Source of the DNA: Patescibacteria group bacterium
Lineage (GTDB): Bacteria; Patescibacteriota; Minisyncoccia; UBA6257; Colwellbacteraceae
NCBI GenBank assembly: GCA_023380475.1
Contig: JAMCRD010000002.1
Location: forward strand, 1 to 43,426
Length of the DNA: 43,426 bases
Direction of reading: 5' to 3'
Part shown: one piece after another, positions 1-43,426 of the stretch
How the letters are laid out: each line of letters starts with the position of its first letter
Numbering within the stretch: position 1 is the first letter of the stretch
Notes under the pieces: generated by a model
What the model saw: only the letters and a program-made list of their open reading frames with translations
The model's database searches: none
What the model was told of the DNA's origin: nothing
Program-made: the position numbers and the translations under genes

Positions 1-3
1 TGC

Positions 4-1020
4 CTATGAACTATATACTAGCGATTTATATCTTTTCAAATGTTTTTGGTTATGTGAACCTATAACTTTGAAATATCTTGAGACCTGTTCTGCGCTATCC
101 ATCCTAATATCCCTACCCTTTTGTGCAATTCGAGGACGTAGCCCATTATCCATCAGTATACCGTACACAGATTCTATTAGGTCAGGGGACAAGCTGGTAA
201 ATGCAAGTTTTTTGTAGACATACTTTTTCCCATTTACCTTGTAGCGATGTATTACTACGCACCCATCTGTATCGAATAATCCTCGAATGCACGCCTTTGC
301 AAAGTTGTTGTCTCTTTTAATCCACCTCGGGATGTCCAATCCTTTCGATAACTTATTCCCAATGGGTAGCCCTAGTTGATTAAGATACTTTATTAATCCC
401 GATCTAGAAACCACTATTACATTTACAGAGAGCTCCGGCCGATGACGGATATGTGGGTCTACCCCAAAGAGCTTCTTAATCAGTCTTACTGTATATAAAC
501 AAAACTTCCTGTCATCCTTGTGATGTAAGGCTATAGAAAGCTGATATTGATTCATACTCCCATCACCCATCATTATTCCTACGAATTCTGCTAACTTAGC
601 CGATTTTCTAGGCTTGCTGAATGGCAGGGGTGACAATATAGGATTGTTTTTGTATCTACCTTCTTTATTCCACCACGCTCTCCAATTTTCTCTGCGTACC
701 TCCGGGTTTCCTATTACTCCTCCTTGAGCCTTGTAAGAGGCTAGACCGCCCTTCCTAGCCCCTTTCTTTGTATACCAAAACCTGTCCTGCGTTTTTGTCC
801 TTCTCGGTACCCTAAGTTTATATTTGACTGTTATACATTTGGCTGATTCCTCCATGATGAGGAATTTCCCCCTGCGCCAATCTCGGATCGTGCGTGTGCA
901 AACTCCCAGGTACTTGGCTAGTTTATTTATGCTCCCTGCTTTTTGTATAGCCCTTTCCACAAATCGCCTCTGTTCTCCAGGAGGGAATTTAAGTCTATTA
1001 TCCTTTAGCGAATAAGCCAT
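4..1020 (-). CDS. LAGLIDADG homing endonuclease with N-terminal HTH
   Basis: 338 aa ORF with two LAGLIDADG-type motifs (LAEFVGIMMGDGS and ACIRGLFDTDG) and an N-terminal HTH-like segment (SINKLAKYLGVCTRTIRDWRRG). Confidence 0.85.
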   Translation of the reverse strand: MAYSLKDNRLKFPPGEQRRFVERAIQKAGSINKLAKYLGVCTRTIRDWRRGKFLIMEESAKCITVKYKLRVPRRTKTQDRFWYTKKGARKGGLASYKAQGGVIGNPEVRRENWRAWWNKEGRYKNNPILSPLPFSKPRKSAKLAEFVGIMMGDGSMNQYQLSIALHHKDDRKFCLYTVRLIKKLFGVDPHIRHRPELSVNVIVVSRSGLIKYLNQLGLPIGNKLSKGLDIPRWIKRDNNFAKACIRGLFDTDGCVVIHRYKVNGKKYVYKKLAFTSLSPDLIESVYGILMDNGLRPRIAQKGRDIRMDSAEQVSRYFKVIGSHNQKHLKRYKSLVYSS

Positions 1021-1095
1021 ATCTCCATTGTATCAACAAGTAAGCCGGTATTCAATTTGTAAATCTGTCTCCATTCTGATAATCTTCTGTCCATA

Positions 1096-2526
1096 ATGTC
1101 CGGAACTGAAAGCTTAAGTTTGAAGCCGCGCCCTCCAGTTGTAGTGATCGTTGGCCATGTCGACCACGGTAAGACATCGCTGTTGGATTACCTGCGCAAG
1201 ACCAATGTAGTCGCCAGGGAAGCCGGCGGTATAACCCAGTCTGTGGGTGCATATGAGGTTGTTCACAACAGTAAGAAGATAACCTTCATAGACACGCCAG
1301 GCCATGAAGCTTTTTCAATGATGCGCCAGCGCGGGGCGAATATCGCTGATCTGGCTGTACTGGTTGTCGCCTCCGATGAAGGAGTCAAACCTCAGACTGT
1401 CGAAGCGATAAAAATCCTCAACGACACAGAAACGCCTTTTGTGGTAGCCATAACAAAAATCGATAAACCGAATGCTAACATTGATAAGGTTAAGAATGAA
1501 CTTCTGGCCAATTCCGTTCTTCTGGAAGGGTTTGGCGGCAATGTGAGCTGGCAACCGATATCCGTGATAAGTGGGGAGGGGATAAACGAGCTTCTCGACC
1601 TCATACTTTTGATGGGCGACGTATCGGATCTTAGTTACGACCCAGACACTAATGCTACTGGTTACGTACTTGAATCGCTAAAGGACAATAGACGCGGCGT
1701 AGTCGTGCATGTAATTCTTAAAAATGGCGTCTTACGTGAAGGTGAGGAAATTGCTACCCCCAGTGCCAAGGGCAAGATACGCATTTTGGAGGATTTCAAA
1801 AGGAAAAAGGTCAAGGAGTTGTTGCCATCCGCGCCAGCAGCCATAGTTGGGTTTGAATCCTTGCCGAATGGTGGGGAAATGTTTACCGCTGGGTTGAATG
1901 TCGGCAATCTTACCAAAGACAATCGTACGGCTATAGACAGTGCCAAACCTGTTTCGGAAGACGGCAGCGATACAAAGCTGAAAGTCGCTATAAAAGCTGA
2001 CACGTCCGGCTCGTTGGAGGCGCTACGCGGAGTATTAAATAGTAAACTTCAAATCACATCCTCAGCCGTAGGCAATATAACCGATGGTGACGTTAAGAGC
2101 GCAATCACCACCGGTAGCGTCATAATCGGGTTCAACGTGAAGGTGGACAAAGCGACAGAGAACTTAGCCCAAGCACAGCATGTTGAAATTGTTACTTCTG
2201 ACATAATCTATCGACTCACCGAAGCAATCGAGGCACGTCTGAAGGCTATGCAGATGGAAAAACCCACTGCTGGGCTGAATATTCTGAAGGTTTTCGGAGC
2301 CAGTGGTCGCAGACAGATTGTTGGTGGGAAAGTCACCGTTGGCGTATTGAAGGGTGGGATGACCGCAAAGATCAATCGTGCTGGTAGCGTCTTGGGCGAT
2401 GGCAGGATACTTAACGTCCAGATAGGGAAAAAGGATGTTGCCGAGGCATCAGAAGGGGTCGAGTGTGGGTTGCTCTTTGAGAGCGATGTGCCTGTACGAG
2501 CAGGCGATGACATTCAGGTTTTCTAG
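1096..2526 (+). CDS. infB: translation initiation factor IF-2 (short form lacking the long N-terminal region)
   Basis: G-domain motifs [34 protein letters not shown]-2 C-terminal domains; followed directly by rbfA. Confidence 0.96.
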
Positions 2527-2859
2527 ATGAGGCCGTATCGTCACGAAAAGATCGAGAGTCTTATCCATCAGGAGTTGAGCAAAATGCTCGCCAAAGAAAT
2601 GGATTTCCCTCTGGGGACCCTGGCTACCGTAAGTGGGGTGAAGCTTAATGCCGACAATACCGAAGCTAAAGTTGGTGTTAGTGTTATCCCTACTGTTAAT
2701 ACCGAGGGAATCCTGGCTGATATAAAAAAACGGCAAGGTATGTTTCAATGGATGCTCAATCGCAAAATGAACATAAAACCCATGCCGCGCATAGAATTTG
2801 AGGCGGACTACGGCCTAGACAACGCGGCTAGAGTTGATAAGTTGCTCCGAAATATATAA
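2527..2859 (+). CDS. rbfA: ribosome-binding factor A
   Basis: 110 aa, RPYRHEKIESLIHQELSKML...; immediately after infB as in the conserved infB-rbfA order. Confidence 0.85.
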   Translation: MRPYRHEKIESLIHQELSKMLAKEMDFPLGTLATVSGVKLNADNTEAKVGVSVIPTVNTEGILADIKKRQGMFQWMLNRKMNIKPMPRIEFEADYGLDNAARVDKLLRNI

Positions 2860-2880
2860 CAGGCTTTAATATTAGTGCCT

Positions 2881-2953
2881 GGCGGCATGGTGAAGTGGCT
2901 AACACAATGGTCTGCAAAACCATTATTCGCGAGTTCGACTCTCGCTGCCGCCT
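2881..2953 (+). tRNA. tRNA-Cys(GCA)
   Basis: Cloverleaf: acceptor GGCGGCA/TGCCGCC, anticodon loop CTGCAAA, T-arm GTTCGA, discriminator T; no encoded CCA. Confidence 0.93.
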
Positions 2954-2955
2954 CC

Positions 2956-3638
<683 letters not shown>

Positions 3639-3680
3639 TCGTTTTGTCTGTGCCTGATTTTATTGTAAGCTTTCATCGAT

Positions 3681-3765
3681 GCCCGGGTGCTGGAATTGGT
3701 AGACAGCCGACACTTAAAATGTCGTGAGGTTAATCCTCGTGTGGGTTCGACTCCCACCCCGGGCA
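3681..3765 (+). tRNA. tRNA-Leu(UAA)
   Basis: Acceptor GCCCGGG/CCCGGGC, anticodon loop CTTAAAA, long variable arm, T-arm GTTCGACTC. Confidence 0.93.
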
Positions 3766-3850
3766 CTACACATTTTCTAACAATGTTAGAATTTCGATAT
3801 GGGCAGTAGAACAAAAAGTGGGTTAACTCTCTTGGTCTGAGTCACAATAA

Positions 3851-4120
3851 CTGAAAACCACACGAATAGTTGGTTCCGTTTTTACATTGCCAGCGATACC
3901 GACATGGTATGCTGGTTTAGTTAAACCGGTTCTTACCCCTCCCAGCTGGTTTTTTGGACCGGTGTTGGTTTTTCTGTACGCCCTGATGGGAATAGCCGTC
4001 TTTATCGTTCGGTCTAGGAGACTAAAAACTCCCAATGGCGGTGTGGCACTGGGAGTTTTTGGCGTGCAGTTAATCCTTAACGTCCTCTGGTCGGCTGTAT
4101 TTTTCGGCCTGCATGCTTAG
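3851..4120 (+). pseudogene. TspO/MBR family fragment (N-terminal half only, no ATG start)
   Basis: Translation IVGSVFTLPAIPTWYAGLVKPVLTPPSWFFGPVLVFLYALMGIAVFIV...[18 protein letters not shown] matches TspO core motifs but stops after about TM3. Confidence 0.6.
4024..4060. terminator. terminator-like hairpin inside the TspO fragment
   Basis: AAAAACTCCCA / TGGGAGTTTTT 11-bp perfect stem, 15-nt loop. Confidence 0.5.
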
Positions 4121-5415
4121 CTGCGGTTTTTCCTTGAGAAGTAGTCGGCGTAGGCTTGCATGTCAAAGTGACCGTGGCCACTCAAGTTGAACAGGATGGT
4201 TTTACTTTTGCCTTCCTTCCTGCATTTTATCGCCTCGTCGATAGCTGTCTTGATGGCGTGAGCGGATTCAGGAGCGGGGATGATGCCTTGGCTTCTGGCA
4301 AATTTTACCGCAGCTTCGAAAGCCTCGTCTGAATCAGGCGCCACGGCTTCGATATAGCCGTGTTCGTAAAGAGCGCTGGTTAATGGTGCCGCGCCATGGT
4401 ACCTAAGTCCGCCGGCATGGATGGGCGGGGGAACGAAATCAGCCCCCAGTGTTTTCATTTTCAGGAGCGGTGTCATCCCAGCTGTATCGCCGAAATCATA
4501 GCGATACTCTCCTTTGGTAAGGCTGGGGCAAGACTTTGGTTCTGAAGCGATGACTCTTAGTTTTGGTTTTGAGCCGTTCAGTTTGTCGGCTAAGAATGGG
4601 AAAGATATCCCGGCCAGGTTGCTGCCGCCGCCGTGGCAGCCGATGATTACATCAGGATAATCGCCGAGTTTCTCCAACTGCGCTTTGGCCTCCAAGCCAA
4701 TTACGGTCTGGTGAAGCAGAACGTGGTTTAGTACGCTGCCCAGAGCATATTTTGTGTCCGAGCGGCTTAGGGTATCCTCTAGTGCCTCGGAGATGGCTAT
4801 GCCTAAGCTACCGGGGCTGTCCGGCTGTTCAGCTAGAACTTTCCTGCCGAAGTTCGTTAAAGAGCTGGGGGAAGACACAACTTTTCCGCCGTATGTCTCG
4901 ATCATAATCCGGCGATACGGTTTTTGATTAAAACTGACTTTTACCATGTAGACCATGCACTCCAGTCCGAACAGGTTGCAGGCGAAAGATAGCGCGCTGC
5001 CCCACTGGCCGGCACCGGTTTCTGTAGCCAGTCTTTTCACGCCTTCTCTCTTGTTGTAGTAGGCTTGGGCGATAGCAGTGTTGGTCTTATGACTGCCACT
5101 GGGGCTCACTCCTTCGTACTTGTAGTAGATCTTGGCAGGTGTGTCCAATTCTTTTTCAAGACGGGTGGCACGGATCAGAGGACTGGGACGGAAAATCTTG
5201 TAAGCCGCTTGCACCTCTTCCGGTATATCGATGAATCGTTCCTTGCTTACCTCTTGCTTTATCAGTTCTTGAGGGAATATCCGGCTTAAGTCATCGGGGC
5301 CAACCGGCTCCTTGGTCTTGGGGTTTAGTGGCGGGTCTAATTGGAAGGGCAGATCTGCGAGGATGTTGTAGTAGTGCGTCGGCAACTCGTTGTCACTTAA
5401 AAGTATTTTAGGCAT
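4117..5415 (-). CDS. trpB: TrpB-like pyridoxal-phosphate enzyme (tryptophan synthase beta, TrpB2-type)
   Basis: 432 aa; PLP lysine context GSHKTNTA, glycine-rich [20 protein letters not shown]-terminus typical of TrpB2. Confidence 0.9.
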
Positions 5416-5452
5416 TAGTTGGTTTGCTTTGATTTGTCTTGTGTTAGTCGGT

Positions 5453-5486
5453 AATAAAACTCGACCACCATGGGTCGAGTTTTATT
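5453..5486. terminator. intrinsic (bidirectional) terminator between trpR and trpB
   Basis: AATAAAACTCGACC-ACCATG-GGTCGAGTTTTATT, 14-bp perfect stem. Confidence 0.75.
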
Positions 5487-5497
5487 TTAACCGTCTG

Positions 5498-5581
5498 TTA
5501 AACGACCTGGGTGGAACGCCAATGCAAAACCTGCCACCAGGCCAAGGAATAAGTATATGTTTTTGAACCCCTGTTACTCAT
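5498..5581 (-). CDS. possible Trp-rich leader peptide (27 aa)
   Basis: MSNRGSKTYTYSLAWWQVLHWRSTQVV*; three Trp codons including a WW pair; lies between trpR and the terminator upstream of trpB; no clear SD. Confidence 0.35.
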   Translation of the reverse strand: MSNRGSKTYTYSLAWWQVLHWRSTQVV

Positions 5582-5586
5582 TGTAG

Positions 5587-5859
5587 TTATAGATTTTTAC
5601 CCAACAATCGTTGGAATCCTCCCTTTGGGTTGGACAGTTCTTTCGAACCGCGCGTTATTTGGGCGATACTGACTTTTAACTCTTTTGATATCTGTCTCTG
5701 TGGTACATGATCGTTAAGTCGCAGTATGATCTGCCAGCGGGTGGCTATGTTGGCATACTCCTCCGGTGTAAGCAGATCTGTCAGGAACGAATCCAATAAT
5801 TCGTCGCTGGCTGAGGCTTTACGTATCACGTGGATCAGTTCTTTTCGGACAGGTCTCAT
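5587..5859 (-). CDS. trpR: TrpR/YerC-family transcriptional repressor
   Basis: 90 aa; LLTPEEYANIATRWQIILRLNDHVPQRQISKELKVSIAQITRGSKEL is the TrpR-family HTH core. Confidence 0.88.
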   Translation of the reverse strand: MRPVRKELIHVIRKASASDELLDSFLTDLLTPEEYANIATRWQIILRLNDHVPQRQISKELKVSIAQITRGSKELSNPKGGFQRLLGKNL

Positions 5860-5891
5860 GATTATGTACTGCTATAGCAGTACATAATCAT
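5858..5891. promoter_or_regulatory. 34-bp perfect palindrome, putative TrpR operator
   Basis: ATGATTATGTACTGCTATAGCAGTACATAATCAT; inner 18 bp GTACTGCTATAGCAGTAC resembles trp operators (GTACT...AGTAC); overlaps the trpR start; preceded on the minus strand by TTGACT-N17-TAGTAT. Confidence 0.7.
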
Positions 5892-5923
5892 ACTATTACT
5901 TTGAGTGGGTTGAGTCAAGTATT

Positions 5924-6886
5924 TGTACAGTGAACATCAAGGGGTGACGGTGGATAAATATTGATCGGCCTTTTCCCGTGGGGTGATGCCGCCCAGCGAG
6001 AGGTGGATGCGCTCGGTGTTGTAATAGGTGAGCCATTCCTCGCGTGAGCGCCATGATCGCTGCGGATTTTGGTAATATTCGTCGTCGATCGTGCGGTGAA
6101 CCCGCTCCACCTTGCCGTCCCACCACGGCGACTTCTTCGGAATGAAGAAATGCGGCAGGTTCCGACCTTCACACCAGGCATGGAAGTCCCCGCGGAACTC
6201 GCTGCCATTGTCGGTCTGGACGGAGACGATGGGAAATCCGAAATACCGCTCGGCTTCCTCGATCGCGATGGTTGCATGCCGACTCTCGCGGGTCGCGAAG
6301 ACATGCAAGTAATGTAGCTCGGTGTACGAGTCGAGGACCGAGAACTGGTAATGGCGCATGCTGCCTTCGTAGACGTACTTCACGTCGAGCTGGACACCAT
6401 CGCCCGGCTTCGTGATCACAAGCGGTTCGGTAAGCGGGGCGTGCCAGCCGAGTTTGCGCTGCGGCTTCCGGATGAGGCCCTTCCTGCGGTAGAGGCGGAA
6501 GAGGATGGTGGTCGAGACGGCAATATTGAACACGCGGGCGATCTCGAGCTTCATCTTCAAGGGGCCGTAGTTCGTCTTCCGCTTCCGCTCCGCGATCCAG
6601 GCCTTGAGATCGGGCGTGAGCTTCGTTTTCGTGTCCGGCTTCCGGCTCCGATAGTCGTTCGACTCGTAGCCGTGGTCGCGCGCGTACCATTTGTAATACG
6701 TCTTCTTGGGGATGCCGAAGATGCGGCAGACCTCCTCGACGGGGCGATGCTCCGCCTCGACCAGGCGGTACCAGCGCAACCGGAAACCCTTCTCATACGG
6801 TGTTTGGTGCCTCATGATATCCATGATACAGTGAACACCGTCACCCCGCGCCGCCGCTAGAGTTACCTCTAGGTGTTAACTGTACA
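5924..6886 (-). mobile_element. complete IS481/IS3-like insertion sequence
   Basis: Imperfect 25-bp TIRs TGTACAGTGAACATCAAGGGGTGAC / TGTACAGTTAACACCTAGAGGTAAC (20/25) flanked by 5-bp direct repeats GTATT (5919-5923, 6887-6891). Confidence 0.85.
5937..6824 (-). CDS. DDE transposase (IS481/IS3-like, rve integrase core)
   Basis: 295 aa; HTH (VEEVCRIFGIPKKTYYKWY) and DDE motifs (VQLDVKYV, VQTDNGSEF, KVERVHRTIDDEYY). Confidence 0.93.
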   Translation of the reverse strand: MDIMRHQTPYEKGFRLRWYRLVEAEHRPVEEVCRIFGIPKKTYYKWYARDHGYESNDYRSRKPDTKTKLTPDLKAWIAERKRKTNYGPLKMKLEIARVFNIAVSTTILFRLYRRKGLIRKPQRKLGWHAPLTEPLVITKPGDGVQLDVKYVYEGSMRHYQFSVLDSYTELHYLHVFATRESRHATIAIEEAERYFGFPIVSVQTDNGSEFRGDFHAWCEGRNLPHFFIPKKSPWWDGKVERVHRTIDDEYYQNPQRSWRSREEWLTYYNTERIHLSLGGITPREKADQYLSTVTP

Positions 6887-6899
6887 GTATTCTATGGCC

Positions 6900-6941
6900 C
6901 TTAATAAAAATACCGCCTGCAGAGGCGGTATTTTTATTAAG
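6900..6941. terminator. intrinsic bidirectional terminator
   Basis: CTTAATAAAAATACCGCCT-GCAG-AGGCGGTATTTTTATTAAG, 19-bp perfect stem. Confidence 0.85.
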
Positions 6942-6952
6942 CACAGCACGGG

Positions 6953-7174
6953 TTACTTGCAGCAATGGCAGCCCCTTTTGGCTAGCATCGCTACTCCGCC
7001 AACCAGTACTAAGATCGGCCAGATCCAACCGATTGCGCCTGCAGACAGTATCGCTAGGTCGCCGAGGAGGAATAGGACGCCGAAGAGTATCACCAGCCAA
7101 GGCATCATCACATGATGGAAGCACTTGCAGGTCTTACCCTCCATGTTGTTCATGTTATCCATATTTGTCGACAC
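6953..7174 (-). CDS. small two-TM membrane protein
   Basis: 73 aa, MPWLVILFGVLFLLGDLAIL...GWIWPILVLVGGVAML; Cys-rich C-terminus CHCCK; AAAGGTCG motif 12-19 nt upstream. Confidence 0.7.
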   Translation of the reverse strand: MSTNMDNMNNMEGKTCKCFHHVMMPWLVILFGVLFLLGDLAILSAGAIGWIWPILVLVGGVAMLAKRGCHCCK

Positions 7175-7185
7175 AATTAACTTTT

Positions 7186-7193
7186 CGACCTTT
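7186..7193 (-). promoter_or_regulatory. AAAGGTCG leader motif
   Basis: Plus-strand CGACCTTT, in sense orientation upstream of the 6953..7174 gene. Confidence 0.5.
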
Positions 7194-7210
7194 GGTTTGG
7201 GGCGGAAAGC

Positions 7211-7594
7211 CTAATCCTCTTTGATCTGCAGCTTCTTAGAGTTGCTGCGGTTAATTTTTGGTAAACGGACGGTTAGGACACCATTCTTCAAGGAGACCTT
7301 AGCTTCGTCGGGATCAACTTCCTGAGGCAAGATAACGGTCCGGGCGAACTTCCCCCAGAAGCATTCTTGGTACAAATAATCAGCATCCTCTATTTTCTCA
7401 TTGCGGTGCCGCTCACCGCGGATAGTCACCGACTCGCTGGTAGCCTCAACATCAATGTCTTCTTTTGATACACCGGCTATTGGTGTCTGGACCACTATTT
7501 CATCGCCGGTCTGGTAAACGTCGATTGTAGGCTGACCTTCGCCCTCGTCGACGATGAGACTATCCTTGTTTGGAGATTCCGCCATTGTCTTCAC
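7211..7594 (-). CDS. Hsp20/alpha-crystallin family small heat shock protein
   Basis: 127 aa; VVQTPIAGVSKEDIDVEATSESVTIRGERH...FGKFARTVILPQEVD-like layout, C-terminal KNGVLTVRLPK. Confidence 0.93.
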   Translation of the reverse strand: MKTMAESPNKDSLIVDEGEGQPTIDVYQTGDEIVVQTPIAGVSKEDIDVEATSESVTIRGERHRNEKIEDADYLYQECFWGKFARTVILPQEVDPDEAKVSLKNGVLTVRLPKINRSNSKKLQIKED

Positions 7595-8231
7595 TTCTTA
7601 GTATATCAAAATCGTGGAAAATGAAGAAGGAACAAAGCAGGACGAAGGCGATAGAGTATGCTTCTTGCTGAGCGAAGAAGAAGGCCAGATAGTTGAAACT
7701 GAAATGGATCACGGTGGCTACAATGATACCTATAGCCAGTTTTTTCTCCGCCCAGTAAAAACCAACGAAGCCCGAAGCAACAGCGTGCAACAGCGTAGCA
7801 CCGACAGACCGTATCAATATCGTGTGCACGGCGACCGCTGGGCCGGCTGATAACAAATAAGAGACGTTTTCTAGGGCAGCGAATCCCAAAGCTGCGGTTA
7901 TCAGGTAAATCATCGGGTCCATATGGTCATGGAATTTGTTGTGCCCGACCATAAGGTAGGCGGCCAGAAAGACGATGGTCTCCTCAATAAGTGAGAAAAC
8001 CATGAATTCGGCGCTGATATTGATTTCCCAGAAAGAGCTGAGAGTCATATAGTTGGCGATGAATTTCTCCAAGACTGCGGCCACAACTGCGGCTACTATA
8101 CCCGCAGAAAAAACTTCCGCGATCATCGTCCTCGGTTCAGGCCTCTTTCTGTCTTCCAACAGGAAGAAGATCAGCCATAACAAAGATGGGGTTACCCCCA
8201 ACAAAAACAGCAGCAGCACCGAACTTACCAT
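7560..8231 (-). CDS. PrsW-family intramembrane metalloprotease
   Basis: Multi-TM with SLIEETIVFLAAYLM, ALGFAALENVSYLL, TLLHAVASGFVGFYW, VIHFSFNY. Confidence 0.8.
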   Translation of the reverse strand: MVSSVLLLFLLGVTPSLLWLIFFLLEDRKRPEPRTMIAEVFSAGIVAAVVAAVLEKFIANYMTLSSFWEINISAEFMVFSLIEETIVFLAAYLMVGHNKFHDHMDPMIYLITAALGFAALENVSYLLSAGPAVAVHTILIRSVGATLLHAVASGFVGFYWAEKKLAIGIIVATVIHFSFNYLAFFFAQQEAYSIAFVLLCSFFIFHDFDILRSEDNGGISKQG

Positions 8232-10390
8232 TTTTCCACAATTAACAGGTTCTTTCTATTTGGCAGCTTACGCCATATGGCCTCGGTGACGAAAGGTGTA
8301 AAAGGATGCAATAGAATCAGTATTTTTTGCAGTAGGTATGCCAAGATAAGCCGCGTGTTGGGAGCTGTAGCTTGATCTTGTAGCTGCGGTTTACTGGCCT
8401 CTATATATTTGTCGGCCAGTTCGTGCCAGACAAACTGATATATTTCCTGAGCAGCCTGATGGAACATAAAGTTGTCCAAATTATCAGTAACCCGCTCAGC
8501 TACTCTGGTTAGGCCATCTAGAATTTCTCTATCGACGTCAGTTTTAGGTTGCGGCGCGGTATTGGTTTTGGAGAAATCTTTAGCCTCGACGTTGCTCAAG
8601 ATATATCGTGTTATGTTCCAGAGCTTGTTCACGAAGTATTTCATCCCGCGGATTTTGTCCTCCGCCAAAGGGATATCGTTACCGGCCGCAGTCGAGAATA
8701 TTAAAGCAAAACGCAGGGCGTCAGTGCCGTAAAGCTCTATCACTCCCAGCGGATCGACAACATTGCCCTTGCTTTTACTCATCTTTTGTCGGTCTTTATC
8801 GCGCACCAGACCGTGAAGATAGACGTATTGGAACGGTTCCTTACCGGTGCGGTAATAGGAAAGCATTATCATTCTGGCGACCCAGAAAAATAGGATGTCG
8901 GCGGCCGTTTCCATAACCTGGGTGGGGAAGTATGTTTCAAAATCTTTTTTGCCCCTGGCTTGGAGAGTGGCAAAGGGCCATTGGCCGGATGAGAACCAGG
9001 TATCGAAGGTATCTGGATCCGCTTCGATATGCTTCGATGAACACTGCTTACAAGAAGTGACCTTGTTCTCGGTGTCGACTATAATCGCGCCGCAATCCTT
9101 ACAATATTTGACCGGAATAGGGATGCCCCACCAGATCTGCCGCGATATCGGCCAGTCTTTGATCCCTTCCATCCAGTGCATGAATATCTTTTCAAAGCGC
9201 TCTGTCAGTATTTTCACATCGCCGTCATTTATCGCCTTCACCGCCATGTCTCTTAAGGAAGGCCGACCGTCCGGCAGGGGCTTGGTCATGGTTACATACC
9301 ACTGCGGGATTATAAGCGGCTCGATGACCGTGCCGCATTTGTAGCAAAGCTGAACATTGTGTTTGTAATGCTGGTCAATTTTTTCGATGAGGCCGCGCTT
9401 GGACATATCCTCGACCACTTTCTCCCTGGCCTCGGCCACCTTCAGACCGGCATAGAGGCCAGCCGCCTCGGTTAGGCGGCCACGTCGGTCAATGATCTGG
9501 ATCGGTCCGGGTATTTCATCCTGGTGGCGCTGCCAGATATCGAAGTCAGTCGCGTCGTGGGCCGGGGTCACCTTCACGGCCCCGGTGCCGAAGGCCATGT
9601 CCACCGCCTCGTCGCCGATAACTTTCATCTTTTTCTTCCCCAAGAGAGTGTCGACTTCGATTTCTTGGCCGATGTATTTCTCGTATCTCTTGTTAGCTGG
9701 ATTTACGGCCACCGCCGTGTCGCCGAATTTCGTCTCCGGACGGACGGTAGCCAGAGTGATCGGGCCATATTTTATGTAGTAAAGGGGATCCTCGCGCTCT
9801 TCGTACTTGGTTTCCAGATCGGACAGCGCGGTTTGGTGTTTGGTGCACCAGTTGCCGATGCGGTTGCCGCGGTATACCAAACCGTCCTCGTACATTTGCT
9901 TGAAAGTTGCATAAACTATCTTTACTACCTCCGGGTCCAGAGTGAAGGTGTTACGTGACCAGTCGCAGGAAGCACCCAGACGGCGTAATCCTTCCTCGGT
10001 TATGTGTTTATTTCTTTGTACGAAATCCCATGCCTCTTTATAAAACTCCTCCCGCTGCATTTGGAAACGGCTACGTCTTTCTTTCTCCAACTTTTTCTCA
10101 AAGACAACCTGGGTTTCAAAGCCGGCGTGATCCGTACCGGGGAGCCAGAGCGCCCTCCGGCCGCGCATGCGCTGATAACGGATAATTATGTCTTCAATGG
10201 TCACGAAAAGGGCATGGCCGAGGTGTAACGGAGCGTTGGCGTTCGGCGGCGGCATGATTATTGTGTACGGCTGTCTGTGCTTTGCTTGCGGCAGCTTGTC
10301 GGGGTTGAAAAAGCCGGACTTCTCCCAGAGCTTGTATATCTCTTCCTCTGTGTCCTTGGGGTTGTATTGCGGCGACAACTGGTCAACCAT
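8225..10390 (-). CDS. valS: valyl-tRNA synthetase
   Basis: Class I signatures PPPNANAPLHLGHAL and KMSKSKGN; ValRS editing domain; short C-terminus. Confidence 0.96.
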   Translation of the reverse strand: MVDQLSPQYNPKDTEEEIYKLWEKSGFFNPDKLPQAKHRQPYTIIMPPPNANAPLHLGHALFVTIEDIIIRYQRMRGRRALWLPGTDHAGFETQVVFEKKLEKERRSRFQMQREEFYKEAWDFVQRNKHITEEGLRRLGASCDWSRNTFTLDPEVVKIVYATFKQMYEDGLVYRGNRIGNWCTKHQTALSDLETKYEEREDPLYYIKYGPITLATVRPETKFGDTAVAVNPANKRYEKYIGQEIEVDTLLGKKKMKVIGDEAVDMAFGTGAVKVTPAHDATDFDIWQRHQDEIPGPIQIIDRRGRLTEAAGLYAGLKVAEAREKVVEDMSKRGLIEKIDQHYKHNVQLCYKCGTVIEPLIIPQWYVTMTKPLPDGRPSLRDMAVKAINDGDVKILTERFEKIFMHWMEGIKDWPISRQIWWGIPIPVKYCKDCGAIIVDTENKVTSCKQCSSKHIEADPDTFDTWFSSGQWPFATLQARGKKDFETYFPTQVMETAADILFFWVARMIMLSYYRTGKEPFQYVYLHGLVRDKDRQKMSKSKGNVVDPLGVIELYGTDALRFALIFSTAAGNDIPLAEDKIRGMKYFVNKLWNITRYILSNVEAKDFSKTNTAPQPKTDVDREILDGLTRVAERVTDNLDNFMFHQAAQEIYQFVWHELADKYIEASKPQLQDQATAPNTRLILAYLLQKILILLHPFTPFVTEAIWRKLPNRKNLLIVEKW

Positions 10391-10441
10391 ATTCGTATCT
10401 AGATTATACTGTCGGGACTGATTCTTTGCGATTGCCGCCGC

Positions 10442-11539
10442 TTACATATTTAGATTGGCTTGGGCGACCGGACGGTACTTCTTACCTTGGACGAATCTTA
10501 TGTAAGATGCGGCGGCAATCATTGCAGCATTATCGTTGCAGAGTTCACGGTGGGGGAAATAGACCTTAACTTCCCTACCGAAATCTTTCTGAAAACGTCG
10601 GCGCAGGGCCTTGTTGATCGATACTCCACCGGAGACAAGCAGAGATTTGGCGCCGCTGGCGTAGATAGCCCTACCCGTTTTGTGTGACAGTACGTCGAAA
10701 GCGGCAGCCTGGAAAGAAGCGGCTATGTCCGCTTTGGCTCCCGGTTTTTTCTCTATGCCGGGGTGGGTGGCCAGGTAATAACGCACGGAGGTCTTCAATC
10801 CCGAGAAGCTGAAGTCATAGTTGCGGTGGTAGATCATAGGCCTGGGAAAATCAATCACCTTGGGATTTCCCAGCCTGGCCAGTTTTTCTATCTCCGGCCC
10901 GCCTGGGTACTCCAGACCGAGCAACCGCGCCACCTTGTCGTAAGCTTCACCTACAGCATCATCCCTAGTCTCGCCAATCTTGCGCCATCTATATAAGTTG
11001 TCCATCTGGAGCAGAATCGTGTGACCGCCGCTCACGATTAACGCTATAGCCGGGAAGGATTCGGAAGCCTTGAGCTTATTCCCGGCAGCTCTTTTCAATA
11101 GAAAACTGTAGAGGTGTCCCTCGAGGTGGTTAGCTCCCGCCAATGGTTTGTTGTTTCTTTTGGCTAGTTCTTTGGCGAATTCAATTCCTGACCACAGCGC
11201 CGGCTCCAGCCCCGGCCCGACAGTTACAGCGATCAGATCGATCTTATCCCACAGCGTCTTTTCTTTGTTGCCTGTTCCAAAAATCTGGTTGTACAGAATA
11301 GGCAAATTCTTCAGATGCTCGCGCTTGGCCAGATTTGGGACGACGCCGCCAAACGGGCGGTGGATGTTTATCTGCGAAGCCACCAGACTCTTTTCTATCC
11401 TGAATTGGGGTAGATCAAATGGAGTTCGGCCGCCTTTGGCCTCAACCACAGCCAGGCTTGTCTCGTCGCAGCTTGTTTCGATGGACAGTATCTTCACAGT
11501 ACGGATTGACTCGTATGATTCGAGGTAATGGTAGCGCAA
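10442..11539 (-). CDS. tsaD: tRNA N6-adenosine threonylcarbamoyltransferase (N-terminal start uncertain)
   Basis: ILSIETSCDETSLAVVE, NHLEGHLYS, ALIVSGGHT, FSGLKTSVRYY, LLVSGGVSINKALR. Confidence 0.95.
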   Translation of the reverse strand: MRYHYLESYESIRTVKILSIETSCDETSLAVVEAKGGRTPFDLPQFRIEKSLVASQINIHRPFGGVVPNLAKREHLKNLPILYNQIFGTGNKEKTLWDKIDLIAVTVGPGLEPALWSGIEFAKELAKRNNKPLAGANHLEGHLYSFLLKRAAGNKLKASESFPAIALIVSGGHTILLQMDNLYRWRKIGETRDDAVGEAYDKVARLLGLEYPGGPEIEKLARLGNPKVIDFPRPMIYHRNYDFSFSGLKTSVRYYLATHPGIEKKPGAKADIAASFQAAAFDVLSHKTGRAIYASGAKSLLVSGGVSINKALRRRFQKDFGREVKVYFPHRELCNDNAAMIAAASYIRFVQGKKYRPVAQANLNM

Positions 11540-11899
11540 TAGCTAGAAAAGACAAGGAATAAAAACCTAATCTCATCCGTAAACTCCGATGTTTTATCAA
11601 TCAAACGTCGCTAGGCCATAACAATGCGAGCTTGACTAGCAAGAAGGATGAACAAAGTAGAAGGTACAGGAGCCTAAATATGAAAGGCGCGGGGCGGTAA
11701 GTTTTCACTCAGATGAAAGTGGAAACTCCAGTGTAAATAAAAATCTACTGTAGTGAAAGTGGGTTTTTTGGTGTAGATAAAAGATTCTCCGAGTGGTTCT
11801 TTGAAATAATTGCACTTTGTCTGGTGCAACTTTTGTTTGTTGTGCAACTGTAGTCGCTCAGTTTAATTCTGGTCGGAGGCAACATATAATAAGAGCATC

Positions 11900-12319
11900 A
11901 TGGATAGAAAATATCTTCCAACCTTTGCTGAATTGATCGATCGGCTGTCGATAGTCCAGCTTAAATCAATTTTTATCAAGGGGCACAAGAGAGAGTACGA
12001 CCAAGAGATCAAGGATATCATCCACGATTTGGACCTTATCATAAAAGATAAGGACATCAAGCTGACCGGCGACATGGTAAGGGCCATGTTGGTGATAATG
12101 CTTACCAACCGCTATATCTGGGAAAACGAAAGTAAGGCTAGGGAGGGAGGCAATGAGCAAGACAAGCTGCTCAAACTCACTCATTCAATAAATGGGATCC
12201 GCAACCAGGCCAAAAATGTTATCAGCCGAGAAATAGGCGAGAGGGTTGATCTTAAAATTGATGCCTTGGCGGCCGAACTGCTCGCCGAATTCGGTAACTG
12301 GGACGTTTGGGGCGAGTAA
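11900..12319 (+). CDS. hypothetical protein, 139 aa
   Basis: Intact ORF with start downstream of a non-coding region; charged helical sequence MDRKYLPTFAELIDRLSIVQLKSIF. Confidence 0.65.
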   Translation: MDRKYLPTFAELIDRLSIVQLKSIFIKGHKREYDQEIKDIIHDLDLIIKDKDIKLTGDMVRAMLVIMLTNRYIWENESKAREGGNEQDKLLKLTHSINGIRNQAKNVISREIGERVDLKIDALAAELLAEFGNWDVWGE

Positions 12320-12371
12320 TCGGTATCGTGCACAGTAGCGCTGCTAATTTTATTCCTGTAGTATTGTAGCC

Positions 12372-13640
12372 ATGGTAAAACCTCAGAAATTCAGGATGAA
12401 GAACGGACTCCGGATTATCCTAGTTCCGGAGTCTCAAAGCCTCACGACGACTGTCCTAGTGGCGGTTGAAGCTGGATCGGAATATGAGACCAAGAGTATA
12501 AATGGCCTTTCGCATTTCCTCGAGCACATGTGCTTCAAAGGGACACATAAACGACCGACAGCCATGGATATCGCTGCTGAACTTGATGGACTGGGAGCTC
12601 AATACAATGCCTTTACCTCCCAGGAATCTACAAGCTATTACGCAAAAGCTAGGAACGAGGGTGCCACGAACATTTTGGACGTCGTGGCGGACATGTATCT
12701 TGATCCGATATTCGAACATCAAGAGATCGAGAAAGAGCGGGGCGTTATCATCCAAGAACTCAATATGTACGAAGACACGCCAGCGCGTCGCGTGGATGAA
12801 CTTTTCATGAACTTGGTCTACGGAGATCAACCTGCTGGCTGGGATATCGGCGGCAAAAAAGAAGTCATCAGTAAGCTCACCCGTGACGATTTCGTCAAAT
12901 ACCGGGCGAAGCATTATCTGCCGCAAGCGACGACAGTCGTGATATCTGGCGGTCGCGCCGATCACGGTATGTTAGAAAAAACCAAGGATTATTTTAAGAA
13001 ACTGTCCAGTGGGAGAAAAAGCGTGAAACCAAAGACAAAAGAGTTGCAGAAAAAACCCGCCGAGCTTGTGTCTTTCAAAGACGTCGACCAGTCACACTTA
13101 GTCCTTGGATTCAGAGCTTTCGACGTCTACGACGAGCGAAAGTACGCTCTCCAAGTCGCGGCGGATATTGTGGGCGGCGGTATGAGTTCACGCCTGTTCC
13201 AGAAAATTCGTGAAGAGCTGGGTGCTGCTTACCATGTCCAATCCAGTGCGGAATTTTATCTCGACCACGGTCTTCTTGAAATGGACGCTGGCGTCGAACA
13301 CGGGAAAGTAGACATAGTGCTCAAGGCATCACTTAAGGAATTCAGCCGGATGGCAAAAGAGCGTGTTGGCATCGAGGAACTCAAGCGTGCTAAGGAGCAC
13401 ATTACGGGAAACTTGTTTATGTCGCTTGAGGGATCCGATGCATTGGCCTATTTCTACTCGGCGCAGGAAATCTTTGGTTTGAGGCTATTAACTCCTCAGG
13501 AAATAGCGAATAAGATTAACGCTGTGACCGCAGATGAAGTCCGACGAGTTATGGGACAGATCGTCAAAAATGACCGGCTGAATTTGGCAATCATCGGCCC
13601 TTTCAAAAAGAGAAGTTTTCTTGACATATTAAAGGTTTGA
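12372..13640 (+). CDS. M16-family zinc peptidase (processing-peptidase-like)
   Basis: HFLEHMCFKGT (HxxEH) with a downstream Glu region; full-length 422 aa. Confidence 0.93.
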   Translation: MVKPQKFRMKNGLRIILVPESQSLTTTVLVAVEAGSEYETKSINGLSHFLEHMCFKGTHKRPTAMDIAAELDGLGAQYNAFTSQESTSYYAKARNEGATNILDVVADMYLDPIFEHQEIEKERGVIIQELNMYEDTPARRVDELFMNLVYGDQPAGWDIGGKKEVISKLTRDDFVKYRAKHYLPQATTVVISGGRADHGMLEKTKDYFKKLSSGRKSVKPKTKELQKKPAELVSFKDVDQSHLVLGFRAFDVYDERKYALQVAADIVGGGMSSRLFQKIREELGAAYHVQSSAEFYLDHGLLEMDAGVEHGKVDIVLKASLKEFSRMAKERVGIEELKRAKEHITGNLFMSLEGSDALAYFYSAQEIFGLRLLTPQEIANKINAVTADEVRRVMGQIVKNDRLNLAIIGPFKKRSFLDILKV

Positions 13641-13643
13641 ATC

Positions 13644-13718
13644 TGGTAGTCCCGACGGGAATCGAACCCGTATTGCCGCCGTGAAAGGGCGACGTCCTAG
13701 CCGTTAGACGACGGGACC
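13644..13718 (-). tRNA. tRNA-Glu(UUC), CCA encoded
   Basis: Reverse complement GGTCCCGTCGTCTAACGGCTAGGACGTCGCCCTTTCACGGCGGCAATACGGGTTCGATTCCCGTCGGGACTACCA. Confidence 0.93.
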
Positions 13719-13826
13719 GAGCTTTTCTAATTCTACGCGTGCCTTTACATTGTAGGCAAGGATTATTGGACGGCTGCTTAAATAGTTTAGTAAAAGGGTA
13801 TAATATATGAATTCCGGTACCGATAT

Positions 13827-13834
13827 AAAGGTCG
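13827..13834 (+). promoter_or_regulatory. AAAGGTCG leader motif upstream of doxX-like gene
   Basis: TATAAT (13799-13804) ... ATATAAAGGTCGCGAG ... ATG at 13857. Confidence 0.5.
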
Positions 13835-13856
13835 CGAGATCAGGGAATATTAGTTC

Positions 13857-14267
13857 ATGTACGCTAATTTATACATAATTCTCTCCATTTGGAGTCCGGC
13901 AGCGCTATTCGTTCTGCGAGTCGTGCTTGGCGCCATTTTCGTTGCGCATGGCTGGCCGAAAATAAAGAACATAAGGCAGACGCAAATTAATTTCAGTTCC
14001 ATGGGCTTCCGTCCGGGAGCCGTCTGGGGGACGTTGATCACTCTGCTTGAATTCGTCGGCGGATTGGCTGTAATTTTGGGGATACTCACACAGCCGCTCG
14101 CTATCCTGTTTGCGGTGGAGATGCTGGTGGCAACTTTGTGGAAAATAAAGCAGGGCAAGGGATTTGTCGACGGTTATGAGTTCGACCTCCTGCTTTTGGC
14201 GGCAGCTTTGGTTCTTATAACTTTAGGCAGCGGCGCTGCCTACTCGCTGGGAGCTTTATTGTCCTAG
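13857..14267 (+). CDS. DoxX family membrane protein
   Basis: 136 aa, LFVLRVVLGAIFVAHGWPKI...GTLITLLEFVGGLAVILGILTQPLA. Confidence 0.85.
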   Translation: MYANLYIILSIWSPAALFVLRVVLGAIFVAHGWPKIKNIRQTQINFSSMGFRPGAVWGTLITLLEFVGGLAVILGILTQPLAILFAVEMLVATLWKIKQGKGFVDGYEFDLLLLAAALVLITLGSGAAYSLGALLS

Positions 14268-14315
14268 GCGCTTCCCTGAGCGGCGGTTAGTGGCTATACT
14301 GACCGTGATTTACCC

Positions 14316-15899
14316 ATGTTATCTGACGCAACAGGTCGCGAAAATTCAGCTGAGGTCAAAGCTGAGGTTCTGGATCGTTCTGGCAAGCTTTATCGGGCGC
14401 TTGAGATTCTGCCCGGCGTTTTGGCTTGGGGGACGCTTGGGTTAATAGTTGTTTTATCCCACTATCTGCCGTTCTGGATGGCGGTATTCATAATCTTCTT
14501 CGATACATATTGGTTGCTGAAGACCGTGTTTCTGTCACTGCATTTACGTTCCACCTTCAAGGTGATGCGGGAAAACGTGAAGAAGAAATGGATGCCGGAA
14601 GTTGAAAAGATACCTGAATGGGAGAGGTTGCGCCATCTCGTCATCCTGCCGATGTATAAGGAGCCGTACGAGGTTGTCCAAGAAACGTTTGAGACGCTCA
14701 TCAAGACAAGCTATCCGCTGGATAAGTTCATAGTCGTTCTGGCTACCGAGGAACGGGCTGGCATTGGCGCGCAGGAAGTAGCCGACAAGATAAAAGAGAA
14801 CTACGGGAACAAATTCACCCATTTTTTAGTTACAACTCACCCGGCCGACATACCAGGTGAACTGGCAGGCAAAGGCTCAAACCAGGCTTGGGCTGCTAGG
14901 GAAGTTAGACGGCTGGTTATCGACCAGTCTGGTATAGACTACGAAGATATAATAACTTCGGTCTTCGATGTAGATACACAAGTCGGCAAGGAATACTTCG
15001 CCCGTCTGGCCTACGTGTTTCTGACCACGCCTGACCGACAGCATTCCAGCTATCAGCCAGTACCTCTTTTTATAAATAACGTTTTCGACGCTCCCGCCTT
15101 GGCTCGCGTGGTTGCTTTCTCGTGCACCTTCTGGCAGATGATGAATCAGGCCAGACCGGAGCGCCTGACGACTTTCTCCTCGCACGCCATGCCGTTCAAA
15201 GCTTTAACCGAGATCGGTTTCTGGACGACCGATCATGTCTCGGAGGACTCTAGGATCTTCTGGCAGTTCTTCCTGCATTACGACGGCAACTGGAAGGTCA
15301 CACCCTTAAACTACCCGGTGTCCATGGACGCCAACGTGACGCCGCGTTTCTGGGAAACAATGGTCAATTTGTACAAACAGCAGCGTCGCTGGGGCTGGGG
15401 TGTGGAAAACGTACCGTACATGCTTTATGGCTTTATCACCAATGCCCGCATAGCCTTCAGGCAGAAACTTTACTGGACTTTCAATGTCGTCGAGGGATTC
15501 CACTCTTGGGCTACCAACGCCATCATTCTGTTCATGCTCGGTTGGTTGCCGGTAGCCTTGGGTGGGGACAGATTTGGGACGACGCTCTTGGCCCACAATC
15601 TGCCTAACATCACCCGTTTCGTAATGACCTTGGCGATGTTGGGGGTAGTCACCTCCGCCACTCTTTCAATAATGCTTTTGCCACACAACAAGCCGAAGTG
15701 GTTCAAGGGTTGGCACTATCTCATTTATGCCCTACAGTGGGCGCTTATCCCAGTGACGCTGATTATCTTCGGAGCTGTTCCAGGGTTGGAGGCCCAGAGT
15801 AGGTTGATGTTCGGCGGTCGGTTCCGCTTGGGTTTCTGGGTTACACCTAAGTCAAGATTCGGCGAAGCTGGTGTGCCTCCGACCGGGCAGAAAACATAG
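14316..15899 (+). CDS. membrane-associated glycosyltransferase (GT2-like)
   Basis: 527 aa; VILPMYKEPYEVVQETFETLIKTSYPLDKFIVVLATEER, DVDTQV, several TM segments. Confidence 0.75.
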   Translation: MLSDATGRENSAEVKAEVLDRSGKLYRALEILPGVLAWGTLGLIVVLSHYLPFWMAVFIIFFDTYWLLKTVFLSLHLRSTFKVMRENVKKKWMPEVEKIPEWERLRHLVILPMYKEPYEVVQETFETLIKTSYPLDKFIVVLATEERAGIGAQEVADKIKENYGNKFTHFLVTTHPADIPGELAGKGSNQAWAAREVRRLVIDQSGIDYEDIITSVFDVDTQVGKEYFARLAYVFLTTPDRQHSSYQPVPLFINNVFDAPALARVVAFSCTFWQMMNQARPERLTTFSSHAMPFKALTEIGFWTTDHVSEDSRIFWQFFLHYDGNWKVTPLNYPVSMDANVTPRFWETMVNLYKQQRRWGWGVENVPYMLYGFITNARIAFRQKLYWTFNVVEGFHSWATNAIILFMLGWLPVALGGDRFGTTLLAHNLPNITRFVMTLAMLGVVTSATLSIMLLPHNKPKWFKGWHYLIYALQWALIPVTLIIFGAVPGLEAQSRLMFGGRFRLGFWVTPKSRFGEAGVPPTGQKT

Positions 15900-15900
15900 C

Positions 15901-18066
15901 TTATTCGAGATGCAGCAATACGGCTAGGTCATCTACCTTGCTCCTCAGAAGCGGGTGTCTTTCCAGTGATGGGTCCTCCGCTAATAATTTTTCTGCAGCT
16001 GCCCGCGCATTTTTTACTAAGGTGGGGTGTTGCAAGCCACGCATCGCTATGTCAGGCATACCTGACTGCTCGCTACCTAAAAACTCACCGGGGCCGCGCA
16101 GCTCAAGATCCATCTCAGCCAGTTCAAAACCGTTTTTGGCGGTCAGTACCGCTCTAAGTCTCTTCAGGATGGTCTCCGATTGTGACTCTGTGAACAAAAA
16201 ACAGAATGACTGGTGCTCGCCCCGGCCGACCCGGCCGCGCAATTGGTATATCTGAGCCAGACCAAACCGATCGGCATCCTCGATGATCATTATTGTGGCG
16301 TTGGGAATATCCACCCCCACCTCGACCACCGATGTCGAGACAATCAAGTCTAATTGTCCTTCCGTGAAGTTCTTCATTACCATCGCTTTCTCAGCCGTCT
16401 TTAACTTCCCATGGATCATGCCTACCCTTAAATCCGGGAACACATGGTGTTTAAGCTTGTTGTACTCATCTTTCACCGCTTTAACTTCATCCCACTTGCT
16501 GGCCATTTTATTCTCGCTGTCGCTCACTTCCGAATCTATGCGCGGGCAGACGACGAAGCCCTGTCGGCCTTTTCTTACTTGGCCGCGGATGAAGGCATAG
16601 GCTTTGGCCCGATTCTCCGGCGCCACTATTTTAGAAATTATATTTTTTCTTCCGCTCGGCAGCTCGCTGATGATCGACAGGTCAAGATCACCGAAGATCG
16701 TCATCATCAAAGTTCTGGGGATAGGCGTTGCGCTCATCGATAAGAAGTGGGGTATAACACCATCTCGGTTGCTCTTTATTAGGGCGGCTCGCTGTTTGAC
16801 GCCGAAACGATGCTGTTCATCGACTATCACTAAACCCAGATTATCGAATACAACCCCTTTCTCAATAAGGGCATGTGTGCCGACCGCTATGGCCACCTGG
16901 CCAGTGGCGACGTTGGCCACAAACTGTGCTTTCTTGAATTCCGTTTCCAATTCGTCACCGTAGTAGACGCGAGTTTCTTTGGAAAGGATCAACCCCAGCC
17001 CTCGTTTGAATTCCGGGAATAACTTCTTGAGGGTGGCGTAATGCTGTCGCGCCAGTATCTCCGTCGGGGCCATGAAGGCTATCTGCAGGCCTTGGGTCGC
17101 GGTAAGATAAGCAGCTATGCCGGCAATGACCGTCTTTCCCGAACCGACATCGCCCTGTAGTAATCGGTTCATCGGCCGATCTTTGGATAGATCGTCGATA
17201 ATTTCCTTAAGGGAAGTTCCTTGAGATGGAGTAAGCTGGAAAGGCAGGCGAGCTGTGACTTCTTTCAGTGTCTTGGCGTCCGGCTTAATGGAGTTAGTCT
17301 TCTCCCTAGCCAGTGCCAGCTTGTCGCCGAGAACCTTCAACTGCATCAAGAATAGTTCCTCGAAGGAAAAGCGGTTTCTAGCCTTTCTGGCTTCTTCTAG
17401 AAATTGGGGAAAGTGGATGGCTCGCAGCGCAGCATCAAGTTCTGGGAAATCGTTTTGTGTCAGCACGTCGGTGGGTAGGAAATCCTCCTGCGGTTCGAGC
17501 TCCTCGAGGGTTGGTTGAATAAGGTAGCGCAGGCCGCGCGAGGTCAGCCCCTTGGTTTCCGGATATATCGGCACCAAGCGGGCAGTGTGTTTGGTATTCG
17601 CTTTTATGGTCGGCTGGCTTTCGCCGTACTCTATGACATTCTCATTCTCACGGCCGACGACTTCGTAGACCGGATTGGAGAGGTAAATATTTTGCTTGCG
17701 GAGGGCGGCCTTGCCGGAGAAGTTGGCGATGACACCAGGTCTGAGGGTGTTTTTGATATAAGTTTGATTAAACCATACAGCGGCGATTGAACCGGAGCTG
17801 TCAGCTAGCAAAGCCTCGACAATGAACATCCTTCTACGTTTCCAGGCCCGCCTCACGTTTATTTCTTTAACCGTCGCCTGGATCGTATTGGTATCGCCTG
17901 GCTTGAGGGTGGAGATTTGGACTACCTCACTCCAGTCTTCGTATCTGGTAGGGAAGTGGTAGAGGAGATCGTGTACATTTCCTAAACCGAGCTTTTTGAG
18001 TTTGGATAACAGCCCTGGCCCTACCCCCATCAATTCTTCCAGTGGGGTATTTAGCTTTATCAACAT
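15901..18066 (-). CDS. recG: ATP-dependent DNA helicase RecG
   Basis: RLLQGDVGSGKTVIA, IVDEQHRFGVKQR, SMSATPIPRT, DADRFGLAQIYQLRGRVGRG. Confidence 0.97.
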   Translation of the reverse strand: MLIKLNTPLEELMGVGPGLLSKLKKLGLGNVHDLLYHFPTRYEDWSEVVQISTLKPGDTNTIQATVKEINVRRAWKRRRMFIVEALLADSSGSIAAVWFNQTYIKNTLRPGVIANFSGKAALRKQNIYLSNPVYEVVGRENENVIEYGESQPTIKANTKHTARLVPIYPETKGLTSRGLRYLIQPTLEELEPQEDFLPTDVLTQNDFPELDAALRAIHFPQFLEEARKARNRFSFEELFLMQLKVLGDKLALAREKTNSIKPDAKTLKEVTARLPFQLTPSQGTSLKEIIDDLSKDRPMNRLLQGDVGSGKTVIAGIAAYLTATQGLQIAFMAPTEILARQHYATLKKLFPEFKRGLGLILSKETRVYYGDELETEFKKAQFVANVATGQVAIAVGTHALIEKGVVFDNLGLVIVDEQHRFGVKQRAALIKSNRDGVIPHFLSMSATPIPRTLMMTIFGDLDLSIISELPSGRKNIISKIVAPENRAKAYAFIRGQVRKGRQGFVVCPRIDSEVSDSENKMASKWDEVKAVKDEYNKLKHHVFPDLRVGMIHGKLKTAEKAMVMKNFTEGQLDLIVSTSVVEVGVDIPNATIMIIEDADRFGLAQIYQLRGRVGRGEHQSFCFLFTESQSETILKRLRAVLTAKNGFELAEMDLELRGPGEFLGSEQSGMPDIAMRGLQHPTLVKNARAAAEKLLAEDPSLERHPLLRSKVDDLAVLLHLE

Positions 18067-18158
18067 AGTTTAATTATATAACCTAGTTCTATCACCAGTT
18101 TTAGCATTCAACCGTGACTAAAGGTTATGGATTGGATAGAATTGTTTAGAAAAGGGAT

Positions 18159-18232
18159 GCGCTCGTAGCTCAATTGGATAGAGCATCTGCCTTCGAAGCA
18201 GAGGGTTCCGGGTTCGAATCCTGGCGAGCGCA
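18159..18232 (+). tRNA. tRNA-Arg(UCG)
   Basis: Acceptor GCGCTCG/CGAGCGC, anticodon loop CTTCGAA, T-arm GTTCGAATC. Confidence 0.94.
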
Positions 18233-18261
18233 CAACCGTAGTAATTTGCAAATCCACAATT

Positions 18262-19110
18262 ATGAAAAACTTGGGACTTTATGCGATTATCGGGGTTGTT
18301 TTCCTTGTTTCTGTGGCCGGATATTTCGCGTTTGTTAATCACAACAAGAAACTTTCGGAAGGTGCGCTCGCCGCGTACGGAGCAAAACTCGCGGCTTGCA
18401 AAGCGTACCTTAATAATTCGACGCAGAGCGTTATCACTACTTCTCGGCTCACCATTTATCTTCCGAAAGATATTTACCCCACTCAAAGTAATTTGCTTGT
18501 ATTCAAAACAGCAAGCGGCACAGCAACAGCTGGCTGGATTTCCAACGCCGGACCTGTCGGGCAATCGTACGGCGCGACCGCGGGCTGTTGGGCGTACTAT
18601 TACGAGTTCGACGGTACGGGGGAAGTCAACCTCATCGCTACAAGCTCTGTTGCGGGCATACCTGACTACCTCGTGCATTTCGCTGTCAGCCCGAACCCGA
18701 TGGATGTCGGCCAAACAATCACCTACGCCAACAGCCAGTACGGATTTACCTTCACCCTGCCTACATCGTGGCAAGGATATTCGATAGCCACCACAACATG
18801 GACGGGGTGGGCAACCTGTCCGTCCGGCGACTGCGCGGCCGCAACTGGAACGGAAGTTCTTATCAGGAACCCGCAATGGACTGAGCAGAATCCCTGGCAG
18901 GACATTCCCATCATGGTTTTCACGGCAAACGAATGGAGCGCGGTTACATCGGGAGCTTTGGTGGTGAGCGCTGCGCCGTTTAATCCGGACAAGCTCGGGC
19001 AGAATAGCCGCTATGTGTTCGCATTGCCCGCTCGCTACAACGCTGCACTCCGTGAAGGTTGGCAGGAGGTCGACATGATTATGCAGAGCAAGCCGCTCTA
19101 TGCGTTTTGA
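18262..19110 (+). CDS. secreted/membrane-anchored hypothetical protein
   Basis: 282 aa with N-terminal TM MKNLGLYAIIGVVFLVSVAGYFAFV followed by an extracytoplasmic-type domain. Confidence 0.7.
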   Translation: MKNLGLYAIIGVVFLVSVAGYFAFVNHNKKLSEGALAAYGAKLAACKAYLNNSTQSVITTSRLTIYLPKDIYPTQSNLLVFKTASGTATAGWISNAGPVGQSYGATAGCWAYYYEFDGTGEVNLIATSSVAGIPDYLVHFAVSPNPMDVGQTITYANSQYGFTFTLPTSWQGYSIATTTWTGWATCPSGDCAAATGTEVLIRNPQWTEQNPWQDIPIMVFTANEWSAVTSGALVVSAAPFNPDKLGQNSRYVFALPARYNAALREGWQEVDMIMQSKPLYAF

Positions 19111-19281
19111 TAAACTTCCTCGGATAATGAAATTGACTTTGTGCATTATAATTTGCCGCCAAAGAAAAACTTGAAATTGTTATCGGTATGGCTCCGCCGC
19201 GTCGGGCATTTTGTAAGTTTTAAAAACAAGTTTTTTAAAAACATTATGTGGAGCATAATGATGGTGTAGGTATTTAAACAA

Positions 19282-19289
19282 AAAGGTCG
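19282..19289 (+). promoter_or_regulatory. AAAGGTCG leader motif
   Basis: Sense orientation, 28 nt upstream of the ATG at 19318. Confidence 0.5.
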
Positions 19290-19317
19290 ATGTGCTTACT
19301 AACCCCATTACAAAACT

Positions 19318-19470
19318 ATGGTAAGAGGAAATTTTATCGGTGCAGCGATCGTTGCAATAATCTATACGGTTTACATTCTGATAAATCCGCTTCCCAAAAC
19401 ATGGGAAGTGGTGTTATTAGTGGTTCTTAATGCGTTGACTATTGTGTTGCTATCCTTCGCATTTAAATAG
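19318..19470 (+). CDS. small membrane protein, 50 aa (not in the supplied ORF track)
   Basis: MVRGNFIGAAIVAIIYTVYILINPLPKTWEVVLLVVLNALTIVLLSFAFK*; two TM helices; followed by a terminator at 19501-19528. Confidence 0.6.
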   Translation: MVRGNFIGAAIVAIIYTVYILINPLPKTWEVVLLVVLNALTIVLLSFAFK

Positions 19471-19500
19471 GCATCGTCCCGTTCGTTGAAATGGCGCTTT

Positions 19501-19528
19501 AAAGACAACCTCTGGTGAGGTTGTCTTT
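19501..19528 (+). terminator. intrinsic terminator
   Basis: AAAGACAACCTC-TGGT-GAGGTTGTCTTT then ATTTC. Confidence 0.75.
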
Positions 19529-19606
19529 ATTTCGTAGCGGCGTCGAAGGTGGCGCCTCTGCTTAACTTATATCTGTTGCCAAAGAGACATACCGAGCAAC
19601 GCCCTC

Positions 19607-20629
19607 TTATTGACTCAGTAGTTGTTTGCCTAAATTCCAAAAACTTGAATCGCCATGGATCTTACGCCAGTACCACCACTCCGATCCCCACAAATAGATG
19701 GGGGACAAGCCGGTTCTCTTAGCAAAATTGAAATTACTTAAAAGAGTACTGGCTGAGAAGTCTGATGTCTGGGCGCTCATGCTCTCTGAAATCAGTGAAG
19801 ATGCGCCGTTTAGAGACCATGGTTCTGCCTGTAGCTCCGATATGATAACCTGGGAAACGTCCGTGAATCTTTTTATCAGCGCAGCCTTCAGAGTATAGAA
19901 AGCGGGGGGGATGAAGAAATAGTGGAACACGCCGATGGTGGGGGCGGAAACGACCCGATAAAGCGTTGTCCCTAAAATATCAGCATGCTTGGCGGCGCTG
20001 TACCAAAACCCCAACTCTCCGCTGTCGGTGGTCATGACTGGTCGCGTTGGATCGAGTTTTTTCACCAGTGCTATTTCGTCGTCAAACAGGTTCTTATCTA
20101 GCGGCGGGCATGTCCCGAAAACAGAAAGATAGGGTTCGTTCTCAACCTGCCACGCTTTGATGGCCGGATACGATTTGTAGTGGTTTATAACCGCCGTCAG
20201 GTAGCTTAAAAGTGCCTGGTCGTAACTGTTCTGATTCATGCTTGAGGTCCAGCTTGGGATATGGCATTCCGGCCATCGTGGTACCCGCTGCCCCACGACG
20301 AGGATCACGTCACTCCCTTTCTGTGCCGCCAGGTTTATCTGCCAGTCCAAATCGCTGAAATCGAAACTTCCCTCTTGCGGCTCGAGGTATGTCCAGTAAG
20401 CCATGAGGATCAAATGTCGGGGATTAAGGTCATTAAGTATAGCTTCGTAAGCCGCTTTCCAGTCCAGGCCGAAATCTTCTTTGGCGTAGAGCTCACTGAA
20501 GGAGAGTCCTGTCTCGGGATGGCCGTTGCCAAAACTTAGCGTGAAACTTAACAGATAAATCACCAAAATGACTCCCGATGCAATGCCGGCTATCTCGAAA
20601 AACTTTTTCATTTTAGACAAAAAGCGCAA
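19607..20629 (-). CDS. membrane-anchored TIM-barrel glycoside hydrolase-like protein
   Basis: N-terminal TM; MAYWTYLEPQEGSFDFSDLDWQINLAAQKG and AIKAWQVENEPYL resemble (beta/alpha)8 glycosidase motifs. Confidence 0.7.
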   Translation of the reverse strand: MRFLSKMKKFFEIAGIASGVILVIYLLSFTLSFGNGHPETGLSFSELYAKEDFGLDWKAAYEAILNDLNPRHLILMAYWTYLEPQEGSFDFSDLDWQINLAAQKGSDVILVVGQRVPRWPECHIPSWTSSMNQNSYDQALLSYLTAVINHYKSYPAIKAWQVENEPYLSVFGTCPPLDKNLFDDEIALVKKLDPTRPVMTTDSGELGFWYSAAKHADILGTTLYRVVSAPTIGVFHYFFIPPAFYTLKAALIKRFTDVSQVIISELQAEPWSLNGASSLISESMSAQTSDFSASTLLSNFNFAKRTGLSPIYLWGSEWWYWRKIHGDSSFWNLGKQLLSQ

Positions 20630-21515
20630 ACATGCCCGCCATTATCAAGACGATGCCTATAATTTTTTGGCGCACGATACCGGCCCGAAGCGGTTCCTTA
20701 AGCAACTTTGGGTAGCGCTTTGAGAGGAAGACGATGAAACCAAACAGAAACGCATACTGCACGCCGGACAAGGCGTTGACCAGCGAAACCGGTCCGAGGG
20801 AGAAAGCATAGTTAACTAAGACAAAACTTCCGAGTGCCGCCAGCTGGCCGGAGATGAAAATGAAGCCAGCATTTACATTCGAAGCCTTGAACGACCCGAA
20901 GATAGCTTTCCGCGGCTTGAAAGGTATAAGGAGCAACAGTGCGCCTAGGATAGCACCAAACCCGCGCCAGATGAAACCGTTCAGGAATGGGCCGTTGTTG
21001 AAGACGAATTTCATGAGAACTTGGGAAACCCCGAAGAAAAACGCTGCTACGACAGAGCCCCAAAAAAGTTTGGCGCCCATGTGACGTATCCGTTCCCGCA
21101 GCGACTCTTCGTGAGCGACGACGAAGCCGCCCACGACGACGAGAGCGAAGCCGATGAGTTCAGCGACTGACAGGAATTCACTTAGGAAGGATGATGCTAA
21201 GAGGAGTACAAAAAGTGGTGTCAGGCCACCCGCCAAGGGAACAACCTGGGAAGCTTCTTCTCGAAAGAGGAGCTTGTTGAAAACGATGAGCGCCAGGACA
21301 TAGGTTATCCCTGAACCAAAACTGGCGAGGATGACTGAAAGCGGAGGGATAAAGAAGCCGAATGGCAGGAGAACAACAACCAGGACTCCCAGTACGTTCG
21401 TCCAAAACGTATATACCCACGGATCGGGTATGAGATCCGTGAGCATGACTTTAGAAACAATGAACGAAACGGCGTTCAAGAGATACGCGACTAGACCGAT
21501 ATAAAGCCAGCTCAT
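20613..21515 (-). CDS. EamA/DMT-family transporter
   Basis: 300 aa, about 10 hydrophobic helices with two EamA-like repeats. Confidence 0.75.
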   Translation of the reverse strand: MSWLYIGLVAYLLNAVSFIVSKVMLTDLIPDPWVYTFWTNVLGVLVVVLLPFGFFIPPLSVILASFGSGITYVLALIVFNKLLFREEASQVVPLAGGLTPLFVLLLASSFLSEFLSVAELIGFALVVVGGFVVAHEESLRERIRHMGAKLFWGSVVAAFFFGVSQVLMKFVFNNGPFLNGFIWRGFGAILGALLLLIPFKPRKAIFGSFKASNVNAGFIFISGQLAALGSFVLVNYAFSLGPVSLVNALSGVQYAFLFGFIVFLSKRYPKLLKEPLRAGIVRQKIIGIVLIMAGMFALFV

Positions 21516-22798
21516 TTCGTCCGCGTGACCAACTTATCTATGTTGTAAGCGCCCATTTTCTCGGCCTCCAAGAAACCATGCATCGCTGCTTCAGCGAACC
21601 AGCCGTCCTTCAAGTAATCAGCTAACCATTCGTGGGTATAAATGGGATCATATTGGTCGAGACCCGCCCCCACCTTGAGAAGCCATTCCCGGTTGAAATC
21701 CTCTTGCGAGCCGATGGGCGGCGCGATGACGATAGGTAAGCCGAGGGCGCAGTAAAAGGAAAGCTCGGAGGGCTTGGTCCACAAGATGTCTGTTACTCGG
21801 AGCGTTTCATCGAATTTCTCGAAGTAGTCATGGAGGCCGATGGCCCAGAGAATTTCCGCGCCATCATTGAATGGTTCTTTGAATCCCAAATTTTTCAGCT
21901 CATTCGTGAAATAGTTTACGGTTTCCCGTCGTGTGCCCGCCGAAAGGATAACTTTCACCTTCTTGGCCCTGATGTCGTCGCGCAAACTCTTCACGATTGC
22001 TATGCCGATCTCTTTTTGTGCTCCCGCTCCGCCGATCGAGAACATGATAGTAAGCGGCCGACCCGAGCTTTTCGGCAAAGAGCCGAAATTTGCCTTGATG
22101 ACTGGTCCATACTCGCTCGTGTATCGTCCTGATGGATCTAGGTTCACCAGGCGCGGGCGCATGTCCTCCCGCAGGATTTCCATATCTTGCCCGCCGATGT
22201 TCTCCTTCGGCAGCGGATAACCGGTCAGGTGGATGTTTTCCGCCCTTACACCGTAAAGCTTCAAGCGCTCAAAGACTCGGTCGGTCGATGCGCAATACTG
22301 AATCTTCGTGTTCTTTGGGTCCAGGGGAGCCCAACCGCGCGCGATATCGGCGTCGGCTGTCACGCAATAGATATCGCCGGGATACTTCCACTCCTCAGCC
22401 ATGAACGCTGTTGTGAAAAACGTTGTGATGAGCGGCATTTTTCCTTTGGACAGCCGTTCAATGAGATCTTTGCCCCAGCCGTCGCGTATCAACCGGAAAG
22501 CCTGTTTCAGCGTCTCGTTCGGGCGCGAAAGGTCGCGTCTGGGATAGAAATTGAATATTTTCTGGAAACGATCGTACAGATAAAAGACAGCCGTTCCTAT
22601 GACGGGCACCCGTTTGAAGCGGGATATAAATTCGTAGAAATGTGAAGTGCTGGCCCAGATGTCTTTGTCTTCTCGGGGAATTCCTTCGTAATCGTTGGCG
22701 TTTACGATTTTTTTGTCGGGCGACAAGTCGCGGAGCGGGAACGCCGTACGCTGATGGCCGTATCCCATGGAGACGGCGACAACCCAAGCTTTACTCAT
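21512..22798 (-). CDS. glycosyltransferase (MurG/MGDG synthase-like)
   Basis: SMGYGHQRTAFPL N-terminal loop, IMFSIGGAGAQKEIG, LWTKPSELSFYCALGLPIVIAPPIGSQEDFNREWL. Confidence 0.7.
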   Translation of the reverse strand: MSKAWVVAVSMGYGHQRTAFPLRDLSPDKKIVNANDYEGIPREDKDIWASTSHFYEFISRFKRVPVIGTAVFYLYDRFQKIFNFYPRRDLSRPNETLKQAFRLIRDGWGKDLIERLSKGKMPLITTFFTTAFMAEEWKYPGDIYCVTADADIARGWAPLDPKNTKIQYCASTDRVFERLKLYGVRAENIHLTGYPLPKENIGGQDMEILREDMRPRLVNLDPSGRYTSEYGPVIKANFGSLPKSSGRPLTIMFSIGGAGAQKEIGIAIVKSLRDDIRAKKVKVILSAGTRRETVNYFTNELKNLGFKEPFNDGAEILWAIGLHDYFEKFDETLRVTDILWTKPSELSFYCALGLPIVIAPPIGSQEDFNREWLLKVGAGLDQYDPIYTHEWLADYLKDGWFAEAAMHGFLEAEKMGAYNIDKLVTRTK

Positions 22799-22906
22799 GC
22801 GTTAATTATATAAAAGTTAAAGAGAGAGTGCGATGGGACAGTGTAGCAGTTGACAGCAGATGGCATTATTTTATTGTGAAGTTGCTCATTTAAAAAAGGA
22901 TCAGCT

Positions 22907-23104
22907 ATGGAAGAGCTCAACAAGCGGGATATGGAGACACTCTTTTCGGCTATCATAAAGGCGTATCTCAAAGACAAGATTGACCTCCAGATTTACGCCA
23001 AAGGGGTCAATGTTGTTATAAAAGATGACGCAGCCGGGCTTAAGGAATGCTTTGTTACCTTCCCGGAGCATGAAGATAGAGATCCAAGATATCCTGAAGA
23101 ATAG
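22907..23104 (+). CDS. hypothetical protein, 65 aa
   Basis: ATG with AAGGA 9 nt upstream, TTGACA promoter-like sequence at about 22852, terminator 23107-23140. Confidence 0.6.
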   Translation: MEELNKRDMETLFSAIIKAYLKDKIDLQIYAKGVNVVIKDDAAGLKECFVTFPEHEDRDPRYPEE

Positions 23105-23106
23105 TC

Positions 23107-23140
23107 TTAAATGGGGTTTACCGATCGGTGCCCCATTTAA
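23107..23140 (+). terminator. intrinsic terminator-like hairpin
   Basis: TTAAATGGGG / CCCCATTTAA. Confidence 0.55.
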
Positions 23141-23229
23141 TATTGACTGGTAGTTTGATGCCTAGTGTGTCCTGTTACACCCACGCATTGTTTGAATCTA
23201 CCTTCCATGTGGAATATAGTGGAGGTACA

Positions 23230-23958
23230 ATGGACGCCAAGGATAGGCTGAAATTGCGCGCTATCAGATTGCGCAAGGACGGCCTAAGCTATAACGAAAT
23301 CCGCAAGGTCACCCCAATTGCTAAAAGCACGCTGAGCCTGTGGTTGAAATCTGTTCCGCTCTCGTCTTCACAGAGGAAAAGATTATATACAAAGCAAATT
23401 ACTATTCTTTCCAGAGGGTCCCAGAGCCAGAAGGAGCGCAGGAAGCGTGAGGTTCGCGAAATTATAGAGGCCGCTGAAGATGAGATCATCTTGCCGCTGG
23501 ATACGCAGGCGCATCTACTTTTTGGCGCTGCACTTTATTGGGCAGAAGGGAGCAAGAAAAACCTTTTCGAAATCACCAATTCGGATCCGGCATTGATTGC
23601 ATTTATGGTTCGTTGGATAGAGAAAGTGTTTTTGGTAAGCCCAAAAGAACTTAGAGCGTGGCTTAACCTGTATCCTCAGCAAGATGAGGTGAGCATCAAG
23701 CGCTTTTGGTCGGGGCTTACAGGGATTCCTTTTTCTAACTTTGGCAAGAGTTATACAAAGCCGCCAGGTAAAAATTATAAAAAGAATAATCTGTACTACG
23801 GGACCATAAAAGTTATGATCCCGAGAAGTACAGACTTAAAACACAGGATGTTCGGTTGGATCAAAGCTGTCCTGAAAGAGGATGGACCGAGAGTTGAGGC
23901 CGTCTTAAAAAGATGGGAGCGTCTTAAAAGTGTTGCTCGTCCGGTAAATTTAATGTAA
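23230..23958 (+). CDS. HTH-containing protein with possible LAGLIDADG-derived domain
   Basis: MDAKDRLKLRAIRLRKDGLSYNEIRKVTPIAKSTLSLWLKSVPLS HTH; LLFGAALYWAEGSK resembles a degenerate LAGLIDADG motif. Confidence 0.55.
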   Translation: MDAKDRLKLRAIRLRKDGLSYNEIRKVTPIAKSTLSLWLKSVPLSSSQRKRLYTKQITILSRGSQSQKERRKREVREIIEAAEDEIILPLDTQAHLLFGAALYWAEGSKKNLFEITNSDPALIAFMVRWIEKVFLVSPKELRAWLNLYPQQDEVSIKRFWSGLTGIPFSNFGKSYTKPPGKNYKKNNLYYGTIKVMIPRSTDLKHRMFGWIKAVLKEDGPRVEAVLKRWERLKSVARPVNLM

Positions 23959-23985
23959 CTTATTCGTGCGATCAACTAATGCTTT

Positions 23986-24056
23986 GCCCCCATAACTTAA
24001 TGGTAAAGTAGCTGCCTCTTAAGCAGTAAATCTAGGTTCGATCCCTAGTGGGGGCA
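23986..24056 (+). tRNA. tRNA-Lys(CUU)
   Basis: Acceptor GCCCCCA/TGGGGGC, anticodon loop CTCTTAA, T-arm GTTCGATCC. Confidence 0.88.
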
Positions 24057-24072
24057 CAAGAAGCTGGGGAAA

Positions 24073-24867
24073 ATGGCTACTCTCACAAAAAAGTCTATAA
24101 CTGGCAAGCGGCTCATCGTGTTCGATCTGGATGGTACTCTTACCGAGACCAAATCCAACCTCAAAGCCGATATGTCCAAGGCCCTTGACCGGCTTCTGGC
24201 CAAAAAGAAAGTGGCGGTAATCGGCGGCAGTGGCTATAAACAATGGCAGAGTCAGTTCATTTCTGAATTGGGTACATCGCCTCAATTGCTGTCCAATCTC
24301 TTCCTTTTCCCTACGACGGCTACTTCCTTCTATCGTTATAACAAAGGTTGGAAGAAAATTTACGCCTACAAGCTGTCTATTAAGGAAAGGCAGCAGATCA
24401 AGAACGCCTTCCGTGCGGTGCTGCGGGACATACGTTACGTTCCACCAAAAAGAACTTACGGCAAGGTTATAGAGAACAGGGGAACACAGATAACTTTTTC
24501 AGCGCTCGGCCAGGATGTAGTTGCACGGTTAGGAGAAAAAGGTGTTCGTCTAAAGAAGGAATGGACTAAGAAAAATACACCACTGAAACTTAAGATAGTC
24601 AGACTGATGCAGCAGCGATTGCCCAGGATGGAAGTACACGCTGCCGGTTTCACTTCGATTGATGTCACCCGCAAGGGAATAGATAAGGCCTATGGCATCC
24701 GTCAGATTGTGAGATACCTTCACGTTCCTATCGAAGACATGTTGTTTGTAGGAGATGCCCTTTTCCCAGGCGGTAACGACTATGCCGCACGGCGAACCGG
24801 GGTTAGATGTATCGCTGTGAAAGGCCCGGCCGAAACCAAGCGGATCATAAAAGAGATTGTGGGTTGA
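24073..24867 (+). CDS. HAD-superfamily hydrolase (phosphomannomutase-like)
   Basis: LIVFDLDGTLTETKS motif I; VGDALFPGGNDYAARRTG motif IV. Confidence 0.85.
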   Translation: MATLTKKSITGKRLIVFDLDGTLTETKSNLKADMSKALDRLLAKKKVAVIGGSGYKQWQSQFISELGTSPQLLSNLFLFPTTATSFYRYNKGWKKIYAYKLSIKERQQIKNAFRAVLRDIRYVPPKRTYGKVIENRGTQITFSALGQDVVARLGEKGVRLKKEWTKKNTPLKLKIVRLMQQRLPRMEVHAAGFTSIDVTRKGIDKAYGIRQIVRYLHVPIEDMLFVGDALFPGGNDYAARRTGVRCIAVKGPAETKRIIKEIVG

Positions 24868-25124
24868 TGGGAGACTTCCGTTTTAAAGTTCTGGCGGTTG
24901 TGAAACGCATTCCTGCCGGAACCGTGCTTACCTATCAAGAAGTGGCGAGGCGTGCTGGTCAGCCCATGGCTTACCGGGCTGTGGGGAATATCCTCAACAA
25001 AAACCATGACTCCAAAGTACCCTGTCACCGGGTCATACGTTCGGACGGCAAGATCGGCGGCTACAACCGGGGCAGTGCACTAAAGCGCAGGATTCTGCTT
25101 AGAGAAGGAGCTAAACTTAAGTAG
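24867..25124 (+). CDS. MGMT-type methylated-DNA cysteine methyltransferase domain protein
   Basis: RIPAGTVLTYQEVARRAG, AVGNILNKN, PCHRVIRSDGKIGGY; start overlaps the upstream TGA. Confidence 0.92.
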   Translation: MGDFRFKVLAVVKRIPAGTVLTYQEVARRAGQPMAYRAVGNILNKNHDSKVPCHRVIRSDGKIGGYNRGSALKRRILLREGAKLK

Positions 25125-25125
25125 C

Positions 25126-26580
25126 ATGAAAATAGTTGTCCCCGAGGAAATAATCGGCATATCAGCGAAGCTAATGTCGGCCGGACATGTAAGTTTTCTG
25201 GTCGGCGGCTCGCTGCGTGATCTTCTGATCGGTCGAGCGCCCAAGGACTGGGATGTAGCTACGGACGCCAGGCCGGAAGAGATCCAAAAAATATTTCCGG
25301 GCAGCGTCTATGAAAATGAATTTGGGACAGTGGGCGTGAAGACAGGTTCGGAAGATCCGACCCTGGCCTTGGTCGAAGTGACCACTTTCAGAAAGGAGGA
25401 GCAGTATTCTGATTTTCGTCACCCCGACAGCCTTGAGTTTGCGGCCACCATCGAGGAGGATTTGGCTCGCCGCGATTTTACCATCAATGCCCTGGCACTC
25501 GATGCCAAAGGTAATATCATCGATCCTTATGAGGGCATTGCTGACATCAAGAAAAAGCTGATTCGAGCCGTGGGTGATCCGAACATCCGTTTTCGGGAAG
25601 ACGCCCTGCGGTTGATGAGAGCGGTCAGGTTAGCCTCCGAACTGGGTTTTACGATTGAGAAGGATACAGCGGGGGCTATAACCCGTAACAGCGATCTCTT
25701 AGGTAAAATAGCTGCTGAAAGAGTCCGCGATGAATTAATCAAGCTGATTATGAGCGGCGGGGCTAAGGAAGGGATGGAGGTGCTGGAAAAACTGGGGTTG
25801 CTTCGCTACGTCCTTTCGGAATTGCGTGAAGGTATAAATGTCGGGCAAAACAAACACCATGTCTACACGGTGTGGGAGCACAACCTACGAGCGTTGGATT
25901 ACGCCGCCCGTAAAAATTATTCGCTCGAGGTTCGTCTGGCGTCGCTCTTGCACGATGTCGGTAAGCCGCGGGTGAAGCAGGGCGATGGTCCCGACTCCAC
26001 TTTTTACGCCCACGAAATTGTCGGTGCGAAGATGACATCGGCGATGCTCAACCGCCTGCGCTTTCCCAAGAAAGTTATTGACCACGTGACTCATCTGGTG
26101 CGTCACCATCTCTTTTACTATAACGTCGGCGAGGTTACCGAGGCTGGCGTGCGTCGGTTCCTGAACCGGGTCGGGCCGGAAAATTTGGAAGATTTGTTCA
26201 AAGTCCGCGAAGCCGACCGTATCGGTTCGGGCGTCCCGAAAGCCTTTCCTTATAAACTGCGCCATCTGGAGTTCATGATCGAAAAAGTTAAGAGGGATCC
26301 AGTCTCTCCCAAAATGCTGGCCATCGACGGCAACGATATCATGTTAGCTTTGCACATCGACCCTGGTCCGCGGGTCGGCTGGATCCTCGGCGTTCTCTTG
26401 GAAGAAGTGCTGGATGATCCGACGCGGAATGTGCGCGAGAAACTTGAGGCGCGGGCACGCGAGCTAAGTAAACTTGATGGCAGCAAGCTGGCTGGTCTCG
26501 CCTCTTCAGCGCGCGAACACAAGGAGGAGTTTGAGTCGGGTGTTGAAGAGGAAATGAAAAAGAAGTATTACGTTAAGTAG
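25126..26580 (+). CDS. cca: CCA-adding enzyme/poly(A) polymerase family with HD domain
   Basis: FLVGGSLRDLLIGRAPKDWDVATDA, RRDFTINALAL, LLHDVGKPRVK. Confidence 0.92.
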   Translation: MKIVVPEEIIGISAKLMSAGHVSFLVGGSLRDLLIGRAPKDWDVATDARPEEIQKIFPGSVYENEFGTVGVKTGSEDPTLALVEVTTFRKEEQYSDFRHPDSLEFAATIEEDLARRDFTINALALDAKGNIIDPYEGIADIKKKLIRAVGDPNIRFREDALRLMRAVRLASELGFTIEKDTAGAITRNSDLLGKIAAERVRDELIKLIMSGGAKEGMEVLEKLGLLRYVLSELREGINVGQNKHHVYTVWEHNLRALDYAARKNYSLEVRLASLLHDVGKPRVKQGDGPDSTFYAHEIVGAKMTSAMLNRLRFPKKVIDHVTHLVRHHLFYYNVGEVTEAGVRRFLNRVGPENLEDLFKVREADRIGSGVPKAFPYKLRHLEFMIEKVKRDPVSPKMLAIDGNDIMLALHIDPGPRVGWILGVLLEEVLDDPTRNVREKLEARARELSKLDGSKLAGLASSAREHKEEFESGVEEEMKKKYYVK

Positions 26581-26639
26581 TGCGTGCTCTTTCGGATTGT
26601 TGAGAAAATCCGGCCTTGCCTATAAGCTAGTGTAATGGG

Positions 26640-26710
26640 CGGGCTGTAGTGTAATGGCAGCACGAGTCCTTCGGGAGGATTTAGTCCGAGTTCAAATCTC
26701 GGCAGCCCGA
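26640..26710 (+). tRNA. tRNA-Pro(CGG)
   Basis: Acceptor CGGGCTG/CAGCCCG, anticodon loop TTCGGGA. Confidence 0.88.
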
Positions 26711-26725
26711 CAGAATCATCCTCCC

Positions 26726-26796
26726 GGGCCCGTAGTTCAGTGGTAAAACGCCGCATTCGCATTGCGGAGGCAGGGGTTCGATCCCCCTCGGGTCCA
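26726..26796 (+). tRNA. tRNA-Ala(CGC)
   Basis: Acceptor GGGCCCG/CGGGTCC, anticodon loop TTCGCAT, T-arm GTTCGATCC. Confidence 0.88.
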
Positions 26797-26867
26797 CATA
26801 AGTTCGTTAAAAGTCGAATAAATTATCGATGATTCTCTGGTAAGGATCCTCGATACTAGGCGTATAT

Positions 26868-27416
26868 ATGCATGAGCAACCGTGGTTTGTGGAAGATCTC
26901 GAGTCGCGCTTTAGGGATGTAGGGTTTAAGCTAAACTTCGAAACTAAAACAGGTTACCCGATAGACGTATACAAGAACAGTTTTGAGTTGGTTATGGCTT
27001 TCATACTGTACAGGGCGCATTTGAAGTTCAAGTACGACGAGGCGTACCCAAAATATAGCCGCGATAATCGCCATCGCCGGACAGATTTCTCACTTTACAA
27101 CCCGATACATCTGCAGATACCTCTTAGTATCAACGCGGTCGATTGGCCGGCAGACAAGCCCGTCATGCACTTTGAAGTTAAGGGGAACGTGCATGGCAAG
27201 TACTGGCCCAGATCTGCGGAACAAATTGAGGTTCTGAAGAAAAACGGGTGGAGAAAGAAAGCCGGAGTCGGAGTTAACTCGAATTTGCTGCAGAGAGAAT
27301 TCCTGAAGAGCGTCGGCGTCGAAACCTTCCCGATAGGAAAGGATGGTTTGGCTTACTACTATCGCCGAGGTCTTATATTTAACCGCATAGAAAGCCGTTT
27401 GAAACAACCCACGTAA
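26868..27416 (+). CDS. hypothetical protein, possible PD-(D/E)XK nuclease fold
   Basis: 182 aa; RRTDFSLYNP...VMHFEVKGN matches a D...ExK pattern. Confidence 0.5.
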   Translation: MHEQPWFVEDLESRFRDVGFKLNFETKTGYPIDVYKNSFELVMAFILYRAHLKFKYDEAYPKYSRDNRHRRTDFSLYNPIHLQIPLSINAVDWPADKPVMHFEVKGNVHGKYWPRSAEQIEVLKKNGWRKKAGVGVNSNLLQREFLKSVGVETFPIGKDGLAYYYRRGLIFNRIESRLKQPT

Positions 27417-27428
27417 AGTGGGTTGTTT
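27402..27428 (+). terminator. intrinsic terminator
   Basis: AAACAACCCAC-GTAAA-GTGGGTTGTTTT. Confidence 0.75.
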
Positions 27429-27465
27429 TGTATCCACATGCCATCAGAGTATTATTTCTTAGGGA

Positions 27466-28716
27466 ATGAGGATACGGGAGACGGTTAGAAAGGACGGTTT
27501 GCGAATAATCTCTTGTAAATTGCCACACAAAAAGGAAGTGTGGGTCGACATCGTTGCATTGATCGGTTCTGCTTATGACCCACCTGGCAAATCCGGCCTT
27601 TTTCATCTTTTTGAGCACATGGCTTTCAAGGGGACGAAGAAAAGAACCGCTGAAGAACTCCAGTCCCTACAGCGCAAGAACTTCACGTACAGCAACGCCT
27701 ACACCTATCACCTTCGTACTATGTACGAAGTAGCCGCTATCGATAGCAAACTACCGCAAGCCTGCGACTATCTCTGTGATATCTACCTTGACTCCATATT
27801 TCCCTCCGAGGAACTGCGTAAAGAGAAAAAGGCTGTTCACTTGGAGATCGCTAGGAACAACGATGATGATGGGAAAGAGGTTTGGCGAGCTATAAACGAA
27901 GGCCTCTATAAGAGCAACCCGATCCGTTATCGTGGCACAGGCACGGCAGAAGGCGTAAATCAAGTGACCCGCGAGAACCTTATAAAGCAAAGGGAGATAT
28001 GGCATGTTCCATCCAACACAGTCGCCCTAGCCTTGGGGAGCGTCGAGCACGATGATTTCGTCAGGGAAATTAGCAAGCGGATCCCTCTGAACAATACAGT
28101 TGTGGAGAGGAAATATTGGCCAGATGAGGCCTACGACCGGCCTCACAGAGCAGAAACTGCCGTTATCAGACCAAAGCGCGAGAAAGCCGTTTTGATGTTC
28201 GGCTGCAAACTCCCATTGGATATTGATTTTGAAACAGACGAGCTTATAACCAGCTTCTCTAAGATATTCGGCGGCAGTTCTACCTCTCGCTTATACGACG
28301 AGCTTAGAGTCAAGCGAGGACTGGTTTACACGGCAAGGAGTTCTTACACATCAGACTTAGGGTTGGGCAGAGGCTTCTATATATATGCGGAGGTTCACCC
28401 TTCGAAAATCAGAGAAGCCGAGAGAGTAATAAGGAGGACTCTAGCGAAACCGCTCTTCAAGAAGTCAGAGTTTGAGGAATGGCGTGAGAGGGTGCTGGAT
28501 GCGTTCGAAATAGAGGCTTTCGAGCAGTCTGATTTAGACGAGTATCAATGGTTGATCATGGAAAAAATCAGCGAAGGCAAGCCGGTAAGGGAAGTGGAAA
28601 CCGAGGATAAACACCGCATTGAGATAGTAAAGTCCATGTCGCTCAAGGATATCGATGCTGTTCGGCATAAATTTATTCGTCCAGAGCAATTTGCGAAAGT
28701 TTTGCTGCGGTCATAG
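27466..28716 (+). CDS. M16-family zinc peptidase (second copy)
   Basis: HLFEHMAFKGTKKRT (HxxEH); full-length 416 aa. Confidence 0.92.
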   Translation: MRIRETVRKDGLRIISCKLPHKKEVWVDIVALIGSAYDPPGKSGLFHLFEHMAFKGTKKRTAEELQSLQRKNFTYSNAYTYHLRTMYEVAAIDSKLPQACDYLCDIYLDSIFPSEELRKEKKAVHLEIARNNDDDGKEVWRAINEGLYKSNPIRYRGTGTAEGVNQVTRENLIKQREIWHVPSNTVALALGSVEHDDFVREISKRIPLNNTVVERKYWPDEAYDRPHRAETAVIRPKREKAVLMFGCKLPLDIDFETDELITSFSKIFGGSSTSRLYDELRVKRGLVYTARSSYTSDLGLGRGFYIYAEVHPSKIREAERVIRRTLAKPLFKKSEFEEWRERVLDAFEIEAFEQSDLDEYQWLIMEKISEGKPVREVETEDKHRIEIVKSMSLKDIDAVRHKFIRPEQFAKVLLRS

Positions 28717-28737
28717 TAAGGTTGCGAATTATAGTTC

Positions 28738-29280
28738 ATGGCCACCAGTCATGTATCCGAGACAGACCGTTTACTATCAGAAGTGCTAGAGAAAGCGTCG
28801 ATTAAGAACGTCCTAGATCTCGGTGCGGGGGATGGAAGGTATTCGGTATGTTGCGCCGATCTCGGAGCAAAGGTGGACGCAGTCGATCTCAATCCGTTTC
28901 CTGAGGATATTATTGATCATCTGAACATAAGAACGATCATGGCTGATTTGAATAAGTTTAGGTTACCCGCGAGATTATATAACCTGGTTATTATGCGTTC
29001 TATATTACATTACCTAAAGCCGAAGGAGGCTGAGTCGCTCTTGCGCAGGGTTAGAAGACACGTCGCGCCGGGCGGGTTCATATATATTTTCACCACGACA
29101 CCAGCTGGTAGCAACCGTTATGCGTACACCCCCGAGATTATAACTAAGATGCTCAAGCCGCTTATTCTCTGTCGCCAAGAAGAAACAAGCAGGGCCGATC
29201 GAACTAAGCCAGACGGATTATTTCATTCGTGGTCTCTACTTTATCAAAATGTACGATCCGGTTCTGCTTGCACTGTATAG
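28738..29280 (+). CDS. class I SAM-dependent methyltransferase
   Basis: NVLDLGAGDGRYSVCCADLGAKVDAVDLNPFP; VIMRSILHYLKPKEAESLLRRVRRHVAPGG. Confidence 0.85.
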   Translation: MATSHVSETDRLLSEVLEKASIKNVLDLGAGDGRYSVCCADLGAKVDAVDLNPFPEDIIDHLNIRTIMADLNKFRLPARLYNLVIMRSILHYLKPKEAESLLRRVRRHVAPGGFIYIFTTTPAGSNRYAYTPEIITKMLKPLILCRQEETSRADRTKPDGLFHSWSLLYQNVRSGSACTV

Positions 29281-29424
29281 ATAAAGAACCGACTCTACTT
29301 TATTATGGCCCCGGTTTGCGGGTGTTTGACAGCTCACGGTATTATGTTAACCTCAATTAAGGCTTCCTTAATAAACAATCAATCAAGACGCGTGGGCGTG
29401 CCTTAATTATTAGGAATCCTTATA

Positions 29425-29432
29425 AAAGGTCG
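29425..29432 (+). promoter_or_regulatory. AAAGGTCG leader motif in a structured leader
   Basis: Sense orientation upstream of ATG 29493; stems on both sides. Confidence 0.5.
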
Positions 29433-29492
29433 TATTGTTAGGTCACCCCACGTAGTCTCAGGTTGAAGCGAGTAGGGTGACTTCATACAAGT

Positions 29493-29681
29493 ATGTACAA
29501 CATACTTCCCCTCGGATACGTTTTGCCATTCCCTGTTGTTCTGATGACTTCCAGTAGCGATCCCGACGGTGGTTGGGATGATGGAACAGCAAGCGAACAG
29601 GGTAATAACGGTGAAGACACCGGAGATTATCAAAGTGCGGGTTATGGAGCCGACTACCCGAGAGAGGACGGTAGCTTATAG
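29493..29681 (+). CDS. small acidic/Gly-Asp-rich protein, 62 aa
   Basis: MYNILPLGYVLPFPVVLMTSSSDPDGGWDDGTASEQGNNGEDTGDYQ...; own leader and terminator. Confidence 0.5.
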   Translation: MYNILPLGYVLPFPVVLMTSSSDPDGGWDDGTASEQGNNGEDTGDYQSAGYGADYPREDGSL

Positions 29682-29700
29682 AACGAATAAGCCACTGTAG

Positions 29701-29731
29701 TTAAAAGAGTTCCGCGACGGAACTCTTTTAA
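29701..29731 (+). terminator. intrinsic terminator
   Basis: TTAAAAGAGTTCCG-CGA-CGGAACTCTTTTAA, 14-bp perfect stem. Confidence 0.85.
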
Positions 29732-29762
29732 TGTCTCGGCGGTTTGTATAAAGTTTAAGTAT

Positions 29763-30743
29763 ATGGTCGGTATAAAATTCGATTTCATAGTTGATAAAGA
29801 AGCGTGTTTTGCATATTGGGCCCAACTCTTGGTGCATCGTAAGAGATTCTGGGCAATCGATCGTGAGTATGAATATTATCGGCAACTCGCAGGTGTTTTA
29901 AACGAATTAGAAAAAACCGCGGTGGGCAGACTCCAACTCATCTTCGATAATGATAAGAACGGATCTTGGTTACCTAATCGGTATATCAGTTCGGGGTTTC
30001 GTACGCTAGAGGAACGAGAAAGCTGGCAGCTGATCCGTTCTGCCCTGAACGCTAAGTTTGAAGAAGTATGGCAACGGGAATCGCCCGCGCTATATAGTTG
30101 GCAGAGTACATTAAGTAATTATTCACTTAGTGAGTTCGAGCCGGTACTTAACAAGATAGCGAACTTCTGGGGGATTGGATCTTTTAGCAGGACTGTACGG
30201 GTGAAACTGTTTTTCTACTGGCGTAACGATTTTACTCAAGGCTATTCATATCGGGGAGTCAAAGATTTCATCTTTCTCGGGATATCTCATATGGATCCTC
30301 GTGGGGTGGTTAGAGTGCTAAGCACTTTGATCCATGAGGTCACCCACTTATTTGAGAACGAATCGCCTCTTTCTAGAGAAGCCTTCATGGAGTTTATAAG
30401 TGTGTTGTACGGCGCAAACCTTGAAAAAGAAGAGCCGGACTGGAGATATCTCTTTAACGAATCAATCATCAAAAGCATAGCAAGTGGTGGCCCAGTCGAG
30501 GATTATGTTTTCAGATCCATATTTGGTGGCAAGACCAAATTAAAATCGCCTGAATCCGAACCAGTCGTCAGGTCGAAAGAGACACACAATTCTCAGATTT
30601 TGTGGATAGTTCCAAAGATCCTGGATGCGACTACCGCTTATATCGACAACGATAAAAGAATAGACCGAGGCTATGTCGAGGAAGTTGCAGCTGCATGGAT
30701 AGAGTTGAGAGGGCTTATGAAGCAGGCTGCTGACAATCGATAA
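29763..30743 (+). CDS. putative zinc metallopeptidase (HExxH) of unassigned family
   Basis: 326 aa; LSTLIHEVTHLFENESPLSREAFMEFIS. Confidence 0.55.
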   Translation: MVGIKFDFIVDKEACFAYWAQLLVHRKRFWAIDREYEYYRQLAGVLNELEKTAVGRLQLIFDNDKNGSWLPNRYISSGFRTLEERESWQLIRSALNAKFEEVWQRESPALYSWQSTLSNYSLSEFEPVLNKIANFWGIGSFSRTVRVKLFFYWRNDFTQGYSYRGVKDFIFLGISHMDPRGVVRVLSTLIHEVTHLFENESPLSREAFMEFISVLYGANLEKEEPDWRYLFNESIIKSIASGGPVEDYVFRSIFGGKTKLKSPESEPVVRSKETHNSQILWIVPKILDATTAYIDNDKRIDRGYVEEVAAAWIELRGLMKQAADNR

Positions 30744-30757
30744 TCATATCTGGTTTA

Positions 30758-32842
30758 TCAGGCCGCGAATCTTTGTATTTGGACCGGTACGACGTAAGGG
30801 TTGGACAGAGTTTTCATCCTCAGGAACCCCCTTTCATCGGCGCGCAGGATGCTTTTCTCGAAATCACTGAAGTCGTAGAACTTGTTCAGCTCCCTGGTTT
30901 CATCCGTGTTGTTTAGATGGCCGATAAACCAGTTGGCCGTGTTTCTCAGCACATTCTTTTGGATCGAGCTCACTTCCTGGGTGGCGTAGACCAGCCCGAT
31001 ATTGTACTTGGCTCCTTCCTTGGCTGTCCGCACCCATACGTTCGACAGCTCCTTGGATTCTGCGGCGGGGAGGAGATTGTGCGCCTCCTCAATGTATACC
31101 AGCAACTCTTCGGGTTTAGCTCCGGATACGAAGTCGGACCGGTTACCGTCGAAGATCCGCTGCATTATCCGCTCCGCCGTTATTCTATTAAGGTCAGCGT
31201 CGCCGCTGGATTGGTCTATTATCACCAGCCCGCCTTTTTTGAGCTCAGCGTATATTTCATCGGCGTAGTCATTGTCTTGCTTCGCCCCGTGCTGACCCTT
31301 GACCCGCCCGATTAGACCTGGCCCGTTGCTATATCGGAACATCTCCAAAATTTTCATTAGCTCCTCGTCCGCCCACGACGTACGATCGGGGTGTTCAGCG
31401 GTATAGGCGTTATCAAAGTCGCGGAAGCCCGAATCTCGATTGTGGACAAAGTCATACAGATCGCGGGCCACCGAAGCCAGCTGACTCCAAGTAATACTGG
31501 GCTTGCTGAGCGCCTCTGCGGCGCGCCTGTAAGCCGAGAGTCTCCTGTTGTCGCCCTCCATAGCTTCCAGCAGTTCTTTTTCGAACATATTATCGGTTTC
31601 CGGCCTTATATTATTGGGTGCGTCGAAGCCGGCCTTGAAAAGTAGAGCACGGTAGAACAGCGTGCGCCGCTTGAATCTTCTTACCTCGTCAGGATCGGAG
31701 TCTTCGGCCGAGCGGAAGCCGACATCCTTGAAATTGGAGACGTACTTTGTTTGGTCGGATGCGAGAGCGCCGTCGATTATGTCCTTGCCCAACTGCAGGT
31801 TATTCTCGGCGTAGAAATTCAGGCGCATAAGCCGGCGGTCCGGATCATTGGGATGAGGGATAATCCCATAGGTCAGTATTTCTCTCTGTGCGGAGTCGCG
31901 CAGTTGGCTTGGCGCGCGCATCCAAATGTTCTTGATCGCACTTGGTGCCGCATCCTTATCCTGCACGTTTTCGTTGGCGTATTCGCCATTGGGATCGAAT
32001 ATCAACTGGCCGATCTTTTCGTTGTTCTCCCAACGGAGCTGGAAAATCGACTTCACGACTATCTTGGTGGTGTTGGATTTCCCAGTGCGGGTCATGCCAA
32101 ACACCGCCGTCCGCTGGTTCAGCAGATCGGTTGGGGTTATCTTCACCGGCACATTGGATATCTTCTGGAAAGGACGATTAGTCGAAGCGTACCTTACTTC
32201 GCCGATTGATACAGCTATGTTTCGCTGGAGGTCTGCGTCCGGACGGCGGTAGTTGACCACTCTCTCCAGAGCGGGCCCTCTTAGTTTAAAAACTTTTAAT
32301 CCGCGGTTGGGATAATAGTTGCTTAGGTCCGAGCCGAACAGCAGCGCTTTGCGCCCTTTAACTTCATCAATATAAAAAGTCCCGAGGACGCGGCAGCGGA
32401 TGCCGGTGTAGCTGAGTATCTGCTGCAGGATTGGATCGACTATCGCTTGGTCGTCCCACAGCTTCTCCGGATCGCCGCTGACTTTGCTGGCGCCGATTAT
32501 CCGGAGGCGAGTGAATTCGGCGTCAGTCGGCAACTCGCCGCGGTCGATGACCCTAAGCAGAATAATCGAAGCGTCCTCTTCACGGATGTCGAACGGCTCC
32601 TTGGGATTTATTCTGGTTGCGGCCAGGAAAGATAGCGCTGGTATCCCGCCGACCTTCTTACGGTCGGCATCCTGTACCTGAACCAGCGCTTCTTCATAGT
32701 TGAGCGAGTAAACTTCGCCGATGTAAGCCTCTGGTTCGATGAGATCTGCGAGGAGCTTGTAACTGGAGTCGATCATGCCGCTTCGGATTAAGAATAACAT
32801 TATGAGTGGTCGAACCGAAATGCAGCCGGTCGAGATTGACAC
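30758..32842 (-). CDS. HerA/DUF87-type ATPase (likely start at M of MIDSSYKLLADL)
   Basis: Walker A VFGMTRTGKSNTTK, LIFDPNGEYA, LLVYIEEAHNLLP, VYATQEVSSIQKNVLRNTANWFIGHLN. Confidence 0.88.
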   Translation of the reverse strand: MSISTGCISVRPLIMLFLIRSGMIDSSYKLLADLIEPEAYIGEVYSLNYEEALVQVQDADRKKVGGIPALSFLAATRINPKEPFDIREEDASIILLRVIDRGELPTDAEFTRLRIIGASKVSGDPEKLWDDQAIVDPILQQILSYTGIRCRVLGTFYIDEVKGRKALLFGSDLSNYYPNRGLKVFKLRGPALERVVNYRRPDADLQRNIAVSIGEVRYASTNRPFQKISNVPVKITPTDLLNQRTAVFGMTRTGKSNTTKIVVKSIFQLRWENNEKIGQLIFDPNGEYANENVQDKDAAPSAIKNIWMRAPSQLRDSAQREILTYGIIPHPNDPDRRLMRLNFYAENNLQLGKDIIDGALASDQTKYVSNFKDVGFRSAEDSDPDEVRRFKRRTLFYRALLFKAGFDAPNNIRPETDNMFEKELLEAMEGDNRRLSAYRRAAEALSKPSITWSQLASVARDLYDFVHNRDSGFRDFDNAYTAEHPDRTSWADEELMKILEMFRYSNGPGLIGRVKGQHGAKQDNDYADEIYAELKKGGLVIIDQSSGDADLNRITAERIMQRIFDGNRSDFVSGAKPEELLVYIEEAHNLLPAAESKELSNVWVRTAKEGAKYNIGLVYATQEVSSIQKNVLRNTANWFIGHLNNTDETRELNKFYDFSDFEKSILRADERGFLRMKTLSNPYVVPVQIQRFAA

Positions 32843-32854
32843 ACCGTATAAAGT

Positions 32855-32968
32855 TCAAAGACTTCGTTTCCCATGAGGGCACAGCCTGGCCACATCGGTC
32901 AGCCTCATCTCTTTGCTCACGATGGGCAGTATCCACCTTAGTCTCTCTTCTCTTATTGTTTTGGCCAT
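32855..32968 (-). pseudogene. remnant of a transposase N-terminal HTH
   Basis: MAKTIREERLRWILPIVSKEMRLTDVARLCPHGKRSL* resembles N-termini of IS481-like transposases; no downstream catalytic domain. Confidence 0.35.
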
Positions 32969-33054
32969 ATTTACACACATTCCTGAATGTTAGCTGCAGA
33001 TCTAGGAACCGCCATATATGTGTGTACATTATCGTCTGGCATCGATCGATCAAT

Positions 33055-33083
33055 TTGACATGGTGTCGCATTTATTGTATTTT
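33055..33083 (+). promoter_or_regulatory. sigma70-like promoter
   Basis: TTGACA-N17-TATTTT. Confidence 0.6.
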
Positions 33084-33086
33084 AAG

Positions 33087-33189
33087 ACACTCTTTAAAAA
33101 TCAATTAACCATTAGCAAAAGGCTTCAAGTAAGCCGGATGTTGATTAAAGGTCGAACCTTAATTAATCGCCGGCTTACTTAAAGAGTGT
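33087..33189 (+). ncRNA. structured 5' leader RNA with AAAGGTCGAACCTT apical hairpin
   Basis: Outer 11-bp stem ACACTCTTTAA/TTAAAGAGTGT; inner 11-bp stem AAGTAAGCCGG/CCGGCTTACTT; apical AAGGT-CGA-ACCTT. Confidence 0.6.
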
Positions 33190-33213
33190 GAGCTAGGCGG
33201 TTTTAGTAAATGT

Positions 33214-33720
33214 ATGAATCTCGATCAAGAAAGAAAGATCAGCGCAGTGTGGGTGTTGGTATTCGTTTTAGTAGTTGTGATACTTGTAGCGATCTTTGCG
33301 TCCCTCAACAACACAAACTATGTATCCAGCGGATACTCTCCAGTTTGCGATATAGGTACTTCAACTAGTCAGATTGTGACTGCGCCGCGCGATCAGGTAT
33401 ATGAGTGTCTAGCCGAAAACGGCAACTTGTACACGAAGGACACCCAAGGGAATGTATACAAGGTATGGCCGATTTCTAGCAAATTGGACACACTGTCGGT
33501 TGATACTCTGCAATCTGTGTACTACAGAATAACCGGTAAAAAGGATGTCCATAACGATGCAAGCACAATCGCCGAGGATATACTAGCCGCCGCATACAAC
33601 GCGCCGCATGGGGCCAACATCCCGGAGATAAACGTGGATATAACCGGGACGTGGCCCAATCTGAGTGCGAGTTACGTGTATGGACCCTCGAACGCAGTTC
33701 TTCTGTACAGCTCGAAATAA
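33214..33720 (+). CDS. membrane-anchored hypothetical protein, 168 aa
   Basis: N-terminal TM VWVLVFVLVVVILVAIFASL; extracytoplasmic remainder. Confidence 0.65.
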   Translation: MNLDQERKISAVWVLVFVLVVVILVAIFASLNNTNYVSSGYSPVCDIGTSTSQIVTAPRDQVYECLAENGNLYTKDTQGNVYKVWPISSKLDTLSVDTLQSVYYRITGKKDVHNDASTIAEDILAAAYNAPHGANIPEINVDITGTWPNLSASYVYGPSNAVLLYSSK

Positions 33721-33743
33721 CCTCTGTTAATGGACGGTGACGG

Positions 33744-33766
33744 AGCCCCAAGTTACACTTGGGGCT
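33744..33766 (+). terminator. intrinsic terminator
   Basis: AGCCCCAAGT-TAC-ACTTGGGGCTTTT. Confidence 0.85.
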
Positions 33767-33810
33767 TTTCGTGTCCCGCATTTTCCCCATATGGTTAACT
33801 GTACGATTTC

Positions 33811-33839
33811 TTGACAGACACACCTACACATTGTATAAA
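33811..33839 (+). promoter_or_regulatory. sigma70-like promoter
   Basis: TTGACA-N17-TATAAA. Confidence 0.75.
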
Positions 33840-33848
33840 CTCTACTAT

Positions 33849-33856
33849 AAAGGTCG
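33849..33856 (+). promoter_or_regulatory. AAAGGTCG leader motif near the predicted transcript 5' end
   Basis: About 3 nt downstream of the predicted TSS. Confidence 0.5.
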
Positions 33857-33915
33857 CTTCCTGCTCAGGGCATAGTTGCAACGGGGAGCGGACTCCTTCG
33901 TTGCTTTTAAATATT

Positions 33916-34221
33916 ATGAAAACAAGCACGTTCTTCCTGATCTTGGTTGGAGTGTTAGCGGCGATGTTCGCGGCAACATATCTGCTGTATGGGCCTCCGC
34001 TGGTGGTTCATGCCGTCGGTGATGCTTGGATAATCAAGAATGGTTTCACGCTGAATATGGTTAGCATGGATTGCTATGACAACTACGGCAACAAGATCAT
34101 AGCCCGCTCGAGGTGGTTTACCGACAGCGTGATCAACTTGCCGGGTGTTACAACGGTGAAGTGCTATCCTTATTTCGGCCTTGGATTGCCTATGGTCGCA
34201 ACCCGCGACGATGTGCGGTGA
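33916..34221 (+). CDS. membrane-anchored hypothetical protein, 101 aa
   Basis: MKTSTFFLILVGVLAAMFAATYLLYGPPLVV...; own promoter and terminator. Confidence 0.65.
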   Translation: MKTSTFFLILVGVLAAMFAATYLLYGPPLVVHAVGDAWIIKNGFTLNMVSMDCYDNYGNKIIARSRWFTDSVINLPGVTTVKCYPYFGLGLPMVATRDDVR

Positions 34222-34243
34222 AGTGAGACATGAATGCTGTTCG

Positions 34244-34272
34244 ATAAAAGCCTGTTTATAACAGGCTTTTAT
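34244..34272 (+). terminator. intrinsic terminator
   Basis: ATAAAAGCCTGTT-TAT-AACAGGCTTTTAT. Confidence 0.8.
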
Positions 34273-34314
34273 ATGTGGCTGGATTGTAAGAGTACGGTCC
34301 CCACATCGATCGAT

Positions 34315-34343
34315 TTGACTGATACCTCAAAATATGTTATACA
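34315..34343 (+). promoter_or_regulatory. sigma70-like promoter
   Basis: TTGACT-N17-TATACA. Confidence 0.65.
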
Positions 34344-34392
34344 TAATCAACTCTGTTCGTTTATAACTTATCCATCTAAAACCTCTTTGAGG

Positions 34393-34452
34393 CGTGGGTA
34401 AAAGGAGTTATTATTACAAAGGTCGAACCTTAAATGAGTTAGCTCCTCCACG
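34393..34452 (+). ncRNA. structured 5' leader RNA with AAAGGTCGAACCTT apical hairpin
   Basis: CGTGG/CCACG, GGAG/CTCC and apical AAGGT-CGA-ACCTT. Confidence 0.55.
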
Positions 34453-34458
34453 TTTCGA

Positions 34459-35007
34459 ATGAAGACGGAGGATGCTAGTAAAGATATGAAGAAAAGAATC
34501 CTTGTGTACATCCTGATAGCAGTTCTGATATTTGTTGCTGTTGTCGCTGTCAAACTTGGTCAGGAGGGGAATAAGTACAACCCACCGGTCAAAAAAATCC
34601 CGACTAACATGAGCTTCACCGGCAACGTTAGTTCGTCAATCGCCGGAGCGAGTGTGAATGTGGAAGTTCTCCAATCATCCGGGATGCTATCTGTGACAGG
34701 ACAAAAAGGCAACCAAAGCGCTATCGAGGTTTTTGGCCCGGCCGAACTTAGGATAACTTATAACATAAGCAAGAGCGGGTGCATGATTTCTAACGGTCCG
34801 GAAGATCCGCAATTCGGTTCGCCAACATTAGGCCAATCCAGTAATATCGTAGATCTTCCCGCCAATAACGGTAGCGAGACAGTTTACTACTCTTACGTGG
34901 TAGCCTGTAAAAACTCCAACGGCGGATTTACTGCCAGCAGTTCGCCTGAGGTCAATGTGTCTGTACCGAATATCTCGCAGTACATCGGGACTGGGACTAA
35001 TAAGTAG
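34459..35007 (+). CDS. membrane-anchored hypothetical protein (start may be 34486, MKKRILVYI...)
   Basis: TM ILVYILIAVLIFVAVVAVKL, extracytoplasmic beta-rich remainder. Confidence 0.65.
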   Translation: MKTEDASKDMKKRILVYILIAVLIFVAVVAVKLGQEGNKYNPPVKKIPTNMSFTGNVSSSIAGASVNVEVLQSSGMLSVTGQKGNQSAIEVFGPAELRITYNISKSGCMISNGPEDPQFGSPTLGQSSNIVDLPANNGSETVYYSYVVACKNSNGGFTASSSPEVNVSVPNISQYIGTGTNK

Positions 35008-35062
35008 ACTTCTACTACGATGATATAGGTAAGTTCTAGCATGCGCTAGATGGATTTGAGAT

Positions 35063-35093
35063 GAAACAACCCACTTCAAGAGTGGGTTGTTTC
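35063..35093 (+). terminator. intrinsic terminator
   Basis: GAAACAACCCACT-TCAAG-AGTGGGTTGTTTC. Confidence 0.8.
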
Positions 35094-35123
35094 TATGTTT
35101 TATGGTACACTTTTAGTACTAAG

Positions 35124-36509
35124 ATGATGGAGGGTGACCGCCTTAGCAAACTTAAGTTTAAATTATTGTCAATCTCAGTCTTAATATTGATATCGGTTCT
35201 AACGCTAGGCGCTGTTGTTGCGGAGGCTGCTGACTATCCACCCACCCAATCCCCGATTTCATGGAACAACCCAAATACTCTAGAGGGATATACGTTATAT
35301 CTTCCTATATGGAATAACCCTGGGATTTTAACGAGTAACCCATCTGGTATGACGGGGGGAGTCACTAATCCCATAGCATTTGCAGCCAATAAGTTCTTTA
35401 CCGTACCAGTGTCCGCTCTTATAAGCGAGACTAATGGCGACTCCAGCTTTACTAATTTAGTAAGTTGTGACTTCCTCCTTGACGGGGTGGAATACCCCGC
35501 CAAATCTGGGAGACAAGTAGGTACAAGTTTATTTGGTAACTATTCGGTGTTGACCTTTAAATTTAATCCTTTGCCCACCCTAAACATCGGGAATCATAAC
35601 CTTAAAGCGTACTGCCATTTATCGGACAAAGGCATAATAGAAGATTACAATAACGTTTATATTGTTAGCGGGTCATCGTCACCACAGCCACTGCAAGAGA
35701 GCTTAGAGTATGGTTCTGTATCGAATTCAGCGGACGGTTATAGTCTTGGGCTATTGATTGATGGAAATCCTGGTGTGGTTAGTTCTACTTACAAGGCCGT
35801 GGCTGCTATCTCCAGTAAATTTATCGTAGTCGCGCCGTATGCATACACCCAACAACAATTAGATTCTTCTAGTATAACGGCCTATATCGACACACCTTTT
35901 CAATTATTCGGCACCGCGAAGGTTTCTAGTTGTTCGTATAGCATCACTAACCTAGACATAGAATCTACACAGAGCCAAACTATAAACGGTACTGATATTA
36001 GTTACACTAGCTTGGGTCTATTCTCCGGTAGCCAAGCCGCTGTTAGACTTAGTCCACCACGGATGTCGTTACTTCCCGGGAACTATAAATTTGATTTTTC
36101 CTGCACATTGCCCGATGGGAAGACTGCGATAGAAGATTATAGCTATATATATCTGCCATCTCAGTATAGTTCCGCTTGTGTATCTCCGAATATAGCCCTC
36201 TCTCCCTCTGGCTCTCAAACAGCAAACTCATGTACGCCAGTGAGTGAAACCGTCCAGTATACAACCTCATCTGGCGGCAGCGGCGGCAGTTGTGTCGGCA
36301 GTCATGGTGGATCGATTCCTATAGATCAGAGCGGCTCCTTCACGACCCCAGCCGTATCTCCTGGTAACACATACCAATACGGCATAACTTGCACCAATAC
36401 TTGCGGCCAGAGCGCCTCAGCTGGTGGTTCCTTTACTGTTGTTCAACCCCCGGGTCAAACCACCACCAGCAACCCAGTGACTCCGTATATAGACATTAAG
36501 GCGCAATGA
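35124..36509 (+). CDS. secreted surface protein
   Basis: Signal sequence KFKLLSISVLILISVLTLGAVVAEA; repetitive Ser/Thr/Gly-rich extracytoplasmic domains. Confidence 0.7.
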   Translation: MMEGDRLSKLKFKLLSISVLILISVLTLGAVVAEAADYPPTQSPISWNNPNTLEGYTLYLPIWNNPGILTSNPSGMTGGVTNPIAFAANKFFTVPVSALISETNGDSSFTNLVSCDFLLDGVEYPAKSGRQVGTSLFGNYSVLTFKFNPLPTLNIGNHNLKAYCHLSDKGIIEDYNNVYIVSGSSSPQPLQESLEYGSVSNSADGYSLGLLIDGNPGVVSSTYKAVAAISSKFIVVAPYAYTQQQLDSSSITAYIDTPFQLFGTAKVSSCSYSITNLDIESTQSQTINGTDISYTSLGLFSGSQAAVRLSPPRMSLLPGNYKFDFSCTLPDGKTAIEDYSYIYLPSQYSSACVSPNIALSPSGSQTANSCTPVSETVQYTTSSGGSGGSCVGSHGGSIPIDQSGSFTTPAVSPGNTYQYGITCTNTCGQSASAGGSFTVVQPPGQTTTSNPVTPYIDIKAQ

Positions 36510-37618
36510 CGAGATTACCTATAAATAAAAAGGTGTTTGTGATTATCGCGGTTGCAGTGATAGCAACCAGCGGCTTGGTTGCTGTAGATCTTACTCACTC
36601 TCCGAGAGCCATGGCAGCTACCTGCAACCCCAACTCACTGCAACCTGTCCAGTATGGAGAACAAGACTCAGCTGTTGCCGACGCTCAAGCTTGCCTTATC
36701 CAACTCAATTACAGCATACCTGCTGGAGCCACCGGCTATTATGGCGATCAGACCGTGAATGCTGTTATACAGTTCTATAAATCGTGGTACGGAACGTGGA
36801 ATGGTCAGAATATCGGCCCGTTGGGAGTGCAGCAGTTGAAGAATGATGTTGCTGCCCAGTCAACTCAACAGCAGACCTCTTCCAGCACCCCGAACAATAC
36901 GACCACCCAGACTACTTGTACTGCCCCCGGCAGCGGTACTCTCACCGTCCAGGCCGGACAAAGTTTCACCATTAATTGGTGTGCAGTAAACGTTAATTAT
37001 TGCGAAGTTGGCGGTCCTAATCTCAATACCACGAATTGCTTTGCCGGCAGTTCTCCTAACCAGTTTAACTCTTCACCGATAACCCTAAACGCCCCAGGCC
37101 AATACACTTACACAATCGTCGCGACTGGCCCGCCGGGGCAGCAAACGAGTGTCTGTACGAACTCGACGATAACTGGGATAACGAGCCCACCCAAGTCTGT
37201 TACCGTTACCGTTACAGCTGCTCCGCCCCAGCAGCAGACCACAGGGGGTAATACCCAACAGAACCTTGGGGGCGGCGCCAACTGTTCTCCATCCACTCTC
37301 TTGCCATGCTTCAACGAATGGAACCTACAAGCTATCAATCCACCTCTCCCAACCTGCAGCTTCACGGCCAATCCCAGCTCGGTCACCTCCCACCAGCCCT
37401 TCAGTCTGAACTGGTCCTGCAACAACATAACTACTTCTTGTATTGATCCTCTGAGCGGTCAGTCCCGATCGGGCTCTTCCGGTTCCGACCAGGTATCGGG
37501 AGGCATCACCCAGACCACTCCCTACGAGCTTATCTGCCAGGACAGCCAAGGCGACCTGGGTGTTGCTACCACCACCGTTACTCTCTTCAATCCTTATATC
37601 AAGGAGGTCAACCCATAA
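36506..37618 (+). CDS. secreted protein with peptidoglycan-binding-like domain
   Basis: Signal peptide, then LQPVQYGEQDSAVADAQACLIQLNYSIPAGATGYYGDQTVNAVIQFYKSW (PG_binding_1-like). Confidence 0.7.
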   Translation: MTRLPINKKVFVIIAVAVIATSGLVAVDLTHSPRAMAATCNPNSLQPVQYGEQDSAVADAQACLIQLNYSIPAGATGYYGDQTVNAVIQFYKSWYGTWNGQNIGPLGVQQLKNDVAAQSTQQQTSSSTPNNTTTQTTCTAPGSGTLTVQAGQSFTINWCAVNVNYCEVGGPNLNTTNCFAGSSPNQFNSSPITLNAPGQYTYTIVATGPPGQQTSVCTNSTITGITSPPKSVTVTVTAAPPQQQTTGGNTQQNLGGGANCSPSTLLPCFNEWNLQAINPPLPTCSFTANPSSVTSHQPFSLNWSCNNITTSCIDPLSGQSRSGSSGSDQVSGGITQTTPYELICQDSQGDLGVATTTVTLFNPYIKEVNP

Positions 37619-37639
37619 GGTATAATTAAGGCACGCACG

Positions 37640-39310
37640 ATGAGCAACAAGTTCATGTCCAGATTGGCGATAGGGGTGATAGCCGTGGCGGCTGCAGTCG
37701 TGTTCCTGCCCAAATCGCCGGTGTTGGCCGACTACAGCTCTACCTCAGGATCCATCAGTGGCGGACCTATCGGATACAACTACAGTTATTGGACACATAT
37801 CGGCCCCGATCCGTACCCGGAATGGTGGAATCCGACTAGTTTGTATGCGCCTGCAACCATTAGTATCACTGTGGGGGTGGGGGGTAATTTCCCCGGCACT
37901 GATCAGATGTCCATGGACTGTTCCGGCGGCAACAACTACACCCAGAGCGGTTCAGGCAGCGCCTCTTTCATAGGGGATGTATTCAATGTCGCGCCGGGCT
38001 ATTGGGATTATAACCAGGTCACTTTCCAGTGCAGCTATACATCCGGCGGCACGTATTTCCCGCACATCCATATAGTGCGCACCGGTACCGGCGGCTGTCC
38101 GCTCTATGAAGGGAGATGGAGCTATCCGGCTTGTCTGCCTTCAAGCGTAACCGCAACCACCGATTATTACCTGCCGTCATTTACGATTCTACAGAAGTCA
38201 TATTTTGTAAATATTTGGCCCAACAGCCAAAGCCCGTATGTTTCCACTGCACCGCAGAACGTGGGTTTTATCGTACAGGCATGGTGGAGTAATGGTTATT
38301 GTCCTCCTGGTGTTAATTGTGATTTTAGTGTAGGTGGACCTTTTGTTTATGACATTAACTGCGGTGATGGTTCGCCGGTAAAAAACGTAAGCGGGCTTGC
38401 CGGCGGTTCCACATATATAGGTAACATTACTTACAATTCGCGAAACCAACCCATTAGCAGTGCGGGGCAGTGGGTCTACAACGCGTTCAATACCGGTCCC
38501 GTCTGTGATTATGAAAATCCAGGAGTCTATAATGTCTCTATAGGTGCTGGTGAGGTCGACGGTACTGTCGGAGCCAGGGGTAGTGCGAAGGTGACCCTGC
38601 TGCCTTCCAAGCCGCTCTCGGTCAACGTGACCGCGGTGCCGACTAAAGGCAATACTGCCGAGACGCTGAGCGTCAAAGCAGACATATCAAATCTTATGCC
38701 TTCGGCGTATGACGGTTGGGGCCCAGTAGCAGTCGATCTCAGGTGCGATGGCAATCTGCCGTTGGAACAGGATTTAGCTGCCGGGGTCAACCCCAATGCG
38801 GCAGCCTACGTCTATGGCAGCGATGGTCAAATAAGTAATACCTACAATTTCAATTTCAACAGCGTGCCGCTCGCTTCGGCCACAACCACCACTTTTACCT
38901 GTAACTATGCCCAAGCCGGAACCCATACTCCGACGGTAGTCGTGACGCAGAACGGTAACATGGCTGCCGGGGGAACCACCGTGTATGTCCTGGGGCAACT
39001 CGATTGCCAGAATCCCACCGCCGCTCCGCAGAAATCACCGGCCGACTACACCCTAACTTGGGGTGTGCTCAACGCCGCCAGTTGTACCGCCAATACCCAC
39101 TACAGTGCGTTGCCAACCCAACAGCTCCCCGTCAATTACTGGAATACCAACCCAGCCAACGGCGAAGGTTTCTCGGGTTCGCAACCCACCAGTGGTTCGA
39201 TAACTTTTTACAGAGTCCAGCCGGGCAATTACACATATAACCTTGATTGTGTAAACAGCGACGGCACTCAAGAGGCCACCAACACCTGTCAGGTATTGGT
39301 TAAACCATAG
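37640..39310 (+). CDS. large secreted Ser/Gly/Tyr-rich protein
   Basis: Signal peptide LAIGVIAVAAAVVFLPKSPVLA; several Cys pairs and Ig-like segments. Confidence 0.7.
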   Translation: MSNKFMSRLAIGVIAVAAAVVFLPKSPVLADYSSTSGSISGGPIGYNYSYWTHIGPDPYPEWWNPTSLYAPATISITVGVGGNFPGTDQMSMDCSGGNNYTQSGSGSASFIGDVFNVAPGYWDYNQVTFQCSYTSGGTYFPHIHIVRTGTGGCPLYEGRWSYPACLPSSVTATTDYYLPSFTILQKSYFVNIWPNSQSPYVSTAPQNVGFIVQAWWSNGYCPPGVNCDFSVGGPFVYDINCGDGSPVKNVSGLAGGSTYIGNITYNSRNQPISSAGQWVYNAFNTGPVCDYENPGVYNVSIGAGEVDGTVGARGSAKVTLLPSKPLSVNVTAVPTKGNTAETLSVKADISNLMPSAYDGWGPVAVDLRCDGNLPLEQDLAAGVNPNAAAYVYGSDGQISNTYNFNFNSVPLASATTTTFTCNYAQAGTHTPTVVVTQNGNMAAGGTTVYVLGQLDCQNPTAAPQKSPADYTLTWGVLNAASCTANTHYSALPTQQLPVNYWNTNPANGEGFSGSQPTSGSITFYRVQPGNYTYNLDCVNSDGTQEATNTCQVLVKP

Positions 39311-39316
39311 CAAGAG

Positions 39317-39700
39317 ATGGACAATAACATTCCTGGTTCAACTAAAAACAAAGTCGCCCTCCGAGCACTGGTAGTAGCAGCGATAGTCATTATCCTCGCC
39401 GCTATTGTTTACTCCCTGTACAGTTCCGGGTTGATCTTTCCGAAAGTCACCGCAGCTGATGTTGCTATAGCGAACTGCAACTCGATACTGCCGCAGGCGG
39501 TGGTAGTGACCAGCGGCCAGCCTATCCTTTTTGAAAATAACGACGGTGCCAGCCACACTATATTTATAGGTGGCAGTTCGGTCGACATACCGGCCGGAAA
39601 GAGTGTCAGTTTCAATGCCAACCTGGCGTATGGCGCCGGAGCATATGGTTATGCCTGCGACGGGCGGCCTACGCCCGATCAAGTTATCGTCGTAAAATAA
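39317..39700 (+). CDS. membrane-anchored cupredoxin-like protein (paralogue A)
   Basis: N-terminal TM; PILFENNDGASHTIFIGGSSVDIPAGKSVSFNANLAYGAGAYGYACDG. Confidence 0.65.
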   Translation: MDNNIPGSTKNKVALRALVVAAIVIILAAIVYSLYSSGLIFPKVTAADVAIANCNSILPQAVVVTSGQPILFENNDGASHTIFIGGSSVDIPAGKSVSFNANLAYGAGAYGYACDGRPTPDQVIVVK

Positions 39701-39733
39701 AAACTGGTAAAATAGAACTTAAACTATAAAAGT

Positions 39734-40342
39734 ATGGACGAAATAATGCCGAGCACCCCAAAGAGTAAATGGTATATTTGGGTGGCTATAGCCGTAGTAG
39801 TCATTGCTGTTGCCGCGGGTGTTTATTACTACCTCGGTCGTCCTACGGCCGAGCAAGCTGGGGCAAAAGTTACCGTAACTATAAATAGCTGCAGTTCTAT
39901 CTCACCGCAGTCTGCCCCTTTGGGTATAGCCGACACTTTGGTTTTCCAAAACAATGATAAGATTGCTCATACCATTTCCATAGCCGGCAACGAGCTGGCA
40001 GTACCGTCCGGGGGATCGGTCGGCATGAAAGCCAGTCTGCTTAACTATGGGCCTGGAAGTTACAGTTATACCTGTGACGGTACGCTAATCGGCGACGAAA
40101 TTAACCTTATACAGACTCCGGGCAGTGCTCCTGCGAACACAACCGGCTTTAAAACTATGTATGATACACAAGCCTCGTCGACCCAAGTCTGTATCAAGAA
40201 TGCTTTGGGTTCCGAATTTACCCAGACTTATGGCGATACCGGTTATATACCATCATCAGCGGCCATAGTTGGGGTGCAGAGATGCCTAATTCCGGCCAGC
40301 GTTGGAGTCACGGCCGCCTCGAGTAGTAGCGGATCCAAGTAA
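39734..40342 (+). CDS. membrane-anchored cupredoxin-like protein (paralogue B) with C-terminal extension
   Basis: N-terminal TM; LVFQNNDKIAHTISIAGNELAVPSGGSVGMKASLLNYGPGSYSYTCDG. Confidence 0.65.
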   Translation: MDEIMPSTPKSKWYIWVAIAVVVIAVAAGVYYYLGRPTAEQAGAKVTVTINSCSSISPQSAPLGIADTLVFQNNDKIAHTISIAGNELAVPSGGSVGMKASLLNYGPGSYSYTCDGTLIGDEINLIQTPGSAPANTTGFKTMYDTQASSTQVCIKNALGSEFTQTYGDTGYIPSSAAIVGVQRCLIPASVGVTAASSSSGSK

Positions 40343-40367
40343 GTATTGTGTTTGATCAAGTTGAAAT

Positions 40368-40375
40368 AAAGGTCG
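40368..40375 (+). promoter_or_regulatory. AAAGGTCG leader motif
   Basis: Sense orientation, 33 nt upstream of ATG 40409. Confidence 0.5.
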
Positions 40376-40408
40376 AAGTCCGGTATTTATTAATTTATTT
40401 AAAGACAA

Positions 40409-41095
40409 ATGTTACAAAGTTGGGCTAACTTACTTTTGAATTCACTACAACAGGTATGGGGTCAGTTCGCCGTGTTTCTGGCTGATCTGGTTGAGGCCAT
40501 CATCGTTTTTATAATCTTGCTGGTTGTCGCCGCTGTGGTGGGCTGGCTGGTAGAAAAAGCGATTGACACCGTCAAGCTGGATTCGCTGTTGCGCCACGCG
40601 GGCGTTGAGGAATATCTGGAGCGCGCCGGTATAAGGCTGCACTCCGGGAAGTTCCTGGGTGGATTGGTCTACTGGTTTGTGGTGATCGTTGCGCTGCTCG
40701 CGGTGACCAACATCATGCAGGTGCCGGGATTCTCCGAGTTCCTGCAACAGGTAGTGGACTATATCCCGCTGCTCATCGTGGCTATCTTCATTCTGCTAAT
40801 AGCAGTGGTCATCGCTAACTTCCTGAGGAAGGTAGTGCACGGATCAATCATATCGGCCAAACTGCACTCGGCTAATTTGTTGGCGGGGATGACCTGGTGG
40901 ACCATATTCTTGGTCGGCCTGGTGGCTGCTTTGCAGGAACTTAGGGTTGGTGATGTCATCGCTTCATACTTGGGCTATGTTCTGCAAGGTGTTGTGCTAA
41001 TGGTCAGCCTGGCGGTCGGCTTGGCTTTCGGCCTCGGCGGTAAGGAGTATGCCGCGCATCTGATCGAGAGATTCCGCAATCTGGCAGAAAAGTAA
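40409..41095 (+). CDS. multi-TM protein, mechanosensitive-channel TM-helix-repeat-like
   Basis: VEAIIVFIILLVVAAVVGWLVEKAIDTVKLDSLLRHAGVEEYLERAGI... VSLAVGLAFGLGGKEYAAHLIERF. Confidence 0.75.
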   Translation: MLQSWANLLLNSLQQVWGQFAVFLADLVEAIIVFIILLVVAAVVGWLVEKAIDTVKLDSLLRHAGVEEYLERAGIRLHSGKFLGGLVYWFVVIVALLAVTNIMQVPGFSEFLQQVVDYIPLLIVAIFILLIAVVIANFLRKVVHGSIISAKLHSANLLAGMTWWTIFLVGLVAALQELRVGDVIASYLGYVLQGVVLMVSLAVGLAFGLGGKEYAAHLIERFRNLAEK

Positions 41096-41132
41096 TCGCA
41101 GACGTAAATATAACTCCGCCTTTAGGCGGTAA

Positions 41133-41159
41133 GATAAGAGCCCGTTGAGGGCTCTTATC
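41133..41159 (+). terminator. intrinsic terminator
   Basis: GATAAGAGCCC-GTTGA-GGGCTCTTATC. Confidence 0.7.
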
Positions 41160-41448
41160 AATTCTCGTGTAAAATTTTAGTGATTATACCCTTGGGTATT
41201 TGCATGAAAGTCGCTTCTTTAAAATGGGTGTTGTCTTCTTTAAATTCCACGTATGGTTTTGGGACGAATTCTTTTAGCTTGTCGTTGTAGGTCTCACTTA
41301 TAGGGTTAGCTATGAGTATGTAATCTTCAGTGTTCTTAACCAGCAACCCCCTGGTCATCATTTTGGTTGGCTTTGGAAATGGCTCGCCGTGGTTGTGCCT
41401 ATAGATAACGGCGTCGTCCCAATAGACTTTTACTGCTATCTTTCTCAT
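41158..41448 (-). CDS. hypothetical protein, 96 aa (paralogue of its neighbour)
   Basis: VYWDDAVIYR...TRGLLVKNTEDYILIANP...FMQIPKGIITKI. Confidence 0.65.
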   Translation of the reverse strand: MRKIAVKVYWDDAVIYRHNHGEPFPKPTKMMTRGLLVKNTEDYILIANPISETYNDKLKEFVPKPYVEFKEDNTHFKEATFMQIPKGIITKILHEN

Positions 41449-41726
41449 TCCACAGAATATATTTCCTCGGTTTTTACTATCGCTCCCTTGGGTATAATAA
41501 AGCCGTCGACGGCGAATATCTTATGGGTTCGAGGGTTGTAATCTACATTAACAGCTATGTTGACGAATTCATCATTCTCCTCGATTATGAGACCCGTAGT
41601 AAGTTGCAAATCAGGCTGGGCGGGATTTTTAGTGAAAACATAACCTGCATCTCGCCACAAAAGTGCGCGTATCGGGAGCCCTTTATTATTTTTAGTCATT
41701 GCTTTAATTATATACGCTTGGTGCAA
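41445..41726 (-). CDS. hypothetical protein, 93 aa (paralogue of its neighbour)
   Basis: ALLWRDAGYVFTKN...TTGLIIEENDEFVNIAVN...GFIIPKGAIVKT. Confidence 0.65.
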   Translation of the reverse strand: MHQAYIIKAMTKNNKGLPIRALLWRDAGYVFTKNPAQPDLQLTTGLIIEENDEFVNIAVNVDYNPRTHKIFAVDGFIIPKGAIVKTEEIYSVE

Positions 41727-41787
41727 ATCTCGGTGTTTCTAGAAATGTTGCTGGTTTGATGTCTGTACGCAGAATCATTATATACAA

Positions 41788-41815
41788 AAACTGGCTCATT
41801 TGAATGAACCAGTTT
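41788..41815. terminator. intrinsic terminator-like hairpin
   Basis: AAACTGGCTCATT-TG-AATGAACCAGTTT (one C/A mismatch). Confidence 0.6.
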
Positions 41816-41825
41816 CATAGTTGGC

Positions 41826-42035
41826 CTATTTTTTGCCCAATCGTCCAAGTATGTTATCCGGATGCGCATCTTCTCTTGTGTACCCACTCTCTGCTGTGTT
41901 ATTTTTCCAACTGTTCTTTTCTTTCTCTGGGTTGTCCCTGACCCCTGAATCTGTTCTGGCTTGATGTGAGGCTTCTGACACTTCTTCCTTGGTGGAATTG
42001 GTTAAATTCCCCACCAGCTCGCTGAACCATCCCAT
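41826..42035 (-). CDS. small hydrophilic protein, 69 aa
   Basis: MGWFSELVGNLTNSTKEEVSEASHQARTDSGVRDNPEKEKNSWKNN...; bounded by a terminator. Confidence 0.5.
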   Translation of the reverse strand: MGWFSELVGNLTNSTKEEVSEASHQARTDSGVRDNPEKEKNSWKNNTAESGYTREDAHPDNILGRLGKK

Positions 42036-42238
42036 ATATTTAGTTGCTTAAGCTCGTCTAGCTATAGACTTCGCCGGCAACTTGATCTGAACTACGATAG
42101 CGTTTCGACCCCCTAAGCGACCGTTGCGTATGAGCACACTAAGATGCTTATGCCAACTGTTTTTAAGGAACGCTATGTTGCTTAAATTTTTCTATTTCTG
42201 CCGTATCCTGTCAACGGCTTATCATCCAGCACAGGCTA

Positions 42239-42364
42239 TTGACAGACAGTGCTTGTTCTCCTGTATAATGTGTTCACGAATGAAGAAGGTAGCTAATTCC
42301 TACGGCGGCTGAAGGCAAGGCGTGTTTAACGTGAGTCTTACGAGCCGCTTTCTGAGCGGTTTTT
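42239..42364 (+). ncRNA. candidate short transcript (promoter to terminator) upstream of the 23S gene
   Basis: TTGACA-N19-TATAAT followed about 75 nt later by AGCCGCT-TTCTG-AGCGGTTTTT. Confidence 0.35.
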
Positions 42365-42484
42365 CTGTGCTGGCGGAACCTTAATAACATAAAATCGTAA
42401 CAGGTAAGTAAGCATTTTAGGTCGGACGGATCGATCTTAGGTCTATCCGATCGTAATGAGCATTAAGATAGTCGGTTTCCAATT

Positions 42485-43426
<942 letters not shown>

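Follow-up and report, generated by a model that had tools for sequence, protein, structure and literature searches.

A folded mRNA leader in a Patescibacteria group bacterium with a candidate non-Shine-Dalgarno initiation element

The leader and its alternative folds

What purpose does an elaborately folded leader serve in front of a gene for a small membrane protein in a Patescibacteria group bacterium? The window analyzed here, a stretch of 43,426 nucleotides, contains an ORF for a 168-aa protein with one N-terminal transmembrane (TM) segment (33214-33720; positions refer to the forward strand of the window unless a locus is named). This probable surface protein has no Pfam match and no relative among 59 other genomes. 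Its gene is preceded by a sigma-70-type promoter, TTGACA-N17-TATTTT (33055-33083; -35 at 33055-33060, 17-nt spacer, -10 at 33078-33083), followed by an outer stem with the arms ACACTCTTTAA (33087-33097) and TTAAAGAGTGT (33179-33189), and by a long inner stem (P2, 33127-33180) in which AAGTAAGCCGG (33127-33137) pairs with CCGGCTTACTT (33170-33180). An apical hairpin (P3, 33140-33168) with AAGG:CCUU pairing and a UCGAA loop caps the structure. Promoter, both stem pairs and cap hairpin were found where a preliminary description of this DNA had placed them, as was the TT (33179-33180) that outer and inner stem have in common; the same description had noted correctly that the leader lacks a U-tract and is no terminator. 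It had missed the main feature, the octamer AAAGGUCG in the apical loop (33147-33154), which we found to be a 5'-UTR element of the entire order. The hairpin leader is real, yet its most important part is this octamer.

At -40.8 kcal/mol, the predicted fold of the leader is more stable than that of any of 200 dinucleotide-shuffled sequences (-27.4 +/- 3.8 kcal/mol; z -3.55). The outer stem had been thought to begin at the predicted transcription start; the pairing is present, but the likely start at ~33089-33091 would keep only ~8-9 bp of it in the RNA. Only in our genome does the outer-stem fold provide a near-isoenergetic alternative (-39.8 to -40.2 kcal/mol).

Among 245 genomes of the same order, a two-sequence covariance model found the leader in just one further genome, a related Colwellbacteria MAG (G017), and a GTDB-wide pattern scan returned the G017 contig alone; DNA, pattern and covariance-model searches yielded no homologue beyond it. 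Three weak covariance-model matches were rejected as leaders, since they lie in protein-coding-looking sequence and the stem is absent. In G017, the leader sits between leuS and the gene for an unrelated single-TM, proline-rich surface protein, and its promoter (TTGACA-N17-TATCGT) occupies the homologous place with the spacing seen in our genome. Retained along with promoter and octamer are P2, P3 and two further helices, P0 and P4. At the sequence level, the block AATTAACCATTAG (33103-33115; identical in G017), GGCTT, AAGTAAGCC / GGCTTACTT, the octamer (AAAGGTCG) and an AUG-proximal GGCGGT are kept; 9 of the 11 bp of P2 are identical, and the apical hairpin is present with another sequence (GAUAAAG-GUCGA-CUUUAUC). 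The block AATTAACCATTAG can pair with the AUG-proximal CUAGGCGGUU in our leader and with ACUAGU near the AUG in G017. Because a MAFFT alignment of the two leaders misplaces the apical hairpin, covariation counts derived from it were discarded. Its retention in G017, where the downstream single-TM protein is unrelated to ours, lends the inner hairpin good support. The outer stem of 11 bp was looked for in the G017 leader and not found, and it was rejected on these grounds as one half of a switch.

The competition within the leader does not center on the shared TT, as had been proposed, but on P2 and a helix that the preliminary description did not list. This helix, P4 (33165-33178 with 33188-33202; overall 33165-33202), occupies the octamer-to-AUG interval, draws on the same CCGGCTTAC arm as P2 and excludes it; in both species, the arm GGCUUACUU pairs either upstream (P2) or downstream (P4). 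P0, a small hairpin (GGCUU/AAGCC; 33121-33135), competes for the other arm of P2; its arms in G017 read GGCUUA/UAAGCC, and there it belongs to the minimum free energy structure. The P2 fold and the P0+P4 fold are isoenergetic in G017 (-38.6 and -38.8, respectively), and P2 is better by 7.5 kcal/mol in our genome (-39.9 versus -32.4). The full leader with P2 surpassed all 300 left-shuffles in our genome (z -4.5), and the P4 hairpin had z-scores of -3.2 (our genome) and -4.5 (G017), with 0 of 300 shuffles reaching it in each. The 3' arm of P4 has changed between the species, while pairing with its unchanged 5' arm is retained. A structured leader with competing folds, as originally suggested, is thus supported, but a switch between outer and inner stem is not. 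Judged from the sequences, these two leaders provide good support for two alternative folds conserved in both species, short of proof of a switch, and with a set of two the covariation is thin; P2 and P4 may truly interchange. The idea that the octamer is unusually masked in our leader was rejected, since its predicted accessibility (0.40) is not unusual against the mean over octamer leaders (0.50).

An octamer in leaders of the genome and the order

In 188 leaders taken from ~283 kb of our genome, AAAGGUCG is the commonest 8-mer, with 12 sense and 0 antisense occurrences (shuffle mean 0.31); no 8-mer count rose above 9 in 300 shuffled leader sets, and one-base variants of the octamer are nearly absent from the same leaders. 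Shine-Dalgarno words show 12:12 (AGGAG) and 13:9 (GGAGG) sense:antisense counts. Present in just ~6% of the sampled leaders, the octamer cannot serve as a start signal for every gene; the products of the genes that carry it are small and probably abundant (HU, TM proteins, L7/L12, pilin-like). Whole-genome counts of the octamer and a reversed control (45 vs 26 in our genome; no signal in several relatives) are dominated by coding DNA, which explains the weak signal, and leader-restricted tests were used instead.

Further copies in the window lie in the leaders of the ORFs 13857-14267 (octamer at 13827-13834) and 40409-41095 (40368-40375), and in that of the next ORF downstream of our gene (start 33916; octamer at 33849-33856), whose 59-nt spacer forms a hairpin (spacer z -1.9). 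In this last region (33842-33915), the octamer lies a few nt past a -10 box and can alternatively pair with an arm of the strong spacer hairpin. A second leader (34344-34485), behind the promoter TTGACT-N17-TATACA (34315-34343), holds the octamer (34418-34425) in a nested hairpin and possesses an alternative spacer hairpin (spacer z -2.5) ahead of the AUG at 34486. Its logic is similar to that of the first leader; its sequence is unrelated and its support weaker, with weak cross-pairing (z -1.65). The mechanically called ORF start at 34459 is probably wrong, as the in-frame ATG at 34486 suits the GGNGG...TAGTA...ATG context that the leaders share. Elsewhere in the genome (L030, G000:C1), near-identical hairpins (GATACTC...GGTATC) flank the octamer on both sides, so that local or octamer-enclosing pairing is possible.

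The leaders of HU genes carry the element across the order. We inspected 69 of them, 30 best-matching loci and 39 picked to spread over ~16 families, a sample that is phylogenetically non-independent within families. The exact octamer was present in 63 and never in antisense orientation (shuffles 0.16; full 120-nt windows), and GGAGG near the AUG was found in none of the 69. Outside the octamer, HU leaders are largely unconserved between genera. A -10-like box precedes the octamer in 56 of the 59 scorable HU leaders, usually by 10-24 nt, which places the octamer probably inside the mRNA. Among 40 HU leaders from outgroup families of the class, 18 contained the octamer, 7 a strong Shine-Dalgarno sequence and 15 neither; none had both. 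Within the class, octamer and strong Shine-Dalgarno sequence replace each other ahead of HU genes. In these outgroups, the octamer itself may vary; a few of the 15 leaders with neither signal hold shortened forms (AGGTCG, AAAGGTC).

In 105 octamer leaders (102 distinct), the octamer starts ~34 +/- 7 nt before the AUG when spacers are short; it usually lies about 17-25 nt ahead of the start codon. Distances in the leaders sampled from our genome are approximate, since start codons were called mechanically there. Spacers of at least 45 nt, a cut-off chosen by us, are folded (mean z -3.03, n = 23; mononucleotide shuffles), whereas shorter ones are not (+0.25, n = 82). Folding cuts the long spacers to an external length of ~19 nt, near the 26-nt mean of the short ones. 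This contrast fits an RNA element confined to the vicinity of the AUG and would be hard to square with a DNA site. HU leaders of the families f27, f13, f5 and f23 (L225, L229, L244, L251-L254) have spacers of 79-99 nt with long hairpin inserts, as if repeats were tolerated there solely because they fold.

The ribosomal RNA and a candidate partner

The 16S rRNA of our organism (L057 / L087; G000:C6:175574 to about 177930) ends in ...GUUCGUGGAACACUUACAUUU, without CCUCC. It is interrupted by at least two insertions, one of them a group I intron according to Rfam (L087:619-971), which put the true 3' end ~0.9 kb beyond the annotated model end. CCUCC was found in 0 of the 33 readable 16S 3' ends of the order (14 from our own family and 19 from 17 others; 18 families). 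Within the window, 23S rRNA starts ~1 kb from the contig end (42477-43426); the 16S is on another contig. G268, the one outgroup Shine-Dalgarno user checked, possesses the canonical CACCUCC (GGAUCACCUCCUUU), and its 208 leaders contain GGAGG in an 18:3 sense:antisense ratio and the octamer just 2:0.

The octamer was rejected as a variant Shine-Dalgarno sequence adapted to the altered 16S tail, since this tail has no complement to it; the complement CGACCUUU is absent from the 16S and from the 950 bases of 23S within the window. On sequence grounds, the 16S h26 loop, UAUCGACC, would be an attractive candidate partner, as it is complementary to GGUCGA. It was present in every 16S of the order in which h26 was read, with its first two positions varying singly, and likewise in the Shine-Dalgarno user G268, so that it does not covary with the octamer. 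Such pairing would leave the three conserved As of the octamer unexplained; the base at +9 is A in 55 of the 102 distinct octamer leaders.

Interpretation and relation to known systems

We consider it probable, at roughly 60%, that the leader of this single-TM surface-protein gene is built around a non-Shine-Dalgarno initiation element, in a Colwellbacteria-type lineage whose ribosomes lack the anti-Shine-Dalgarno. The octamer is conserved and sense-only, its spacing behaves as that of an RNA element, the anti-Shine-Dalgarno is lost and two folds are conserved; from this we infer a translational role. With the octamer, what looked like a riboswitch-like oddity would become a translation-initiation leader. 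The octamer, situated between transcription start and AUG at the usual 17-25 nt or the folded-up equivalent, would most likely help to recruit or position the 30S subunit, substituting for a Shine-Dalgarno sequence on some genes, probably ones with strong expression. Its exposure and its distance to the AUG would be set by the long stem together with the spacer hairpin: with P4 formed, it would stand an effective ~23 nt from the AUG, like in other such leaders; with P2/P3 formed, it would sit at the tip of the long hairpin with AAGG paired. More tentatively, and at somewhat less than even odds, a large Parcubacteria clade may have exchanged the lost anti-Shine-Dalgarno for AAAGGUCG, read ~20-25 nt from the AUG, possibly via the h26 loop, with some genes, including ours, controlling it through alternative folds.

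A less likely alternative is that a dedicated RNA-binding protein, not the ribosome, binds AAAGGUCG in the mRNA and regulates stability or translation. An invariant word of 8 nt whose spacing is tolerant could be a protein site just as well as a pairing site, rRNA pairing leaves the three As unaccounted for, and the occurrence on probably abundant small proteins fits. Looped-out spacers, in turn, imply a limit on the distance to the AUG that a stability element would not need, and the mutual exclusion of octamer and Shine-Dalgarno sequence in HU leaders also speaks against such a protein.

The 5' stem-loop of the Escherichia coli ompA mRNA stabilizes the transcript of a surface protein. Our leader resembles it as a 5'-proximal hairpin on a surface-protein mRNA whose outer stem can begin a few nt from the likely transcription start; that the leader merely stabilizes an abundant mRNA is nevertheless improbable, because G017 lacks this 5'-terminal stem, and what is conserved, octamer and P2/P4, lies internally. 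A ligand-sensing riboswitch for one surface protein, with P2 versus P4 as its expression platform, has slightly poorer prospects still. Conserved, mutually exclusive folds that are isoenergetic in G017, and helices that exclude each other near the initiation region, recall translational riboswitches and ribosomal protein leaders. Unlike these, our leader has no Rfam match and occurs in only 2 of 245 genomes of the order; the downstream genes code for unrelated surface proteins, neither metabolic nor transport functions, and beyond stems and octamer there is no conserved core the size of a ligand pocket. Rfam 15 returned only rRNA and tRNA matches across the whole window at the gathering thresholds and chance-level ones in the leader at E<=10 (the best a microRNA model far under its cut-off), which agrees with the earlier statement that the leader matches no recognized riboswitch class. 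Least probable is a DNA-level feature (operator, REP/MITE-like palindrome or transcription factor site), which the near-perfect inverted repeat at 33123-33184 might suggest: REP and MITE elements come in several copies and this repeat has a single full one in the 600-kb genome (G000), the octamer is strictly sense and, in nearly all scorable HU leaders, lies downstream of a -10-like box, and spacer folding is an RNA property. The leader also differs from intrinsic terminators and attenuators in that no U-tract follows P2 and just UUUU (33201-33204) follows P4.

Returning to an initiation element as the favored reading, the order-wide leader word, exclusive with the Shine-Dalgarno sequence in HU leaders, would make start-codon finding without an anti-Shine-Dalgarno testable in a very large uncultured group. 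Prediction of start codons and of genes in that group would benefit, and our leader would offer a natural example for asking how RNA folding controls such an element. A search of the open-access literature returned no description of the octamer and no relevant paper joining Patescibacteria or Parcubacteria with Shine-Dalgarno; its novelty is therefore provisional, as subscription papers and preprints fall outside that search. Like a Shine-Dalgarno sequence, the octamer is a short purine-rich word ahead of the AUG on probably highly expressed genes; it differs in being an exact 8-mer usually 17-25 nt, not 5-9 nt, from the AUG, in tolerating looped-out hairpins, and in that the 16S has no CCUCC tail and the leaders no tail-complementary motif 5-9 nt before the AUG. 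Loss of the anti-Shine-Dalgarno is documented in Bacteroidetes, Mycoplasma and Carsonella (PMC6107228, PMC10783764); the relevant text of these two articles does not name Patescibacteria. No strong motif matching the variant 16S tail is reported for such bacteria in the relevant part of the survey literature (PMC6107228). Our organism resembles the Bacteroidota type of initiation, as described there, in having no CCUCCU in its 16S and no Shine-Dalgarno sequence in its leaders, and departs from it in possessing a strong, exact and order-wide motif.
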